From Corynebacterium yonathiae (GTDB taxonomy: Bacteria > Actinomycetota > Actinomycetes > Mycobacteriales > Mycobacteriaceae): DNA of 64,000 bases. The translations under genes were made by a program, and so were the position numbers. Position 1 is the first letter of the stretch; each line of letters opens with the position of its first letter. Where the stretch lies: assembly GCF_022288805.1 (NCBI RefSeq), contig NZ_JAKOPM010000007.1:1-64000 (forward strand), given 5' to 3'. The notes beneath the pieces are model-generated. The model was not told the DNA's origin, did no database searches, and saw only the letters and a list, made by a program, of their open reading frames with translations. This document shows positions 1 through 64,000 of the stretch, piece by piece.

Positions 1-309
1 ACGGAATCGTTGGGCCCAAGCATAGACGCTCATTTTCGAGTTCAGCGATAGTTCGGCTGCAACGGCATCAGGAGACATGCCGGAGTTGAAAAGCTCGACG
101 GCTTTAAGCTTTGTCGTAAACGGGTAGCGTTTCAGCGTTGTTCGCCGAATAGGAGAAGATGGTGGTTCAGACCGCTGTCTAATCCAGCGGTGGAGCGTCC
201 AACGGCCTGGGTAACCCAACTCACGGACAGTCTTTGTAACAGATTGAGTCCTGTCGAATACTTCTAGCGCCTTAAATCGATGCGCATTCGTGTATCGAAT
301 ATTAGACAT
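1..309 (-). CDS. IS3-type transposase OrfA (helix-turn-helix protein), partial
   Basis: The reverse strand is open from an ATG at 309 to the window edge, giving at least 103 residues. The product starts MSNIRYTNAHRFKALEVF and holds two HTH-like repeats, around residues 10-42 (ending TLHRWIRQ) and 62-95 (TTKLKAVELFNSGMSPDAVA). This layout is typical of OrfA of IS3/IS2-like elements, which binds the element's ends. The C-terminus and the catalytic OrfB lie outside the window, so activity of the element cannot be judged. The frame is too short for the usual ORF cutoffs but uninterrupted. Confidence 0.75.
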   Translation of the reverse strand, partial: MSNIRYTNAHRFKALEVFDRTQSVTKTVRELGYPGRWTLHRWIRQRSEPPSSPIRRTTLKRYPFTTKLKAVELFNSGMSPDAVAAELSLNSKMSVYAWAQRFR

Positions 310-384
310 GCGGAAAATCCTCCAAGATTTCGTCCGCATCCCCTTTTGACCCTTAACCCCTACTTACCCCAATTTTGACCCTGG
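1..384 (-). mobile_element. Terminal part of an IS3-type insertion sequence
   Basis: This is the OrfA gene plus its flank. Between the OrfA start and the next gene's terminator the sequence TTTTGACCCT occurs twice, at about 343-352 and 373-382, which suggests terminal or subterminal binding sites. The exact end is not proven because the other end of the element is outside the window; 384 is my estimate. Confidence 0.45.
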
Positions 385-390
385 ATAATA

Positions 391-438
391 AAAGAGTGGG
401 GTGAAACGAACGTATAAGTTCGTTTCACCCCACTCTTT
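391..438. terminator. 21-bp perfect hairpin, probable terminator
   Basis: The arms at 391-411 and 418-438 are exact reverse complements around a 6-nt loop (412-417). The outer bases are AAA/TTT, so it can work in either direction. It lies downstream of the minus-strand repeat-protein gene and beside the IS end. It probably terminates the repeat-protein transcript and may shield it from the element. Confidence 0.75.
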
Positions 439-526
439 CTGGGGCGCATGCCATACCTGCTGCTGTGCTGTATAGCGCTTTCAGTGTCCCTTATGTAGGG
501 CAAGGCGCCGAGTGTCAGATGGTGGG

Positions 527-937
527 TTAACCACCCAAAATGCTGCCTAGTGCGCTGAGATCCAGATCGGAAGATTGAAAGTCGTTCAGTAGCTCGGAAG
601 AACCGTTCTCATTAAAGAATTCGGAAGAGCCAGCTCCGTTCAGTTGCTCGGAAGAACCGTTCTCATTAAAGAATTCGGAAGAGCCAGCTCCGTTCAGTAG
701 CTCGGAGGAGCCATTCTCATTAAAGAATTCGGAAGAACCCAGGTCGCCGAAAGAGGATCCGCCAACCTCAAGGTTGACCTCTTCTGGGTAGGTTGGAGAC
801 GACAGTGGTGGAAGCTCCGGGAGGTTTACTTCCGGGAGCTTAATTTCTGGGAAGTTTCCCCCGGAAATTTGAACTAGTAGGTCTTTAATGGGACCAGAAA
901 CGATTTCGTTGATTTGGAGCAGTACGTCCATAGTCAT
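527..937 (-). CDS. Serine-rich tandem-repeat protein, candidate small mycomembrane protein
   Basis: I do not recognise this 136-residue protein. Residues 1-27 (MTMDVLLQINEIVSGPIKD...) could form an amphipathic helix. A Pro-rich stretch follows (about 30-52, KLPEVNLPELPPLSSP), then about eight 9-residue repeats of the type GSSEFFNEN / GSSELLNGA (about 59-127), and a hydrophobic Leu/Gly end (LSALGSILGG). There is no signal peptide and no cysteine, and the protein is acidic. Corynebacterial PorA, PorH and ProtX also lack signal peptides and are acylated on serine, so a cell-envelope role is possible but is only inference. A strong hairpin follows the gene and a 299-bp gap precedes it. Confidence 0.6.
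   Translation of the reverse strand: MTMDVLLQINEIVSGPIKDLLVQISGGNFPEIKLPEVNLPELPPLSSPTYPEEVNLEVGGSSFGDLGSSEFFNENGSSELLNGAGSSEFFNENGSSEQLNGAGSSEFFNENGSSELLNDFQSSDLDLSALGSILGG
584..745. repeat. 54-bp tandem repeat, three copies
   Basis: GTTCAG recurs at 584, 638 and 692, exactly 54 bp apart, with near-identical sequence in each unit including a GAATTC. Each unit encodes two 9-residue modules (18 residues) of the reverse-strand repeat protein. In-frame units of this kind can expand or contract by slippage. Confidence 0.9.
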
Positions 938-1236
938 TCCTTCGATCGTGGGGTTAGTACCAGCAGTAAGTTACCAGGTGTTACAAAAGAGTGCAACAGT
1001 TATATCTTAAAATATTAGCGTCAGGACGGGTTCTGAGAAGATATAGAGGGTGTCTCTTAGTGGTTCTCAAGTCGGATGTAGGTGCTTGATCTGTTGTTTG
1101 GCTTAAAAATAATTAGATTATTTGTTAAAGAGGGTTCCGTGGAGTTGTAACTCTAGCGTCCCTAGCCCAATCTAAAGTGAAGTAGCGTCTTATCATAAGC
1201 TTGCGTGGGTTGTGATCCGCGACTATACAGGGGCGC
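938..1236. other. Divergent intergenic region
   Basis: This 299-bp AT-rich gap separates the minus-strand repeat protein from the plus-strand aldehyde dehydrogenase and must hold both promoters. TATACA at 1224-1229 ends 7 bp before the dehydrogenase ATG and would fit a -10 box of a leaderless transcript, which is common in Corynebacterium. No ORF or RNA gene was seen. Confidence 0.4.
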
Positions 1237-2637
1237 ATGTTCGCCATTGAGAATCCAAGCACAGGCAAGAATGAAGACAAGTTTGAGCGCATCGATGATT
1301 CGCAGCGCGATGACATCCTAGACCGTTCCACCGAGGCCTACGATGCATGGCGTGGTACCCGCATCGAGGAGCGTGCTGCGATTTTGTCTCGTGCCGCAGA
1401 CCTTTATGAAGAGCGCATTGACGAGTTGGCAGACCACATCGGCCGTGAAATGGGCAAGCTAACCCGTTGGGCAAAGGCCGAAGTGCAGATTGTTGCTGAT
1501 ATCTATCGCTACTATGCAGAGCATGCTCACGAGCTGCTTGCAGATGAGTACCTGCCGGCTCAGAACGCGCACAAGACCATGGTGCGCAAGGAACCGATTG
1601 GTCCATTGTTGGGCATTATGCCGTGGAACTTCCCGTACTACCAGGTAGCTCGCTTCGCGGCGCCTAACCTGCTGCTGGGCAACACTATCGTGCTGAAGCA
1701 CGCTTCCATCTGCCCGCTGTCTTCCCAGGCATGTCAGGACATCTTGGAAGAGGCTGGCCTGCCGAAGGGTGCGTACATCAACATTTATGCTTCCGGCTCC
1801 CAGATGGATGCCTTCGTAGCGGATAAGCGCATCAAGGGCGTTTCTTTGACCGGCTCTGAGGGTGCGGGCGCTGCCGTGGCTAAGACCGCTGGTGAAAATT
1901 ACAAGAAGTCCGTCCTGGAATTGGGCGGCAATGACCCGTTCCTGGTTATCGATGATGAGAACCTAGAGTGGGTACTGGATCAGTTCAACCTGATTCGCAT
2001 GTACAACACCGGCCAGGCCTGCAATGCGCCGAAGCGCCTTATCGTTCTCGAGGACTTCTATGACCGCACCGTAGAGTACCTGGAAAAGAAGATCGGGGAC
2101 ATGAAGGTTGGCCCTTATAATGACGAGAATGCTGACATCGGACCGCTTTCGTCCATCGGCGCCCGCGATGAGATTGTGGAGCGCCTCGAAAAGGCCGCGG
2201 CCAACGGCGACGCCAAGATTCGCGTAGGCGGCAAGAAGATCGATCGCGAGGGCGCCTACATGGAGCCTACCCTGCTTACCGACGTCGACCCATCCGCCGA
2301 CGTAGGCTGCAACGAGATCTTCGGCCCAGTGGCGATTGTGTACAAGGCCAAGGACGTCGAAGAGGCCATCGAGATTGCCAATAACTCTGAGTACGGTCTG
2401 TCTAGCTCCGTGTGGGGCACTGACTTGGATGCTGCGTTTGAAGTAGCCAACCAGCTCAACGATGGCATGACGTTTGTTAACGAGGCGTCGGTAACCGCAG
2501 CAGGCCTGCCATTCGGCGGCGTGAATCGCTCCGGCTATGGCCGCGAGTTGGCGCGCTGGGGCGTAGGCGAGTTCGTCAACGAGCACCTGTACCGCGTGAG
2601 CGGACAGGATAATCCGGGTAATTCCCCGGCAATGTAG
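1237..2637 (+). CDS. gabD: NAD(P)-dependent succinate-semialdehyde dehydrogenase (GabD1-like)
   Basis: An aldehyde dehydrogenase of 466 residues, the usual length for the short GabD1-type SSADHs. Visible motifs are the cofactor-fold MPWNFPYYQ (about 128-136), LTGSEGAG, the general base in ELGG (E228) and the catalytic nucleophile in GQACNAPKR (C262), with a C-terminal PFGGVNRSGYGREL. It oxidises succinic semialdehyde or a similar aldehyde to the acid in the cytoplasm. No in-frame start lies just upstream, and TATACA ends 7 bp before the ATG, so the mRNA may be leaderless. It stands alone between a divergent gene and a hairpin. Substrate specificity is inferred from similarity to mycobacterial GabD1. 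Confidence 0.85.
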   Translation: MFAIENPSTGKNEDKFERIDDSQRDDILDRSTEAYDAWRGTRIEERAAILSRAADLYEERIDELADHIGREMGKLTRWAKAEVQIVADIYRYYAEHAHELLADEYLPAQNAHKTMVRKEPIGPLLGIMPWNFPYYQVARFAAPNLLLGNTIVLKHASICPLSSQACQDILEEAGLPKGAYINIYASGSQMDAFVADKRIKGVSLTGSEGAGAAVAKTAGENYKKSVLELGGNDPFLVIDDENLEWVLDQFNLIRMYNTGQACNAPKRLIVLEDFYDRTVEYLEKKIGDMKVGPYNDENADIGPLSSIGARDEIVERLEKAAANGDAKIRVGGKKIDREGAYMEPTLLTDVDPSADVGCNEIFGPVAIVYKAKDVEEAIEIANNSEYGLSSSVWGTDLDAAFEVANQLNDGMTFVNEASVTAAGLPFGGVNRSGYGRELARWGVGEFVNEHLYRVSGQDNPGNSPAM

Positions 2638-2646
2638 CGGCGTGTC

Positions 2647-2696
2647 TGTCTAGCGTAAGTCTCAAGTTCAACTTAAACTTGAGTACACGATAGACA
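2647..2696. terminator. Long imperfect hairpin between gabD and cop1
   Basis: The arms at 2647-2668 and 2676-2696 pair over about 20 bp, with a few mismatches and one bulge, around a 7-nt loop. No U-tract follows. It most likely terminates or stabilises the gabD mRNA. The ends (TGTCTA/TAGACA) also look like an operator half-site pair, so a regulatory role for cop1 is possible. Confidence 0.55.
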
Positions 2697-2714
2697 GCTC
2701 ACGCCGTAGGCATC

Positions 2715-2738
2715 GGTCCGGGGGAGGGGAACCCTCGG
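2715..2738 (+). promoter_or_regulatory. G-rich leader hairpin ahead of cop1
   Basis: In the leader just before cop1, GAGGG (2724-2728) pairs with CCCTC (2732-2736) around a GAA loop, with CCG/CGG flanks, and is followed by GGTACCGCGGC. This suggests a folded 5' UTR. I could not match it to a known riboswitch class. Confidence 0.35.
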
Positions 2739-2774
2739 AAAGGTACCGCGGCAAATCTTCAAGGACGTTTACCT

Positions 2775-4721
2775 ATGCGCAAAAGCACTTCCCCGAGCAA
2801 GGCTCGCAAGGGCCTTGCTGTGGCCGCAGTACCTACCGCCATCGCCGTGGGTTTGGCCCTGCTGCCAAACGCCACCGCACAATCTTCTGTAGGCGATCTC
2901 TCTTCCGCAATCGGCGGCGATTCCAGCCTGTCCGATCATTTCGCACCGAAGGATCCACCCGCCCGCACCCCGCTGAACACCGAATACCCGGATGTTAAGG
3001 GCTTGCCGGAGGGCGTGAAGATCAACCGCGTGGAGTACCTAACCAACCGCCACTTGATGGTCTACATCAAGTCTGCGGCGATGCCGGACAAAGAGCAGAA
3101 GGTGCAAATCCAGCTCGCCCGTGACTGGTACTCCCACCCAGAAAAGAAGTTCCCAGAGGTATGGGCACTGGATGGCCTGCGTGCACGTGACGATGAGTCC
3201 GGCTGGACCATTGAAACCAATATTTTGAACCAGTACGCCGACCGCAACGTCAACCTGATCATGCCGGTAGGCGGCGAGTCTTCCTTCTACTCGGACTGGG
3301 AGCAAGCAGACCGCGGTAAGCACTATATGTGGGAGACCTTCCTGACCAAGGAATTGATCCCGATCCTGGACAATGAGTACCGCTCCAACCACAAGCGCGC
3401 GGTAACCGGCCTGTCCATGGGCGGTACTGCCGCGATGAACCTGGCTGAGCGCAACCCGCACCTGTTTAGCTTCGTGGGTTCTTTCTCCGGCTACCTCGAT
3501 ACCACTACGCGTGGCATGCCGGAAGCCATCATGGCTTCGCAGCGCGATGCCGGCGGTTATGATTCCCGCAAGATGTGGGGCCAGCCGGGCTCCCAAAACT
3601 GGATCGACCATGATCCAAAGCTGGGCATTGAAAACCTGAAGGACATGAAGGTATATGTCTCCGCAGGTTCGGGCAAGGATGACTTTGGCAACGCCAACTC
3701 CGTGGCTAAGGGCCAGGCAAACCTCGCTGGCATGGGCTTGGAGGTCATCTCCCGTATGTCCACCCAGACCTATGTTGATTATGCGAAGCGCGCCAAGATT
3801 GACCCTGTGGTTAAGTTCCGCCCATCCGGCGTGCACAGCTGGGAATACTGGCAGTTTGAGATGCAGCAGGCATGGCCATACATCGCAGATGCATTGCAGA
3901 TGGACAAGGCCGACCGCGGTGCGGACTGTGAGGCAATCGGTGCTATCGCTAAGGAGACTAAGAGCGGCGTTATTGGTTCTTGCTTGAATAATGAGTACGA
4001 CGTCGCCAAGAAAGGCAAAGCCCAAGACTTCGAGACTGGTACCGCCTATTGGTCACCGGACACCGGTGCGCACGCCCTCTTCGGCCGTATTGGTGCTCGC
4101 TATGCCGAAATCGGCGGACCAACCTCCTGGCTTGGCTTCCCGAAGACCGGCGAGTCCAAGACATCGGACGGCAAGGGCCGCTTCGTACATTTTGAGCACG
4201 GCTCCATTTACTGGTCCCCGGAGACTGGTGCCTGGGAGATTACCGGCGATATGTTCCAGGCTTGGGGCAAAAATGGCTACGAAAAGGGCGACCTGAAGTA
4301 CCCGACCGGCTCAGTAAAGAAGGTCGGTGAGGGCTATATGCAGGAATTCCAGAACGGAGTCCTTACCCGTAACCCGGATGGCTCCAACCAGGTAGTACAC
4401 GGTGCTATCGGCGCCAAGTACAAGGACATGGGCGGCGCGGAGTCTGCGCTGGGCTTCCCGACGTCCGGCGAGAACGCCGTCAAGGGCGGCTTCTTCCAGA
4501 CCTTTGAGAAGGGCAGCATCTACTGGTCCCCGAAGACTGGTGCGCACTACATCTTGAAGAGCAAGATTATGGACCGCTGGGGCAAGGCTGGCTGGGAGCA
4601 GGGCGAGTTCGGTTGGCCTACCTCTGACTACTCCGAGATTGCCGCTGGTGGCCTGAGCCAGGAATTCCAGCATGGCAAGATTAGTGAGGTCTTGGGCCAG
4701 GTTCGGACCGAGAAGAAGTAG
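2775..4721 (+). CDS. cop1: Trehalose O-mycolyltransferase Cop1/PS1 with LGFP repeats
   Basis: A secreted mycolyltransferase of 648 residues that moves mycolate between trehalose mycolates and onto arabinogalactan. A signal peptide (about 1-35, ending NATAQ) is followed by an antigen-85-type esterase domain (about 75-375) with nucleophile S214 in GLSMGG and H354 in HSWEYW. The C-terminal third (about 380-640) carries LGFP-type repeats (WLGFPKTGE, ALGFPTSGE, FGWPTSDY), which are thought to hold PS1/Cop1 on the wall. It is the first gene of the mycolate operon, and the next ORF starts 2 bp after its stop. Domain order and context match C. glutamicum Cop1. Confidence 0.93.
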   Translation: MRKSTSPSKARKGLAVAAVPTAIAVGLALLPNATAQSSVGDLSSAIGGDSSLSDHFAPKDPPARTPLNTEYPDVKGLPEGVKINRVEYLTNRHLMVYIKSAAMPDKEQKVQIQLARDWYSHPEKKFPEVWALDGLRARDDESGWTIETNILNQYADRNVNLIMPVGGESSFYSDWEQADRGKHYMWETFLTKELIPILDNEYRSNHKRAVTGLSMGGTAAMNLAERNPHLFSFVGSFSGYLDTTTRGMPEAIMASQRDAGGYDSRKMWGQPGSQNWIDHDPKLGIENLKDMKVYVSAGSGKDDFGNANSVAKGQANLAGMGLEVISRMSTQTYVDYAKRAKIDPVVKFRPSGVHSWEYWQFEMQQAWPYIADALQMDKADRGADCEAIGAIAKETKSGVIGSCLNNEYDVAKKGKAQDFETGTAYWSPDTGAHALFGRIGARYAEIGGPTSWLGFPKTGESKTSDGKGRFVHFEHGSIYWSPETGAWEITGDMFQAWGKNGYEKGDLKYPTGSVKKVGEGYMQEFQNGVLTRNPDGSNQVVHGAIGAKYKDMGGAESALGFPTSGENAVKGGFFQTFEKGSIYWSPKTGAHYILKSKIMDRWGKAGWEQGEFGWPTSDYSEIAAGGLSQEFQHGKISEVLGQVRTEKK

Positions 4722-4723
4722 TC

Positions 4724-5155
4724 ATGCGCAAGCTAGTAGTAGTGGGCGCGGCGTTGTGCTTGACCCTTGCAGGTTGCGGTTCCGCCACTGTGGATAGCGA
4801 GCCTTCGCAGGAGACCGAGGTCGCGCCCCTCGAGCGGGAGTCGGATACCCCTACCTCAGCGGAAGAGACATCCTCTAAGGCACAGGAGGACCGCGGCGCA
4901 CGCGAGATTTCTGAAATCCCGTCCGCTGAGGTGCCGGAATCGGAAGCCAAGTATCTGGGCAAGCTCAAAGATGCCGGCGTTAACGTTGATGGGGTAGAAG
5001 ATCAGCTCCTCGGTGCGGGCAAAGCAGCCTGCGATGAGAATGAAGTCACCATCTCTGCGGTCGCCGGCCAGCTTGTTGAGCAGCAGCGGACCACGATGGA
5101 CTTTGAGGAGCTTTCCAAGCTGATTACGGATTCCGCGCGTACAGGGATTTGCTAG
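4724..5155 (+). CDS. Putative lipoprotein, DUF732-like
   Basis: A 143-residue exported protein. Its N-terminus MRKLVVVGAALCLTLAGC ends in a lipobox, with C19 as the acylation site. An acidic Ser/Glu/Thr-rich linker follows (about 20-75), then a small domain (about 78-143) with NVDG...LLGAGKAACDEN and a terminal Cys, resembling DUF732 proteins of mycobacteria. It lies 2 bp after cop1 and 22 bp before the cutinase-like lipase. The same small secreted protein occupies this place in C. glutamicum, so an accessory role in mycolate transfer is likely, though its activity is unknown. Confidence 0.75.
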   Translation: MRKLVVVGAALCLTLAGCGSATVDSEPSQETEVAPLERESDTPTSAEETSSKAQEDRGAREISEIPSAEVPESEAKYLGKLKDAGVNVDGVEDQLLGAGKAACDENEVTISAVAGQLVEQQRTTMDFEELSKLITDSARTGIC

Positions 5156-5177
5156 GTTTACCTGGTACAACTAATTC

Positions 5178-6092
5178 ATGAGAAAAACTATTACCGTCGT
5201 CGCAGTCCTCGTCGTTTTAGCTGTCATCGGCGTGGGCGCGTCGCGTTACCTCAACCAGGGCACCGACTCCCCAGCCCCGCGCCCCACAGAGCAGGCTGCG
5301 CCACCGCCGCAGCAGCAGCCCGACTGGTGCCCCCGTGTGGAGTTCATTTCCGCCCCGGGTACGTGGGAGTCTGCGGCTGACGACGACCCTATTAATCCTT
5401 CTGCTAATCCGCGCTCGTTCATGCTGTCTATAACGAAGCCGCTGCAGGAGGCCTACGGGGACGACGTGAAGGTCTGGACCCTTCCTTATACTGCGCAGTT
5501 TAAAAACATTAATGCGCAACATGAAATGAGCTACGACGATTCCCGCAATGAGGGAACCGCAAAGATGAATGATGAGCTGCGCGGTGTGCACGAGAGCTGC
5601 CCGGAGACCAAATTTATTTTGAGTGGCTTTTCTCAGGGTGCGGTCATTGCTGGTGACGTCGCTGATGAGATCGGTGGCGGCCAGGGTGCGGTGCCGGCGG
5701 AAAGCATTGCAGGTGTGGCTCTCATTGCAGATGGTCGCCGCCAAAACGGCGTTGGCCAAAACCCAGGCCGCAAGGTCGGCGGCGTGGGTGCGGAAATTGC
5801 CCTCCAGCCGGTATCCGGTTTGGTTCAGCCCATTGTTCCGGGTGCCTCCATGCGCGGTGCACGCCAGAATGGGTTCGGTAGCTTGGCGGATCGCACCTTC
5901 CAGATTTGCGCGCCCAATGATTCGGTCTGTGACGCCCCGCCGAACGTGTCTAATGCGCTGGAGCGTGCGCACGGTTTAATTGCCGCGAATGGCGTACATG
6001 CGCAGTATGCCTCCAATAGCGGAGTCATTGATGGCACAACGGCTAACCAGTGGGTAGTGGGCTGGGCCCGCCAGCTTATCGACGCCGCGTAA
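5178..6092 (+). CDS. Cutinase-family envelope lipase (Rv3802c-like)
   Basis: A 304-residue serine hydrolase of the cutinase-like family. One N-terminal membrane or signal segment (about 5-24) is followed by a Pro/Gln-rich linker and the alpha/beta-hydrolase domain. The nucleophile is S152 in GFSQG. The cutinase Cys-Asp signature CAPNDSVCD and the His of GVHAQYA complete the triad. The mycobacterial counterpart Rv3802c is an essential phospholipase/thioesterase linked to mycolate synthesis and lies beside fadD32-pks13, exactly as here. It acts outside the membrane. Gene order supports the assignment strongly; the true substrate is not shown by the sequence. Confidence 0.88.
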   Translation: MRKTITVVAVLVVLAVIGVGASRYLNQGTDSPAPRPTEQAAPPPQQQPDWCPRVEFISAPGTWESAADDDPINPSANPRSFMLSITKPLQEAYGDDVKVWTLPYTAQFKNINAQHEMSYDDSRNEGTAKMNDELRGVHESCPETKFILSGFSQGAVIAGDVADEIGGGQGAVPAESIAGVALIADGRRQNGVGQNPGRKVGGVGAEIALQPVSGLVQPIVPGASMRGARQNGFGSLADRTFQICAPNDSVCDAPPNVSNALERAHGLIAANGVHAQYASNSGVIDGTTANQWVVGWARQLIDAA

Positions 6093-6151
6093 CAACCATT
6101 TCCCCAACTCCGATAGTTTTATTGCCGAAACCATTCACTTAAGGAGAATCG

Positions 6152-7864
6152 ATGGACCTGAAAGCGCAGATGGGGCAGTTCTTAGCGCCCGAGTTCACCT
6201 TGGCCCAGTTGGCAGAAAAGCTCTTCCAAGCGGAGACCAACCCAGACCGCGTGGTGATGCGCCAGTGGATCTACGGTGAAGAAGAAACCTGCCGGGAGCT
6301 TACCCGCTCGCAGGTCAATAACCGCATTAAGGTGGTGGCTGCACGCCTGCAGCAGGTAGCAGATCCTGGCACCCGCGTTGCCATCTTGGCTGGAAATTCA
6401 CCGGAATACGTCTTTGGCTTCTTGGGCGCGCTGTACGCGGGCATGGTGCCGATTCCGCTTTATGACCCCAATGAACCGGGCCACGCGGACCACCTGAAGG
6501 CGGTATTCGGTGATTGCGAACCGTCCATCGTGGTGACGAATCGTGTATCGGCGGCAGCCGTGCGTAAGTACTTCTCTGCTCAACGCGAACGCCCGCGCGT
6601 CATTTCCATCGACGCCCTTCCTGATTCCTTGGCTGGCTCCTGGACACCCGTGGAGGGAACCGCAGAGGACACTGCCTTCCTGCAGTACACGTCCGGTTCT
6701 ACCCGTACCCCGGCCGGCGTGGAGCTCACCAATCGAGCGATCATCACCAATGTTGCGCAGATCTTCCAAGCACTGCAATTGCAGATGCCGGCTCGCATCG
6801 TCTCCTGGCTGCCAATGCACCACGATATGGGCATCATTTTGGCCGTATTCGTTACCATTTTGGGTTTGGACTTCGAGATGATGACCCCACGTGATTTCAT
6901 CCAGCATCCGGATCGCTGGGTACGGCGGCTTACCGCAAGTAGTCAGGCCACCTATGCAGCCATCCCTAACTTTGCGCTGGAGCTTGCCGCACGTCATGCC
7001 AAGGATGCGGATTTCTCGCACGTGGCAGGCATCATTATTGGCTCCGAACCGGTGACGGAATCGGCCGTGGACTCCTTCCTTAATGCCTTTAGCGTCGATC
7101 GTTCCGTACTTCGCCCGTCCTATGGTCTGGCAGAAGCGGCGCTGATTGTAGCTACCCCGCAAACCGAAAAGCGCCCAGTCATATCGCACTTTAATCGCTC
7201 AGAGTTGGCCGCCGGTCGCGCTGTCATTCAGGACAAATCCGACGCCACCGTCGCCTACGCATCCAATGGCCAGTGTGTGCCGCATCAGCACCTCGCCATC
7301 GTAGACCCGGAAACTCGCGCCGAGGTTAAAAATGGCATTATTGGAGAAATCTGGGTCCACGGTCCCAACATGGCCACCGGCTACCTCAACCGTTCAGAGG
7401 AAACTGCTGCCACTTTCCGGAATACGCTGGGTGAGCGTCAACAGGAAGGCCTACCAGAGGATGACTATTGGATGGCCACCGGAGATTTGGCAGTCATTGT
7501 TGATGGTGAGCTGTATATCACTGGTCGCCTGAAGGACCTCATCGTCATTGCTGGGCGCAACCACTATCCGCAGGATATTGAGGGCACGGTGCAAGCGGCT
7601 TCCGCTCAGGTACGCCCAGACTCCGTGGCTGCTTTCTCTGTGGAAGGCGGTGACTCTGAGTCTCTCGTACTGCTGGTGGAGCGCGCCGATGATGCGCAGC
7701 CGGCCGGCGATGCCGAGGCAACTGAGGCCATCCGCACCGCTGTCACCTCGCATCATGGCATTACGCCAGATGACATCGTGTGGAAAACACCTGGCGAAAT
7801 CAATCGCACCTCCTCCGGCAAGATTGCGCGCCGCGTAGCTAAGAAGAACTATGTGGGAATCTGA
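6152..7864 (+). CDS. fadD32: Long-chain fatty-acid--AMP ligase FadD32
   Basis: A 570-residue adenylate-forming enzyme that activates the meromycolate-equivalent chain as acyl-AMP and loads it on the N-terminal ACP of Pks13. The adenylation signature is LQYTSGSTRTPAGV (about 176-189). SWLPMHHDMG, PSYGLAEAAL, ATGDLAVIVDGELYITGRLKDL and the C-terminal lysine region SSGKIARR are also present. A strong ribosome site (AAGGAGA) precedes the ATG. It sits directly upstream of pks13, its known partner. Confidence 0.95.
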   Translation: MDLKAQMGQFLAPEFTLAQLAEKLFQAETNPDRVVMRQWIYGEEETCRELTRSQVNNRIKVVAARLQQVADPGTRVAILAGNSPEYVFGFLGALYAGMVPIPLYDPNEPGHADHLKAVFGDCEPSIVVTNRVSAAAVRKYFSAQRERPRVISIDALPDSLAGSWTPVEGTAEDTAFLQYTSGSTRTPAGVELTNRAIITNVAQIFQALQLQMPARIVSWLPMHHDMGIILAVFVTILGLDFEMMTPRDFIQHPDRWVRRLTASSQATYAAIPNFALELAARHAKDADFSHVAGIIIGSEPVTESAVDSFLNAFSVDRSVLRPSYGLAEAALIVATPQTEKRPVISHFNRSELAAGRAVIQDKSDATVAYASNGQCVPHQHLAIVDPETRAEVKNGIIGEIWVHGPNMATGYLNRSEETAATFRNTLGERQQEGLPEDDYWMATGDLAVIVDGELYITGRLKDLIVIAGRNHYPQDIEGTVQAASAQVRPDSVAAFSVEGGDSESLVLLVERADDAQPAGDAEATEAIRTAVTSHHGITPDDIVWKTPGEINRTSSGKIARRVAKKNYVGI

Positions 7865-7866
7865 TT

Positions 7867-7898
7867 TATCGCTAACAAAGTGACAAAATATAGCGATA
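7867..7898 (+). promoter_or_regulatory. Inverted repeat between fadD32 and pks13
   Basis: TATCGCTA (7867-7874) and TAGCGATA (7891-7898) are exact complements 16 nt apart. The hairpin lies just after the fadD32 stop and about 45 bp before pks13. It could tune relative expression within the operon or be an operator. No U-tract follows, so full termination is unlikely. Confidence 0.45.
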
Positions 7899-7943
7899 TA
7901 CCCCCATGCCATTTAGTAATATCCCGTAACGAAAGACCTTTTT

Positions 7944-10900
7944 ATGACCATCGAGCAACTGCGAGCATGGCTGCGTGACTGGGTCGCCCAGACCACCGGT
8001 GTTTCCCCCGAAGAGATCCTAGATTCCAAGCCCCTGGAAAACTATGGTCTTTCTTCGCGGGATGCTGTAGTGCTATCCGGCGAACTGGAAAATCTACTCG
8101 GTACCCGCCTCGATGCCACTGTGGCATATGAATACCCCACCATCGAGCTGCTGGCGGATCGCCTGCTGAACGCACCAACTGCACCCCAGCCCGAGGAGCA
8201 CGCTCCGCAGATCGCACAGGGATCCGACGTTGCGGTGATTGGTCTTTCCGGCCGCTTCCCGGGAGCAAAGAACGCCCAAGAATTCTGGTCCATGCTGGCA
8301 GAGTCGCGCGCAGGAACCGGTCCGCTCCCAGTGGGCCGGTGGTCCGAGTACTCTGCTGACCCAGTGATGAGCGAAAAAATCGCCCAGCAAAATACCGATG
8401 GCGGTTATATCGAAGACATCGCCTCCTTCGACGCTGAATTCTTTGGCCTGTCCCCTCTTGAAGCTGCCAATATGGACCCGCAGCAGCGCATCCTGCTGGA
8501 GTTAGTGTGGGAAGCGCTCGAAAACGCTGGTGTTCCTGCTAACGAGCTGCGTGGCACGCAGACTGGTGTGTACATGGGATCGACCAATAATGACTATGGC
8601 ATGCTCATCGGTGCCGATTCTGCCGAGATGCATCCTTATGCGCTGACCGGCATTTCTTCTGCCGTGGTGGCCAATCGCATTTCCTACGCCCTGGATTTCC
8701 GTGGCCCTTCCATCAACGTGGACACGGCCTGCTCCTCTTCCCTTGTTGCGGTAAACCAGGCGATGAAGGATCTGCGCACGGGTAGCGCAGACGTGGCACT
8801 GGCTGGCGGCGTGAATATCTTGGCTGCCCCGCATGCATCCACGGCGTTCTCGGAGTTGGGCGTGACCTCTCCGACGAGTGCCATTCATGCCTTTTCTGAC
8901 GACGCCGATGGCATCGTGCGTGCCGACGCCGCCGGCGTCCTCGTGCTTAAGCGTTTGGAGGACGCGGAAGCGGACGGCGACGATATCTTAGCCGTCATCA
9001 AGGGCTCAGCCGTCAACTCCGATGGCCACTCCAACGGCCTGACCGCCCCGAACCCGGAAGCACAGGAAGATGTGCTGCGCCGCGCCTATGCCGATGCGGG
9101 CGTGAATCCGCAAGACGTGGACTATATTGAGGCCCACGGCACTGGCACCATCCTGGGCGATCCGATCGAGGCCTCTGCATTGGGGCGCGTGCTCGGCGTA
9201 GGGCGCGGGGACGATACTCCTATTTTGCTTGGTTCTGCCAAGACCAATATCGGCCACTCCGAATCCGCCGCGGGCGTGGTGGGCCTCATCAAGGTCATCC
9301 AGGCAATGCGCAATGATGTGATTCCGGCGAATATCAATTACTCGGCGCCGAATCGCTATATCGATTTCGAGACCGAGCACCTCGAAGTGGTTGAAGATCC
9401 ACGCGAGTGGCCCGAGTACTCCGGCCGCAAGGTCGCTGGCGTATCCGGCTTCGGCTTTGGTGGCACCAATGCGCACGTCGTGCTCACTGATTACCGCGGC
9501 ACCCCGGCCGAGCGCGAGCCGCAGCTTTCCACCGAAACGGTCGCGTTGCCGGTCTCTGGCCTCTTGCCATCGCGCCGGGCACGCGCTGCGGCCCTGTTGG
9601 CGGACTTCATTGAGGCGGAAAAGCCCGCGCTTGTCGACGTCGCCCGTACCATTGCCCGCCGCAATCACTCCCGCTCCCGCGCCGTCGTGATGGCTAGCTC
9701 TACCGAAGAAGCGGTCAAGCGCTTGCGTCAGGTGGCTGAGGGGAAGGTATCCGTCGGTATCGCTGCTGCGGATTCGCCGCAGGTCCCGGGCCCGGTATTC
9801 GTGTACTCCGGTTTCGGCTCCCAGCATCGCAAGATGGCTAAGGATATGATTGCGCTTTCGCCACAGTTCAAGGCCCGTTTGGAAGAGCTGGACGCCATCG
9901 TAGACTTCGAATCCGGGTGGTCCATCCTCGATATCGTTGAAGACGATGCCCAGACCTATGACACCGAGACCGCCCAGGTGGCCATTACCGCTATCCAGAT
10001 CGCGTTGACGGACTTGCTCGCTTCCTTTGGCGTGCGCCCAGCCGGCGTGATGGGCATGTCCATGGGCGAGATTGCCGCGGCCTATGCCGCAGGCGGCATT
10101 TCCGCCGAGGACGCCATGGTGATTGCCTGCCACCGGGCGCGGTTAATGGGTGAGGGTGAGGCGTCGCTAAGCGACGCCGAGCAAGGAGCCATGGCTGTAG
10201 TAGAGCTCTCGGCCGAAGATATTGCTGCGCTCGACGGAAATATCGAGCCCGCCGTATACACCGGCCCCGGTATGACCACCGTGGGCGGTCCGCGCCAAGA
10301 GGTGCTGGACCTGGTGGAAAAGCTCGATGGCGAAGGCAAATTCGCCCGCGCCCTCAATGTGAAGGCGGCCGGGCATACCTCGGCTGTGGATCCTATCCTG
10401 GGCGAGCTGCATGCAGCCATTGCCGGCATGGAAGCCAAGCCGCTGCACACTCCGCTGTTTTCCTCCGTGGATAAGGGCAAGGTCTATCGTCCTGGGACCA
10501 CCGTGCACGATGAGGATTACTGGCTGCGCATGACCCGCCACTCGGTCTACCTGCAGGATGCCACCGAGGCGGCTTTCGCTGCCGGCCACACTCAGCTGGT
10601 AGAAATCTCGCCAAACCCGGTTGCACTCATGGGGCTAATGTCCACCGCCTTTGCCGTGGGCAAGGCCGATGCGCAGCTGCTGTATGCGTTGAAGCGCAAG
10701 GTAGATCCCACCGAGTCACTCCTAGACTTGCTCAGCAAGCTCTATGTCACTGGCATGCCGGTGGATTTTGGCGCGGTCTTTGGTTCTGGCGCGCGCGTAG
10801 AGGCGCCTTATACCCAGTTCAACCGCCAGCGTTTCTGGACCAATGCGCGTCCTTCGGCTGGCGTATCCGGCCTGCCGGGCGCACGCGTTAACTTGCCAGA

Positions 10901-12641
10901 GGGCAAGGTTGCCTTCTCCACCAATGCAGACCAGGCGCCGTCTGCGCTGGCCATCGTGGAGGCTGCGGCCGAGGCCGTCAAGCCTGGAGCACGCATCATT
11001 GCCACCGAAGAGCACGCTGACCTGCCGCCGCGTGGCGAGGTTACTACGGTGGTAAGCCAGTCCATCGGCGGCATGTCCGTGGCTGTCTACGCTGTTCGTG
11101 GTATGCAGACTGAGCTCTTGGCGGAAGGTTTTGCCTCCGCTTTGGACTTGGGTGTGGCGCCAATCCCCGGCGTGGCTGATGTGCCCGAAAGCGCGCCTGC
11201 AGCGACGGAAGAAGTCGACGCCGTGCGCTGGGACCCCACGGAGGAAACCGTAGAGGACCGCCTCGCGCTCATCGTTTCTGAGTCCATGGGCTATGACGTC
11301 TCTGACCTGCCCCGAGAGCTGCCGCTCATTGACCTGGGCCTGGATTCCCTGATGGGTATGCGCATTAAGAATCGCGTGGAAAATGACTTCCAGATTCCGC
11401 CGCTGCAGGTGCAGGCGCTGCGTGACGCCTCCCTGGCAGACGTCATCGCCATGGTGGAAGAGGCCGTAGCTGGCGGCAGTGTGGATACCAGTGAGATCGC
11501 TACTGAAGACACGCCGGCGCCAGAAGAAGACGAGCCTGGCCAGGGCGTGGGCGTTGCCCCGCGCGATGCCTCCGAGCGCATGGTCTTTGGCACCTGGGCT
11601 ACCTTTACTGGCAAGGCCGCAGCGGGTGTTACCTCTGCGCTGCCAGAGTTAAGCGAAGAGGTAGCGACCCAGATTGCCGAGCGCCTCACCGAACGCGCAG
11701 GCATCGAAGTCACTGCCCAGCAGGTCCATGAGGCTGAGTCCTTGGAAAGCCTGGCTGACTTGGTCCGTGAAGGACTAGAGACCGAGGTAGAAGGCAATAT
11801 CCGCGTGCTGCGCGAAGCCGACGGCCCCGCCGTATTTATGTTCCACCCAGCCGGTGGCACCACGGTGGTCTACCAGCCGCTAACCCGCCGCCTGCCCGAG
11901 GATGTGGCTGTCTACGGAGTCGAGCGCATCGAGGGTTCGCTAGAGGAGCGAGCCAAGGTCTATGTCGAGGACATCCTGCACTACGCTCGTGGCCGCAAGG
12001 TCGTGCTCGGTGGTTGGTCCTTCGGTGGCGCGCTGGCCTACGAGGTGGCCTACCAATTGCAAAAGCGCACCCAGGACTCGGTGGAGGTGGCGTTTATTGC
12101 GCTGCTGGATACCACCCAGCCGTCCCACCCGGCCCCGGATACCCCGGAGGAAACCCGAGCCCGCTGGGAGCGCTACGCGGCCTTTGCCAAGAAGACCTAC
12201 GGATTGGACTTTGAGCCGCCGTACGAGATGCTCGAGACCATGGGCGAGGATGCGCTCATGACAATGCTGGCAGAGTTCCTCGCTACTACCGACGCCTCCG
12301 AGCACGGCCTTTCCGCCGGCGTTCTGGAGCACCAGCGTGCTTCCTTCGTGGACAACCAGATCTTGGCCAAGATTGACTTCCATCGCTGGGCCGATGTTTC
12401 CGTGCCGGTTCTGCTTTTCCGCTCCGAGCGCATGCACGACGGTGCGATCGAGCTGGAGCCGCGCTACGCTGAGATTGACCCCGACGGCGGTTGGGGAGTT
12501 ATCGTTAAGGATCTAGAAATTGTGCAGCTGCAAGGCGATCACCTTGCAGTGCCGGACGAGCCGGCCATCGGCATCGTAGGCAAGCATATGGACGAATGGA
12601 TCGAGGAGAAGATACGTGGCGGCCAAGCAGACAACCGCTGA
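7944..12641 (+). CDS. pks13: Polyketide synthase Pks13 (mycolic acid condensase)
   Basis: A 1565-residue type I PKS that condenses two fatty acyl chains into the beta-keto precursor of corynomycolate and passes it to trehalose. Domains in order: N-terminal ACP (about 1-78, carrier Ser in YGLSSRD, S38); ketosynthase (about 92-520, C263 in DTACSSS, EAHGTGT, NIGHSE); acyltransferase (about 610-920, S706 in GMSMGE); C-terminal ACP (about 1095-1170, S1135 in LGLDSLMG); thioesterase (about 1265-1560, S1359 in GGWSFGG, H1533 in GDH). All catalytic residues are present and the order equals that of Pks13. Its 3' end overlaps accD3 by 26 bp. Confidence 0.97.
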   Translation: MTIEQLRAWLRDWVAQTTGVSPEEILDSKPLENYGLSSRDAVVLSGELENLLGTRLDATVAYEYPTIELLADRLLNAPTAPQPEEHAPQIAQGSDVAVIGLSGRFPGAKNAQEFWSMLAESRAGTGPLPVGRWSEYSADPVMSEKIAQQNTDGGYIEDIASFDAEFFGLSPLEAANMDPQQRILLELVWEALENAGVPANELRGTQTGVYMGSTNNDYGMLIGADSAEMHPYALTGISSAVVANRISYALDFRGPSINVDTACSSSLVAVNQAMKDLRTGSADVALAGGVNILAAPHASTAFSELGVTSPTSAIHAFSDDADGIVRADAAGVLVLKRLEDAEADGDDILAVIKGSAVNSDGHSNGLTAPNPEAQEDVLRRAYADAGVNPQDVDYIEAHGTGTILGDPIEASALGRVLGVGRGDDTPILLGSAKTNIGHSESAAGVVGLIKVIQAMRNDVIPANINYSAPNRYIDFETEHLEVVEDPREWPEYSGRKVAGVSGFGFGGTNAHVVLTDYRGTPAEREPQLSTETVALPVSGLLPSRRARAAALLADFIEAEKPALVDVARTIARRNHSRSRAVVMASSTEEAVKRLRQVAEGKVSVGIAAADSPQVPGPVFVYSGFGSQHRKMAKDMIALSPQFKARLEELDAIVDFESGWSILDIVEDDAQTYDTETAQVAITAIQIALTDLLASFGVRPAGVMGMSMGEIAAAYAAGGISAEDAMVIACHRARLMGEGEASLSDAEQGAMAVVELSAEDIAALDGNIEPAVYTGPGMTTVGGPRQEVLDLVEKLDGEGKFARALNVKAAGHTSAVDPILGELHAAIAGMEAKPLHTPLFSSVDKGKVYRPGTTVHDEDYWLRMTRHSVYLQDATEAAFAAGHTQLVEISPNPVALMGLMSTAFAVGKADAQLLYALKRKVDPTESLLDLLSKLYVTGMPVDFGAVFGSGARVEAPYTQFNRQRFWTNARPSAGVSGLPGARVNLPEGKVAFSTNADQAPSALAIVEAAAEAVKPGARIIATEEHADLPPRGEVTTVVSQSIGGMSVAVYAVRGMQTELLAEGFASALDLGVAPIPGVADVPESAPAATEEVDAVRWDPTEETVEDRLALIVSESMGYDVSDLPRELPLIDLGLDSLMGMRIKNRVENDFQIPPLQVQALRDASLADVIAMVEEAVAGGSVDTSEIATEDTPAPEEDEPGQGVGVAPRDASERMVFGTWATFTGKAAAGVTSALPELSEEVATQIAERLTERAGIEVTAQQVHEAESLESLADLVREGLETEVEGNIRVLREADGPAVFMFHPAGGTTVVYQPLTRRLPEDVAVYGVERIEGSLEERAKVYVEDILHYARGRKVVLGGWSFGGALAYEVAYQLQKRTQDSVEVAFIALLDTTQPSHPAPDTPEETRARWERYAAFAKKTYGLDFEPPYEMLETMGEDALMTMLAEFLATTDASEHGLSAGVLEHQRASFVDNQILAKIDFHRWADVSVPVLLFRSERMHDGAIELEPRYAEIDPDGGWGVIVKDLEIVQLQGDHLAVPDEPAIGIVGKHMDEWIEEKIRGGQADNR

Positions 12642-14172
12642 GAAACTCGCTGACCTGCGCGAGCGCCTAGACAAGGCGCAGGACCCAGGCAGTGAGCGCT
12701 CCCGCAAGCGCCGCGACGAGGCTGGGCGTACCACGCCTCGTCAACGCATCAATGAATTGCTGGATGAGGGGTCCTTCGTCGAAACGGGTTCCTTGGGCAA
12801 AACCCCTGGCGACCCGGATGCTATCTACTCCGATGGCGTGGTCACCGGTTATGGCCGCATCTCCGGCCGCCCCGTGTGCATCTACGCTCACGATAAGACC
12901 GTCTACGGCGGCTCTGTCGGTGTGACCTTTGGCAAGAAAGTTACCGAGGTCATGGACATGGCAATCAAGATTGGCTGCCCCGTAATCGGTATTCAGGATT
13001 CCGGCGGCGCCCGTATCCAGGATGCGGTGACCTCGCTGGCCATGTATTCCGAGATTGCCCGCCGCCAGCTGCCGCTGTCTGGCCGCAGTCCGCAGATTTC
13101 CATCATGATGGGTAAATCTGCCGGTGGCGCAGTTTATGCCCCTGTGACCACGGACTTTGTCATTGCCGTGGACCAGGAAGCGGAAATGTATGTCACGGGC
13201 CCAAACGTTATTCGTGAGGTCACCGGTGAGGACGTTACCTCTGCCGAGCTGGGTGGCGCTCGCCAGCAGGAGCTCAACGGCAATGTTTCGGCCGTAGTTC
13301 CTTCTGAGGAAGACGCTTTTGACATGGTGCGCGATCTCTTGGACCACCTGCCGCTAACCTGCTTTGATGAGGCCCCAGAATTCGCCGCGCCTTCCGATGC
13401 CGACGTGGCCGAGGACGAAGACCTCAACTCCTTCATGCCGGATGACACTAATGCCGGCTACGACATGCTGGACCTGTTGACCCAGCTGGGCGATGACGAG
13501 GACATCATTGAAATTCAGGAGAATTTTGCGCCCAATATGATCACCGCCTTCGGGCGCATTGATGGCAAGACGGTGGGATTTGTAGCCAATAATCCCATGC
13601 ACCTGGCAGGCTGCATCGATGCTGATGCCGCCGATAAGGGCGCGCGTTTTATCCGCATTTGCGATGCCTACAATATCCCGCTGGTTTTCGTGGTGGATAC
13701 CCCGGGCTACCTACCAGGCGTAGAGCAGGAAAAGGTGGGCCTTATTCACCGCGGCGCCAAGTTTGCTTTCGCCGTGGTAGAAGCCACCGTGCCGAAGGTC
13801 TCGCTCATCGTGCGCAAGGCCTATGGCGGTGCTTATGCCGTGATGGGTTCGAAGAACCTGACCGGTGATATTAACTTGGCGTGGCCGACCGCGCAGATCG
13901 CCGTCATGGGTGCGGCCGCCGCCGTGGTGATGATCGCCGGTAAGCAATTAGACGCCGCCGAGACCCCTGAGCAGCGCGAGATGACCAAAAAGATGTTCAT
14001 GGACTTCTACGATGAGACCATGACCGCTCCCTATGTCGCCGCCGAGCGCGGTTACCTAGACGCTATGATTCAGCCGAATCAATCCCGGTTGGCTCTCCGC
14101 CAAGCGCTGCGGCAGCTGGCAACGAAGCAGGAAAACGATCTGCCGAAGAAGCACACCATTGCCCCAATGTAA
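12616..14172 (+). CDS. accD3: Acyl-CoA carboxylase beta chain AccD3
   Basis: A 518-residue carboxyltransferase subunit that, with a biotinylated alpha subunit encoded elsewhere, carboxylates the acyl-CoA extender used by Pks13. The N-terminal domain has the acyl-CoA binding GIQDSGGARIQ and GKSAGGAVYAP. The C-terminal domain has FVVDTPGYLPG and KAYGGAYAVMGS. It begins at GTG 12616, inside the pks13 reading frame, which points to translational coupling. C. glutamicum has the same gene here (AccD3; AccD4 in mycobacteria). Confidence 0.95.
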   Translation: MAAKQTTAEKLADLRERLDKAQDPGSERSRKRRDEAGRTTPRQRINELLDEGSFVETGSLGKTPGDPDAIYSDGVVTGYGRISGRPVCIYAHDKTVYGGSVGVTFGKKVTEVMDMAIKIGCPVIGIQDSGGARIQDAVTSLAMYSEIARRQLPLSGRSPQISIMMGKSAGGAVYAPVTTDFVIAVDQEAEMYVTGPNVIREVTGEDVTSAELGGARQQELNGNVSAVVPSEEDAFDMVRDLLDHLPLTCFDEAPEFAAPSDADVAEDEDLNSFMPDDTNAGYDMLDLLTQLGDDEDIIEIQENFAPNMITAFGRIDGKTVGFVANNPMHLAGCIDADAADKGARFIRICDAYNIPLVFVVDTPGYLPGVEQEKVGLIHRGAKFAFAVVEATVPKVSLIVRKAYGGAYAVMGSKNLTGDINLAWPTAQIAVMGAAAAVVMIAGKQLDAAETPEQREMTKKMFMDFYDETMTAPYVAAERGYLDAMIQPNQSRLALRQALRQLATKQENDLPKKHTIAPM

Positions 14173-14233
14173 CGTCGTGTGCTTGGATTAGCGATAGGAA
14201 TATAAAGTCCCAATCCTAGGCAAGGAGTTATTT

Positions 14234-14329
14234 ATGATTCTATCTAGCGCTGTAGACATCATTAGCGAGATCATTGGTTTCGTTGTCGATATGCTCAACC
14301 ATGCAGGCGTACCGGTAAGCTTCAAGTAA
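14234..14329 (+). CDS. 31-residue amphipathic peptide, candidate PorA-like mycomembrane protein
   Basis: A small gene with ATG 14234, an AAGGAG ribosome site about 8 nt upstream, and a strong terminator right after the stop. The peptide begins MILSSAVDIISEIIGFVVDM and ends in VPVSFK. Polar residues at 4/5, 8, 11/12, 15, 19 and 22/23 fall on one face of a helix and Ile/Val/Phe/Leu on the other. There is no signal peptide. The small channel peptide PorA of C. glutamicum (45 residues) has the same character, but I see no clear sequence identity. Placement right after accD3 suggests co-transcription with the mycolate genes. Confidence 0.65.
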   Translation: MILSSAVDIISEIIGFVVDMLNHAGVPVSFK

Positions 14330-14341
14330 ACCGAGCAAAAA

Positions 14342-14370
14342 TGAGGAGGGTTTTACCCTCCTTATTTTTA
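14342..14370 (+). terminator. Rho-independent terminator of the mycolate operon
   Basis: AGGAGGGT (14344-14351) and ACCCTCCT (14355-14362) form a perfect stem with a 3-nt loop, followed by a T-rich run (TTATTTTTATTT). It closes the operon after the 31-residue peptide gene and overlaps the end of the convergent DUF3054 gene. Confidence 0.85.
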
Positions 14371-14697
14371 TTTGCGGGCGAAAAGCCGCCAGCCAAAGAA
14401 GAATAGCGCGGACATAGCGGTTGCCACGATGAGGAAGCTCCAGTGTGGTAGCCGGCCATTCACCAACATCCACAGGGCCATGCCACCCACGACGGTGCTC
14501 AACCAGACAACGCCGCCTTCTTTCCACTTGCCCTGCACCTTGGCGGCCAGGATGATAGCCCAGCCGATGAGCGCGCCGATGGCCCATGGCCAAAAGGCAT
14601 CAACCCAGGTGGAAAAACTTAGTCCGCCGTGGGCGAGGCGGGCGGCCACAGCAAAGAGCATCAGGGCGATGATATCGATGACGGGGGCGATTCTCAT
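14368..14697 (-). CDS. DUF3054 family membrane protein
   Basis: A 109-residue protein with four hydrophobic segments: about 4-22, 31-52, 62-80 and 86-105. A GGLSFSTWVDAFWPW region lies between the first two. Length and segment layout fit DUF3054 proteins of actinobacteria; their function is unknown. Its start overlaps the end of the upstream membrane-protein gene by 4 bp (14694-14697), so the two are probably translationally coupled and belong to the mmpL3 transcription unit. Confidence 0.7.
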   Translation of the reverse strand: MRIAPVIDIIALMLFAVAARLAHGGLSFSTWVDAFWPWAIGALIGWAIILAAKVQGKWKEGGVVWLSTVVGGMALWMLVNGRLPHWSFLIVATAMSALFFFGWRLFARK

Positions 14698-15710
14698 GCA
14701 TTTTCCTTTCGATTCAAGGCGGCGTAGGTAATGCCCTTGCGAGCATAGTGCCAGAAGTAGATTACCCAGCCAATGATTGTGATGAGGGCAAAGGAAATCA
14801 GGCGGTAGATAATTGCCGCCCCGGTTGCATCCACCGCGGTCATACCGGTGGCAACCAGGGTGGCAATGATGGCGGCCTCGACCGTGCCGAGGCCAGCGGG
14901 CGTGACCTGGGCAGAGCCGGCCAGCTTGGCTGTAAGATACGCCAGTCCTACGCCGGCCATCGTCGTTGTGTCCTCACCCGCGTGCAGGGCAGGTAGGTGG
15001 CCGGTCACGGCCCACACACAGCCCCACAGCGAGACCATATCGATGAGGCGGTTGGCCAGGGAATAAAAGGAAACCCAGGCGAATTGGCGGCGGTTGAGGT
15101 GAACCTCTTCCAGATTTTTGACCTGGTCCACGAGGGCTTCGCGCTTGGAGCCTTTAATGAGCTTCTGGCGGTTGAGCCAGCGGATGATGGTATCAGGGTG
15201 ATTGGTTAGCCAAAAAAGGCCGCCGGAAAGCGCCAGCATGAGAACCAGGGTGCCAATGAGGGACCACAGCGCCATATCGGCATTGAGGAAGAGCACGCCG
15301 CCTAAGCCGATGAGTACGAGCCACATGGTGGAAATGGCCGAAGACAGCACGAAGAACCAACCACAGAGCATGACGGAAGCACCCCACGTGCGTTGCACGT
15401 AGAAGGTGAGGATGGCGGAAAAGGCCGGGCCCGCTGGAAGCGTGGTGGACCAAGCATTAGCCGCCAGCGTAAGGGCGGACGTCTCCGAGGCTGGCACATG
15501 TACGCCGCCGGCGCGAATGAGCAGGCGCATGACTTCACCCATGGCAAGGACCGCCAGAATAGAGGCGACGACTACCAATGCTACCGCGGCAGGGGCGGAA
15601 TGAGACAGCCGCGAGAAGCCTTCGCGCAGGAAGTCCAACTCATCGCGGAAGACATAAATCAGGATAAGCAGGACGATGAGCGAGGCGATAAGCCGCAGCC
15701 AGTTTTTCAC
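14694..15710 (-). CDS. Lysylphosphatidylglycerol-synthase-type (UPF0104) membrane protein
   Basis: A 338-residue integral membrane protein with about eight hydrophobic segments and the conserved STTLPAGPAFSAIL and QVTPAGLGTVEAAIIATL stretches of the LPG-synthase transmembrane family. The catalytic aminoacyl-transfer domain of MprF is absent, so it is not a full LPG synthase. Related proteins are proposed to move or flip lipids. It starts with GTG immediately after the mmpL3-type gene (0 bp gap) and overlaps the DUF3054 gene. C. glutamicum also carries it beside its MmpL3-type gene, which suggests a role in envelope lipid handling. Confidence 0.75.
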   Translation of the reverse strand: MKNWLRLIASLIVLLILIYVFRDELDFLREGFSRLSHSAPAAVALVVVASILAVLAMGEVMRLLIRAGGVHVPASETSALTLAANAWSTTLPAGPAFSAILTFYVQRTWGASVMLCGWFFVLSSAISTMWLVLIGLGGVLFLNADMALWSLIGTLVLMLALSGGLFWLTNHPDTIIRWLNRQKLIKGSKREALVDQVKNLEEVHLNRRQFAWVSFYSLANRLIDMVSLWGCVWAVTGHLPALHAGEDTTTMAGVGLAYLTAKLAGSAQVTPAGLGTVEAAIIATLVATGMTAVDATGAAIIYRLISFALITIIGWVIYFWHYARKGITYAALNRKENA

Positions 15711-17864
15711 TTATTTATCTCCTTCGAGGCGTTGTTTGAGCTCAGAGAAGGGAATAGTTTTGCTGCGGTGTCTTGCGCCGCCGGTCAAAACGGTGGTGGC
15801 GTGGCGCAGCCAGCTAGGTGCCCACCAGTTATCTTCGCGCAGCAGGTGCATGACGGCGGGAACGAGGAGCATGCGGACAATGGTGGCGTCGATAAGCAGG
15901 GCAAAAATCATGCCATAAGCGATGTATTTCATCATCACGATATCGGAGAAGCCGAACGCGCCAGAGACCACGATCATAATGAGCGCCGCCGCGGTAATAA
16001 TGCCGCCCGTATGCGCGGTACCGGCCGCGATGGCCTCGTCGGTCGAAGCGCCACGCCGTCGCGCCTCCACCATGCGGGAAACCAAGAAGACCTCATAGTC
16101 GGTGGACAGGCCGTAAACAATGGCGATGATAAGCACCAAGATGGGGCTCATGAGGGGGCCAGGGGTGAAGTTGAGAGCGCTCGAGCCAAGGCCAGTAACG
16201 AACATCAGGGTCAAGATGCCCAGCGTAGCCCCCAAGGTCAAAAGCGTCATCACGATGGCCTTGAGTGGCAGCACGAAGGAACCGAATACCAGCGCCATGA
16301 GCAGGAACGTGGCCAGCACCACGTAGAGTGCCATCCAGGGCAGCTTGTGGAACAGCGCATCAAGGGATTCCACTTCCATGGCAGGCGTGCCGCCCACATA
16401 GAGGTTTACGCCTTCGGGAGCTTTGACCTTTTCCAGCTCGTGCACGATTTTCGCATAATCATCGCGGTCCTCGATACCGGCGGAAAGGACGGTGGTTCCC
16501 TCCTTGGTTGCCGTCGTCGGCGCCATGGGCTCGGTGAGGCCATCGAGGCCACGGACTTGCATGACGACGTCGACAAGCTGCTGGTTCGATGCATTCTCCA
16601 CAACGAGTTTGACTGGCTCCGTGCGGAAGGCGGGGAATTCCTCGTTGAATTTATCCTGTGCCACGCGGGTGTCCTGGTCCGGTGGCAGGTAGGACTCGTT
16701 GATGCCGCCGAAGGTGATGCTCATGATAGGCAGGGTCAATGCGATGAGCAGGCCACACACGGCGATGGTTAGCCCGCGGGCATGGCGCATCGCCCAGCGC
16801 GGCAGCTTGTACCACCAGGTGTCTTGAATCGTGCGCGCCGTCCGAGAGGTGCGGCGTACCGACCAGGTATCGATCTTGGGGCCGAGCATGCCAAAAATGG
16901 AGGGCAGCACGGTGACCGAAAGTAGTGCTGCTAGCCCCACGGCGGAGATGGAACCATAGGCCACAGACTTGAGGAAGGCCTGGGGGAAGAGGAAAAGGCC
17001 GGAAAGCGCAACGGCAACCATAGCCGCAGAGAAAACCACGGTTTGGCCGGCCGTTGCAGTGGTGGTGGCCACGGCTTCCTCGGTGGAGCGGCCCTTATCC
17101 AACTCTTCGCGGAAGCGCGAGACCATAAAGAGGCCATAATCGATGGCAAGGCCGAGGCCCAGCAGCGTGACAACGGCTTGGGCAAAGACATTTACCTGCG
17201 AGAAACCAGCCAGGATGGACAGGATCCCCAGCGAGCCCAGGATGGAGAGACCACCGACTACAAGCGGCATGCAGGCCGCAACGACGGAACCAAAGACCAC
17301 CAGTAGGAGGATGCCTACCAGTGGCAGCGCAGCCTTTTCGGCGCGGGAGATGTCATGGGACATTCCCTCATCCAGCGCATCTGCAACTGCGGTAGCTCCC
17401 GCGATCTCCACTGGGGCGGAGGTATCCGTCAGCGCGTCCTCGATGGTGCGGAAATCCTTCAGCGTCTGCTCGTCATCGCCTTTGAGACCGATGGCGGCGA
17501 AAGCTAGGGAGTGATCGTCATTGACCAGGTTTGGATTCTTCGTGTCGAAGTAACTGGTTACCGAGTCAATCTGGTCCGGATACTCCGCTTTCAGCTGCGC
17601 CAAGTGCTGCTTGGCGGCGTCGAAATTCTCATCGGGGGAGTGGAAGAGCAGGATAACATCGCCGGAGTTATCGCGGCCGAATGTTTCCTGCTCGATTTGG
17701 GCCGCGCTTGTCGAGGCCGCATTGGGATCCTCCCAGCCCTCCTGGCTCATGCGGTCTTCGAGCTGCAAGCCAAAACCGATGAATAGAGCGAGGATGGCAG
17801 CGACGATGACGGCGGGGATGAGCCGGCGGTGCGCATAGGAAAAACGTCCCCACTTTTCAAACAT
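15711..17864 (-). CDS. mmpL3: MmpL3/CmpL1-type trehalose monomycolate exporter (RND family)
   Basis: A 717-residue RND transporter. TM1 (about 15-34) is followed by the first periplasmic domain (about 35-175). A block of TM helices contains the proton-relay Asp-Tyr of GLAIDYGLFMVSR. A second periplasmic domain comes next (about 385-510), then the second block with YGLSTDYEVFLVSR. Both Asp-Tyr pairs essential in mycobacterial MmpL3 are present. The long cytoplasmic C-terminal tail of mycobacterial MmpL3 is nearly absent, as in other corynebacterial CmpL proteins. It would carry TMM from the inner membrane to Cop1-type transferases. Position after the accD3 cluster matches cmpL1. Confidence 0.9.
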   Translation of the reverse strand: MFEKWGRFSYAHRRLIPAVIVAAILALFIGFGLQLEDRMSQEGWEDPNAASTSAAQIEQETFGRDNSGDVILLFHSPDENFDAAKQHLAQLKAEYPDQIDSVTSYFDTKNPNLVNDDHSLAFAAIGLKGDDEQTLKDFRTIEDALTDTSAPVEIAGATAVADALDEGMSHDISRAEKAALPLVGILLLVVFGSVVAACMPLVVGGLSILGSLGILSILAGFSQVNVFAQAVVTLLGLGLAIDYGLFMVSRFREELDKGRSTEEAVATTTATAGQTVVFSAAMVAVALSGLFLFPQAFLKSVAYGSISAVGLAALLSVTVLPSIFGMLGPKIDTWSVRRTSRTARTIQDTWWYKLPRWAMRHARGLTIAVCGLLIALTLPIMSITFGGINESYLPPDQDTRVAQDKFNEEFPAFRTEPVKLVVENASNQQLVDVVMQVRGLDGLTEPMAPTTATKEGTTVLSAGIEDRDDYAKIVHELEKVKAPEGVNLYVGGTPAMEVESLDALFHKLPWMALYVVLATFLLMALVFGSFVLPLKAIVMTLLTLGATLGILTLMFVTGLGSSALNFTPGPLMSPILVLIIAIVYGLSTDYEVFLVSRMVEARRRGASTDEAIAAGTAHTGGIITAAALIMIVVSGAFGFSDIVMMKYIAYGMIFALLIDATIVRMLLVPAVMHLLREDNWWAPSWLRHATTVLTGGARHRSKTIPFSELKQRLEGDK

Positions 17865-17876
17865 TGGGGCAGCCTC

Positions 17877-18470
17877 CTAGCGGTTATTAAGCAGCGCAGC
17901 CAAGGGACGGAATGGCTGCAGCCATGCACCGCCCTCGGGCAGGTTATCCAGGTTCACGCGCGGTAGCGGTTCGCGGAATACGCCCTCGATATCTTCCAGA
18001 TCCACGAAACTGATATCAGCATGGCCGACCGCCCATGCGGCATGCTCGTGGAAGCCCAGGACCGTTACCGGAAGGCCCTCAGCAATGAGCTCTTCCAACG
18101 GCTCTTGGAAATTCTGGCCATCGGCAGAGGCAACGATGACGCCGGCTAGGTCCTCTCGAAGGCTGTCAATGTGGTCGAGCATATCTGGATCCACGTCATC
18201 GTCTTCGTGGATTTTGGGTTTGGCAAAAACACCGAAGCCCACGTTGCGGATGGCTTCTACCCATGGGCGAATGACATCTGCGCCGCTGGGGGTCACATTA
18301 GTAAAGACGTCGGCGCGCGGTTCCGCATCAACGTCCTGGGCAAGGTGCACCAGCCAGCGGCCGATGGCATCGAAGCGCGGGCGGTGTGCGGCGGTCGGGC
18401 GGCCGCCGAGCAGGGAGCCCAGGCCCATGTCCATATTGGGGGCATCCCAGACAAGTAGGTAGGTGCTCAT
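17877..18470 (-). CDS. NYN-domain (PIN-like) protein
   Basis: A 197-residue protein starting MSTYLLVWDAPNMDMGLGSLLG. The early Asp, WDAPNMD, is the metal-binding signature of NYN/LabA-type PIN-fold nucleases. Further acidic residues lie at DDDVDPDMLDHIDSLRED (about 95-112) and ISFVDLEDIEG (about 155-165). It is probably a metal-dependent RNase, but its target is unknown. It sits 12 bp upstream of the MmpL3 gene and directly abuts trmB on the other side (0 bp), as in C. glutamicum. Confidence 0.72.
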   Translation of the reverse strand: MSTYLLVWDAPNMDMGLGSLLGGRPTAAHRPRFDAIGRWLVHLAQDVDAEPRADVFTNVTPSGADVIRPWVEAIRNVGFGVFAKPKIHEDDDVDPDMLDHIDSLREDLAGVIVASADGQNFQEPLEELIAEGLPVTVLGFHEHAAWAVGHADISFVDLEDIEGVFREPLPRVNLDNLPEGGAWLQPFRPLAALLNNR

Positions 18471-19247
18471 CTATTTCTTCTCCCAGAGGTACTCCGTGAT
18501 CACGTGCTCTTTATCTAGGCCCTTGCCTTCAAACTTGGTAATGACCTGTCGGTCCACCAGCTGGGGGCACTCCGGCCATGGCCAGCCCTTGTAATCCAGG
18601 CTTGGTTCTACTTCAACTAGTTCATCGATCCACTCGGCGTATCCGGCGTGGTCAGTAGCCACGTGCAGCACGCCGCCCTTCTTTAACCGGGAGGCAAAAA
18701 GATTGAGGGTGCCCGACTGGATGATGCGGCGCTTGTGATGGCGCGCCTTTGGCCACGGATCTGGGAAGAAGACGCGGATACCATCGAGGGACTCTGGCTC
18801 AAACATGCGCATCATGACCTCGATGCCATCGCCGCGGATCATGCGGATATTGTCGATGCCTTCGCGCTCAATTTGGCCCAAGAGCTTGGCTAGGCCCGGC
18901 TTGTAGAGCTCAACGGCGATGATATTGGTATCGGCCTCTTTCGGCGCCATGGCGGCGGTGGAAGTGCCGGTACCGGAGCCGATTTCTACGATGGTCTTGG
19001 CGCCGCTGCGGCCAAACCAGGCCTCGAGGTCAATAACCTCGTCTTCCAGCACACGTCCGAGCTCTGGCCAGCGCTTTTCAAAAAGCTCATGCTGGTTATC
19101 GGTGAGCGTGCCGCGGCGGAAGGTGACGTTGCCTAGGCGCGGGTAATCGAGCTCGTTGTGGAAGACGGCATTGAAGTCAGTCTGTGGTGGGCGCCCTGGA
19201 GGCATTTCTCCAGCAGGGGTGTTTTGAGAGTTATCTGTGCTATTCAT
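18471..19247 (-). CDS. trmB: tRNA (guanine-N7-)-methyltransferase TrmB
   Basis: A 258-residue SAM-dependent methyltransferase that makes m7G46 in tRNAs. The SAM site is [12 protein letters not shown] (about 88-99). The TrmB hallmark [16 protein letters not shown] is at about 160-175, and the C-terminal TxxE/H region TKFEGKG is present. The first 30 or so residues are a low-complexity extension, so the true start could be a little downstream. It is the promoter-proximal gene of the minus-strand unit and faces pck across a 346-bp gap. Confidence 0.92.
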
Positions 19248-19593
19248 TGCGGCCTATTTTTCCCTGCTTAGCCTCGCCAAGCAATACGCCGCGCCGAGGG
19301 GTGTGTGCGGTGATGTCAGTCCGGATATAACCAGTGACCTAGTCGGGGGTGGAGGATGATCGTCTTAAGTGTCGCGTGGGAGGGTAATAAACCCCCATAA
19401 AGGGGGATTTAAAAGGGCGATTTTTACCACATTAACTTTAGTTACGCTTGGTGAAGTTCTGGTTAACGTGGTGGATATAACCGGTGTGACAAAATCTGCG
19501 CAAATTATTCTGGCGAGCACGTTAATCTTGAGGTGGAAGGCACAGTTGGGGTGTATTGCCCCAATTTTCACACCACCCTCAGGAGAATTACTA
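19248..19593. promoter_or_regulatory. trmB-pck divergent regulatory region with RamA-like and repeated motifs
   Basis: This is a 346-bp gap. ACCCCCA (19391-19397) and AGGGGGA (19401-19407) form a tight inverted pair that fits the known RamA motif (A-C4/5 or G4/5 runs); RamA controls acetate and gluconeogenesis genes in C. glutamicum. GGATATAACC followed by A/G and GTG occurs twice in direct orientation, at 19323-19335 and 19473-19485, 150 bp apart. AGGAG at 19581-19585 is the pck ribosome site. An open frame extends upstream from the pck ATG but is not preceded by a ribosome site. Confidence 0.5.
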
Positions 19594-21417
19594 ATGACCA
19601 CCACTATCCCCGGGCTCGTCGGAGAGCTGCCGACTAAAAACGAAAAGCTTATCGGCTGGATCAGTGAGAACGTTGAGCTTTTTCAGCCGGACCAGGTGGT
19701 CTTTGTCGACGGCTCCCAGGACGAGGCTGACCGTTTGGCTGCAGAGCTGGTGGAAAAGGGCACGCTTATTAAGTTGAACGAGGAAAAGCGCCCTAACTCC
19801 TACTTGGCTCGCTCCAATCCTTCCGACGTCGCACGTGTGGAATCCCGCACCTTCATCTGCACCGAGAATGAAGACGGCGCCGGCCCTACCAATAACTGGG
19901 CTCCGCCTGCGGCAATGAAGGAAGAGATGACGGAAGCTTTCCGTGGCTCTATGAAGGGGCGCACCATGTACGTGGTTCCCTTCTGCATGGGCCCTATTAG
20001 CGATCCGGAGCCGAAGTTGGGCGTGCAGCTCACTGACTCCGCCTATGTTGTGCTCTCCATGCGCATCATGACCCGCATGGGCGCGGAGGCCCTGGAAAAG
20101 ATTGGTACCGATGGCGATTTTGTCCACGCCCTCCACTCCGTGGGCGCCCCGCTAGAGCCGGGACAGGAAGACGTCGCTTGGCCATGCAACGACACCAAGT
20201 ACATCACCCAGTTCCCAGAGACCAAGGAAATCTGGTCCTACGGTTCTGGCTACGGTGGCAACGCCATCCTGGCTAAGAAGTGCTACGCGCTGCGCATCGC
20301 TTCCGTTATGGCTAAGGAAGAAGGCTGGATGGCCGAGCACATGCTCATCCTGAAGCTCACCAGCCCGGAGGGTAAGAAGTACCACGTCGCTGCTGCCTTC
20401 CCATCGGCATGCGGTAAGACTAACCTGGCCATGATTACCCCGACTATTCCGGGCTGGAAGGCTGAGGTCGTCGGTGATGACATTGCCTGGCTGCATCTGC
20501 GCGAGGACGGTCTCTACGCTGTGAACCCGGAAAACGGATTCTTCGGCGTGGCTCCTGGCACCAACTACGATTCCAACCCGATTGCCATGAAGACCATCGA
20601 GCCGGGTAACGCCATTTTCACTAACGTTGCACTTACTGACGACGGCGATGTCTGGTGGGAAGAGATGTCCAAGGAGGCGCCAGAGCACCTCATCGACTGG
20701 ACCGGTGAAGACTGGACTCCATCCTCGTCTACCAAGGCTGCACACCCTAACTCTCGCTACTGTGTACCGATTTCCCAGTGCCCGAGCGCCGCTCCAGAGT
20801 ACGACGACTGGCAGGGTGTAAAGATCGATGCCATCCTCTTCGGTGGTCGCCGCAAGACCACCGTTCCACTAGTTACCCAGGCCTTTGATTGGAACCACGG
20901 CACCATGATCGGCGCCCTGCTGGCTTCGGGCCAGACCGCCGCAGCAGAGGGTAGCGTTGGTACCCTGCGCCACGACCCGATGGCTATGCTGCCGTTCATT
21001 GGTTACAACGCCGGCGACTACCTGCAGCACTGGATTGACATGGGTGAAAAGGGCGGCGACCGTATGCCGGCCATCTTCTTGGTTAACTGGTTCCGCCGCG
21101 GCGAAGATGGCCGCTTCCTGTGGCCGGGCTTCGGCGAGAACTCTCGAGTGCTCAAGTGGATCATTGATCGCATCGAAGGCAATGTTGAGGCTGAGGAGAC
21201 TGTCGTGGGACACACTGCCCGCGCCGAGGACATTGACCTTGAGGGTATCGACTTTGATATCGAGGATGTTCGCGCTGCTCTCGCCGTCAACCCGAAGGAC
21301 TGGGAAGGAGATATGCAGGATAACGCCAGCTACCTCAACTTCCTAGGCTCCCGCGTGCCATCCGAGGTATGGGACCAGTTCCATGCCCTGAAGGAGCGCG
21401 TAGAGAACGCCTCTTAA
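19594..21417 (+). CDS. pck: Phosphoenolpyruvate carboxykinase (GTP)
   Basis: A gluconeogenic enzyme of 607 residues converting oxaloacetate and GTP to PEP and CO2. The P-loop with its reactive cysteine is [20 protein letters not shown] binds metal, and the guanine-site region is [24 protein letters not shown] chose ATG 19594, preceded by AGGAG, because residues from there ([16 protein letters not shown]) match the usual start of the family; the frame upstream lacks a ribosome site. It is monocistronic with its own terminator. Confidence 0.96.
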
Positions 21418-21428
21418 GCTCTAAGTTC

Positions 21429-21466
21429 AATAGCACCCAGCGACAGCACTGTTGCTGGGTGCTATT
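21429..21466. terminator. Bidirectional terminator between pck and the methyltransferase gene
   Basis: AATAGCACCCAGC pairs with GCTGGGTGCTATT, and the inner ACAG/CTGT extends the stem to about 18 bp with a 2-nt loop and one G-T pair. TTTTTG follows on the plus strand and TTGAACTTAGAG on the minus strand. It ends pck and overlaps the 3' end of the convergent methyltransferase gene. Confidence 0.85.
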
Positions 21467-22205
21467 TTTGCAGGACTAGCGTCAAGTTAGAAACCGCGAA
21501 TTCCCGCACACCTGGCACGCGGGTTAGCCACCAAGCCCAGCTGGGGTGGTAGCGGGGGAAAGCGAGTTTGAGTGCGCCGGTGCGCTGTGCCCAGTGGAGG
21601 CCGGCGGAACAGGGGACGTCGAAAAGCGAAGTGCCAAAGACATTCTTGGGCGGATGGCCGTGGCGGCGGGTATAGCGATCGCGGGCAAACTCGCCGCCTA
21701 TGTAGTGCTCCCACAGGCCGGTCTCGTGGCCGCCAAAGGGGCCGAGCCATACCGTGTAGCTCAGGATGGTCAGTCCGCCGGGACGGGTTACGCGCAGAAT
21801 TTCTTCACCCATATCCCAAGGGTTGGGGATGTGCTCGGCCACGTTGGAGGAATAGACCACGTCAAAGGAGCTATCGGCAAAAGGTAGGTTGGTGCCGTCC
21901 CCGCGCACTGAGTTGCTCAAGTGGATGTCAGCCGCAGACATTTCGCCGGCATCTGGCTCTAATCCCACGTAGCGGGCGCCGCGCCGGGCAAAAGCATCCG
22001 CAAAATAGCCCGGTCCGCCGCCCACATCGAGCACCCTCGCCCCGGGAAGCGGCACGCCCAGGTCGCGGCCGAGGTTATCTACTAGCGCAGCCGTATCCTC
22101 GGCTAATCCGCCGTAGAAAATCTCCGGTCGCGTCTGTTCAAAGCGGAAGGAGCGCAGCAGCTGAAAGGAGCGGCCCAGTGTGGCCATCTCGCGGGTATGT
22201 CTCAT
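21462..22205 (-). CDS. Class I SAM-dependent methyltransferase (Rv0224c-like)
   Basis: A 247-residue methyltransferase with motif I VLDVGGGPGYFAD (about 58-70), LEPDAGEM, SVRGDGTNLPFADSSFDVVYSS (motif III/IV) and LRVTRPGGLTILSY. The conserved neighbours (GT4, membrane protein, DUF3068, acyltransferase, AftD) repeat the Rv0224c-Rv0228 order of mycobacteria. A role in envelope glycolipid or LAM synthesis is therefore likely, although the substrate is not shown. It is divergent from the GT4 gene with only 24 bp between starts. Confidence 0.8.
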   Translation of the reverse strand: MRHTREMATLGRSFQLLRSFRFEQTRPEIFYGGLAEDTAALVDNLGRDLGVPLPGARVLDVGGGPGYFADAFARRGARYVGLEPDAGEMSAADIHLSNSVRGDGTNLPFADSSFDVVYSSNVAEHIPNPWDMGEEILRVTRPGGLTILSYTVWLGPFGGHETGLWEHYIGGEFARDRYTRRHGHPPKNVFGTSLFDVPCSAGLHWAQRTGALKLAFPRYHPSWAWWLTRVPGVREFAVSNLTLVLQK

Positions 22206-22229
22206 AACCCACTAGGCTAATACCTCATA

Positions 22230-23339
22230 ATGAAGATTCTTTTACTATGCTGGCGCGATTCCACCCACCCGCAAGGAGGCGGCTCGGAGCGCTACTTGGA
22301 GCGCGTGGGCGAATACCTCGCGGCGCAGGGCCACGAGGTGGTCTTTCGCACCTCCAAGCACATGAATGCCGCGCGCCGGGAGGTGCGCGACGGCGTGCGC
22401 TATAGCCGTGGTGGCGCCAAGTTCGGTGTGTATCCACGCGCGTGGGCGGCGATGCTGGCCGGCCGTGTGGGACTGGGTGATCTGCGCGGCGTGGATGCGG
22501 TCATCGATACCCAAAACGGCATTCCTTTCTTCGCCCGCCTGGTATCGGGAGCACCGACGGTGCTGCTTACCCACCATTGTCATCGCGAGCAGTGGCCGGT
22601 GGCAGGCCCCCTCCTAGGTCGGCTTGGTTGGTTCCTTGAGTCCCGGGTGGCTCCGCGAGTGTATCGCGGCGCTCCTTATGTCACCGTTTCCGAGGCCTCC
22701 CGCGAGGATTTGGAGGCGCTGGGAATTAAGGGTGCGCACATTATTGCCAATGGTCTGGACCCGGTTCCGGATCATGTGCCTTCCTTGGAGCGAGAGGCTG
22801 AGATACATTTGGTAACGCTCTCGCGCCTGGTGCCGCATAAGCAGATTGAGCACGCCATGGATACGGTGGCGCAGACGCCGGGCGCGGTTCTGGATGTCAT
22901 TGGCTCTGGCTGGTGGGAGGCTAATCTGCGTGCCTATGCCGAGGAGCATGGAGTCAGCGATCGCGTGCGCTTTCGCGGTCAGGTGACCGAGGATTATAAG
23001 CATGCCCTGCTTGCCCGTGCCGACGCGCTGCTCATGCCCTCCCGAAAAGAGGGATGGGGCTTGGCAGTGATGGAGGCCGCCCAACATGGGGTGCCCTCCG
23101 TCGGCTATACATTTGGCCTGCGTGACAGCGTCATCAATGGTGAGACTGGCATCCTAGTAGAGCGCGAGGAAGACTTCGTCGCGGCCACCAAGCAGCTGCT
23201 TGCCGATGCCCCCTTACGCCGTACCCTCGGCTCCAACGCGCGCGACTTTGCCGCTAGCTTCTCGTGGGAGAAGACCGGCGAGCAATTCGCGGAATTGCTG
23301 CAAAGGCTAGTAGCGGACAAACCATCCACAACGCAGTAA
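22230..23339 (+). CDS. GT4-family glycosyltransferase (Rv0225-like)
   Basis: A 369-residue glycosyltransferase of the GT-B fold. The N-terminal acceptor domain begins LLCWRDSTHPQGGGSERYLERV. The donor domain has VTLSRLVPHKQIEHAMD, the nucleotide-sugar motif SRKEGWGLAVMEAAQHGVPSVGY (EX7E type) and GILVERE. It is cytoplasmic or membrane-associated and probably uses GDP-mannose or another NDP-sugar. The donor is not decided by sequence. Its 3' end overlaps the convergent membrane-protein gene by 86 bp. Confidence 0.82.
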   Translation: MKILLLCWRDSTHPQGGGSERYLERVGEYLAAQGHEVVFRTSKHMNAARREVRDGVRYSRGGAKFGVYPRAWAAMLAGRVGLGDLRGVDAVIDTQNGIPFFARLVSGAPTVLLTHHCHREQWPVAGPLLGRLGWFLESRVAPRVYRGAPYVTVSEASREDLEALGIKGAHIIANGLDPVPDHVPSLEREAEIHLVTLSRLVPHKQIEHAMDTVAQTPGAVLDVIGSGWWEANLRAYAEEHGVSDRVRFRGQVTEDYKHALLARADALLMPSRKEGWGLAVMEAAQHGVPSVGYTFGLRDSVINGETGILVEREEDFVAATKQLLADAPLRRTLGSNARDFAASFSWEKTGEQFAELLQRLVADKPSTTQ

Positions 23340-24672
23340 GCGCCCACGGAACCTGCGGCCGTGGCGCATCCGTTTCCGCGACTATGGCGCCGTCGACCAC
23401 GACCACACCGACGCCTATCTGCTCCAAGCGGTTCATATCGCGCCCTTCCCATGCACGCAGCGCCGCCCGGTACTGCGGCGAGGCTTGATCCACCACGGCC
23501 CCGTCCACACTCAATTCTCCCGATTCGACCATGGCGACCGCCTTGGAATAGGGATCTACGGCCACACCGCCAGGCACCTCCACGAGGTTGGCGCGTTCCG
23601 GAAAGAAGGCCACGCGGCCGTCAATATCGCGTACCAGCTGCATATCTACTCCCGTATCCCGCGGTGTGAGTACTGCCAGCCGCCCCGGAACCGGAAGCAG
23701 CTGCACGGCTGCGGCCACGGTGGCTAGTGTCGCCGGCAGGTTCGGCAGCGCACCCAGCGAGGCTACGTACAGCGGCAATGCCAACATGGTTAGCTTTCCG
23801 CTATCGCGCAGTAGCGCCGCCCCTGGCACGTGATCGATGGACCACACCAACGCGCCCGGAACCAGCCAGAAAAACACCGCCCCGCCAAGACCAATAGCTG
23901 CCAGTAGGCTCAGCCGAGCGGGAACCCGCCACGCCCCGAGCAGGGCGATGATTGCCACAATGACACCGTATACCGCGAACCCGATGGCTGCCTCTGCATT
24001 CCAGATGCCGCCTAAGCGCAGAAGCGCGCCGCCAGTTCCGACGTGCTCTTCGGCTCGCGGGGCAAACGCGGCCACCGCTGCAGCTGTATCGCCGGGCGCA
24101 GCGGGATAGAACATGCCTGGAATGGCCCACGGCAAGCACAGAACCACACCGCCGAGCGCCACCCGCTTGCGGCAGCTCACCGCCGCGGTCACTAGAGCAA
24201 AAAGCCCGCCAGTAGGGGTGAGCGAAGCACCCCACATGGCCAGCCAGGCCACAAAGCTGTGTCGCTTTCCTGCCCACGCGATGACCGGGAGCAGCCACGC
24301 GGCCACAGCAAGTGACCACTGTCCTTGGAGGAGTCGTTCGATGACGAAAGGATTGGCCACCGCCACCGCCATCGCGCTCACCGCGGCAGCAGTGGAGCGC
24401 GCCCAGCGCGCCGCGGTGAGCGCGGAGGACGCAGCAGCGGCAAAAATCAGCACCCGGGCCGCCCACGCGCCACCTACTAACGCGAGGAAGCCGTCCTGTG
24501 GCGCGTTGCGGGCGGGTAAGCTTCCTCCGCCAAAGGCAGAGGGAGAAAGCGCCGGATGGTTCACTAGCGCCATATCGCGCCATAAGAACTCGCCGGGCAG
24601 GGCGAAGGGCCAGCACACCGCGGCCACGAGGGCAGTGCCCCAGGCGAAGAGTAAAAGACGCCTAGCCTTCAC
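23254..24672 (-). CDS. Polytopic membrane protein (Rv0226c-like)
   Basis: A protein of about 472 residues with about ten hydrophobic segments. A conserved-looking loop RDMALVNHPALSPSAFGGGSLPARNAPQDG lies between TM1 and TM2, and an extracytoplasmic portion lies towards the C-terminus (about 335-430). I place the start at GTG 24672 (VKARRLLLFAWG), which overlaps the DUF3068 stop by 11 bp; the longer frame to 24702 adds only a Cys-rich stretch. Position equals Rv0226c of mycobacteria. Function unknown; the topology resembles GT-C-type proteins, but no catalytic motif is certain. Confidence 0.72.
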   Translation of the reverse strand: MKARRLLLFAWGTALVAAVCWPFALPGEFLWRDMALVNHPALSPSAFGGGSLPARNAPQDGFLALVGGAWAARVLIFAAAASSALTAARWARSTAAAVSAMAVAVANPFVIERLLQGQWSLAVAAWLLPVIAWAGKRHSFVAWLAMWGASLTPTGGLFALVTAAVSCRKRVALGGVVLCLPWAIPGMFYPAAPGDTAAAVAAFAPRAEEHVGTGGALLRLGGIWNAEAAIGFAVYGVIVAIIALLGAWRVPARLSLLAAIGLGGAVFFWLVPGALVWSIDHVPGAALLRDSGKLTMLALPLYVASLGALPNLPATLATVAAAVQLLPVPGRLAVLTPRDTGVDMQLVRDIDGRVAFFPERANLVEVPGGVAVDPYSKAVAMVESGELSVDGAVVDQASPQYRAALRAWEGRDMNRLEQIGVGVVVVDGAIVAETDAPRPQVPWALTALWMVCPLLAFAAIPRIARRSSPTRS

Positions 24673-25816
24673 GATGGCGGCGCATGTACATATAGGCGGC
24701 ACAGAGCAAAAGGCCTACGCCGATGGCCTTGCCTGCCCAGCCGACCACCATCAAGGCACGAATGGTCCGGATGACCGGGCGCACCTCATCGAGGCGCTCC
24801 TCGCGGGTCTCATCGGACCAGCGCATATCGGCGGCGAAGATGGAGCGATCCTCAGTATCGTTATTCGCCACCATGGTGCCGGCCTGCTTTTCGTCCGCCG
24901 CAAAGAAGATTTTGATGTTCTCGCGCAGATCCACCATGGTCCCGGTAGTGGGTTCTACGGAGATATCGCGGCCGATGGTGTAGAAAGGCTCCACTGTGAC
25001 CCGGTCATCGGGATCCAAGCCGAGGAGCTCGCGCGAATCTTCGTCGTAGAACCGCTTCGCCGGCCCAGAGATGCGGAAGTCCTTAGCTGCTAGTTGCTTA
25101 TTGCCGTTTCCGGTATCGACCTCGGTGGTGATGTTTTTGCGCATATCAGCCAAGGAAGTGGGCTGGATGTCGTGGTGGAAAGAATAGGTGGGGATACCAT
25201 CGAGCGTTTCCGTCGTGGTGAAGTCCACCGGTGTGGAGAATTGCGTCGCGAGGTCGAAAAAGGGGTAAGAGCGCTGCTCAGTACCGGAGGGGAAGAAGTA
25301 GTTGATTCCATCGCGTTCGAAATCAGTACGGGCCATGCCGATATCGAGTGCCGGTAGGATAAGTTGCCATTTATCCTTTGGGGCGGCTACAGGGTAGGTG
25401 GATTCGCGGTTCAAAACGGAATGCTCGGTGATTTGGGCGAGGGGAGTATCGCCGACGAGCAGGCGAGAGAGCGAATCGGAATTAGCGAGCGCATCATCTT
25501 CCTCCACCTCAGAGGTGGCGGTATTGCGCTCGATAGTAAGCAGGTCATGGTGCAGGTAGCACCATATCGGGGCTTGCTTTTCTTGGCACTGCGGGTCGTT
25601 ACTATCGCCTGTTGCCTTGGCGTTGGTGATGAAGGCGGGTGTTTCCATCCACACGCCGGCGGACGGTGCAGTGACAGTGTCGATGTTTTGGTCGAAGGCG
25701 AGCGGCCGAGTCTGATTGTTATACAGCGGCGGCACCACAGTGCCCAGCACCAAGAAAATGACGGCGGCAATGACAACCCACGCCAGTGGCGAGCGTGGCC
25801 AAAGGTAGCGTTTCAT
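24662..25816 (-). CDS. DUF3068 protein (PgfA/Rv0227c-like), TMM trafficking and LAM maturation factor
   Basis: A 384-residue protein with an N-terminal TM (about 13-32, SPLAWVVIAAVIFLVLGTVVPPL), a large extracytoplasmic domain (about 35-350) and a C-terminal TM (about 354-375) with a basic tail. The mycobacterial homologue (PgfA) acts with MmpL3 in TMM transport and polar growth, and the C. glutamicum homologue is needed for normal lipomannan/LAM. This family knowledge and the gene order support the call; the sequence itself shows only the topology and DUF3068 features. It lies between the Rv0226c-like and acyltransferase genes. Confidence 0.8.
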   Translation of the reverse strand: MKRYLWPRSPLAWVVIAAVIFLVLGTVVPPLYNNQTRPLAFDQNIDTVTAPSAGVWMETPAFITNAKATGDSNDPQCQEKQAPIWCYLHHDLLTIERNTATSEVEEDDALANSDSLSRLLVGDTPLAQITEHSVLNRESTYPVAAPKDKWQLILPALDIGMARTDFERDGINYFFPSGTEQRSYPFFDLATQFSTPVDFTTTETLDGIPTYSFHHDIQPTSLADMRKNITTEVDTGNGNKQLAAKDFRISGPAKRFYDEDSRELLGLDPDDRVTVEPFYTIGRDISVEPTTGTMVDLRENIKIFFAADEKQAGTMVANNDTEDRSIFAADMRWSDETREERLDEVRPVIRTIRALMVVGWAGKAIGVGLLLCAAYMYMRRHREG

Positions 25817-25825
25817 TGCAGTAAT

Positions 25826-26986
25826 ATGTCCAATCAGTTTCAGGTCGATCCGGGGTTAGGAGCAAGCGTGCAGCCGCAGGCATCTGTGAAAAGCGTACCC
25901 CAGCATCTGCCGGAGCTAGACGGTCTACGCGCGGTCGCCTCTCTTGGAATCATTGTCACCCACGTGTCTTTTCAAACCGGAACCGGGTGGGGGTTTGCCG
26001 GGCGCTTCGACTTTTTTGTCGCCGTCTTCTTTGCGCTCAGCGCGTTCCTCTTGTGGCGCCGCCGCGGCTTGCACACCTTAGCCGGCTACGCGCGCTCACG
26101 TGTGGCGCGCCTTTTACCTACCTATTATGCCTGCGTGGTGGCGGTGATGCTCCTGCTTCCCGAAGCCCACTCACTCACCCTCACCCAACTGCTGAGCAAC
26201 CTTACTTCCACGCAGATTTATGTGGTGGATGGATTAGCCCCAGGTCTTACCCACCTGTGGTCGCTGTGCGTGGAATTCTTCTTTTATCTCTTATTGCCTG
26301 TGCTGGTGTGGCTGCTTGAAACGCTGCCGCGGCGCTGGCGCATTGCCGCCATTGCCTTGGCAGGAGTACTCAGCTGGGCGTGGGGATTCGTGCCCTTTGT
26401 AGCTGATTACGCCAAGGACCAGGTTAACTCGCAGATCTGGCCGCCGGCGTATGCCTCGTGGTTTGCCGTGGGAATACTGGCTGCCGAATACGAAGAAGCC
26501 GGCATTAGCCGGCGCATGCAGCGCGTGCTACGGCCGCGCTGGGCGTGGTGGCTCGCGGCGGCTGTGGTGCTGTGGATTGCTAGCCGTGAGTGGTTTGGGC
26601 CGCAGGACCTAGTGCATCCAGAACCGGGCGAATTTTCCCGCCGTATCGTGGCGGGAGCGGTCTTTGCCGCATTCGTGGTGGTGCCGGTGGCACTCGCCCC
26701 GCAGAAGGAGTCCTGGTTGACCAGCCCACTCATGCAGGCACTGGGTACATGGTCCTATTCCATTTTCTTATGGCATGTGGCCATCTTGGGAGTGGCCTTT
26801 CCCCTTACCGGGGTGCCGCTCTTTAGCGGGAAGCCCTTGGACTTTTGGGTCATTCTGGCCGTTACGGTGGTGGGTACCGTGGTGGTTTCGGCCGCTAGCT
26901 ATACGCTCATCGAGCGTCCCGGCCGGGATCTTCTCCTCGGTCGGCGACGAAAAGACAGGCCACGCCCGCGGCACACAAGCAGCTAA
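25826..26986 (+). CDS. Acyltransferase-3 membrane protein (TmaT/Rv0228-like)
   Basis: A 386-residue acyltransferase-3 protein. The family start HLPELDGLRAVASLGIIVTHV holds the catalytic His (about residue 47). RRRGLHTLAGYARSRVARLLPTYY and about ten TM segments follow. I take ATG 25826 because it lies just 9 bp from the divergent DUF3068 start; GTG 25868 is an alternative. TmaT in C. glutamicum acetylates trehalose monomycolate to help MmpL-mediated export, and its gene has the same neighbours. The last 80 bp overlap the convergent aftD gene. Confidence 0.8.
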   Translation: MSNQFQVDPGLGASVQPQASVKSVPQHLPELDGLRAVASLGIIVTHVSFQTGTGWGFAGRFDFFVAVFFALSAFLLWRRRGLHTLAGYARSRVARLLPTYYACVVAVMLLLPEAHSLTLTQLLSNLTSTQIYVVDGLAPGLTHLWSLCVEFFFYLLLPVLVWLLETLPRRWRIAAIALAGVLSWAWGFVPFVADYAKDQVNSQIWPPAYASWFAVGILAAEYEEAGISRRMQRVLRPRWAWWLAAAVVLWIASREWFGPQDLVHPEPGEFSRRIVAGAVFAAFVVVPVALAPQKESWLTSPLMQALGTWSYSIFLWHVAILGVAFPLTGVPLFSGKPLDFWVILAVTVVGTVVVSAASYTLIERPGRDLLLGRRRKDRPRPRHTSS

Positions 26987-29975
26987 GCAGAGGCGAATCG
27001 CCAGCATAGGAGCCCGAGGTCCATGGCGCGCGGGCGAGGATGGCCCCGGCCGCAGCAACTACACCGGAGGCGAGGTAGGCACGCGGGATGGTGGTCCAGC
27101 GCACTACCAACCAGGCGGCCACGGCCGCCACTGCGGCCTGCCAGCCGGTAAGGGCCAGTGCAATAAGTGCCACGGCGGCCGAGGTAGCGCCCCCGCGCGG
27201 TGCGCGCCAGGCGGGCTGGGACGGGCGGCGCGCGGCCGCTAGGAGGCACAGGCCGAGGGTGAGCAATCCCAAGGCACCGCCGAAGAGGAGGGTGGCGCGG
27301 TAGATCGGTTGGGCGCTAAAGGTCATGCGGAAATCGCCGGAGCGACCGGCCGGAATGACAAAAGCTTGGGTGGCGGCATCGATCTCGCGTGGGGTGAGCT
27401 CTTCATTGTCCAAATACCCGCGCAGGCCCTTATTAAAGGCGCGACCAGTGACCAAGAGCCTCTCCTCATCTGCGGCTTTAATCGAGTACCCGGTGGGCTC
27501 CGAGGCACCTGCTGGGCTCCAGCCCTCCTCGCGAAGGCTCACCCATGACCCAGTGGTGCGCACGCGGTGCGTGCCAGGGCTCAGGGTGAGGGAATCGCCG
27601 GGGGAGTAGCGGTGGGCGTCGATAAGCACCGGCTTGGTGGAATCCACCGTCACCCGCATGGGGCGCGGCGCCGTGAACTCGCGGATGAGCACGCCGGTAT
27701 CCTGCAGCATTTGCTGGAAAAAGAATTGGTGCACATTGGGTGAGGTATCCGGCACGGTCACTACGCGCTCGACCGGCTGGTCCTTCACACCAAGTTCTGC
27801 GATGCCGGTGCGGTGGGATAACTCCACACGAATGGCCTCGGTATCGCCACCGGGAACGCGGACCTCCTGCGCATGGAAAGGCTTGAGATCCACGTCCACC
27901 GCGGCACTGCCGGAGCGCACGGTTACAGTGGTGGCGCTGGTAGCCATGAGCTTTAGTTGCGGTTGGGTGAAATGACCGCGCAGCTCAATCCATCCGGAGT
28001 CATCGCCCGGCGCGGGCCACCAGGCGGTGGAGTTCTCCCCGTCCACTGCGGCCGTGGCGGACTTGTGCGGTTGGGCACCGCCAAAGGCCGTGGCATCGGC
28101 CGCAGAGGAAGAAACCGCCACAGAACCACCGTGGGTCTCGACCCGGGTAAGAGGGCCTGCAGAGGGATAATCGCGCAGACGGTTATTCACGTGGCTGGGG
28201 TCGTCCGCAGCCAGGGGCGCGGAGATGGGGCCATCGAGGGTGCCGTAGTTGCGGTCCGTGAGCGTCGGGGTATCGGTGACGATATCTGCATCGCGATCGA
28301 CGAGCTGGCGGGTGGTGGGGCCAAAGTGGGCGTCGAGAAACGCCAAGGCTTCTCCGCCGCCGGCCACACGGACTGGGTCTGTGGGTCCTAAGGACATGCC
28401 GGTGTGGTTGAGCAAGATGACATCGACCTCGCCGAAGCGGTGGACTTCGCCGCCAAATTTACTAGCTAGGGCCTCGTCCTCACCGGTGAAGAGATCGTGG
28501 CGCACCATGACTGCACCGATGCCGAGGCGTTGAAGGGAACGTACGCCGGTGGCCGGGTCCTCCTTGAGCGCGGCCATCACGCCGTCGAGCCCACGGATAG
28601 CCTCTGGGGGCACGAGTGGAATGGCATCGCGTACGGCCCAAGGGACATCGAGCAGCGGCTGGGTCGGCTCATCGCGCGTCCACCCCCAGGTCTGCCGGGC
28701 AAAGGACGCCTCTGGGTAGATAAGGGTGCGGGTATCGGCGGCGTGGGTATTGATAAAATCCGTGGCCTCGTGCCAGTAGGAGGGAACCTCCTTATACGCC
28801 CCCAGCGGCAGCAAGCGTTGCGACCATGCTGGGGAGACCACCGCAATGCACAAGAGTAGGGTCAGCGCGCCTACCGTCTGCTTCTTGGTAGGCCGCAAGC
28901 TGCGCGGTAGCGGCAGGTGCGCGCAGGCGCGCGCGACGCCCAAAAGCAGCGGGATGCGCACCAGCGGATCGAATTTATGCAGGTTGCGCAGCGCGGCCAG
29001 CGGGCCATCGAGCGCATCGAGGTACCACCCCGCCTGGCAGCCCAGCACCGCGATGCCCACTACCAACACGACGGACCACACGCGCGGCAGTTTGGTGAGT
29101 CCATAGATACCGATAGCCGCTATGCCCATGGTGGCCAGCACGAAGAAGGATTCGGTGGCGAGCTCATAGCCGGCAACGCGCTCGGTATCGACAAAGGGAG
29201 TCCAGCTTGTGGTTCCGCGCAGGATTTCTGGCAGGTTGAGCCAGCGTGTGGTTACACGTGCGGATTCGATAAATTCCGTAAACGGCGGGGCATAGCGGCC
29301 TAGTACGATAAGCGGGCCGATCCACCAGGCCGATACCGCTAGGCACCCTAGAAGCCAGGCCGCGCCGGGTTTGAGTGCGCGGCGGTAGAGCAGGATTATT
29401 GCCGCCGGGGTACAAGCCGCGATGGTGGCTGTGGCATTGACCGCGCCCATAAGAGCCACGGGGATGGTGGCTGCGGCGGCATCGCGCCAGGTGAGCTTGG
29501 CATTGAGGAAAGGCAGTATGACCCAGGGAGCGAGCATGACCGGCCAAGTCTCGGAAGAAATGGCAGTCAGGGTAGAAAGCGCGCGAGGTGAGAGCGCGTA
29601 GAGCATCGCCGCCACCCAGACCCACCAGCCGCGCAGGCCTACCTTGCAGGCGAGCTTATGGAAGCCGATAAAACCGACGCTTAAAACCAGCAGCCACCAC
29701 AGGCGCTGGGCTACCCAATCGGGCAGCGGCTGGGTTAAAACGAAAAATGGCCCCTGGGGAAAGAGGTAGCCATAGGCCTGATTTTGCAGCTGGCCCAGGG
29801 TAAAGGTGTCCGTATAGGCGTTAAGCGCCCCGCGGAGAAAGTGCAGCGGATTGGCCGCTAAATCATGTTTGGTATCGGCAGCTGTCAACCCCCATGGCTG
29901 CACGAGGAGGATGAGCGCTAGGGCAAGGATCCCCAGCGGGTAGGGGCGGGCGAGCCGCCCGCGGAGGGTACGCAC
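26907..29975 (-). CDS. aftD: Arabinofuranosyltransferase AftD
   Basis: A GT-C-type transferase of 1022 residues adding alpha-1,3-arabinofuranose branches to arabinan of arabinogalactan/LAM from decaprenyl-phospho-arabinose, outside the membrane. The N-terminus carries about a dozen TM segments (about 10-400). A large soluble C-terminal region (about 405-900) has carbohydrate-binding-like portions (DDSGWIELRGHF), followed by a few C-terminal TMs. It is shorter than mycobacterial AftD (about 1400). It overlaps the acyltransferase end by 80 bp, and the start lies 2 bp after the small DUF2613 gene. Confidence 0.88.
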   Translation of the reverse strand: MRTLRGRLARPYPLGILALALILLVQPWGLTAADTKHDLAANPLHFLRGALNAYTDTFTLGQLQNQAYGYLFPQGPFFVLTQPLPDWVAQRLWWLLVLSVGFIGFHKLACKVGLRGWWVWVAAMLYALSPRALSTLTAISSETWPVMLAPWVILPFLNAKLTWRDAAAATIPVALMGAVNATATIAACTPAAIILLYRRALKPGAAWLLGCLAVSAWWIGPLIVLGRYAPPFTEFIESARVTTRWLNLPEILRGTTSWTPFVDTERVAGYELATESFFVLATMGIAAIGIYGLTKLPRVWSVVLVVGIAVLGCQAGWYLDALDGPLAALRNLHKFDPLVRIPLLLGVARACAHLPLPRSLRPTKKQTVGALTLLLCIAVVSPAWSQRLLPLGAYKEVPSYWHEATDFINTHAADTRTLIYPEASFARQTWGWTRDEPTQPLLDVPWAVRDAIPLVPPEAIRGLDGVMAALKEDPATGVRSLQRLGIGAVMVRHDLFTGEDEALASKFGGEVHRFGEVDVILLNHTGMSLGPTDPVRVAGGGEALAFLDAHFGPTTRQLVDRDADIVTDTPTLTDRNYGTLDGPISAPLAADDPSHVNNRLRDYPSAGPLTRVETHGGSVAVSSSAADATAFGGAQPHKSATAAVDGENSTAWWPAPGDDSGWIELRGHFTQPQLKLMATSATTVTVRSGSAAVDVDLKPFHAQEVRVPGGDTEAIRVELSHRTGIAELGVKDQPVERVVTVPDTSPNVHQFFFQQMLQDTGVLIREFTAPRPMRVTVDSTKPVLIDAHRYSPGDSLTLSPGTHRVRTTGSWVSLREEGWSPAGASEPTGYSIKAADEERLLVTGRAFNKGLRGYLDNEELTPREIDAATQAFVIPAGRSGDFRMTFSAQPIYRATLLFGGALGLLTLGLCLLAAARRPSQPAWRAPRGGATSAAVALIALALTGWQAAVAAVAAWLVVRWTTIPRAYLASGVVAAAGAILARAPWTSGSYAGDSPLLSCLCAAGVACLFVADRGEDPGRDAR

Positions 29976-29977
29976 AC

Positions 29978-30175
29978 CTAGTTGCGGGATCCATACTCAG
30001 GGCCGCCCAAAACCGCATCGGAAGCAGAAACCGCATTTCCTTCCGGCACGGTATCGGTGCCGGAGAATTGCGCGATGCCGATGATGGTGATGACGCCGAG
30101 CGCGATGCCCACAACAGCGCTACCGATGGCGGGGCCAAGGGTGCGCTTGTTTAAAGAATCGGTTTCCAGAGCCAT
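29978..30175 (-). CDS. DUF2613 small membrane protein
   Basis: A 65-residue protein with one TM (about 15-38, IGSAVVGIALGVITIIGIAQF) and a short polar C-terminus. Size and context beside aftD match the small DUF2613 protein (Rv0236A) of mycobacteria. It is probably translated together with aftD (2-bp gap). Its conserved position suggests an AftD partner, but this is inference. Confidence 0.75.
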   Translation of the reverse strand: MALETDSLNKRTLGPAIGSAVVGIALGVITIIGIAQFSGTDTVPEGNAVSASDAVLGGPEYGSRN

Positions 30176-30197
30176 GGCTAAATATACTAGCAGCTAT

Positions 30198-30704
30198 TTA
30201 GAAGTATTCTGCCTCATCATCGTCCGCGTCATCCTCGTTTTCCTGCGGCACGATGAAGACGGGCAGGCCGGCATTGCGCACAATCTGGTCGGCGGTGGAG
30301 TTGGTCCACCAGGCGCGGAAGCCGGTCAAAGCGCGGGTACCGGTCACGATGACATCCACGTCCAGTTCGTGTGCGGCATCAATGATGGCGGAGGAAATGG
30401 TGGTAGCGGATTCCACTAGGTGGGCGCGGCCGGCAAGGCCCAAGCTTTCCGCTAGTTCGATCCCCTGACGGCAAATCTTCAGTGCTTCCTCGTAAGCTGG
30501 ATCCTCCTCGACGCCGTCCGGGGAGATGGTGGATTGGTGCATTCCGGTGCGGCTGACGGCGCGGGCGGTCTGCCGGGCTACCGGCTCCCAGGCGGTGAGG
30601 ATTTCTACCGTGGTGGGCCGCAGCAGCTGGGCCGCGTGCTCGAGGGCGCGGCCGGCTCGTTCGGTGCCATCGTAGGCAATTAGCATTGTCTCGCCGTTAC
30701 TCAT
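30198..30704 (-). CDS. Universal stress protein (UspA family)
   Basis: A 168-residue cytoplasmic protein with one Usp domain. The start is MLIAYDGTERAGRALEHAA, and the ATP-binding end is VDVIVTGTRALTGFRAWWTNSTADQIVRNAGLPVFIV, which contains a G-x(2)-G-x(9)-G-(S/T)-like pattern in altered form. An acidic tail (ENEDDADDDEAEY) closes the protein. It lies 22 bp upstream of the DUF2613 gene on the same strand and is divergent from the LpqI-like gene. Confidence 0.82.
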   Translation of the reverse strand: MSNGETMLIAYDGTERAGRALEHAAQLLRPTTVEILTAWEPVARQTARAVSRTGMHQSTISPDGVEEDPAYEEALKICRQGIELAESLGLAGRAHLVESATTISSAIIDAAHELDVDVIVTGTRALTGFRAWWTNSTADQIVRNAGLPVFIVPQENEDDADDDEAEYF

Positions 30705-30762
30705 GTGCCTAGTCTACCCACCGCTTCAGACAGAAGGCGAGGAATATTGCACACTGGAAGGC

Positions 30763-31923
30763 ATGAAAACTCCGCGCATCCTTGCCAGCCTTGCCCTCGT
30801 AACGGCCTTGGGCGCCTGCTCCACCTCCCCTCAGGAGGACGCCGAGAGTCAGGACTCCACCACCCCAGCCGGATCGAGCTCACCTGCCGCGATGCAAGAG
30901 ACGCAAGAAGAAACCTCGCAGGAAGCAGCCCCGCAACAGGACATCCGCGCCATGGCCGCCTCCGTATTAATGCCCCCGGTCACCAACTATGACGATGCTA
31001 AGGCCAAGCTGGATGCCGGCGTGGGCGGAATCTTCATTCCCAGCTGGGCGGATCCCAACCTGCTACAGGAAGAGGGCCGCGATATTAATGCCCTGCGCCA
31101 AGAAGTAGGCCGCGACTTTGAAGTCTCCATCGATTTTGAAGGCGGGCGCGTGCAGCGTTTCTCGGAGATCTTGGGCGAGTATCCCGCACCGCAACAAATG
31201 GCGGCCGAGCGTTCCCCGCAAGAGGTGGAACAGCTGGCTCACGAGATTGGCACGAGCCTCAAGGCGCACGGCATCAACGTGGACTTTGCGCCGGTGCTCG
31301 ATGTCGATGGCAATGGCTTAGAGGTTGTGGGGGATCGATCCTTTTCCACCGACCCAGCCCAAGCGGGCGAATACGGAGCAGCCTTTGCGCGCGGGTTAGA
31401 TTCCGCTGGGGTGAAGGCCGTATTCAAGCACTTCCCGGGCCATGGACGAGCTTCTGGCGATACCCACCTGGCTGAGGCGGTCACCCCGCCGCTTGAAGAG
31501 CTAGAAGGCCACGAGTTTATTCCCTTTCAGGCCGCCCTTCCCCAAGCGCCGAATGCCGCGCTGATGATGGGCCACCTCGCTGTGCCCGGTTTGGGCGATG
31601 GCCAGACCCCTGCCTCTATGCTGCCGGAGGCTTATGGCTTGGCTCGCGAGACCCTGCAGTACGACGGCCCTATCTATACCGATGACATCGGCGGCATGAA
31701 GGCGATTGCGGATTCGCTCCCGCTTGCCGACGCCGTCGTGACCTCCCTCAATGCCGGTGCCGATATGCCCCTGTGGTCTACCGAGGGCGATATCAATGCG
31801 GTGATCGATGCCGTTGTTGCAGCCGTGGACGAGGGCCGCCTGCCGCTGGAACGCCTTGCGGACGCCGCCCGCCATGTCAGCGTTCCACCAGCCGAAGTTG
31901 CACCCGAGGCTGCACAGGACTAG
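30763..31923 (+). CDS. lpqI: Glycoside hydrolase family 3 lipoprotein (LpqI/NagZ-like)
   Basis: A lipoprotein of 386 residues that would cleave N-acetylglucosamine from muropeptides in cell-wall recycling, outside the membrane. MKTPRILASLALVTALGAC ends in a lipobox (C19), followed by a Ser/Glu/Thr linker. The GH3 barrel has SIDFEGGRVQR, the NagZ signature KHFPGHGRASGDTH, and the nucleophile Asp in TDDIGGMKA. I chose ATG 30763 because it gives the signal peptide and has GGAAGG just upstream; the longer frame does not. Counterpart: Rv0237. Confidence 0.87.
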   Translation: MKTPRILASLALVTALGACSTSPQEDAESQDSTTPAGSSSPAAMQETQEETSQEAAPQQDIRAMAASVLMPPVTNYDDAKAKLDAGVGGIFIPSWADPNLLQEEGRDINALRQEVGRDFEVSIDFEGGRVQRFSEILGEYPAPQQMAAERSPQEVEQLAHEIGTSLKAHGINVDFAPVLDVDGNGLEVVGDRSFSTDPAQAGEYGAAFARGLDSAGVKAVFKHFPGHGRASGDTHLAEAVTPPLEELEGHEFIPFQAALPQAPNAALMMGHLAVPGLGDGQTPASMLPEAYGLARETLQYDGPIYTDDIGGMKAIADSLPLADAVVTSLNAGADMPLWSTEGDINAVIDAVVAAVDEGRLPLERLADAARHVSVPPAEVAPEAAQD

Positions 31924-31957
31924 GAAAAATACCACTAAAGCCGTTAACCTTTAAGGC

Positions 31958-33646
31958 GTGAAAAAGGCAGAAGGAAAAAACGGTGCTAAAGGCTGGCTCA
32001 TCGCGCTCGGTGTATTTGTCGGCCTTGTCCTGATCGCGGGTATTGCTTATGCCTGGGACGTCGCGGCAAACCAAGATAAGATTCCGCGCGCCGTTTCCGT
32101 CAACGGCGTGGATATCTCCGCCATGGATCGCACCGCCGCCGTGGAGAAGCTCGAAGATGAGCTTGCGGGCGTAGAGACCGAGCCCGTGACCGTCACCTCC
32201 GGTGACCTCCACACGGAACTCGTCCCCTCCGAATCAGGCCTTGCCTTGGATAACCAGCGCGCCGTGGACAATATTGAGGAGCCTTCCCTCAACCCTTTTA
32301 CCCGCCTTTATAGCTTCTTCCGGTCCACCCGGGATATCCCGGTAGAGACCAATGTGGATGAAACCCAGCTGCAGCCTGCCTTGGAGCGGGTGAAAAAGGA
32401 TCTTTCCACCGATCCAGTCGATGGCATGTTGGAGCTCAACAAGGGCGAGCTCAAGGTCACCGACCCGAAGCTTGGTCAAACCGTGGATGCCGGCTCCCTG
32501 CATAATGCAGTCACGGATAATTGGCTCGCTTCCGAGGGCGTGGACGTGGACCCAGAAGAGGTAGAACCAGCCATCAACGATGCGGCCATCGAGGCGATGC
32601 GCACCGGTGACGCCGCTAAGGCGCTGGATAATCCCATTACCTTGAAGGCCAAAAATAATGTCACCGCTACCTTGAATAAGCCGGAAATTTCCCAATTCAC
32701 CAGCATTGAAAAGAAGGAGGGCAAGCTCAAGCTCGCCGTAGATGCCAACCGCGCGCAAGAGCTGCTAGCGGAGCGCTCTGAGGGCGCCGATGTGCCCGGT
32801 GTGAATGCCAAGATTTCCTTCAATGGCAACGAAAAGCAGGTTACCCCGTCCGAAAATGGCGAAATCATCGACTGGGAGCCGACCATGAAGGACTTTGACA
32901 AGCGCGTTACCGGCGATGACCGCGAGTGGGACGCAACCTATAAACCAGACCCAGCCGAATTCACCACCGAAGACGCCAAGAAGGCGACCTTCAACGACAC
33001 CGTCGGCGAATTCACCACCGAGGGCTACTCGGCTGCTTCCGGCAAGAATATCGAGCTGGTAGCCCAGCAGGTCAACGGCGCAGTGGTCAACCCAGGCGAG
33101 ACCTTCTCCCTCAACGGCTACACCGGCCCGCGCGGTACTGCCCAAGGCTACGTGGAATCCGGCATCATTATTGATGGCCACTCCGGCTCCGCCGTCGGCG
33201 GTGGTATCTCCCAGTTCGCCACCACCTTGTACAACGCTGCCTACTTTGCGGGCATGGAAGATACCGCCCACACCCCGCACTCGTACTACATTTCGCGCTA
33301 TCCCGCCGGCCGCGAAGCCACCGTTTACGAAGGCGCCATCGACCTGCAGTTCACCAATACCTTCAACACCCCAGTCCGCATTGAGACCGACTTCGGGGGC
33401 GGCAAAATTACCGTGCGTTTGAAGGGCACCAAGACCGTTGACGTTGAGTCTGTGAACAATGGCCGCTGGGCTAAGACCGAACCACAACCGATGTCCGTGC
33501 CGGGCGGCGACTGCTCGCCTTCCTCTGGTGCGCCAGGCTTTACGACGTCCGATACCCGCATCATCAAGGACCTAGGCGGCAAGGAGCTCTCCCGCGAGAC
33601 CACCACTACGGTCTACGACCCGCAGCCCATCGTCCGCTGCGGCTAG
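31958..33646 (+). CDS. VanW-family exported protein
   Basis: A 562-residue protein starting at GTG, 34 bp after lpqI. One TM (about 11-32) is followed by repeated putative peptidoglycan-binding-4 (YoaR-type) segments (about 45-340) and a VanW domain (about 345-480) with NPGETFSLNGYTGPRG and GGGISQFATTLYNAAYFAG. The C-terminus carries a G5-like stretch. Its exact job is unknown; homologues are cell-wall associated. The first Asp/Cys-free, lysine-rich residues (MKKAEGKNGAKG) are cytoplasmic. Confidence 0.82.
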   Translation: MKKAEGKNGAKGWLIALGVFVGLVLIAGIAYAWDVAANQDKIPRAVSVNGVDISAMDRTAAVEKLEDELAGVETEPVTVTSGDLHTELVPSESGLALDNQRAVDNIEEPSLNPFTRLYSFFRSTRDIPVETNVDETQLQPALERVKKDLSTDPVDGMLELNKGELKVTDPKLGQTVDAGSLHNAVTDNWLASEGVDVDPEEVEPAINDAAIEAMRTGDAAKALDNPITLKAKNNVTATLNKPEISQFTSIEKKEGKLKLAVDANRAQELLAERSEGADVPGVNAKISFNGNEKQVTPSENGEIIDWEPTMKDFDKRVTGDDREWDATYKPDPAEFTTEDAKKATFNDTVGEFTTEGYSAASGKNIELVAQQVNGAVVNPGETFSLNGYTGPRGTAQGYVESGIIIDGHSGSAVGGGISQFATTLYNAAYFAGMEDTAHTPHSYYISRYPAGREATVYEGAIDLQFTNTFNTPVRIETDFGGGKITVRLKGTKTVDVESVNNGRWAKTEPQPMSVPGGDCSPSSGAPGFTTSDTRIIKDLGGKELSRETTTTVYDPQPIVRCG

Positions 33647-33659
33647 TAGGCTCGGAGCC

Positions 33660-33959
33660 ATGGAAGAGAGAACTCTGACAACGCTTATCTTTGGCAACGT
33701 GGTCATTGAATCGAACCTGCGCGGGGCAGAGCTTCGCGTCTACAGCGAAGATTGGCGCGGATATCAGCTCCGGACCGATCTTGGAGTGACGTTTCGTGCC
33801 CCGCTGGATGATATCCGTGGCACCGTGCCTCAGCGTGATATGGCCGAACTTGTGGAGAGATTCTTGAAGCCGGCCGCCGCAGAACTAGAGGCGCACTATC
33901 CAGGCGGGGTGGAGCGGGCGCAAAAAGAACTTGCCCAGTGGTTAAGCGCCACAGACTAG
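33660..33959 (+). CDS. Conserved small hypothetical protein
   Basis: A 99-residue soluble protein. A beta-rich first half ([25 protein letters not shown]) is followed by helices ([22 protein letters not shown]). No known catalytic motif, signal peptide or TM is visible. It starts 13 bp after the VanW gene and is likely the last gene of the lpqI-VanW unit. I do not recognise the family. Confidence 0.6.
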
Positions 33960-33984
33960 CAAGAAAATTCCCCCCGAAAATTGG

Positions 33985-34055
33985 AGCCGACGACGGGAAT
34001 CGAACCCGCGCTAGCAGCTTGGGAAGCTGCAGTTCTACCATTAAACTACGTCGGC
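33985..34055 (-). tRNA. glyT: tRNA-Gly (anticodon CCC)
   Basis: Read on the minus strand, GCCGACG (34055-34049) pairs with CGTCGGC (33992-33986). The D arm AGTTTAATGGTAGAAC, an anticodon stem GCAGC/GCTGC around TTCCCAA, and the T arm GCGGGTTCGATTCCCGT are all present. The anticodon is CCC, reading GGG glycine codons. The discriminator base is U, and CCA is not encoded. The cloverleaf is complete. Confidence 0.95.
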
Positions 34056-34120
34056 ACTGCGCAATTGTGCGCTCCGGCCTACTATACACCTTGGGCTTCG
34101 ACATGAGTAGAATTGGGCCC

Positions 34121-34684
34121 GTGCTTCTTTCAGATCGTGATATCCGTTCCGCCATCGACGCCGAAGAATTGGGCATCGAGCCCTTCGACAGCGAGCTTAT
34201 CCAGCCCTCCTCGGTAGACGTGCGCTTGGATAAATATTTCCGCGTATTCAATAACTCGCGGTACACGCATATCGACCCTAAAGAGGAAATGCCGGATCTC
34301 ACCACCTTGGTGGAGGTAGAAGAAGATCAGTCTTTCATTCTGCACCCAGGCGAGTTCGTGCTCGGTGCTACGTTGGAAAAGTTCACCCTGCCTGCGAACT
34401 TGGCTGGCCGCTTGGAGGGCAAGTCTTCGCTCGGCCGCTTAGGATTGTTGACCCACTCCACCGCGGGCTTTATTGACCCAGGCTTTTCCGGACACATTAC
34501 GCTCGAGCTTTCTAATACCGCCAACCTGCCCATTGCCCTGTGGCCGGGCATGAAGGTGGGGCAGCTGGCGATTTTCAAGATGACTTCAGCAGCTGAAAGC
34601 CCTTATGGCACGGGTTCGTTGGGTTCGAAGTACCAAGGCCAGCGTGGCCCGACGCCATCGAAGTCTTACCTGAATTTTCGATAG
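34121..34684 (+). CDS. dcd: dCTP deaminase (probably bifunctional, dUMP-forming)
   Basis: A 187-residue enzyme. [13 protein letters not shown] matches the start of mycobacterial Dcd, so GTG 34121 is preferred over ATG 34103. The active site is [32 protein letters not shown] with the catalytic Glu in [14 protein letters not shown], and the C-terminal [13 protein letters not shown] folds over the nucleotide. The actinobacterial enzyme deaminates dCTP and hydrolyses dUTP to dUMP. It lies between the divergent tRNA-Gly and ugd. Confidence 0.93.
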
Positions 34685-34712
34685 GCTTAAACTGGCATTC
34701 ACATAAGGCCTT

Positions 34713-34718
34713 TAAGAT
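34713..34718 (+). promoter_or_regulatory. -10 box for a probable leaderless ugd mRNA
   Basis: TAAGAT ends 8 bp before the ugd ATG, leaving no room for a ribosome site, which suggests a leaderless transcript. AAGGCC (34705-34710) and GGCCTT (34721-34726) flank it as an inverted repeat, a possible operator over the promoter. Confidence 0.5.
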
Positions 34719-34726
34719 CGGGCCTT

Positions 34727-36055
34727 ATGCGTATGACTGTAATCGGCACCGGATACTTGGGTGCAACCCATGCTGCGTGCATGGCCGAGCTCGGCCATGA
34801 AGTACTAGGCGTGGACGTAGATGAAAATAAGATTTCCGCTCTCAAATCGGGCAAGGTTCCGTTCTATGAACCGGGCTTGCCCGAGGTTCTGGAGCGCAAT
34901 ATCGAGGCCGGCCGCCTCGACTTCAGCACGGACTACGAAGAAGCAGCCGAGTTCGGTAACCTGCACTTTTTAGGCGTCGGTACTCCGCAGCGCCGTGGTT
35001 CCTATGCTGCGGATATGACCTACGTTAAGACCGTTATTACGGACTTGGTGCCCAAGCTCAAGGGCGAACACATTATCTTCGGTAAATCTACCGTCCCTGT
35101 CGGCACCGCCGCGGAGCTCCAGGAACTAGCCAATGAGCTTGCCCCAGAAGGCACCACCGTGGAAATCGCCTGGAACCCGGAGTTTCTGCGTGAGGGCTAT
35201 GCCGTCAAGGACACCATCACCCCGGACCGCATCGTTTTGGGCGTTGGTGAAACCACCGAAGAGAGACGAGCTGAAGAAGTCGCGCGCGAGGTCTATGCCC
35301 AGCCACTCTCGCAAGATACCCCATTTATCGTCACAGACTGGCAGACCGCGGAGCTGGTCAAAGTATCCGCTAACGCGTTTTTGGCCACCAAGATCTCCTT
35401 TATCAACGCCGTTTCCGAAATCTGCGAGATTGCGGGTGCAGACGTCACCGCTCTCGCCGACGCCATTGGGCTCGACGAGCGCATCGGCCGCAAGTTCTTA
35501 GGAGCCGGGCTCGGCTTTGGTGGCGGCTGCTTGCCTAAGGACATTCGCGCCTTTATGGCCCGTGCCGGCGAGCTGGGCGCCGACCAGGCGCTGACCTTCC
35601 TGCGCGAGGTGGATGCTATCAATATGCGCCGCCGCGACCGCGTGGTGGTCCTTGCCAAGGAAGCCTTCAATGGCTCTCTGCTTGGCCACCGCGTGACCGT
35701 GCTGGGCTGCGCGTTTAAGCCAAATTCCGATGACGTGCGCGATTCGCCCGCCCTTTCCGTGGCCGGTTCCTTGTCCTTGGCCGGTGCGGCAGTAACCGTC
35801 TATGACCCAGAAGGCATGGACAACGCCAAAAAGGTATTCCCCACCTTGGATTACGCCGCAAACACTGATGACGCCCTGCGCGAGGCAGAGTTGGTGATTT
35901 TGGCTACCGAGTGGAAGCAATTCAAGGAATTGGATCCGCAGCAGGCGGGCCAACTGGTGGACAATAAGCACATTATCGATGGCCGTAATGTGTTGCCTGT
36001 CGCCGATTGGCAGCAAGCAGGCTGGAAGGTTGAGGCCTTGGGCCGCACGCTCTAG
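34727..36055 (+). CDS. ugd: UDP-glucose 6-dehydrogenase
   Basis: A 442-residue NAD-dependent enzyme making UDP-glucuronate. The Rossmann start is VIGTGYLGATHAACMAELGH, and the catalytic Cys is C268 in GLGFGGGCLPKD. The central GKSTVPVGT and the C-terminal LGCAFKPNSDDVRDSPALS are typical. The product may feed lipoglycan (GlcA-containing glycolipids) synthesis, in keeping with the neighbourhood. Monocistronic, with a strong terminator after it. Confidence 0.93.
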   Translation: MRMTVIGTGYLGATHAACMAELGHEVLGVDVDENKISALKSGKVPFYEPGLPEVLERNIEAGRLDFSTDYEEAAEFGNLHFLGVGTPQRRGSYAADMTYVKTVITDLVPKLKGEHIIFGKSTVPVGTAAELQELANELAPEGTTVEIAWNPEFLREGYAVKDTITPDRIVLGVGETTEERRAEEVAREVYAQPLSQDTPFIVTDWQTAELVKVSANAFLATKISFINAVSEICEIAGADVTALADAIGLDERIGRKFLGAGLGFGGGCLPKDIRAFMARAGELGADQALTFLREVDAINMRRRDRVVVLAKEAFNGSLLGHRVTVLGCAFKPNSDDVRDSPALSVAGSLSLAGAAVTVYDPEGMDNAKKVFPTLDYAANTDDALREAELVILATEWKQFKELDPQQAGQLVDNKHIIDGRNVLPVADWQQAGWKVEALGRTL

Positions 36056-36073
36056 GTCCTCTACTTTTTGGAC

Positions 36074-36118
36074 ACAAAAGGCTGAGCAGCGAAATAATCG
36101 CCCTGCTCAGCCTTTTGT
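36074..36118. terminator. 16-bp perfect bidirectional terminator
   Basis: ACAAAAGGCTGAGCAG (36074-36089) and CTGCTCAGCCTTTTGT (36103-36118) are exact complements with a 13-nt loop. A/T runs at both outer ends let it end both ugd and the convergent YibE/F gene. Confidence 0.9.
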
Positions 36119-36126
36119 ATAGGAGC

Positions 36127-37386
36127 CTAAGCTTGTGCGCGCTGTGGCACTGTGAAAGCTGCAATGGCTGTAGTGATGGGAACCGCGAGGGTCAATGCCA
36201 TCGCACCCACTCCGGAGCGCAGCAGCTCAGTAGCGACGAGATCGCTGCTCAGAATCTGTCCGGCAGGGCGTTGTGCTGCGGTAATCAGCATGAGCAGCGG
36301 CAAAGCCGCGCCGGTATAAGTGAGAATCAACGTATAGACCATGGAGGCAATATGGTCGCGGCCCACCTTCATTGCGGAGAGGAAAAGCTGTGAAGGGCGG
36401 GCATCAGGATCCGCCCCGTGGAGCTCGGTAATGGTGGATGCTTGGGCCACGGCGACGTCGGCAAGGCTGCCCAAGGCGCCGACAACAAAGCCACATAAAA
36501 GCACGCCTACGATGGACACGTTGGGCATATAAAGTAGTAGCTTTAGGTTGTCCTCGGAACTGTAGCCTTGTAGCTGTGAACTATCGATAGCGGCCCACGC
36601 TAACGCTGCTGCAAGAATGAGAGCGGTTAGGGAGCCGCCCACCGCCGATGCCGATTTCCAATTCATACCGTGGACGAGAGGAACGGCGAGCAGAATGATA
36701 GCGGAGCAGGCAACGAGTGCTGACCACAGGGGGTTATGGGCGTCGATAAGAGCGGGGACGAGGAACGCAAAGATCACGCCTAGGCTTAGCGCCAAGCCGA
36801 TAAGGGCGCGCACTCCATGCCAAGCCGCAAAAGCGATAATGACGACGGCTACGATAACTGCCCACAGAGCTAGGTTGCCGGTGCGCTGATAATCAGCAAA
36901 AGCATAGGACACAGCGCCGGAAGGGTTATCTGCCTTGGAAAGTACAATTTTATCGCCCGGTTTAAGTTGTGGATCGCCGGCATTGCCGTAGGTGACAAGC
37001 TGGGTCATGCGTCCTTCGTCCTCGCCGGAGGTGATGTTGACCAAGGCTCGGTCGCAGTGCACTTCCTCGGCCCCAGGAATGAGTGGTGGCGTATCGAAGG
37101 CTTGCCCAGTAAGTTCCGATTGGCAAGCGGAGTGATCTGTCGTGTCGACCGTGCCCTCGACCTGTGGGTGGTTGAGGGCATAGGTTTGCTGAAAATCGGT
37201 GGAGGTGTGCTCGGAGGCTGGACTCTGAGGCCACAGCAATGCCATGCCCGCAATGGTGGCTATAAGCGCTATGACGAGCACGCCGAGCAAGGCTAATCGC
37301 CATGGATGGTGAGCTAACGAAGTAGAGAGCCGACCCCATGAACGAGGGGTCGGCTGAGGCTTAGGTGCCGCAGAATGTCTTCCCAT
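36127..37386 (-). CDS. YibE/F family membrane protein
   Basis: A 419-residue protein. A cytoplasmic Pro-rich start leads to TM1 (about 31-55), followed by an extracytoplasmic region (about 56-160, with DKIVLSKA) and seven further TM segments. The YibE/F hallmark LGSLADVAVAQASTITEL lies at about 308-325. Function unknown; some homologues are linked to export or drug transport. Convergent with ugd. Upstream 54 bp away is alaT on the same strand. Confidence 0.8.
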   Translation of the reverse strand: MGRHSAAPKPQPTPRSWGRLSTSLAHHPWRLALLGVLVIALIATIAGMALLWPQSPASEHTSTDFQQTYALNHPQVEGTVDTTDHSACQSELTGQAFDTPPLIPGAEEVHCDRALVNITSGEDEGRMTQLVTYGNAGDPQLKPGDKIVLSKADNPSGAVSYAFADYQRTGNLALWAVIVAVVIIAFAAWHGVRALIGLALSLGVIFAFLVPALIDAHNPLWSALVACSAIILLAVPLVHGMNWKSASAVGGSLTALILAAALAWAAIDSSQLQGYSSEDNLKLLLYMPNVSIVGVLLCGFVVGALGSLADVAVAQASTITELHGADPDARPSQLFLSAMKVGRDHIASMVYTLILTYTGAALPLLMLITAAQRPAGQILSSDLVATELLRSGVGAMALTLAVPITTAIAAFTVPQRAQA

Positions 37387-37440
37387 ACACCATATTGTTA
37401 TGTATTATCAATGTCATTAGCAACTGGCGGGGGAAGAAAG

Positions 37441-38670
37441 CTACTGCTTATAGCTCACCAGGAAGTTGCCAAGGCGCTCAATGGCGTTTTCGATTTGGGA
37501 TGCCCACGGCAGTGTGACTACGCGGAAGTGATCTGGGTTCGGCCAATTAAAGCCGGTTCCCTGCACCATGAGAATTTTCTCCGCCTTCAAAATATCCAGC
37601 ATGAGTTTGGCATCGTCATGGATTTCATACACATTCGGATCCAAGCGCGGGAAGAGGTAGAGCGAGCCCATAGGCTTTACCGCGGAAACGCCGGGAATCT
37701 CATTGAGCTTCTCGTAGGCGATATTGCGCTGGCGCAAAAGACGCCCGCTGGTACCGGTGAGCTCGAAGATGGACTGCCGGCCACCCAATGCGACCTGGAT
37801 AGCGTGCTGCGCCGGTACGTTCGGGCACAGGCGTGTTCCGGCAAGCAGCTCAAGGCCTTCGATGAAGCCACGGGCGTGGTGCTTAGGGCCGGTAAGTACC
37901 ATCCAGCCAGCGCGGTAGCCGCACACTCGGTAGGCCTTGGATAAGCCATTAAACGTGATGGTGAGAAGATCAGGGGCTAGCGAAGCGATGGAGATGTGCT
38001 GTGCGCCGTCATAAAGAATGCGGTCATAGATCTCGTCGGCCAAGATGAGCAGATTATGCTCGCGGGCGATGTTGACGATCTTCTGCAGCACTTCGCGCGA
38101 GTAGACCGCACCCGTCGGGTTATTCGGGTTAATGACCACAATGGCTTTGGTCTTATCCGTAATCTTGGACTCGATGTCCTCGATGGATGGATTCCAATCA
38201 TCGTCCTCATCACACAGGTAGTGCACTGGGGTGCCACCTGCCAGGGACGTAGCCGCAGTCCACAATGGATAATCCGGTGCTGGGATGAGAACCTCATCGC
38301 CGTTATTAAGCAGCGCTTGGGTGGTCATGCTGATGAGCTCGGAGACACCATTGCCCAAGAAGACATCGTTGATGTCGAAGGGCGGGAAATCCTCCAGCTC
38401 GTAGCGGGTAACGATGGATCGGCGCGCAGGAATGATTCCCTTGGAGGTGGAATAGCCCTGGGAAGTAGGCAGGGCGGCGATCATATCGCGCATGATGACA
38501 TCGGGTGCTTCGAAACCGAAGACGGCCGGGTTACCGGTGTTGAGTTTCAAGATGGTGTGGCCATCGAGCTCCATGCGTTCCGCTTCCGCAGAGACCTCGC
38601 CGCGGATGTCATACGCGACGCCCTTGAGTTTGTCGGATTGGTCAAAGATGCGGTGTTTGGGAGAAGTCAT
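37441..38670 (-). CDS. alaT: Alanine aminotransferase (AlaT/AspC-like, PLP-dependent)
   Basis: An aminotransferase of 409 residues, class I/II. The PLP lysine is in FNGLSKAYRVCGYRAGW. VINPNNPTGAVYSRE and PDYPLWTAA are diagnostic, and the C-terminal FRVVTLPW matches the AlaT subgroup. It converts pyruvate and glutamate to alanine and 2-oxoglutarate. I use ATG 38670 (MTSPKHRIFDQS), which matches family starts; a longer frame (MCGCESW...) has no support. The combination with the Fe-S reductase nearby mirrors Rv0337c-Rv0338c. Confidence 0.9.
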   Translation of the reverse strand: MTSPKHRIFDQSDKLKGVAYDIRGEVSAEAERMELDGHTILKLNTGNPAVFGFEAPDVIMRDMIAALPTSQGYSTSKGIIPARRSIVTRYELEDFPPFDINDVFLGNGVSELISMTTQALLNNGDEVLIPAPDYPLWTAATSLAGGTPVHYLCDEDDDWNPSIEDIESKITDKTKAIVVINPNNPTGAVYSREVLQKIVNIAREHNLLILADEIYDRILYDGAQHISIASLAPDLLTITFNGLSKAYRVCGYRAGWMVLTGPKHHARGFIEGLELLAGTRLCPNVPAQHAIQVALGGRQSIFELTGTSGRLLRQRNIAYEKLNEIPGVSAVKPMGSLYLFPRLDPNVYEIHDDAKLMLDILKAEKILMVQGTGFNWPNPDHFRVVTLPWASQIENAIERLGNFLVSYKQ

Positions 38671-38725
38671 GGGAATATTGTGCCACGATTCACAGCCACA
38701 CAAAATGCTTGAATACCGGCGATGA

Positions 38726-39406
38726 CTATTTTTTACTCCACTCGCTGAACTTCCGCTTGGCCAGATCCATGGCTTGGCCGGTAATTTCGCCAGCTTGCAT
38801 ACGGCGATCGGCCCACATCTTTTCCTCGATCATTTTTTGCTGCGCGCGCTCATGCGCCGTGAGAGCGCGAATCTCGCGCAGCTGCTGCCGCTCTATCTGG
38901 CGTACGGATGGGGCGTGCCAGGAAGACGGACCCACCTTGGCCACGTAGAGCAGGATCCACAGGATAGGGATGAATGCGGCTGTCACCGCGCCCCCGAGCA
39001 GAAGCCATGGGTTGCTCATGGTAGCGCTCAAGAAGATCAGAGTGGGGCTTGCTACGGCAAGCACCACAGAGCCGGAAAGGGCAGTCGCAAACTTCGGTTT
39101 CTTGCCTGCATTGTGAGCGCGCGTGACTTCTCCCTGAGAATAAATCTTGACCTCGTGGGAACCACGCGCCGGAATGTCTTGGAAGACGGGCACGAGGTCC
39201 TGGTGGGTGCTGGCGCGCATGACATCGTCCGAGCGGTCCTCGAACTCCTCCATGGTTAGCCGGCCTTCACCCACGGCGCGGGCGAGGTCATTGATGGCAT
39301 CGTTGCGCTCGGAATCGGACAGGCGCAGAGTCCGATTGACAGGGGAAGAACCAAAGTTATTACTCACGTTTTCCAGTCTAGGAAAATTCTGCCCTTCCAG
39401 GGACAT
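38726..39406 (-). CDS. DUF1707 / 2TM-domain protein
   Basis: A 226-residue protein. The N-terminal DUF1707 domain LRLSDSERNDAINDLARAVGEGRLTMEEFEDR is at about 27-58, two TMs lie at about 104-122 and 128-150, and a basic coiled tail of about 70 residues (RQQLREIRALTAHERAQQKM) follows. It may start instead at GTG 39368 (VSNNFGSS), preceded by TAGACT, a possible -10 of a leaderless mRNA. Function unknown. Confidence 0.72.
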   Translation of the reverse strand: MSLEGQNFPRLENVSNNFGSSPVNRTLRLSDSERNDAINDLARAVGEGRLTMEEFEDRSDDVMRASTHQDLVPVFQDIPARGSHEVKIYSQGEVTRAHNAGKKPKFATALSGSVVLAVASPTLIFLSATMSNPWLLLGGAVTAAFIPILWILLYVAKVGPSSWHAPSVRQIERQQLREIRALTAHERAQQKMIEEKMWADRRMQAGEITGQAMDLAKRKFSEWSKK

Positions 39407-39424
39407 GCTCTTAGCGAACGCAGC

Positions 39425-40699
39425 CTATAGATCTTTGGATTCAGTGGCAGGGGTCTTCTCGTCCTTCTTTTCTTGCTTGTTTCCGCCCACCAAGCTGGCC
39501 AAGAATGGGAAGATGGCGACGGTAAGCGCTCCACCGGAGACGAAGATCGATGCATTTTCCGCCTCCATGATTCCGGAATTGACCGCCAAGGACGTTACCG
39601 CCACGATGATCGGCAGACCGGTGGCGGAATACAAACTTACTTGGAGGCGCTCGCGGAAAGTTTCAATATCGGATCCGGTATGCCCAACATTTTCGCGCAA
39701 GAAGACGGGCAGGCCACGGGTCACCAAGATGAGAGCTGGAATGCCCAGTACTTTCCACGGATTATTAGCGATGGTATCCCAGCTAATACTCATGCCAGAG
39801 ACCACAAAGAAGACCGGAATAAGCATCGAATAAAACACCACATCGAGCCGGTGCTCTAGGCGGCGGTGGAATTCATCCGGGATAATGCGGTTCAAAATGA
39901 TGCCGGCAGCAAAGGCACCGAGCACAATATCGAGTTCAAAGACGGCGGTAACGGCCATAAGAATGGCCAGAATAAGGATGATAAGACGCAGAATCGTTTG
40001 GTTGGTTGAACCCGCACCAGAGATAAAAGCGGTCTTTACCCAAGGGATCGTCGATGCGATAGCCGCCGGCATGACGGCGACAGCAACGGCGATGATGATG
40101 AAGAACAACAAAATGATCATCGTCGTCAGCGTGGAGCGAGTACCCAGCAACAGTGCCATTGCGGTAATGGGGGCGACCTCACCGATGGCACCGTGAATCA
40201 TCACAGAGTTGCCCACCTTGGTGCCCATAATGCCGTCCTGTTTCAGCATCGGCGTGAGTGTGCCCAGCGCCGTTGAGGTCAGTGCCAAGGCGACCACGAT
40301 GGCACCTGGCACGTTATCTACCAGGAAGTAGGCACCCACTCCACAGGCGAGGGCGCAAATTGCCCAGGTGGATAGTGCTGTTCCGGCTTCCTTGGTTTTG
40401 AGGGTGGAGATTTGAATTTCAAAGCCCGCGAGGAGAAATAACGCCCCCACGCCGAGCTCCTTGAGCATTTCGATGCCTTCGTCCTCGGCGGCTAGGTCGA
40501 GCACCGAAGGACCAATAATCATGCCGAAAATCAGCAAGAGGGCTACCGATGGGAGTCGGTAGCCCAACATATAGGAGACCAGCGGCGCCAGCAGGGCCGC
40601 CGCCATAATCCAAGCGAAGGATACGAGAGAGTGCGTATTTTCGGTCGCGCCTGCCGCCAGCAGCAGGGTATCGGTGGGTAGTCCCGCATTAGAATGCAT
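39425..40699 (-). CDS. CPA2-family cation:proton antiporter
   Basis: A 424-residue protein with about 12 TM segments in the Na+/H+ exchanger (KefB/GerN-like) fold: GYRLPSVALLLIFGMIIGPSVL, ELGVGALFLLAGFEI, ALTSTALGTLTPMLKQDG (antiporter core) and FELDIVLGAFAAGIIL. There is no C-terminal RCK domain, so it is not a KefB/C channel. Likely K+ or Na+/H+ exchange at the cytoplasmic membrane. Same strand as neighbours, 18 bp from the DUF1707 gene and 34 bp from the Fe-S reductase gene. Confidence 0.83.
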   Translation of the reverse strand: MHSNAGLPTDTLLLAAGATENTHSLVSFAWIMAAALLAPLVSYMLGYRLPSVALLLIFGMIIGPSVLDLAAEDEGIEMLKELGVGALFLLAGFEIQISTLKTKEAGTALSTWAICALACGVGAYFLVDNVPGAIVVALALTSTALGTLTPMLKQDGIMGTKVGNSVMIHGAIGEVAPITAMALLLGTRSTLTTMIILLFFIIIAVAVAVMPAAIASTIPWVKTAFISGAGSTNQTILRLIILILAILMAVTAVFELDIVLGAFAAGIILNRIIPDEFHRRLEHRLDVVFYSMLIPVFFVVSGMSISWDTIANNPWKVLGIPALILVTRGLPVFLRENVGHTGSDIETFRERLQVSLYSATGLPIIVAVTSLAVNSGIMEAENASIFVSGGALTVAIFPFLASLVGGNKQEKKDEKTPATESKDL

Positions 40700-40733
40700 G
40701 GACTACAGCGTACGCACCCATGCCCCTGCGCGC

Positions 40734-43484
40734 CTACTCAGATTCGGGCGGTTTGGGCGCGCTTTCCGACGCTGGCGGTGCCGGAGCTGCTGGCGGAGCC
40801 GGCGGCTCGTCCATGGGTGGCTTAGGTGCAGCTGGCGTCTGTGGCGGTTTCGGAGTCGCTGGAGGCGTCGGTGCTGCGGGTGCAGCGGGTGCGCTAGGCG
40901 TTGTTGGTGCGCTAGGCGGCGTTGGAGCGGCTGGTGCAGGTGCTGCCGGGGCGCTCGGCGGGGTAGGCGCGCTTGGTGCTGCGGGAGCTGCCGGTGCTTG
41001 GGGAGCTTGCGGTGCAGCTGGCGGTGTTGGTGCCGATGGAGCAGAAGGTGCACTTGGTGCAGGCGCAGCCGGTGCCGCGGGTGCGCTTGGCGGTGTTGGA
41101 GTGGCTGGTGCTTTTGGTGCAGGTGCTGCCGGGGCGCTCGGCGGGGTAGGCGCGCTTGGTGCTGCGGGAGCTGCCGGTGCTTGGGGAGCTTGCGGTGCAG
41201 CTGGCGGTGTTGGTGCCGATGGAGCAGAAGGCGCACTTGGCGCAGGCGCAGCCGGTGCCGCAGGGGAGGCCGGCACGCTTGGTGCAGCAGGTGCAGCGGG
41301 CGCGCTTGGAGCTGCCGGTGCCGAGGCAGACGGGGCGGGGGCGCTAGGAGCATCGGAAGTGGGGGCGTCGGCAAGCGAGGCATCATTGGTACCGGTGGAC
41401 TTCTGGTGGCGCACCGGGGTGGCAAGGAAGGCCTTGGGGTGGGGCTCAGGCAGGGTGCCGGCCTCATCGAGGGAGATGGAATTGCGCAGCATTACAGCGA
41501 CGTCATTGACCTTGGTGGCGGGGGTCGAATCCTGCGCCAAGGACTTCACGCCGCCGGTCATCATGACACTGCAGAAGGGGCAGCCGGTGGCGATTTCTTC
41601 TGCGCCGGTCCCCATAGCCTGCTCGGCGCGGAAGTCATTGATGCGGGTGCCGAGCTTTTCTTCCATGAACATGCGGGCACCGCCGGCGCCACAGCAGAAG
41701 GCTTCGTCGCGGTTCTTGTCCATCTCGCGCAGCTCCACGCCGGTGGCCTCGAGTAGCTCGCGTGGGGGATCGAAGACCTTATTGTGGCGGCCGAGGAAGC
41801 AAGGGTCGTGGTAGGTAATCGGCTTGCGGTTCTCCGGCGTGCGCGGCACAGGCTTGAGCAATCCTTCACGCACCAGGCGGTTGAGCAGCTGGGTGTGGTG
41901 GAAGACGTCGAAATGTCCGTCAAAGTCGGGGTACTCGTTGCGGATGGTGTTAAAGCAGTGCGGGCAGGTGGTGATGATCTTGCGCTGGCCCTCCGGTACG
42001 CCGTCGAAGGCGTTGTTGAGGGTTTCTACGTTTTGCTGCGCCATCATCTGGAAGAGGAACTCATTGCCGGCGCGGCGCGCGGGATCGCCCGTACAGGTCT
42101 CACCTGTGGAGAGCACACCGAACTTCACACCCGCGGTGTGCAATAGGTCTACGACCGCACGGGTGGTGCGGCGGCCCTCATCATCGTAGGCACCGGCGCA
42201 GCCCACCCAGAGCAGGTATTCCATATCGGAGAAGTCCGCCCCGTCCTCACCGATGATGGGCACATCGATGCCATCGGCCCGGGCCTCATCGATCCAGGCG
42301 CGGCGCTCAGAGTTATTCCGGCCCCACGGATTGCCCTTGTTTTCCATGTTCTTGAATAGGCCGGTGAGCTCGGAGGGGAAGTCCGATTCCGCCAGCACCT
42401 TAAAGCGGCGCAGATCCGCGATGTGATCGATGTGCTCAATATCGGTAGGGCACTGATCCACGCACGCACCACAGTTAGTGCACGACCACAGCACATCATC
42501 ATCAATAACCCCGGCCATAGAGAGCACGTCGAGGCCCTCGTGCGGGTTGTAGTTATCCAGTGCGCCCTGGCGCAGATCCATCATGACCTTTTTGGGGCTC
42601 AGTGGCTTCTCGGTATTCCAGGCTGGGCACAATTCCTGGCAGCGGCCGCATTCGGTACACGAGGTGGAATCCAGCAGCATCTTCCAGCTACCCGGGGTGA
42701 TGTCCTCTTCCAAGTCCGGGGTGGGCAAGGATTGCAGTGCCTTTTCACCGGTGGCGTTGCGCTGGAAGAAGATATTGAAAAAGCTGGTGAAGCGGTGCCA
42801 CATGACACCCCACTGGAACTTGCGGGAGATAAAGACGATAAATAGCAGGCCAGACAGCAGCTTGAATAAAGCAAAGAAGCTCACCAGGGCCGGAGATTCG
42901 GGGAAGAGCTTGGCCAAGTGGATGCTCAAGAAATCCGCCCAAGCGGAGCCGCCGCCGTAGGTGGCAATTTTAGTGGACTTCACCAAGATCATGCCGAGCC
43001 CCTCAGAAAAGACGATGAACTCTACCCAGCGTGCGGAGGCAGTCTGGGAGTTGAAGAAGCGGCTACCACGCTCGGTATCGCCAAGCTTGAGGCGTACACC
43101 GATGAGGAAACCGATGCCGAGCACTGTCGCGATGCCCAAGACTTCTTCCACGAAGTGGTAGACCGGCCAGTGGCTGAGCCACGGCCAGCCCTTATGCGGT
43201 GCGAAGGTTTGGATATAGGCCTCGAACCACACCAGGATGCCGAAAAGGAAGCCCACCATCACCAGCCAGTGGGCGGCATTGACCAGAGGTTTTCCCTTGA
43301 AATGGGAGTGGCCAAAGACCTCTGCCAGCACGCGCCCGACGCGCTTTACGGGGCTGTTGGTGCGCTCTAGTTGGGTTGGTCCGCCCGAGCGGATGAACTT
43401 AATGAGCGCGCCTATGCGGGCGAAAAAGTATAGCCACACCGGAATCGATGTGGCTATAGCGATCCAACCGGACACGGTTGTCAT
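40734..43484 (-). CDS. Membrane-bound Fe-S reductase (Rv0338c-like) with long Pro/Ala tail
   Basis: A protein of 916 residues. The N-terminal part (about 1-240) has about six TM segments like the heme-b NarI/HdrE module. Two [4Fe-4S] sites follow, CTECGRCQELCP and CTNCGACVDQCP (about 275-350). Two CCG-type domains come next (GCAGAYDDEGRR..., TCPHCFNT..., CFLGRHNKVF..., FCCGAGGARMF). The last 215 residues (about 702-916) are almost only Pro, Ala, Ser and Thr. Mycobacterial Rv0338c has the same core and is essential; the electron partners are unknown. The tail may span or bind the wall. Confidence 0.87.
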   Translation of the reverse strand: MTTVSGWIAIATSIPVWLYFFARIGALIKFIRSGGPTQLERTNSPVKRVGRVLAEVFGHSHFKGKPLVNAAHWLVMVGFLFGILVWFEAYIQTFAPHKGWPWLSHWPVYHFVEEVLGIATVLGIGFLIGVRLKLGDTERGSRFFNSQTASARWVEFIVFSEGLGMILVKSTKIATYGGGSAWADFLSIHLAKLFPESPALVSFFALFKLLSGLLFIVFISRKFQWGVMWHRFTSFFNIFFQRNATGEKALQSLPTPDLEEDITPGSWKMLLDSTSCTECGRCQELCPAWNTEKPLSPKKVMMDLRQGALDNYNPHEGLDVLSMAGVIDDDVLWSCTNCGACVDQCPTDIEHIDHIADLRRFKVLAESDFPSELTGLFKNMENKGNPWGRNNSERRAWIDEARADGIDVPIIGEDGADFSDMEYLLWVGCAGAYDDEGRRTTRAVVDLLHTAGVKFGVLSTGETCTGDPARRAGNEFLFQMMAQQNVETLNNAFDGVPEGQRKIITTCPHCFNTIRNEYPDFDGHFDVFHHTQLLNRLVREGLLKPVPRTPENRKPITYHDPCFLGRHNKVFDPPRELLEATGVELREMDKNRDEAFCCGAGGARMFMEEKLGTRINDFRAEQAMGTGAEEIATGCPFCSVMMTGGVKSLAQDSTPATKVNDVAVMLRNSISLDEAGTLPEPHPKAFLATPVRHQKSTGTNDASLADAPTSDAPSAPAPSASAPAAPSAPAAPAAPSVPASPAAPAAPAPSAPSAPSAPTPPAAPQAPQAPAAPAAPSAPTPPSAPAAPAPKAPATPTPPSAPAAPAAPAPSAPSAPSAPTPPAAPQAPQAPAAPAAPSAPTPPSAPAAPAPAAPTPPSAPTTPSAPAAPAAPTPPATPKPPQTPAAPKPPMDEPPAPPAAPAPPASESAPKPPESE
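40933..41261. repeat. 146-bp direct duplication inside the Pro/Ala tail
   Basis: The segments at 40933-41078 and 41116-41261 are nearly identical (about 2-3 differences) with a 183-bp offset, exactly 61 codons. It encodes a repeated block rich in APSAP, PAAPQAPQAP and PTPPSAP. The duplication keeps the frame, as expected for a length-variable spacer. Confidence 0.85.
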
Positions 43485-43590
43485 TCGTGCTCCTTCACTA
43501 CTGATGCTCCACGTTGTTATCTACCTTAAGGCCTCAAGGCGCAATCATGGGAGTCAGTATTCAGTAACTATGAGTGAAGGGATAAAGGCC

Positions 43591-44490
43591 TTAGTAGTGG
43601 AAGCCGCCTTCAGCTTCCGCCTTCTCAAAGGCGCGGGTAGCAATAGGAACCATGCGTGCCTTACGCGGGAGGATGGAGAAGACGCCACGCACGGCGCGGG
43701 AGAAGATCTTGAGCTTGCGCTCATCCTTCTTGGTCCACTCCCAGCCAATCTTGTTGCGCAGCTTGTCTGGAATCATGCCGATGGCAACCCACAACAGCAG
43801 GCGGGATGCGTAAGGTGCAACGGGCTTCCACAGCCAGTTGGGCACCTTGGGATCTGGGGTGTCGAGGGTAAGGCCGTTGATGATGCGGGAGCGCTCGATG
43901 GTCTCGCTGATATCGAGGTTTTCGATCATGTTGTCCACGTACTCTTCAAATTCAGCGTACGTCTTGGGCGCATCGTTGGGCTCTGCAACCTCGTAGAAGG
44001 TGTACCAGGTACGGGTCTCCTGGAAGAGCTGCTCGCGCTCCTCTGGGGTCAGAGGATCCATGAAGTTGCCGGCCAGCTGGTACGGCATAGCAGCGAAGGT
44101 GGCGTGTGCCCAGTAGTAAACATCCGGGTTCAGCGGGTGGTAGCGGCTTCCATCTGGGTGGGTGCCCTTGATGTCCTTGTGGAAGTCACGAATCATGACG
44201 CCAACTTCTGGGCCTTCGTAGACCGTGCGGATGATCGGGAAGGCGGAGCGAACCAAGCGCGCAACCTCGTTATCGAAAACGTTGGAGTGCTGCACTAGAG
44301 ACCGGCTGATGTCACGCTGGGCAATCTGCAAAAGACCAGCAGACAGTGCGACGAATGCGGAGCGCCAGTCACCAAAGCGCTGCCACAGGATGGAATCTGG
44401 ACCCAGCTCAGGCAGGTTATCGGTGTTGATATCTGCAGTCTGGGTGTGCTTGTCGTTTACAGTGCTTTCAGGATTGCTCAGAGTAGTCAT
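43591..44490 (-). CDS. MpaB/DUF2236-family oxygenase-like protein, copy 1
   Basis: A 299-residue all-helical protein of the MpaB/DUF2236 (latex-clearing-protein-related) family. The motifs RDFHKDIKG (101-109), LNPDVYYWAHATF (about 120-132) and the His of LVQHSNVFD (65-73) form the likely heme pocket. Family members bind heme b and oxidise hydrophobic compounds. There is no signal peptide. Its ATG overlaps the stop of the flavoprotein gene by one base, with AAGGAGG inside that gene, so the two are coupled. A paralogue lies at 47128-48204. Substrate unknown. Confidence 0.75.
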   Translation of the reverse strand: MTTLSNPESTVNDKHTQTADINTDNLPELGPDSILWQRFGDWRSAFVALSAGLLQIAQRDISRSLVQHSNVFDNEVARLVRSAFPIIRTVYEGPEVGVMIRDFHKDIKGTHPDGSRYHPLNPDVYYWAHATFAAMPYQLAGNFMDPLTPEEREQLFQETRTWYTFYEVAEPNDAPKTYAEFEEYVDNMIENLDISETIERSRIINGLTLDTPDPKVPNWLWKPVAPYASRLLLWVAIGMIPDKLRNKIGWEWTKKDERKLKIFSRAVRGVFSILPRKARMVPIATRAFEKAEAEGGFHY

Positions 44491-45296
44491 TATGCCTCCT
44501 TAAGGGCAGTAGCGGACTTTTGATGTTTCTGGCGTTCGGACGAGGTGGACTCAGGGGCGTAGTTGGATGCTCGCTTGAAATCATGGGCCGGTGCATCGAA
44601 CCCTGCGAGCACTTCGCGGATTCCGCGTACAGTGCCGGGCTGAACCAACCATTTATCGTGCTTGACGGTTAGTTCGCCTGGTCCACGAATTTCGAGCTGG
44701 CGGACGTAGCGGCGGCAGTGATCGGCGCGGGCTTCGATGACAGCTAGTGGGCGACGCTTGAGGTAAGAGTCGCGCGGGGTGGGGCCGTCAACAAAGAGGG
44801 CATTAGGCAGCCCAAATACCTCTACACCGTGGTGGAGGTACATGTCATCGACGCTGGCCTTTGACCGTCCCGGTACGGAAATCCACGGGGATTCCTCGCC
44901 GGTGGCGCGAATCAACACATCGAAAGCTTGGGTTTCCTGACCGGAATCACCGAGGTAGGAGATTTCCCATTTGCCTTCTGCTCGGTCGAACTCGGCACCA
45001 GTAACGGCGGTGGAACCGCGGAACTCGGCGCCACTGGCAGCAACAGCCTCTTCAAGGTGGCGTACTACAGAAGCTGGCGAGCCATCAGTTTTGGTGAGAC
45101 GGAGGTACGGGGTACGGAAGTGGTACTTCCGGGAAACCTCAGTGGCTTCAGCGGAATTGAAGTGACCGCCGATGTGTGGTTCTTGTTCAAAAAGAACGGT
45201 GTCGAATCCAGAGAATGCGCATTCAGAAGCTGCGGCGCATCCGGCTACTCCGGCACCAACCACTGCGACAGTCGGTCGGCGGTATGGCTTGAACAT
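44490..45296 (-). CDS. Short FAD-dependent oxidoreductase
   Basis: A protein of 268 residues starting at ATG 45296 (MFKPYRRPTVAV), with AAAGGA upstream; a 7-residue longer frame is less likely. The FAD Rossmann motif is VVGAGVAGCAAA (about 12-23) with FEQEPHIGGHF (about 36-46), like class B flavin monooxygenases. FLIRATGEESPW-like sequence (VLIRATGE, about 138-145) is the ATG motif. The second nucleotide-binding domain and the FxGxxxHxxxW signature of Baeyer-Villiger enzymes are absent. It is about half the family length, so it may be a minimal reductase or a shortened relic that stayed in frame. Confidence 0.65.
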   Translation of the reverse strand: MFKPYRRPTVAVVGAGVAGCAAASECAFSGFDTVLFEQEPHIGGHFNSAEATEVSRKYHFRTPYLRLTKTDGSPASVVRHLEEAVAASGAEFRGSTAVTGAEFDRAEGKWEISYLGDSGQETQAFDVLIRATGEESPWISVPGRSKASVDDMYLHHGVEVFGLPNALFVDGPTPRDSYLKRRPLAVIEARADHCRRYVRQLEIRGPGELTVKHDKWLVQPGTVRGIREVLAGFDAPAHDFKRASNYAPESTSSERQKHQKSATALKEA

Positions 45297-45462
45297 ACTG
45301 TTCCTTTCGAGTTTCACAGGGCGCTTACTGGCCGCTGTGTGTTGTGCAATTTATGTATTCAGCAGAACACATTTCTGAGTATGTTGTGATCGTATACACA
45401 TACCCTTTGAATGTGAAGTGAGTTACTGAATTTAAAAGGTGGCTGCTTATGCTGCGCAGTAA
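45297..45462. promoter_or_regulatory. Promoter region of the flavoprotein-mpaB pair with inverted repeat
   Basis: This is a 166-bp AT-rich gap. GTATGT (45379-45384) and ACATAC (45398-45403) are inverted 13 bp apart around GATCGTATAC, a plausible operator. A second imperfect inverted pair (ATTCAG/CTGAGT) lies just before it. No ORF was seen. Confidence 0.35.
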
Positions 45463-47049
45463 TCAGGGGAGGAAGCGCAAGGCCTTTCCTAAGCGCAATG
45501 CGGAGCTCAGCAAAGTGCCGTAGTACTTATTGGGAAGCCAGCTTGGCCCGCGCATCGGCATGATCCTTTGCGAGGAGATATTCTTCGCTTCTGTATATTT
45601 GGTCAGACCCTCGTGGCCATGACGGCGGCCAACACCGGACTCCTTGACGCCACCCAACGGGGTGGAAATCGAGGCCCATGTGGAGGCGTAGCCGTCATTG
45701 ATGGTCACGCTGCCTGCATCGATTTTCTCAGCGATGCCCTGCGCGGTCTCGGGTTGGCCGAATACAGAGGAGTTCAGGCCGTAGGGCAATTTATTTGCCT
45801 GCTCGATGGCCTCTTCGACATCGCGCACGCGTTGCACGTACACCACGGGGCCAAAGACCTCTTGCTCTGCAAGCTCGGCGCCTTCACCCAAATCAGTGAG
45901 AACCGTGGGTTCAAAGTGGTAGGGGCCAATATCCGGGCGGGGCTTGCCGCCGGTAATAACGGTGGCACCCTTATCCACCGCATCGTCGACAAAGTGCTGC
46001 ACCACATCTAATTGGTTTTGGCCGATGAGTGAACCCATCGTGTAGTCCCAGTTCAAACCGGAACCAAGTTTGATGGACTCGGTTGCCCGGCGGAATGCGG
46101 TAATGAATTGATCGAAGATGGCATCGGGTACGTAGATGCGTTCAATCGACACGCACAGCTGGCCCGAATTGGAAAAGCAAGCGGTAGCGATGGTGTCAAT
46201 ATGCTTGTCGATGTCCGCATCCGGCGCGATGATCATAGGGTTCTTGCCGCCCAGTTCTGCGGAATATCCAACGAGGCGCTCGCCTACAGTGGTACCCAAA
46301 ATCTTGCCGGTCTTGGTGGAACCGGTAAACATCAGGTAATCGCAGCGTTCGGAGATAGCGGAGCCGACGACTCGACCGGAGCCGGTAACGATCTGCAGCA
46401 AATCCTTCGGCAGTCCTGCTTCCCTCAAGAGGTAGAGGGAAATCAGGTTAGAAAACGGGGTGGATCCATCGGGCTTGGCCACAACGCCATTGCCGGCAAG
46501 TAGTGCCGCAACGGCATCGGAAATGCCCAGTGCTAATGGGTAGTTCCATGGGCTGATTTGCCCCACAACACCCTTAGGAACTCGCTGCAAGTGAGTTTTG
46601 GTGATGAGCGGAAATGCGCCCGGCTGCTTCTGAGTGGCCAGTAGCTTTGGCGCATTATTTGAGTAATAACGCGCGTTATTTAGTACATCGAGTACCTCAT
46701 CAAAGGCGGCCGTGCGGTCCTTGCCGGTTTCCAATTGGATGAAGTCCGCCAACAGCTCGCGGTGTTTAGCCACGAGATGGTGGAAGCGCTTCATTACCTT
46801 TACGCGCTGCTTAACGTCGGTATCGGCCCAGGCCTTTTGGGTCTGACGCGAACGGCGGAAAGCCTCATCTACGTCTTCTTCGGAACCTACTCCAACCCAG
46901 CCTAATTCTTCTTCAAATAAGGGGGAGTGGACCGCTTTGCGTTCGCCTTTATCCAGCGAGCCGGTGGAGTAGTTAGTGGTGAGATGTTGTAGCTCAGTTA
47001 GTAATTGCTGTGGCAAGGGCCGTTCTTGTAGACGGCGTGGTAAAGACAT
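45463..47049 (-). CDS. Aldehyde dehydrogenase, GabD2-like
   Basis: A protein of 528 residues in the succinate-semialdehyde dehydrogenase GabD2 subgroup. QISPWNYPLALGISDAV, the base in SAELGGKNPMII and the nucleophile in CFSNSGQLCVSIERIYV are intact, and the long C-terminus (PMRGPSWLPNKYYGTLL) is typical of that subgroup. I use ATG 47049 (MSLPRRLQE), with GGAG 11 nt upstream; GTG 47058 lies too close to it. Between two MpaB-type genes it may take the aldehyde formed by oxidative cleavage; that coupling is inferred from context only. Confidence 0.82.
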   Translation of the reverse strand: MSLPRRLQERPLPQQLLTELQHLTTNYSTGSLDKGERKAVHSPLFEEELGWVGVGSEEDVDEAFRRSRQTQKAWADTDVKQRVKVMKRFHHLVAKHRELLADFIQLETGKDRTAAFDEVLDVLNNARYYSNNAPKLLATQKQPGAFPLITKTHLQRVPKGVVGQISPWNYPLALGISDAVAALLAGNGVVAKPDGSTPFSNLISLYLLREAGLPKDLLQIVTGSGRVVGSAISERCDYLMFTGSTKTGKILGTTVGERLVGYSAELGGKNPMIIAPDADIDKHIDTIATACFSNSGQLCVSIERIYVPDAIFDQFITAFRRATESIKLGSGLNWDYTMGSLIGQNQLDVVQHFVDDAVDKGATVITGGKPRPDIGPYHFEPTVLTDLGEGAELAEQEVFGPVVYVQRVRDVEEAIEQANKLPYGLNSSVFGQPETAQGIAEKIDAGSVTINDGYASTWASISTPLGGVKESGVGRRHGHEGLTKYTEAKNISSQRIMPMRGPSWLPNKYYGTLLSSALRLGKALRFLP

Positions 47050-47127
47050 GTAATGCACGCTCCAGAAAGATCAATGAAAAGGTTCGTGAGCTAAAAAGCT
47101 CACGAACAATTGGGAAGCCGGTGTGTT

Positions 47128-48204
47128 TTAGAACGGGCAGCCGGCTGCACGGCGTGCGGCTACTGCATCATCGGAATCCGGCTTGTCGGTAGATTCCGCG
47201 GTGGCAGCAGAGTCCTTAGCCTGGGCGGCGTTGTAGCCTTGGATCTTCTTCGGCTCCTTGTACTTGCCCTCGATCATGCCGTTCTTGATCATCAAGGAAC
47301 GACCCGGCTCCATGTAGCGCTTGTCCTCAGGGAGGTGGTCCATGATGAAGCGAACGGACTTAGCGATGCGGTCGAAGCGCTTCTGGTCGCGCTTGGTCCA
47401 CTTCAGATCCAGGATGTCGCGGTACTTCTGCGGCAGGGTAGCCACAGTCAACCAGATGGCGCTGCGCATAATGGGCTTCCAGATAACCTTCCATACGGCC
47501 TCTGGAACGCCTTCCGGAGCTTTGACCGGCTCTACGCGTGCGGTGCGCAGTGCGAAGTCAACGGTCTGGTTGCGCTCGAGCACGGTGTCTGCCATGTCAT
47601 CCATGTACTTGATCAAGTCATCGTAGTTATCGATGACCGGACGCTCAGACATGCCGTACTTATCCCACCAAGTCACGCCCTCGCGAACGATTTGGTCGCG
47701 CTCTTCCTTGGTGAACGGGGTACCGAAGAGTTCCTGGGCGTAGATAACGCGGTAGACGAAGGTAGCGTGTGCCCAGTAGTAAGTCTCCGGGTTCAGGGAG
47801 TGGTAACGCTCGCCATTTTGCAGCGTGCCCTTAATGGTGACGTGGTAGTCGCGGATGCGCTCACCGATGTCCCCATCATCGTAGATGGACTCAATAATTT
47901 GCGGCGTAGAGCGCTGCAGGCGAGCGAAAGGCTCGTCGAAGAACTTCGAGTGGTCCAAAAGGGATTGACCAATCGCTGGGTGCATATTCTGCAAAATGCC
48001 GGTGTAGCCGCGCAATAGCTGCAGGCGGTTATCCGAGCCCCACTTCCACAACAGGGAATCCGGGCCCAAAGGAGCGCGGCGCAGCTCGCGCTTTTCTTCC
48101 TTCTTGTCCTGAGCGTTTACTTCTTCCGCACCGGACTGAGTGGAATCAATGTGGGTATTTTCTTCGTTTGCCTGTGCATTTTCGGGTTTCAGTGAGTTGG
48201 ACAA
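47128..48204 (-). CDS. MpaB/DUF2236-family oxygenase-like protein, copy 2 (TTG start)
   Basis: A protein of about 358 residues, paralogous to the 43591-44490 product: RDYHVTIKG (118-126), NPETYYWAHATF (about 138-149) and SLLDHSKFFD (81-90). It has a charged N-terminal extension and a low-complexity C-terminal tail (AAQAKDSAATAES...) ending in CPF. I start at TTG 48204, because AAGGAGG lies 6-7 nt upstream; the longer frame to 48282 has no ribosome site. It is the first gene of the minus-strand cluster and faces the DUF6230 gene. Confidence 0.72.
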   Translation of the reverse strand: MSNSLKPENAQANEENTHIDSTQSGAEEVNAQDKKEEKRELRRAPLGPDSLLWKWGSDNRLQLLRGYTGILQNMHPAIGQSLLDHSKFFDEPFARLQRSTPQIIESIYDDGDIGERIRDYHVTIKGTLQNGERYHSLNPETYYWAHATFVYRVIYAQELFGTPFTKEERDQIVREGVTWWDKYGMSERPVIDNYDDLIKYMDDMADTVLERNQTVDFALRTARVEPVKAPEGVPEAVWKVIWKPIMRSAIWLTVATLPQKYRDILDLKWTKRDQKRFDRIAKSVRFIMDHLPEDKRYMEPGRSLMIKNGMIEGKYKEPKKIQGYNAAQAKDSAATAESTDKPDSDDAVAARRAAGCPF

Positions 48205-48612
48205 TTCGACCCTCCTTAGTCGATAAAATCTGATGGTTGTGAAGCGTAACACACACCGGTGCACACCTATTACATGGCGCACAAATTTGGGGGTACAGTG
48301 TTGTGTACCGCAGGTTTAGTGGGGGATTGGAAGTTGACAATGGCAGGAGTGCGATAATTTTCTTTAAACACATGATCTGGGCTACACCGTTGCGGGCGTA
48401 TTTAATGCACCCCTTTCTGTGTGACGTGTCTCAGGTAGTGCTAACGTGTGTTCAAGCTCATTTAATCAGTGGATTGCGTAAGTCTATTTCTCATCGTCGG
48501 CTTGTATATCTCTTGCCGCGGTAAAGAGTGGGCTGAAAATTCACCGTAGACGGGGGACGCCGCTAAAACAGGCAGCTACCCCGCCTTTTCAATTCCACAG
48601 AAAGGTTCCTTC
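48205..48612. promoter_or_regulatory. Divergent promoter region, mpaB2 / DUF6230 trio
   Basis: A 408-bp AT-rich gap between divergently read genes. It includes the 18-bp palindrome described separately and AAGGAGG at 48211-48217 for the minus-strand TTG start. Short frames in it lack ribosome sites and known similarity. No RNA gene was seen. Confidence 0.5.
48292..48309. promoter_or_regulatory. 18-bp palindromic operator candidate
   Basis: GGTACAGTGTTGTGTACC has perfect 6-bp arms (GGTACA/TGTACC) around 6 bp. It lies 88 bp upstream of the mpaB2 start and about 300 bp from the DUF6230 start, so it most likely controls mpaB2. The binding regulator is unknown; TetR- or GntR-type dimers use sites of this size. 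Confidence 0.5.
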
Positions 48613-49191
48613 ATGGGCAGGATTAGTATTCCAAAGTTTGCAACCGCACTGGCTGCCGGGCTTGCAGCTTTTGGTGTAACAGGTTTTGCGGTAGCCCAAG
48701 GTGGCTTGACCGCTAATATCGCACTTTCAGGAACCTTCTTTAAGGTGAACATGAGCCACCTAGAGGGCGAAGGATTGTCGATCTTCGTTGATAGGGACAA
48801 GATGGGAGAAGAAACCATCCCCGCCGCGCGCTTGAAGTTTGAGCACGCCGTGGCTTCCAACTTGTGCCTGTCCGCCAATCTTCCTGATGTCCCAGGCATT
48901 GGCGAGACCACCTTCGCCCTCCGTGCGAATGGTGATGACAGTGTGGAGGTAGAGAATCTCTTGGTTGGTGCTACCGATATTAAGGGTCAGCTGGATCTGA
49001 CGAATGCCAACGTGGGTGTTGACGCCAGCCAGGTTAATGACAAGGCAGATCCAGGTTCGTGGGGATTGTACGCGCAGAAGGTGACCCTGAGCGCGGACGA
49101 TATTCGTACGACCTCGGTGGGAGCAGAAAGGCTCGCTGCCTCTGGTGTGAATGTGACGGTGAAGAGGGGAAGCAACAACAATGGCTGCTAA
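48613..49191 (+). CDS. DUF6230 family exported protein
   Basis: A 192-residue protein with an N-terminal signal or anchor (about 8-28, FATALAAGLAAFGVTGFAVA). A beta-rich domain follows with LSGTFFKVNMSHLEGEGL and a conserved Cys pair (NLCLSANLP, terminal GC). The pattern closely fits the DUF6230 proteins of Streptomyces, which usually precede a DUF6114 membrane protein, as here. Function unknown. Its end overlaps the next gene by 11 bp, so the two are coupled. Confidence 0.78.
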   Translation: MGRISIPKFATALAAGLAAFGVTGFAVAQGGLTANIALSGTFFKVNMSHLEGEGLSIFVDRDKMGEETIPAARLKFEHAVASNLCLSANLPDVPGIGETTFALRANGDDSVEVENLLVGATDIKGQLDLTNANVGVDASQVNDKADPGSWGLYAQKVTLSADDIRTTSVGAERLAASGVNVTVKRGSNNNGC

Positions 49192-49948
49192 GTCTTCTGA
49201 TGATGAGACTTTGCGCATGCCTGCGGTGAACGAAACCGGTACCGATAACGGCGAAGCTGCACGCAGCGCCCAAGATTCCACCCATGAGCCGGCCGAGAAA
49301 ACCGCTGGCGAGGCCGCCACTGGCACCGATCACGCTAGTGCTGCGGAGACGAAGGCCGACGACACCGCTAAGGCTGGCGCTGAAGCCACGGCCGCGGCGG
49401 AAAGCGATGGAGACAACGCATTGCAGTCGGTAGCGGATGCGGTTAAATGCGCTGGTGAATCGCAGGACTCCGCAGCGAATAACAAAAATGACAAAGCCGT
49501 AACCCGAGTGGCTCCTAAAGAGAGCTGGTGGAAGCGGTTTAAACACTGGCGTAAGCGTCGTCCGTTCGCGGGTGGATTGTTGCTTATCTTGTCCGGCATC
49601 GCCATCGCAGCGCCGGCCTATATTACTGTGCGCATTTCTGATCTGTTGGTCATGATTTCCACGGTGTCGGGCGTTTCGACGCTCCTTATTGGTGCGGCAC
49701 TTATCATGTTCGGCCTTGGAGCTTGGTTTCGGCAGGAGACCTCGTCTTACCTGGGTGTTTTAGCCATCTTGGTGGCGATCATCGCGCTTCCCACCACGAA
49801 CCTGGGCGGCTTCGTGATCGGCAGCCTTTTGGGCATTATCGGTGGTGCGCTCTCATTTGCTTGGCAGCCACAGGATCGCCAGAAGTCTCCAAAGAAGCAC
49901 AAGAAGAAGAAAAAATCCCAGGCCAAAGAACTGGCGGGTTCAGCATGA
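49181..49948 (+). CDS. DUF6114 family membrane protein
   Basis: A 255-residue protein. The first 110 residues are an acidic Ala/Glu/Thr/Asp-rich cytoplasmic tail. The DUF6114 core follows (about 112-230): FKHWRKRRPFAGGLLLILSG, then four TM segments and NLGGFVIGSLLGIIGGALSFAW. A Lys-rich tail ends it (SPKKHKKKKKSQAK). Its stop overlaps the next start as ATGA. The long acidic N-tail is unusual compared with Streptomyces homologues that I know. Confidence 0.78.
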   Translation: MAAKSSDDETLRMPAVNETGTDNGEAARSAQDSTHEPAEKTAGEAATGTDHASAAETKADDTAKAGAEATAAAESDGDNALQSVADAVKCAGESQDSAANNKNDKAVTRVAPKESWWKRFKHWRKRRPFAGGLLLILSGIAIAAPAYITVRISDLLVMISTVSGVSTLLIGAALIMFGLGAWFRQETSSYLGVLAILVAIIALPTTNLGGFVIGSLLGIIGGALSFAWQPQDRQKSPKKHKKKKKSQAKELAGSA

Positions 49949-50574
49949 AGCTATTCAGGCTGAGCTCACTACCGCGTCGTCGCTCCGCTCGTGTGGTAAA
50001 AGGTAGTGTGCTCGCAGTGCTCTGCGCTTTTACAGCGGTGTGTGCGGTGAACCAACCTGAGGAAACCCGTGCGCAGGAAGGCTTGGCCTTAGCGCAATCT
50101 GAACTCAGCACGGTGACTGCTGATAATGTCACCCTGACTGGAAACGTAAGCGCCTCGCTTATTACTGTGCCTACCGCACAGGGTGAACAACGAGCACTGA
50201 AACTCGTAGGTGACAAGTTGGCCGCGCGAAACCTCGCGTTGACCCTGCCCGCGGCTGTGGGACAAGGCAAGCTAACCACTGGTGACGTGGAAACCACCGT
50301 CACGGACGGGCCGGTCACCGTCCTGACCACTGGACTACAGACAACGCCCGCGGTGGTGGATCACCCCACCATTCCGGTAAACGTCGATTTATCCAACGGC
50401 GATCTCAACGCGGTGCTTGATCAATTAGGCGTTCCCGACCCGCACGTGGTGCCCGATGCTCCGATCCCCAACGTTTTGATGGAGCACATTTCGCTACAAG
50501 ATGTCACCATGGAGCTGGTCAACCTGCAGGGCGCTAATTTGCACGCCCCGCAGGTCCAGCTCAACGTGCAGTAA
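49945..50574 (+). CDS. Secreted protein, third gene of the DUF6230/DUF6114 unit
   Basis: A protein of 209 residues starting at ATG 49945 in the ATGA overlap. The N-terminus has a basic RRRSARVVKG followed by a hydrophobic stretch (about 20-36) that reads as a signal peptide. The mature part has regular beta-like repeats (VTADNVTLTGNVSASLITV, LAARNLALTLP, MEHISLQDVTMELVNLQG) that alternate like DUF6230 strands. It may be a distant DUF6230 relative, but I do not recognise it. Function unknown. Confidence 0.68.
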   Translation: MKLFRLSSLPRRRSARVVKGSVLAVLCAFTAVCAVNQPEETRAQEGLALAQSELSTVTADNVTLTGNVSASLITVPTAQGEQRALKLVGDKLAARNLALTLPAAVGQGKLTTGDVETTVTDGPVTVLTTGLQTTPAVVDHPTIPVNVDLSNGDLNAVLDQLGVPDPHVVPDAPIPNVLMEHISLQDVTMELVNLQGANLHAPQVQLNVQ

Positions 50575-50592
50575 CCACGCTGCAGCTTCCCT

Positions 50593-52319
50593 TTAAGCCT
50601 TATTGAACTGCGATTGGTGCAGGCACCAATAGGCGCCTTGGGCGCGCAGCAGTTCTTCGTGCGAGCCTTGCTCGACGATGCCCCCGTTTTCCATCACCAA
50701 GATCAGATCAGCATCCCGGATGGTGGACAAGCGGTGGGCGATGACGAAGGAGGTGCGCTCTGCACGCAGGGCATTCATGGCCTCCTGGACGAGTACCTCC
50801 GTGCGGGTATCCACGGACGAGGTGGCCTCATCCAAGATGAGCAGTGCGGGCTGGGCCAAAAAGGCGCGGGCGATGGTAATCAACTGGCGCTCGCCGGCGG
50901 AGATGGCGCCGCCATCTTGGTCTATGACGGTGTCATAGCCCTCCGGCAGGGAGTGCACGAAGCGATCCACGTAGGTGGCCTTGGCCGCAGCGATGACCTC
51001 ATCGTCCGTGGCATCGAGCCGGCCGTAGCGGATATTGTCCATGATGGTGCCCTCAAAGAGGACGGCATCTTGTAGCACCATGCCCACTTGGGAGCGCAGG
51101 GCGGTGCGGGGCATGTGGGCGGTATCGTGGCCATCGATAAGAATGCGCCCAGAATCGATGTCATAAAAGCGCATGAGCAGATTGACCATGGTGGTCTTGC
51201 CCGAGCCGGTGGAACCAATGATCGCAGTGGTGGTGCCGGGAGTGGCGGTAAAGGAAATATCCTCTAACACTGGGGCATCCGCGCCGGCATAGGAGAAGCT
51301 GACATTGCGAAATTCCACGGTGCCGGAATTGGTCGTCGGGGTGACGGTATCTTTCGGCGGGGTAATGGACGGCTCGTGGCTTAAGACCCCGGTGATGCGG
51401 CGGGCGCATACGAGGGAGCGCGGGAGCATCATCGCCATAAACGTGCCCATCATGACCGCGGCGAGGATTTGCAGCAGGTATTGCAGGAAGGCGGTGAGCC
51501 CGCCGACATCGACAAGCTCGGCATCCACGCGCTGGCCACCAAACCACAGCACTGCGCCCGTCGCCACATTCAAGATGACGGTGATAATCGGGAACATGAG
51601 GACAAAAGCTGGCCGATTTTCAGCGAAAGCTGGGTAATATCCTTATTGGCCTTGGTAAAGCGCTCAGTTTCATAGGCCTCGCGCACAAAGGCGCGCACGA
51701 CGCGGATGCTGGTGATTTGCTCGCGCAAGGTGCCGTTGATGGTGTCCAATTTGTCCTGCATAGAACGAAAAAGCGGCATAAGCCGCGCGAAGAGGACGGA
51801 GATGGTGCCGAGCAGCACCGCGACAGAAACCCAGACCAACCAGGACAGCCCGGCGTCCTCGCGGATGGCCATAATGATACCGCCGATGGACATAATGGGT
51901 GCCGTGACCATGAAGTTCAGCATCATCATATAGACCATCTGCACCTGCTGGACATCATTAGTGCCACGCGTGATCAGCGTAGGGGTGCCGAAGCGGCTCA
52001 TGTCCTCAGTAGACAAGGAATTGACGTGGCGAAAGACTTGGCTGCGCACGTCTCGGCCCAGCCCCATGGCCGTGCGGCTGCCGCACCACACCGCAGCGAT
52101 TGCGGTAATGACCTGCGTAAAGGCCACCGCTAGCATGATAGTGCCAGTGTGCCAGATGAAGTCCACATCGCCCTGTGCGACGCCCTCATCGATGATCTTG
52201 GCGTTTAGCGATGGCAGGTACAGCGTGGCGGCCGTGGATAGGGCCTGAAACACTAGAACCGCTATGACATATGGTGCATACGGCGCGGACCGTGTCCAGA
52301 GGATGCGAAGCAAATCCAT
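50593..52319 (-). pseudogene. Half-size ABC exporter, split by a frameshift near 51604
   Basis: Two frames together encode one ABC half-transporter. 51570-52319 gives residues 1-249, starting MDLLRILWTRSAPYAPY, with most of the six-TM domain. 50593-51597 gives the end of the TM domain and the ATPase domain: Walker A IIGSTGSGKTT, signature ISAGERQ, Walker B LILDEATSS, then the H-loop. The frames meet at a run of four T on the coding strand (51604-51607); one more T restores QLFVLMFP, typical for this family. So it is a one-base loss or a sequencing error. Such exporters usually come as MdlA/MdlB-type pairs, but no second half is present. Confidence 0.8.
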
Positions 52320-52387
52320 AAACTTGCGACTCTTTCGTACTGAAGTTATCTAGTTGTGCAAGTCTATTTCTGCTTGGCGCTGTGGTG

Positions 52388-52969
52388 CTAGGGCGAAGGC
52401 GTTCCAAAGATAAAGGACTCTGGTGGGGTTAATCGCTCCACTGCGAGCGCGATCCGTTCCGTGGAAGTCTCGCCTACGTGCATGGCGTGATGCAAAATGG
52501 CGCCTTCATAAAGCGCATCAAGTGCTAACGTGGTGGCCTCATCGAAGTAGGTTCGCATGACACCTTGGCACGCGCGGGTCCATTCCAACAGAATCATGCG
52601 GTGGCGTGGGCGTCGTAGGGAAAGAGCATATAACTCGCTACCCAAAATGATGTCAGTGCGTGAGCCAGCAGTAGCGGAAAGCATTGAAACTGTCGCGGCG
52701 CGAGCTTCTTCCAAAGTGGTTGCACCCTCGTAAAAGGAACGAAACTGCTCAACCGAGCGTTGCGCAAAATCGTGGAAGGCGGCGCTGATAAGTCCGTCTT
52801 TGTCGGTGAAATAATATGCAATTGATCCTAAGGCCACGTTTGCTTGGGTAGCTACGGTCCGCAAAGAAAGTCCAGCAACACCATCGCGCGCTATGGTGCG
52901 CAGCGCGGCGGTAAGGATCAGTTCTTTGCGCTGCGGTTGTAGTTGTGCTGACTGGTCTTGGGTAGGCAT
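52388..52969 (-). CDS. TetR-family transcriptional regulator
   Basis: A 193-residue protein. The N-terminal HTH (about 15-62) has ILTAALRTIARDGVAGLSLRTVATQANVALGSIAYYFTDKDGLI, the TetR recognition helix. The C-terminal ligand domain fits a homodimeric repressor. It lies 68 bp upstream of the split ABC exporter on the same strand. A TGAACGGTCGTTCA-like site stands just before its start and near the molybdopterin operon, so it probably controls itself, and perhaps that operon. Ligand unknown. Confidence 0.85.
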   Translation of the reverse strand: MPTQDQSAQLQPQRKELILTAALRTIARDGVAGLSLRTVATQANVALGSIAYYFTDKDGLISAAFHDFAQRSVEQFRSFYEGATTLEEARAATVSMLSATAGSRTDIILGSELYALSLRRPRHRMILLEWTRACQGVMRTYFDEATTLALDALYEGAILHHAMHVGETSTERIALAVERLTPPESFIFGTPSP

Positions 52970-52983
52970 CTCACTCCCAACTT

Positions 52984-52997
52984 TTGACGGTCTTTCA
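52984..52997. promoter_or_regulatory. Putative TetR autoregulatory site
   Basis: TTGACGGTCTTTCA lies 14 bp before the tetR start and matches the perfect 53824 palindrome at 11 of 14 positions. It would allow autorepression. Its own symmetry is weak. Confidence 0.4.
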
Positions 52998-53076
52998 GTC
53001 TACTTCTCCAACGGCCAGGTCCGTGGCAAAATGTTCGAACTGGCCGGTGAAGGGGATGTGAGATAAACCTCTAGGT

Positions 53077-53328
53077 TTAAGCTGCTTTGTTCTTCTTAGT
53101 GAAAATCTTCCACAAACCAAAGAGCGCAACGACGGCCCAGACAAATTCGACAATAAATAAGCCCGGGTTGAATGGGGAAATTGCGGTGTAGACAAAACCG
53201 GTAGCGCCTAGGAAGTTAAGGGATTGATATATCGGAGACTCGGCTGTAAGGACCCGGAAATTGAGTAGGCCGTAGGCAACAACGAAAAGGATGCCGGCAA
53301 TGATGCCAATTTCAAAGGCGAAAGTCAT
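53077..53328 (-). CDS. CBU_0592-type small membrane protein, copy 1
   Basis: A protein of 83 residues from ATG 53328 (MTFAFEIGIIAGILFV); a longer frame of 98 residues lacks a ribosome site. Three TM segments: about 5-22, 34-50 and 54-72. The middle region SLNFLGATGFVYTAISPFNPG and the basic tail KIFTKKNKA fit the CBU_0592 family. It is a tandem paralogue of the next gene, spaced by 50 bp. Function unknown. Confidence 0.7.
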   Translation of the reverse strand: MTFAFEIGIIAGILFVVAYGLLNFRVLTAESPIYQSLNFLGATGFVYTAISPFNPGLFIVEFVWAVVALFGLWKIFTKKNKAA

Positions 53329-53378
53329 GATGGAAAAGTTCCTTCTTTTAGCGTGGAGTGGAGGGAAGTGCACGTACC

Positions 53379-53639
53379 TTAGTGCTGCGTCTTCTGCTTT
53401 TTGCGATCAAGGTAGATGCGGATGATGCCGTAAAGGCCGAAAAGGGACCAGATGAGCTCAGTGAAAAAGACACCAGCATTGAAAGGATTGGCAGCGGAGG
53501 CGGCTAAGAAACCTGCTCCGACAAAGTTCAGGATTTGATACGGATAGTCCTCAACTGTCCATTTGTTTAGGTTGAGCATTGCGAAAGCAAAAAGAAGAGC
53601 GACAGAGGCAATAAGGCCAAAGATGACCATGGCAGACAT
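53379..53639 (-). CDS. CBU_0592-type small membrane protein, copy 2
   Basis: An 86-residue protein aligning along its length with its neighbour: QILNFVGAGFLAASAANPFNAGVFFTELIWSLFGLYGI matches QSLNFLGATGFVYTAISPFNPGLFIVEFVWAVVALFGL. Three TM segments and a basic tail (YLDRKKQKTQH). AAAGGA precedes the start. The pair arose by tandem duplication and may form a hetero-oligomer. It is divergent from the cytochrome b/molybdopterin operon. Confidence 0.72.
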   Translation of the reverse strand: MSAMVIFGLIASVALLFAFAMLNLNKWTVEDYPYQILNFVGAGFLAASAANPFNAGVFFTELIWSLFGLYGIIRIYLDRKKQKTQH

Positions 53640-53823
53640 TTAAAATATGTCCTTTCAAATGGTGTGGAGAATGACAAGATATCGATGCTTCTCCGGCGCT
53701 GGTCTGCCTATGTTGCGCGTAGCGAAAAGAGACGCAAAAGAAGGGCAAACGTAGCGTGTTGCTCGATAAATCCTAGTTAAGCACTGGCGTGTTCGAGGCT
53801 TAAATACAGAGCGATAACTTTGG

Positions 53824-53837
53824 TGAACGGTCGTTCA
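53824..53837. promoter_or_regulatory. TetR-type operator, perfect palindrome
   Basis: TGAACGGTCGTTCA has perfect 6-bp arms around GT. Size and composition are typical of TetR-family operators. It lies between the CBU_0592 pair and the molybdopterin operon, 271 bp upstream of the latter. Confidence 0.6.
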
Positions 53838-53866
53838 AATTGCAGGTAGTGCGCTCAACGTAGAGT

Positions 53867-53880
53867 TGAACGAGTGTCCA
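53867..53880. promoter_or_regulatory. Second, half-conserved operator copy
   Basis: TGAACGAGTGTCCA keeps the left arm TGAACG and the terminal CA of the 53824 site, 43 bp (about four helical turns) downstream on the same face. TCAAC/GTTGA (53855-53869) overlaps it as another inverted pair. Confidence 0.35.
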
Positions 53881-54094
53881 CAATCGTCTTTTTTCGCGGG
53901 GCGGGGTTAACTGGGAATCAAGGCCTGATTTCAGCGATGTGTTACTCCGGTGAGCTGATGAGCAGGCCACTGCAGAAGGCGGTGGTAGCGAACCGCCTGA
54001 CACTACACACGCTTGAGCGTCTAGTCCTGGGGAAATGTATGGATGAAGTTTCCTGTCCTTAGGACCGACGCGAAGGAGAGGATATTTCCCTGCC

Positions 54095-54592
54095 ATGGCT
54101 GCCACACCGCTTTCGGCTGACCCGAATCTTCATGACATTAACCTGCACGTTAAACCAGGTAAAGAACGTGCCCCCTTCTTCCGCTATATACGTATCAATT
54201 TGCCGCGGCTTACTCGCGCTTTGATTGTTGCCGTGGTGGCGCTGCAGGCCATCTTGACTTTTTATATAGCGCACACTGATTTTGTGATTTTTCCTGGGCA
54301 AGAGGTTGTTCTCTACGCGATCTCGATTTTGTGCGCCGTTTTCTCAGTGCTGGGAGCAGTAACTCGTTGGCGTATATGGGATTTTGGACTCATTCCTGCT
54401 ATCGGGGCACTGGTGCTTTACTTTGGTGCACTTGCCGGAACACCACCATGGGTGTGGAACGGTGCTGACATTCACCTCGCCGCTGCCTGGAATACTGCTG
54501 CGTTCTGCGGCATTGTCTATTTAATTATTTATTGGGCTTTGGAGTATGGAGTTCTCGTAGCCTACCCCGATGATCAAGGATTTGAGGACTAA
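54095..54592 (+). CDS. Four-TM membrane protein of the molybdopterin operon
   Basis: A 165-residue protein. A cytoplasmic N-terminus of about 40 residues (SADPNLHDINLHVKPGKER) is followed by TMs at about 43-62, 69-90, 98-115 and 133-152. The acidic C-terminus VAYPDDQGFED is probably cytoplasmic too. No cofactor motif is certain. It ends 2 bp before the cytochrome b/molybdopterin gene, so it is probably a subunit or assembly partner. I do not recognise the family. Confidence 0.65.
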   Translation: MAATPLSADPNLHDINLHVKPGKERAPFFRYIRINLPRLTRALIVAVVALQAILTFYIAHTDFVIFPGQEVVLYAISILCAVFSVLGAVTRWRIWDFGLIPAIGALVLYFGALAGTPPWVWNGADIHLAAAWNTAAFCGIVYLIIYWALEYGVLVAYPDDQGFED

Positions 54593-54594
54593 AG

Positions 54595-56097
54595 ATGATG
54601 TTGACTGAGTTTCCCGTTTGGCTGCGTATTGAACATTTTGTCAACATACTGTTTGTCACCCTATTTATTCGAAGCGGAATCGAAATACTTGGGACCTTCC
54701 CTAAACTGCACCGCTCTATTCACACGCCTATAGGCAAGCAGTGGGCTCAATTCTCTATTAAGCAGAAACGCAAGCGTAAGTATTTTCCGGTATCTGGTGA
54801 GTACGAAAACTATAGTCCAATCATTTCTCTACCCGGGTATGGAGCCCTAGGACAGGGTCGCTATTGGCACTTCATCTCCGTGATGGGGTGGATGCTCCTG
54901 CTCGCAATCTATTGGGTGCTCTTGCTGGCCACAGGCCAATGGCGCCGCTATTGGCCAGAAAGCTGGGGTGTCTTCGCACAAGCGTGGGATGACTTAGTCC
55001 ACTACCTGGGTTTTCAGATTCCGACCGCAATGGATGGGTATCCCTTTAACGCTATCCAACAGCTGTCTTATGGTTTTGTCATCCTTATTCTTCCTCTATG
55101 GATGATTGTGACTGGCATGTTCCAATCGCCAGCGATTAATAATCACTTCCCACGCCTCTCTAAGGCTATGGGAGGGCGGCAAGTCATTCGTACCCTGCAC
55201 TTTTGGGGCCTTTGTGCTTACCTCGTGTTTATTGTCATCCACGTAGGCATGGTGATCATGCATGGCTACGGACATGAGGTATCCAAGATGGTCTTCGGCC
55301 ATAGTGCACAGCCGGTTGCCGGTGGAATCATTTTCACTCTGGGGCTAGTGCTCATTGTCTTCATTCATATTTGGGCCACCAAGACTTCTTTGGAAAAACC
55401 GGCGGTAGTAGCGAAGCTACACAATATAGTGGTACGTCCTTTTACGCGCTTCCTGCGGGCCAAAGCTTTTTCGCGCCAGCGTGGCGTCTATGCCGACTCC
55501 GAAGTGACACAAGCGCCTCATCATCGTGCTTCCGGAATGCCGCCGGGTACCGAAGAATATATGGCCTTGGTGTGCAACGACTTTGAGAAGGACTACGTCC
55601 TAGAGATCGGCGGTTTAGTGGAAAAGCCAATGCGCTTGTCCTTAGCAGACCTGCGCCGACTCTCCGCGGGGTATTCGCAAAATACCGTGCACCATTGTGT
55701 TCAGGGTTTTACCTCCTTGGGCAAGTGGGAGGGCGTACCGCTGGCGCAGTTATTGGATTTGGTTAAGCCGCTTGAGGGTGCCTCGGACGTCGTGGTGCAC
55801 AGTTTCCAAAATATGACGCGTGACGATGACAACTACAACGGTTCTTATTATTACGAGTCCATGCCAATGGAAGAGGCCCGCCAGCAGGAAACGCTCATCG
55901 CTACCGGCTACGACGGCGGGGAAATCCCTATCAAGAACGGTGCGCCTATGCGCTTGCGTCTAGAAACCTCGACCGGTTTCCGGTCCGCAAAGTGGCTGGA
56001 CCGTATCGAGGTAGTTAACCGATTCGACATCATAGGCAATGGTCGTGGTGGGTTCTTCGAAGACACCGATAGTTATGACCGCCTGCAAATGCTCTAG
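54595..56097 (+). CDS. Cytochrome b / sulfite-oxidase-family molybdopterin fusion protein
   Basis: A 500-residue protein. The first 265 residues form a cytochrome b561-like domain with five TM segments (about 6-29, 93-115, 160-180, 205-226, 240-262) and His in HFVN, LHFWG, IHVG and FIHIW as possible heme ligands. The C-terminal half (about 320-495) is a SUOX/YedY-type molybdopterin domain. Its Mo-ligand cysteine is C368 in HHCVQGF, and its end is TSTGFRSAKWLDRIEV. Basic loops after TM1, TM3 and TM5 put the Mo domain on the cytoplasmic side. No Tat signal. It transfers electrons between a soluble substrate and the membrane; the substrate is unknown. Confidence 0.8.
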   Translation: MMLTEFPVWLRIEHFVNILFVTLFIRSGIEILGTFPKLHRSIHTPIGKQWAQFSIKQKRKRKYFPVSGEYENYSPIISLPGYGALGQGRYWHFISVMGWMLLLAIYWVLLLATGQWRRYWPESWGVFAQAWDDLVHYLGFQIPTAMDGYPFNAIQQLSYGFVILILPLWMIVTGMFQSPAINNHFPRLSKAMGGRQVIRTLHFWGLCAYLVFIVIHVGMVIMHGYGHEVSKMVFGHSAQPVAGGIIFTLGLVLIVFIHIWATKTSLEKPAVVAKLHNIVVRPFTRFLRAKAFSRQRGVYADSEVTQAPHHRASGMPPGTEEYMALVCNDFEKDYVLEIGGLVEKPMRLSLADLRRLSAGYSQNTVHHCVQGFTSLGKWEGVPLAQLLDLVKPLEGASDVVVHSFQNMTRDDDNYNGSYYYESMPMEEARQQETLIATGYDGGEIPIKNGAPMRLRLETSTGFRSAKWLDRIEVVNRFDIIGNGRGGFFEDTDSYDRLQML

Positions 56098-56105
56098 GAG
56101 TTGTA

Positions 56106-56801
56106 ATGTCTCGAGCACTTTATGAAGATTTATATTTGAGCGCCGAGCAGGTGCAACGGGTGCGCGACTATATCCGCCAGGTTGATTTTCATCTACCTGG
56201 GGCTACAAGCGCGGATTTCAGCATTAACCCGCATGCGCGCTACTTGGGATATATGTTCCAAGGCGAAGACTTGGAATCCTATGGAGTGGGACTCCAGTGC
56301 ACCGCGCCGGGAATGGAACATATGCGTACCTTTATTCGTATGTCGCGCGGTCAGCTGCTTGGCGATGATAATGCTCCAGCACTCCCTGTGAATGAACCAG
56401 TCTTGGCTTCTGAAGCCATGACATTGAACCGATTCTATGCCAAAGAATCAGTTCCGCTGCGCCATGGGGAAGACACCTACACCAGTGACAACGGTGCGGC
56501 GGGGGCGGATATGGATTTGGCAATGTTGGAACAGCAGCTTCGTGACATAATCGCCTTTCATAATGGTGAGCCAGTGCCCGGCAACCAGGAAATCCTAGAT
56601 TTACGCATTTACTGGGGGACGCTCCTAGCGGGTCGGTATCCCCGGCTTCAGTACCTTCAGCAGACCGGCCGCCTATCTTCGCTTCAAGCAGATCGTTTGT
56701 GCAATTTAGAGGCGCAAATCAATGCAGTAGAGGATATTCTGCAAGCTTTAGGTTTACCGACCTTAGAGGATTTGAAGAGGCCCAAACGCGAAGATGGCTA
56801 G
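56106..56801 (+). CDS. Uncharacterised protein of the molybdopterin operon
   Basis: A 231-residue soluble protein starting 8 bp after the fusion gene, with AGGAG overlapping that stop. It is mostly helical, with an N-terminal region (DLYLSAEQVQRVRDYIRQVDFHLPG), two cysteines (LQCTAPG; RLCNLEA) and a C-terminal helix pair (LCNLEAQINAVEDILQALGLPTLEDLKR). No known domain recognised. The operon position suggests an assembly or electron-transfer partner. It ends 6 bp before a convergent gene. Confidence 0.62.
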   Translation: MSRALYEDLYLSAEQVQRVRDYIRQVDFHLPGATSADFSINPHARYLGYMFQGEDLESYGVGLQCTAPGMEHMRTFIRMSRGQLLGDDNAPALPVNEPVLASEAMTLNRFYAKESVPLRHGEDTYTSDNGAAGADMDLAMLEQQLRDIIAFHNGEPVPGNQEILDLRIYWGTLLAGRYPRLQYLQQTGRLSSLQADRLCNLEAQINAVEDILQALGLPTLEDLKRPKREDG

Positions 56802-56807
56802 TGTGAG

Positions 56808-57227
56808 TTAAATCCCCACATGCGCCAGCTGCGCGCGGGTGATGACACTGTTCCAATCCTCGAAGTCTTCGAGGGGAGCGCATAGGCCTTCCCAAGTGGT
56901 AACGGCGACGCCCCGGGCCTTGAGCTCGAGCAGTAGCAGCTCGCGGTCGCCAGAAGAGGCTAGGCGGTGGATCTCGTTATGGGTGATATCGCCGTCGGCA
57001 CCTACACCCACGTTGCCGATGAGACGGAGCCGGGGAGTGGTGCCGGGGCCGCAGTGGGAACCTGAGACGGCGTCGGCAAGCACGCCTGTGAGGCCGGCAA
57101 AGCGTCGAAGTAGACCGAATGGTGCGGTGCATTCGGTAATGAGGTCCACACACATGCCAGCGCTGATAAGCTTTTCGACGGTGGATAGGGCTGCCGCACC
57201 TTCCCCGATGATGGCTATACGCTGCAC
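56808..57227 (-). pseudogene. Internally deleted ferredoxin-NADP reductase (Fpr2-like remnant)
   Basis: A protein of 139 residues where the FprA-type enzyme has about 450. The first part follows the FAD domain: IAIIGEGAAALSTVEKL (for GxGPAG), CTAPFGLLRRFAGL (for PAPFGLVRYGVAP) and LIGNVGVGADGDITHNEI (for GNV-VG--THEEL). It jumps at about residue 92 to the enzyme's C-terminal end, LLELKARGVAVTTWEGL (for LL-RGV-VVTWE). The glycine motif has lost its Pro (GEGAAA), and the NADPH domain is missing. In C. glutamicum fpr2 stands beside cysI-cysX-cysH, so this is the decayed left end of that locus. It is still an open frame. Confidence 0.65.
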
Positions 57228-57265
57228 GGAAGTACCTCCTTGTGTGGGGTGTGGCCACCCCGTAA

Positions 57266-57281
57266 TAGACTGGCTTGTCTG
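57266..57281 (+). promoter_or_regulatory. McbR box upstream of cysH
   Basis: TAGACTGGCTTGTCTG equals the C. glutamicum McbR site TAGAC-N6-GTCTA except for the last base. McbR represses sulfur and methionine genes. It lies 120-135 bp upstream of the cysH start and 39 bp upstream of the divergent fpr remnant, as expected for the cys locus. Confidence 0.7.
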
Positions 57282-57400
57282 TAAATCTAGTCCGCTTGGT
57301 ACGGATTGGAAACTTTTTATTCGCAGCTCCCGCCAAGCTCAGCGGCTTTTCGCGCACAATCCGCTGCACCGCCCCAGGGTTTTGCCTAATGTGTGACGGC

Positions 57401-58186
57401 ATGAACCCAACAACGAACCTGCTGGACGGCGGCAAGAACTACCGCGACCCCAGCATCTCCCCGGAGGGCACGCGCGATACCGCGCCGCTGGACGCCGAGG
57501 TAGCCGCGCGCAACCAGCAACTGGTAGACCAGTGGGCGGATAAGCTGCACGATGCCTCTGCCGAAACCATCACCGAATGGGCAGCCGAGCACGCCCCCGG
57601 CCGCCTTGCGGTGACCATGTCTATGGAAAATACGGTCTTGGCCGAGCTCGCCCACCGCGCCGGGCTCGATGCGGACCTGCTTTTCATCGATACCGGCTGG
57701 CACTTCCCGGAAACCCTCCAGGTGGCCGATGAGGTAGAAAAGCGTTACCCGGACCTGCCCCTGGTGCGGGTGCTTCCGCTTTTGAGCCCGGAAAAACAAG
57801 ATGAGGTCTACGGCCCGCGCCTTTATGCCCGCGATACCGCTGCCTATAACCGCATGCGCAAAGTCGAGCCGCTGAATATGGCGATGGACCCGTATGCCGG
57901 CTGGGTCACCGGTCTGCGCCGGGCCGATTCCGAGCACCGCGCGAGCGCCCCGGCGCTGAGCCTCGACCGCACCGGACGGTTGAAGATCTCGCCCATCATC
58001 ACCTGGGATTTAGACGATACAGACCGCTATATCGAGGACAACGACCTCATCATCCACCCACTTACCTTGCAGGGGTACCGCTCCATCGGCTGCGCTCCGC
58101 TGACTTTCCCAGTTGGTGAAGGCGAAGATGCCCGGTCCGGGCGCGTATTTGCAGACGGCAAGACAGAATGCGGGTTACACGAATAA
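57401..58186 (+). CDS. cysH: APS/PAPS reductase CysH lacking Fe-S cluster cysteines
   Basis: A 261-residue reductase of the CysH family that turns adenylyl sulfate into sulfite. The P-loop-like SMENTVLAEL, DTGWHFPETL, the RKVEPL and WVTGLRR substrate residues, and the catalytic C257 in KTECGLHE are kept. The [4Fe-4S] ligands are not. The CC pair is Y149-N150 (AAYNRMRKVEPL), and the CxxC is C231-APL-T (GCAPLTFP). ATG 57401 was chosen; ATG 57389 is possible. The stop overlaps the cysD start by one base. APS reductases without the cluster exist (moss APR-B), so it may be active or decayed. Confidence 0.88.
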   Translation: MNPTTNLLDGGKNYRDPSISPEGTRDTAPLDAEVAARNQQLVDQWADKLHDASAETITEWAAEHAPGRLAVTMSMENTVLAELAHRAGLDADLLFIDTGWHFPETLQVADEVEKRYPDLPLVRVLPLLSPEKQDEVYGPRLYARDTAAYNRMRKVEPLNMAMDPYAGWVTGLRRADSEHRASAPALSLDRTGRLKISPIITWDLDDTDRYIEDNDLIIHPLTLQGYRSIGCAPLTFPVGEGEDARSGRVFADGKTECGLHE

Positions 58187-59085
58187 TGAGCACACTTTCT
58201 CCACACTTAAAAGACCTAGAAAACGAGTCCATCCACATCCTGCGCGAGGTGGCCGGCCAATTCGATAAGGTTGGCATCCTCTTTTCTGGCGGCAAGGATT
58301 CCGTTGTTGTATTCGAGCTGGCCCGCCGCGCCTTCGCCCCGGCCACGGTGCCATTTGAGCTCCTCCATGTCGATACCGGGCACAACTTCCCCGAGGTCAT
58401 CGATTTCCGCGACCGCCTCGTCGAAGAATCCGGTGCCCGCCTGCACGTCGCCCGCGTCCAAGATTGGATTGACCGCGGCGATCTGCAGGAGCGCCCCGAT
58501 GGCACCCGCAACCCACTGCAGTCGGTGCCGTTGGTAGAGACCATCGCCGAGCGCGAGTATGACGCCGTATGCGGCGGCGCCCGCCGCGATGAGGAGCGCG
58601 CCCGTGCCAAGGAGCGCATCTTCTCCATCCGCGATTCTTTCGGCGGCTGGGATCCCCGCCGCCAGCGTCCCGAGCTCTGGGATCTGTACAACGGCGGCAA
58701 GATGGCCGGTGAAAACGTCCGCGTTTTCCCCATTTCCAACTGGACCGAGTCCGATATTTGGGAATATATCGGCGCCCGCGAACTCGAGCTGCCCTCCATC
58801 TACTACTCCCACGAGCGTGAAGTATTCAAGCGCAATGGCATGTGGCTAGCCCCTGGTGAATGGGGCGGCCCGGCTGAAGATGAGGAGCTGGAAACCCGCA
58901 CCGTGCGCTACCGCACCGTGGGCGATATGTCCTGCACCGGCGCCGTGGAATCTACCGCATCGACGCCGGATGAGGTGCTCGCGGAGATTTCCATTTCCAC
59001 CCTTTCTGAGCGCGGCGCCACCCGCGCCGATGACAAACTCTCCGAGTCCGCCATGGAGGACCGCAAGAAGGAAGGATACTTCTGA
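58186..59085 (+). CDS. cysD: Sulfate adenylyltransferase subunit 2 (CysD)
   Basis: A 299-residue subunit of ATP sulfurylase, which makes APS from sulfate and ATP in the cytoplasm. The PP-loop is FSGGKDSVVVFEL (about 38-50). HVDTGHNFPEVIDFRD, GARRDEERARAKER and the C-terminal RYRTVGDMSCTGAVES are intact. It starts at ATG 58186, overlapping the cysH stop by one base, and its own stop overlaps the cysN start, so the three are translationally coupled. Confidence 0.95.
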   Translation: MSTLSPHLKDLENESIHILREVAGQFDKVGILFSGGKDSVVVFELARRAFAPATVPFELLHVDTGHNFPEVIDFRDRLVEESGARLHVARVQDWIDRGDLQERPDGTRNPLQSVPLVETIAEREYDAVCGGARRDEERARAKERIFSIRDSFGGWDPRRQRPELWDLYNGGKMAGENVRVFPISNWTESDIWEYIGARELELPSIYYSHEREVFKRNGMWLAPGEWGGPAEDEELETRTVRYRTVGDMSCTGAVESTASTPDEVLAEISISTLSERGATRADDKLSESAMEDRKKEGYF

Positions 59086-60368
59086 TGACGACCACCCTCG
59101 CGCCGAATGTCGGCGCCCTCAAGCAGCGCGATACCCTGCGCCTGTGCACCGCCGGCTCCGTCGATGACGGCAAGTCCACCTTCGTCGGCCGTCTACTCTA
59201 CGACACCAAGTCCGTGCTCGCGGACCAGGTCGAGTCCATGGAGCGCACCTCCACCGACCGCGGCTTCGATGGCATGGACCTTTCCTTGCTTGTCGACGGC
59301 CTGCGTGCCGAGCGCGAACAGGGCATTACCATCGACGTGGCTTATCGCTACTTTGCCACAGATAAGCGCACCTTCATCCTCGCCGATACCCCGGGGCACG
59401 TGCAGTACACCCGCAATACGGTCACCGGCATGTCTACCTCGCAGGTAGTAGTGCTTCTTATCGACGCCCGCCATGGCGTCGTCGAACAAACCCGCCGCCA
59501 CCTCAACGTCGCCGCGCTCCTAGGCGTGCGCCACGTGGTCCTTGCGGTGAACAAGATTGACCTCGTGGACTACGATGAGCAGGTCTTCCGCGAAATCGAG
59601 TCCGAGTTCAACCAGATCGCCGCGCGCTTAGACATCACCGATACCACCGTCGTGCCGATTTCCGCGCTCAAAGGCGATAACGTGGTTGAGCGTTCCGCCA
59701 ATATGGAGTGGTATACCGGCCCGACCGTTCTTGAGGTCCTCGAGACCGTCCCCGTCGCCTCTGGCCGTGCCGATGAGCTGGATTTCCGTTTCCCCATCCA
59801 GTACGTCATCCGCGAGCACGCTTCCGATTACCGCGGCTACGCCGGCCGCGTGAAGGCTGGCTCCATCTCAGTAGGCGATGAGGTTGGCCTTCCCGAAGGC
59901 CGCACCAGCACCGTCACTCAGATCGACACTGCCGATGGCCCCGCCGACTCCGCCGCCACCGGTGACTCCGTGACGCTCCTGCTTGCCGACGACATCGATC
60001 TCGCCCGTGGCGATCTCATAGCCGGACCTCAGCGCCCCGCGGCCACCCGCGAATTCGACGCCACAGTCGTCGGTCTGACCGAAAAGGACATCAAGCCCGG
60101 ACAGATGCTCAAGCTGCGCTATGGTTCCTCCCTAGTCAAGGCCCGCATCGCCGCCGTCACTCGCACCCTGGATCTCGATGGCGTCTCCGATGTGGAGGAT
60201 CCCGAGTCCGTCACTATGAACGACATCGCCCACATCACCATCCAGACCCAAGCGAAGCTTCCCGTCGAGGACTACGCCGCCCGCGGCGCAGTGGGCAACT
60301 TCCTGCTCATCGACCAGTCCTCCGGCAACACTCTCGCCGCCGGCTTCGTGGGCCATCGCCTGCGCTAG
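59085..60368 (+). CDS. cysN: Sulfate adenylyltransferase subunit 1 (CysN), GTPase
   Basis: A 427-residue GTPase that drives APS formation by CysD. G1 GSVDDGKSTFVGRLLYD (about 24-40), the G3 DTPGH, and G4 NKIDLVD are present, followed by two beta-barrel domains. There is no fused CysC (APS kinase) domain, so PAPS is not expected to be made by this protein, which fits the use of APS by CysH. No cysY or cysZ follows, unlike in C. glutamicum. The stop overlaps a convergent small gene by 4 bp. Confidence 0.94.
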   Translation: MTTTLAPNVGALKQRDTLRLCTAGSVDDGKSTFVGRLLYDTKSVLADQVESMERTSTDRGFDGMDLSLLVDGLRAEREQGITIDVAYRYFATDKRTFILADTPGHVQYTRNTVTGMSTSQVVVLLIDARHGVVEQTRRHLNVAALLGVRHVVLAVNKIDLVDYDEQVFREIESEFNQIAARLDITDTTVVPISALKGDNVVERSANMEWYTGPTVLEVLETVPVASGRADELDFRFPIQYVIREHASDYRGYAGRVKAGSISVGDEVGLPEGRTSTVTQIDTADGPADSAATGDSVTLLLADDIDLARGDLIAGPQRPAATREFDATVVGLTEKDIKPGQMLKLRYGSSLVKARIAAVTRTLDLDGVSDVEDPESVTMNDIAHITIQTQAKLPVEDYAARGAVGNFLLIDQSSGNTLAAGFVGHRLR

Positions 60369-60559
60369 TCTTCCTTCGCGCCGCTGCTGCTCTCACTCCT
60401 GTCATCGCGCATCATAATGGTGCCCGTGACTCCGAGCAGCAGTGGCGAGGAGAGCCCCAGCACCGTAGCTTCTGCTACGGTCAGGTTCACGATCAGCAGT
60501 AGAACCGCCGCCACCAGAGCGAAGACTCCAAATTTCTGCTGAAACGTCTTTTCCTTCAT
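60365..60559 (-). CDS. Small two-TM membrane protein
   Basis: A 64-residue protein from ATG 60559 (MKEKTFQQKFGVF), with AAGGAGA 7 nt upstream, a better start than the 113-residue frame. Two TMs (about 11-28 and 33-48) and a charged tail RDDRSESSSGAKED. I do not recognise the family; no partner is obvious, and it converges on cysN. Confidence 0.6.
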   Translation of the reverse strand: MKEKTFQQKFGVFALVAAVLLLIVNLTVAEATVLGLSSPLLLGVTGTIMMRDDRSESSSGAKED

Positions 60560-60719
60560 TCCGATCTCTCCTTCCGCCAAATACCGGCCACGATAACTAC
60601 CGCCAGCTTTCCGTGAAAGCCCATAACGTATCCATTCAATGGGCTCGCACACCCGTGGAGGATTTGCCTCACCGCACGGTGACCGTCCCTCGATCAAAAC
60701 AAGCACGCTTGGCCTCGGT

Positions 60720-61418
60720 CTAGTACGGTGGTACGTCCCCAGACATAATTACCTTTTGCGCGCCTTCATCCCAACGGAAATCGGCTTGGGTCCTCCCTGA
60801 TGCTGCAGCATTGCCCTCACCATCCTTTGGCCAGCGGTAGGTAACTGCAATTTCGGAATCATCTACGCGGCTAATTCGCGGAGAAAAGCCATATGCCTTA
60901 GCAGTTGCCGTTCCCAGATACTCACCTTTGTGGAAAAGCAGAATGTGATACGGCGAGGAAACAGTCGCCCCTTCAAGCGTCACAGTAATCCATGAAAGAG
61001 CTGCACATGGATCGTATTGAGAGGAAGAAGGACCCCACGGGGCATCAAGTCCTGGATAAGGCTCTACCTGCGGAATGGCCTTTTCATAGGCGGTCTCGGC
61101 AGTATCTGAGCCGCACTCAGGAGACCCGTCGTTGCCTTTACCTCGACGTGGCATGCTCTTTTCCTGTTCCTCCTCTGGGGGAACTTCCGCGACGGTAGTG
61201 GTCTTCTGGGAGGGCTTTTCCTCGGTCGTTTCGTTAGCAGAAGAAGTGGCTGCATCTGCTTCTGAAGTGGCTTCCCTAGCTGCAGAGAAGGTTGGTGAAT
61301 CCCCTGAATCTCGGGAATCGCTTCCACAAGCTGCTAAAGAAAGGCAGAGGATGCCGACGCTAGCTACTGCTGCGGCGGAGCGCGAATGATGTATGAAGCG
61401 GAGGCGGGTATTCAGCAT
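60720..61418 (-). CDS. LppP/LprE-family lipoprotein, copy 1
   Basis: A lipoprotein of 232 residues from ATG 61418 (MLNTRLRFIHHSRS), with GGAAGG upstream. The signal ends in SLAAC, a lipobox. A Ser/Thr/Glu linker follows. The conserved domain (about 105-232) has ECGSDTAETAYEKAIPQV, YDPCAALSWITVTLEG, HKGEYLGTATAKAYGF and AVTYRWPKDGEGN, as in the LppP/LprE family of actinobacteria. Function unknown. It is a close paralogue of the next gene. Confidence 0.78.
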   Translation of the reverse strand: MLNTRLRFIHHSRSAAAVASVGILCLSLAACGSDSRDSGDSPTFSAAREATSEADAATSSANETTEEKPSQKTTTVAEVPPEEEQEKSMPRRGKGNDGSPECGSDTAETAYEKAIPQVEPYPGLDAPWGPSSSQYDPCAALSWITVTLEGATVSSPYHILLFHKGEYLGTATAKAYGFSPRISRVDDSEIAVTYRWPKDGEGNAAASGRTQADFRWDEGAQKVIMSGDVPPY

Positions 61419-61450
61419 GATCTGGCTTCCTTCCACGGAGCTAAGCGTAG

Positions 61451-61483
61451 GGAGCTGTTACTACCGAGAGTAGCAACAGCTCC
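61451..61483. terminator. Hairpin between the two LppP/LprE genes
   Basis: GGAGCTGTT-a-CTAC (61451-61464) pairs with GTAG-c-AACAGCTCC (61470-61483) around CGAGA, with one mismatch. No U-tract on the minus strand, so it may act as a processing or stability element between the two lipoprotein genes. Confidence 0.55.
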
Positions 61484-61520
61484 TATCAAGAAATACTGAA
61501 ATGCAGTTGTGCGCTTCCTT

Positions 61521-62192
61521 CTATCCCGTGGGCGGGACATCTCCAGACATGATGACCTTTTGCTGGGCCTCATCCCAGCGAAAGCCAGCTTGGGTGGTCC
61601 CTGAGCGGTTGGCGTTTCCCTCGCCCTCACGCGGCCAGTGATAGGTCACCGCGATTTCGGAATCACTCACCCGCTCAATGGTGGGGGCGAAGCCATAGGG
61701 CTTGGCCGTTGCAGTGCCCAGGTATTCGCCGTGATTAAACAGCATGATGTGGAAGGGTGAAGAACTGCTTCCCCCTTCAATCATCAGGGTCTCCCACGAT
61801 AGGGAGGCGCAGGGATCATAGCCAGAGGAGTCGAACAGTTCCCAGCCGATGGTCTCCCATAGGGGCACCTGCGATACGCCCTGAGCAAAAGCGGACTGTG
61901 CATCGTCAGAACCGCAAGATGTGTCGGGTTCTGGCGCGGCTTCCGGTTTGGAAGCGGGGTCTTCGTCGTCTAAGAGGACGTTAGGTGGCACCGGACGAGT
62001 GGTTTTCTCGTCCCTCGCAGCAGGGGTAGAGGATGTTTCTTCCTGCGGGGCGTCGTCGTCTTCTTTTGTTGTCGACGTCGGCGCAGTGGCCAGCGAAGGT
62101 TCTGGTGGCGTGGATTCTGGAGATTCTGCAGTACAAGCGGTGAGGACTAGGCCTGCAAGCAAACTGCACACCGGCAGCGTACGCTTAGGCAT
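61521..62192 (-). CDS. LppP/LprE-family lipoprotein, copy 2
   Basis: A 223-residue lipoprotein. MPKRTLPVCSLLAGLVLTAC ends in the lipobox (C20). A long acidic Thr/Pro linker precedes the conserved domain with DTSCGSDDAQSAFAQGVSQV, YDPCASLSWETLMIEG, HGEYLGTATAKPYGF and AVTYHWPREGEGN. This is nearly the same domain as in copy 1 (the C-terminal 60 residues share most positions), so it is a tandem duplication. Its start overlaps the preceding J-like gene by 8 bp. Confidence 0.78.
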   Translation of the reverse strand: MPKRTLPVCSLLAGLVLTACTAESPESTPPEPSLATAPTSTTKEDDDAPQEETSSTPAARDEKTTRPVPPNVLLDDEDPASKPEAAPEPDTSCGSDDAQSAFAQGVSQVPLWETIGWELFDSSGYDPCASLSWETLMIEGGSSSSPFHIMLFNHGEYLGTATAKPYGFAPTIERVSDSEIAVTYHWPREGEGNANRSGTTQAGFRWDEAQQKVIMSGDVPPTG

Positions 62193-62952
62193 CGTTCGCT
62201 GCCTTAAGGCCCATGGTCTTGCGAATGGACCAGATGAACTCGCCCAGTACGAGCAGGAGCGGAGTCGCGATAAGGGTCTTAATTATCGAGGCAGCGAAGT
62301 CAGCGGTTCTCGCTTCGAGATTAGAAGAATCAAAAAGCAGGCTCATTGCAGTGGTGTCGCCAGCAGTGTTAGCCAGGGAGAGGCCGCGAATGCCGGCTAT
62401 CAGCCACATCAGCAGCAGAATTCCCCAAATCACACACCACATGATGGACTGGCAGCGTTGGCGAGCGGGGGTGACCGGGAAAGCCATATTGCTGAAGTCA
62501 ACGGTGAACTGCTTTTTGGAGCTACTGAAACCGGTGTTATTGGAGGCAGCCTGCTGACTAGCGGTGTGGGCAGGCCATCCTTGTTGCGGTTGACGTGTAT
62601 GTGCGGCGGTGTATCCGGGTGCCGGAGTGTAGGTGCCGGTTGCTTCCGGGGAAGGTGTTGCGTGCTTGGCAGCAAGGCTAGAGGAATCAGTAGCACTTGC
62701 AGCAGGTAGAGCTGCGATATCGCGGATACGCGCGATGTCTACTTCTGGGCCGGTAGGATTGGCGAGTTCCTTGTCATACTTCGTCCGGCGGTGTCCAACA
62801 GAGAAGATCTCCCGAGCGGTGGTGAGCTCGTCTCGAGCTGCCGTATTTTCTGGGCTGAGTTGCGCCAGCTTGGCGTCGATATCAGCTACCAGCTGAGTAG
62901 AGTCCGCGGAGGGGTCGAGGGAGAGAGAATCGTAGAGGTTGTAGTGAGCCAC
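62185..62952 (-). CDS. Membrane protein with J-like N-terminal domain
   Basis: A 255-residue protein starting at GTG 62952 (AHYNLYDSLSLDPSAD). Residues 4-65 read like a DnaJ/curved-DNA-binding fold (LYDSLSLDPSADSTQL...ARDELTTAREIFSVGHRRTKYDKEL), but the HPD motif is missing, so it should not stimulate a DnaK. A Gln/Ala/Pro linker leads to two or three TMs (about 168-190, 215-240). It may act as a membrane anchor for a partner. The gene is upstream of the lipoprotein pair, probably in the same unit. Confidence 0.65.
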   Translation of the reverse strand: MAHYNLYDSLSLDPSADSTQLVADIDAKLAQLSPENTAARDELTTAREIFSVGHRRTKYDKELANPTGPEVDIARIRDIAALPAASATDSSSLAAKHATPSPEATGTYTPAPGYTAAHTRQPQQGWPAHTASQQAASNNTGFSSSKKQFTVDFSNMAFPVTPARQRCQSIMWCVIWGILLLMWLIAGIRGLSLANTAGDTTAMSLLFDSSNLEARTADFAASIIKTLIATPLLLVLGEFIWSIRKTMGLKAANDA

Positions 62953-63027
62953 GGGATGGTCCTTTCAGATGCGGGGTGGAAAACGTCGGGGAGGCAGGTG
63001 GAGGGATAAGGAATGAGAGGACGTGAG

Positions 63028-64000
63028 TTAACAGGGGTCAGAGAAATCTGCGTTGTTATTGAGAGATCGGGCATTGCCGCCATATTTAGCCTTCAGCGAG
63101 CAGACCTTGTCCACACTGTGGCCGGCTTCGTAGACAATGGCATAGACGGTGCCGCCTTCGACATGGCTGCGTAGGGAGCTACATGCGGAGCCGGGAATAA
63201 TCTTGGAGCCCGGGTATTTTTTGTGTACTCGGTAGGGTTCAGAAATCGGGTCAGTCGCTGGCGGGATAATGACTGATTCCGCGATGAGCACGTAGCGGCC
63301 GTCGCATTCGCCGTACCAGTAATCTTCAGGTGGAAATTCCTCTTCGGCGGTAATGGGCTTGTCGCGAACCTTCGAGGTCTGAGTTTGCTGGGCTTCGCAG
63401 AGCTTGAGTTGGTTGGTCAGATCCTTGGGGGCGCCGGCTTTGTCCAGTTTCTCTTTGTCGTAGCAGCTATTGACGGAATCGCCGGATGTGTTGTCAGTGC
63501 GGTACAACTTCCAATCATTATCGGTCCAGTAAAACAGTCCGTAATTGGAGGACTGCTTTTGTGCGAGGTACAGCCAGGTTCCATCACAAAAAAGCTGAAG
63601 CGTGTCGATAGGGGAGTCCATTATGTCGTTAGCTAGTGTTCCACACTTTTCCTCTGTGGAAGGCCCAGCGCTTGTGTTCCGAGACGGCTTAGCCTCATGT
63701 TTCTTTTCGGGTGAGCTTTCTTTTTCCCCAGTCGGTTGTGGGGTGGTTTCTTCGCTGCTGGCTTCTTGAGCCTGAAACCCCGGTTCAGCGCCGCTTGCGT
63801 CCTCAGAATCTTTGCTTGTCATCAGCGCCCAGGCACCTCCGCCGATCAGCGCGATAATGGCTAGAGCGGCAACGACAATAATTGCGGTGCGCTTGCCTTT
63901 GCCTGAAGAGCTGGTGTTTGTTCCTGTACCGGGGGCCTGTACAGGGGAGGCAGATTCGTTCGAATCTGAATATGGGGTTGAATCTGATGAACCCCAAGAA
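63028..64000 (-). CDS. Bitopic membrane protein, partial (runs off right edge)
   Basis: The frame is open from 63028 to the window end, giving at least 323 residues. The N-terminal part visible is a Ser/Thr/Pro-rich cytoplasmic stretch (SSDSTPYSDSNESASP...SSSGKGKRT), followed by a TM (IIVVAALAIIALIGGGAWAL), an acidic Ser/Glu linker and an extracytoplasmic domain (about 130-323) with six or so cysteines. An internal ATG at 63822 lies inside the TM segment, so it is not the true start. The shape resembles receptor-type or secretion-linked proteins, but no domain was recognised. Confidence 0.65.
   Translation of the reverse strand, partial: SWGSSDSTPYSDSNESASPVQAPGTGTNTSSSGKGKRTAIIVVAALAIIALIGGGAWALMTSKDSEDASGAEPGFQAQEASSEETTPQPTGEKESSPEKKHEAKPSRNTSAGPSTEEKCGTLANDIMDSPIDTLQLFCDGTWLYLAQKQSSNYGLFYWTDNDWKLYRTDNTSGDSVNSCYDKEKLDKAGAPKDLTNQLKLCEAQQTQTSKVRDKPITAEEEFPPEDYWYGECDGRYVLIAESVIIPPATDPISEPYRVHKKYPGSKIIPGSACSSLRSHVEGGTVYAIVYEAGHSVDKVCSLKAKYGGNARSLNNNADFSDPC

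Follow-up and report, generated by a model that had tools for sequence, protein, structure and literature searches.

Probable cluster-free APS reductase in a split sulfate-assimilation pathway of Corynebacterium yonathiae and related corynebacteria

The sulfonucleotide reductase CysH encoded in the 64,000-nucleotide stretch of the Corynebacterium yonathiae genome analyzed here (the window) has lost three of the four cysteines that bind the 4Fe-4S cluster, and it is probably (with a probability of about 0.8) an APS reductase that works without the cluster, in a sulfate-assimilation pathway that is complete but split. The best reading, by analogy, is that the altered CysH works like the moss enzyme APR-B. 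As its genes appear intact and the remaining pathway steps are encoded elsewhere in the genome, this CysH probably represents a working variant rather than part of a dying pathway.

The cysH gene (positions 57401 to 58186, forward strand) encodes a protein of 261 amino acids when read from its ATG codon; a longer open reading frame that contains it was listed from a TTG codon at position 57275. The protein, assigned by profile matches and by reading of individual residues, matches PF01507 with an E value of 7.8e-38, ends in ECGLH, and scores 208 bits against NF002537 (cut-off, 154), which places it among the sulfonucleotide reductases. The analysis confirmed the residues read in an earlier note made from the DNA sequence: Y149, N150, and L234 occupy the positions of three cluster cysteines, and C231, the fourth, is retained, as is the catalytic C257. 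The CC...CxxC motif of the 4Fe-4S APS reductases is absent, and the protein very likely binds no cluster. Against the APS reductase model TIGR02055, it scores 182.7 bits (cut-off, 235.3); since two of the three scores obtained for cluster-type Corynebacterium proteins (223.1 and 227.5 bits) fall short as well, the cut-off itself settles nothing. The scores nevertheless drop, from 223 to 237 bits in the three cluster-type proteins to 175 to 183 bits in four of the cluster-free type, which counts against the APS reading, as does the resemblance of the ligand site to those of PAPS reductases. Scores against the PAPS reductase model TIGR02057 are nearly the same in the cluster-free (159 to 170 bits) and cluster-type (149 to 171 bits) proteins, and the 166.5 bits of the window CysH lie below its curated cut-off of 254.2.

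The genes downstream encode the small and large subunits of sulfate adenylyltransferase, cysD (58168 to 59085, forward strand; 419.9 bits against NF003587 and 405.8 bits against TIGR02039, both above the cut-off) and cysN (59085 to 60368, forward strand; 427 amino acids, 569 bits against TIGR02034). Both proteins match their families over nearly the full length and look intact, as the earlier note had it; no fused APS kinase domain (PF01583) was matched in the window CysN. The open reading frames of this locus include none of cysI, cysX, cysY, and cysZ, whose absence had been noted before and holds for the window locus only. A second locus, on contig C62 of the same genome, encodes Fpr2, CysI (PF01077, E value of 3.9e-62), CysX, CysY, and CysZ. 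What is a single fpr2-cysIXHDNYZ operon in corynebacteria is here split in two, and the suggestion that sulfite reductase is missing proved wrong for the genome. In all 20 additional genomes retrieved, the genes cysI, cysX, and cysY likewise occur without cysHDN, and cysI is broken in one. In the proposed pathway, CysDN would form APS, which CysH would reduce to sulfite via its C-terminal C257, with thioredoxin as the electron donor by analogy with other family members. Reduction of sulfite to sulfide would fall to CysI together with Fpr2 and CysX, all encoded at the second locus beside CysY and CysZ.

The altered CysH is encoded in at least 44 of the 242 Corynebacterium genomes searched, and the carriers include several species from human skin and nose. 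Positions 149 and 150 are Tyr-Asn in 43 of these genomes and His-Asn in one; position 231 is Cys in 38 and Asp in 6; and all 44 have Asn150, Leu or Val at position 234, and Cys257. This common state, for which alignment of CysH from relatives had been proposed as a check, excludes sequencing error as its source. Cysteine occupies all five positions in 57 of the 59 other Corynebacterium genomes read (the remaining two have no readable CysH) and in all 29 other actinobacterial genomes read. In the phylogenetic tree, the 49 altered-type rows, one of which is the chimera P0008 described below, fall on one side of a branch with support of 100/99, and their clade adjoins the ordinary cluster-type CysH of Corynebacterium. 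The cluster would have disappeared a single time, in the ancestor shared by a Corynebacterium subgroup, with the ligand site acquiring residues similar to those of PAPS reductases, which lack a cluster.

One sequence that combines Tyr-Asn with an intact CxxC, P0008, comes from a contig of 1183 bases. It is a chimera, with residues 1 to 157 being 97 to 100% like the window protein and residues 158 to 261 being 98 to 100% like cluster-type proteins; it stands outside the 44 genomes but inside the count of 46 of 120. A natural exchange is seen in genome G151, where a cluster-type cysH precedes cysD and cysN genes that are 95% and 86% identical, respectively, to those in the window and where the locus-A CysI groups with the altered-CysH clade. 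In this genome, a cluster-type CysH appears to have replaced the cluster-free one.

The earlier note had left two options, a decaying pathway or a cluster-free APS reductase with a sulfite sink elsewhere. That sulfate reduction is decaying, with the first enzymes as relics, might be read from the local absence of cysIXYZ, from the 35 of 242 Corynebacterium genomes without a CysH match among the matches listed, and from the interrupted cysI of one carrier (G032). However, the second locus in the same genome is complete, and the matches listed contain no stop codon inside CysH in any of the 44 carriers. The median pairwise dN/dS of CysH is 0.115 for 34 altered-type genes versus 0.213 for 8 cluster-type genes, and the low ratios of CysD, CysN, and CysI likewise indicate purifying selection. 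With this selection and the missing genes found at the second locus, decay lacks support and is very improbable. The second option fared better: contig C62 supplies the sink, CysI; the search for an APS kinase found none; and relatives share the same CysH. At the genomic level, the presence of cysI elsewhere and of such relatives points to a stable variant pathway, and the enzyme is presumably active. Corynebacterium tuberculostearicum, a named carrier, grew without any amino acid in a medium that contained sulfate plus MOPS, itself a possible sulfur source, according to the available part of PMC11651106. Binding of a cluster through altered ligands, namely C231 and other residues, appears even more remote. 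The retention of C231 in most carriers favors it and counts against cluster loss, but the other three ligands are gone in all 44 genomes, C231 itself has given way to Asp in six, and cysteine was gained at none of the 16 positions that separate the altered from the cluster-type proteins (group counts that include P0008).

Conversion of CysH into a true PAPS reductase, with an unrecognized kinase turning APS into PAPS, is an improbable alternative. The E. coli PAPS reductase, which also lacks the cluster cysteines, has the new state at five of the 16 separating positions, sharing Y149, N150, N159, S177, and F250 with the altered CysH, and the cluster-type state at one (position 24); the Asp231 of the six genomes is also found in four aligned PAPS reductase chains. 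Against this, the window CysN carries no kinase fusion, and in G151 a cluster-type CysH occurs alongside CysD and CysN proteins that closely resemble those of the window. The tree puts the altered CysH with the cluster-type proteins of Corynebacterium; with E. coli as its sole PAPS reductase, on a very long branch, it gives no support to descent from a PAPS reductase lineage. E. coli encodes an APS kinase (cysC), whereas none was found in the C. yonathiae genome, where the best match, at 23 bits, was rejected as being Ffh despite exceeding the Pfam cut-off for APS kinase. Among the matches listed, with 15 candidates scored per genome, the best in the 242 Corynebacterium genomes reached 30.6 bits (24.4 bits in the carrier G225), compared with 200 to 237 bits for true APS kinases from the family's other genera. 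A distant APS kinase could nevertheless escape a profile search. The genome pairs an ATP sulfurylase (CysDN) with no detected APS kinase, the context of an APS reductase and not of a PAPS-dependent pathway, and because the kinase is missing, the substrate of CysH is most likely APS. The only PF01507 matches in the genome are CysH and CysD, with no further sulfonucleotide reductase; its five matches to PF00459, the family of PAP phosphatases, settle nothing.

Among solved structures, the window CysH best matches (159 bits) PDB entry 7lhr, deposited as a PAPS reductase, which we take to be a mycobacterial APS reductase; it has the same ECGLH end but retains CC and CxxC in the alignment. Entry 4bwv, presumably APR-B of Physcomitrella patens, scores 97.9 bits against the E. 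coli PAPS reductase versus 69.9 bits against the window CysH, below six of the seven other chains that match the latter, and is absent from the tree. Given that 4bwv is nearer to the E. coli enzyme and that the altered CysH groups with corynebacterial cluster-type proteins, the two losses of the cluster were likely independent. APR-B is described in the available part of PMC2275785 as a sulfonucleotide reductase that lacks the cluster cysteines and reduces APS. It is eukaryotic, whereas the altered CysH is bacterial, and the same source calls APS kinase ubiquitous among eukaryotes, whereas none was found in the C. yonathiae genome. A close bacterial system is that of C. glutamicum, which has the same genes, a 261-residue CysH (Cg3116), and, according to the accessible part of PMC1266029, no APS kinase; E. 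coli mutants in cysH and in cysC are both complemented by the C. glutamicum gene. However, in C. glutamicum the genes form a single fpr2-cysIXHDNYZ cluster, and all APS reduction motifs are reported in its CysH (PMC1266029, same part).

APS and PAPS reductases have been distinguished mainly by the 4Fe-4S cluster, and the exception named in the available part of PMC2275785 is the eukaryotic APR-B; a full-text literature search found no example of a bacterial cluster-free APS reductase. A bacterial clade that lacks APS kinase and has a cluster-free CysH would serve as an independent natural experiment on the purpose of the cluster, for which cluster-bearing relatives up to 68% identical (among the matches listed) and the apparent replacement in G151 offer comparison material. 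Such a change of cofactor is missed by homology-based annotation. The loss may have been favored because it removed a cofactor sensitive to oxygen and iron.

Divergently from cysH, the window encodes a 139-residue protein (mini-Fpr; 56808 to 57227, reverse strand) that resembles the N-terminal region of Fpr2. Residues 1 to 88 align with the beginning of Fpr2 from the same genome (29% identity over 97 columns, E value of 2e-7), the NADP-binding middle is absent, and no Pfam or NCBIfam family, including ferredoxin-NADP reductases, was matched at an E value of 0.001. An internally deleted fpr2 homologue had been proposed here; the short Fpr-like protein is real, but its match to the end of Fpr2 spans 12 residues with a nonsignificant E value of 0.34, so internal deletion is not demonstrated. 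Nor is this a fresh deletion, as the short form adjoins cysH in 31 of 34 loci with the altered CysH. Mini-Fpr could conceivably be a dedicated partner that binds flavin or nucleotide and feeds electrons to, or senses redox for, a cluster-free CysH that has a PAPS-like ligand site and still uses APS; this is unlikely, the more so because two of the 31 loci carry a shortened mini-Fpr and the likeness to the Fpr2 end is not significant. The intergenic region between the two genes (57228 to 57400, no strand assigned) contains a TAGAC-N6-GTCTG palindrome at 57266 to 57281 that resembles what we take to be the McbR site (consensus TAGAC-N6-GTCTA). It is the sole site in the window with at most one mismatch to that sequence. 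The available part of PMC2580772 yielded no McbR consensus. A palindrome within one mismatch of TAGAC-N6-GTCTA is present in all 24 named relatives.

The sulfate assimilation genes of the window comprise cysH (57401-58186), cysD (58168-59085) and cysN (59085-60368), which follow one another on the forward strand, and a gene transcribed divergently from cysH on the reverse strand (56808-57227), which encodes a short Fpr2-like protein of 139 residues, referred to here as mini-Fpr. CysD and CysN, described as looking intact in the earlier note, both match their own families over almost the whole length; no kinase domain was detected in CysN with the Pfam and NCBIfam models. CysH carries Y149, N150, C231, L234 and C257 (YNCLC, as opposed to CCCCC in the cluster-type enzymes) and thus lacks three of the four cysteines that bind the 4Fe-4S cluster. 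It is 100% identical to CysH from another C. yonathiae locus (L048) and 97-98% identical to those of two C. tuberculostearicum strains; by these sequence comparisons, the C. tuberculostearicum group is the home of the window.

The view that this locus is not accompanied by a sulfite reductase proved wrong for the genome. A search with the sulfite/nitrite reductase domain located CysI on contig C62 of the same genome, and the half of the pathway that had seemed missing is encoded there as locus A (coordinates of stretch L006): Fpr2 (6878-8233, reverse strand), CysI (8486-10162, forward strand; PF01077, E = 3.9e-62), a CysX-like protein of 83 residues with two CxxC pairs (10159-10410), a CbiX-family protein at the CysY position, and a TauE-family protein at the CysZ position, followed by a tetrapyrrole methylase. 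In C. glutamicum, fpr2 and cysIXHDNYZ are described as a single cluster (PMC1266029), whereas the genome studied here has two loci, fpr2-cysIX-cysYZ (locus A) and mini-Fpr with cysHDN (locus B).

On the evidence of gene order, this split is old and shared among the genomes with altered CysH. The cysI locus was read in 20 further genomes of the 44 that encode such a protein; cysI, cysX, and cysY lie apart from cysHDN in all 20, with cysZ at the cysI locus in 19 and fpr2 in 13. For locus B, 34 of the 44 genomes were examined, and mini-Fpr adjoins cysH in 31 of these, being absent from the remaining three stretches (L079, L080, and L082). Two genomes (G043 and G078) retain cysZ downstream of cysN, and one (G225) has an altered CysH inside an undivided cysIXHDNYZ operon and no locus-A cysI. 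In 22 of the 34 loci, an ABC exporter gene lies no more than about 5 kb from mini-Fpr or cysH; 4 of 9 cluster-type genomes have one close to the start of the undivided operon. We infer that the pathway genes originally stood at locus B and that locus A arose as a second copy, each later losing genes that the other retained; in the CysI tree, locus A forms one side of a branch with support of just 82/93. In one altered-CysH genome (G032), a stretch of ∼1.4 kb that bears a transposase-like frame breaks up cysI (L136, 5949-7385), and no other good CysI match was found there.

The residue changes in CysH are real and wider than could be known from the window. CysH matches were found in 207 of the 242 Corynebacterium genomes searched, and the residues were read in 103 of these: the same altered type occurs in 44 (34 YNCLC, 5 YNDLC, 4 YNCVC, and 1 HNDLC), 57 have CCCCC, and 2 have no readable CysH. 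These 44 are also the 44 best matches to the window protein (at least 74% identity), all 104 unread genomes scoring lower. Among the species identified as carriers are C. tuberculostearicum, C. yonathiae, C. curieae, C. kefirresidentii, C. macginleyi, C. aurimucosum, C. minutissimum, C. striatum, C. phoceense, and C. flavescens. Of the 120 top-ranking hits among 6084 in the protein search, N150 is present in 46 and the Cys-Cys pair in 74. The former count includes one protein (P0008) from a contig of 1183 bases that joins an altered-type N-terminal part to a cluster-type C-terminal part, either a chimera formed by recombination or an assembly artefact. In a CysH tree of 103 rows, the 49 altered-type rows (P0008 included) form one side of a branch with support of 100/99, within the Corynebacterium branch (100/100); the tree is compatible with the cluster-type rows as either a sister or a surrounding group. 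Because the altered CysH forms one clade and all 29 rows from other actinobacteria are CCCCC, the cluster ligands were most likely lost once.

Sixteen positions separate the two types, each with one residue in >90% of either group and a different one in the other (89 and 83 distinct rows, counting P0008). Of these, the E. coli PAPS reductase shares five with the altered type (Y149, N150, N159, S177, and F250) and one with the cluster type (P24). Position 231 is Asp in 6 of the 44 altered genomes, namely the group of Corynebacterium sp. KPL1814 and its kin (L059, L061, L063, and L066), presumably close to C. accolens, and G107; the same residue is found in four aligned PAPS reductase chains. 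Compared to the cluster-type proteins, altered CysH scores about 40-60 bits lower with the APS reductase model and nearly the same with the PAPS reductase model. The pattern suggests convergence toward a site free of the cluster within an APS reductase lineage.

As for the substrate, the best APS kinase match in the genome (23 bits, slightly above the Pfam cut-off of 21.1) was rejected as a kinase, being Ffh (SRP54 domain, 232 bits). Among the matches listed, with 15 candidates scored per genome, the top one in the 242 Corynebacterium genomes reached 30.6 bits; matches above the cut-off occur in 225 of them; of those listed, the majority sit at positions 3-49, as in Ffh, the rest being unassigned. 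The search does detect real kinases, since, among the matches listed, those in the majority of genomes from the family's other genera score 200-237 bits. With no APS kinase found, and no PF01507 protein in the genome beyond CysH and CysD, CysH must by elimination use APS as its substrate, provided that the pathway operates. In C. glutamicum, likewise without an APS kinase, cysH is reported to complement E. coli cysH and cysC mutants (PMC1266029).

The earlier note weighed a decaying pathway against a cluster-free APS reductase. Decay is not borne out by the median pairwise dN/dS values (all from nonindependent pairs), which are low for altered CysH (0.115; 34 genes, 397 pairs with dS of 0.15-1.5), CysD (0.073), CysN (0.163), and locus-A CysI (0.084; 14 genes); the value for cluster-type CysH is 0.213 (8 genes, 22 pairs). 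Elsewhere in the genus, the pathway does seem to decay: cysH is split over two frames in G014 (L172), and only an N-terminal fragment was found in G134 (L173). The 35 of 242 genomes with no CysH match suggest its loss in parts of Corynebacterium. One genome (G151; L090 and L091) has two CysI genes. Its locus A is that of the altered clade, with a CysI of 91% identity that groups with those of G016 and G116, and its other locus has a cluster-type fpr2-cysI-cysX-cysH (CysH 63%, CysI 68%) immediately upstream of cysD (95%) and cysN (86%). Here a cluster-type CysH appears to have taken the place of the altered one through recombination, consistent with either protein being able to serve in the same pathway.

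A cluster-free APS reductase within a complete, split pathway is the best-supported account, with a probability of about 0.8. Such a CysH would resemble APR-B, the cluster-free APS reductase of Physcomitrella patens, in its way of working, a likeness of function and probably not one of descent. No cluster-free bacterial APS reductase was found in the mostly open-access literature searched, judged mostly on titles and the openings of abstracts. In the parts of PMC11651106 available, sulfate reduction is predicted from gene content for all C. accolens and C. tuberculostearicum genomes included there, CysH is treated as an APS reductase, and the lost ligands and the split operon go unmentioned. 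Both species are reported there to grow without amino acids, in a medium that held MOPS besides sulfate; the sulfate-only assay was of C. pseudodiphtheriticum.

Residues 1-88 of mini-Fpr resemble the beginning of Fpr2 (E = 2e-7), and its end matches weakly (12 residues, E = 0.34); no model in Pfam or NCBIfam recognizes it. Its dN/dS of 0.236 (31 genes; 5-95% range 0.095-0.485; pairs not independent) suggests a constrained protein. Against this, one frame stops after residue 111 (L053, 9412-9828) and another ends near residue 110 (L063, 78-404).

Between mini-Fpr and cysH lies the palindrome TAGAC-N6-GTCTG, which we take to resemble the McbR operator. No other site in the 64-kb window comes within one mismatch of TAGAC-N6-GTCTA. 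A site this close to TAGAC-N6-GTCTA is present in all 24 named relatives. Upstream of cysI, within 330 bases, one occurs at 14 of the 21 locus-A loci and in 8 of the 9 undivided operons. In the window's own genome, that region of locus A has none, the best having two mismatches. Joint control of the two loci through this palindrome is plausible.

Between the ABC exporter gene and mini-Fpr, the window has three genes (54095-56801), for a 165-residue protein, a 500-residue cytochrome b561/molybdopterin fusion whose matches to MsrP and SorA models fall short of the cut-offs, and a 231-residue protein. Among the 24 named relatives, all three are at that place in L048 alone, and L055 has a remnant of the last. 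Downstream of cysN are two related small genes for secreted or lipoprotein-like products (60720-62192), with similar genes at the same place, at varying distance, in most of these relatives. Farther away, a 916-residue frame (40734-43484) looks like that of an iron-sulfur oxidoreductase that carries, toward its C terminus, a long repeat rich in alanine and proline.
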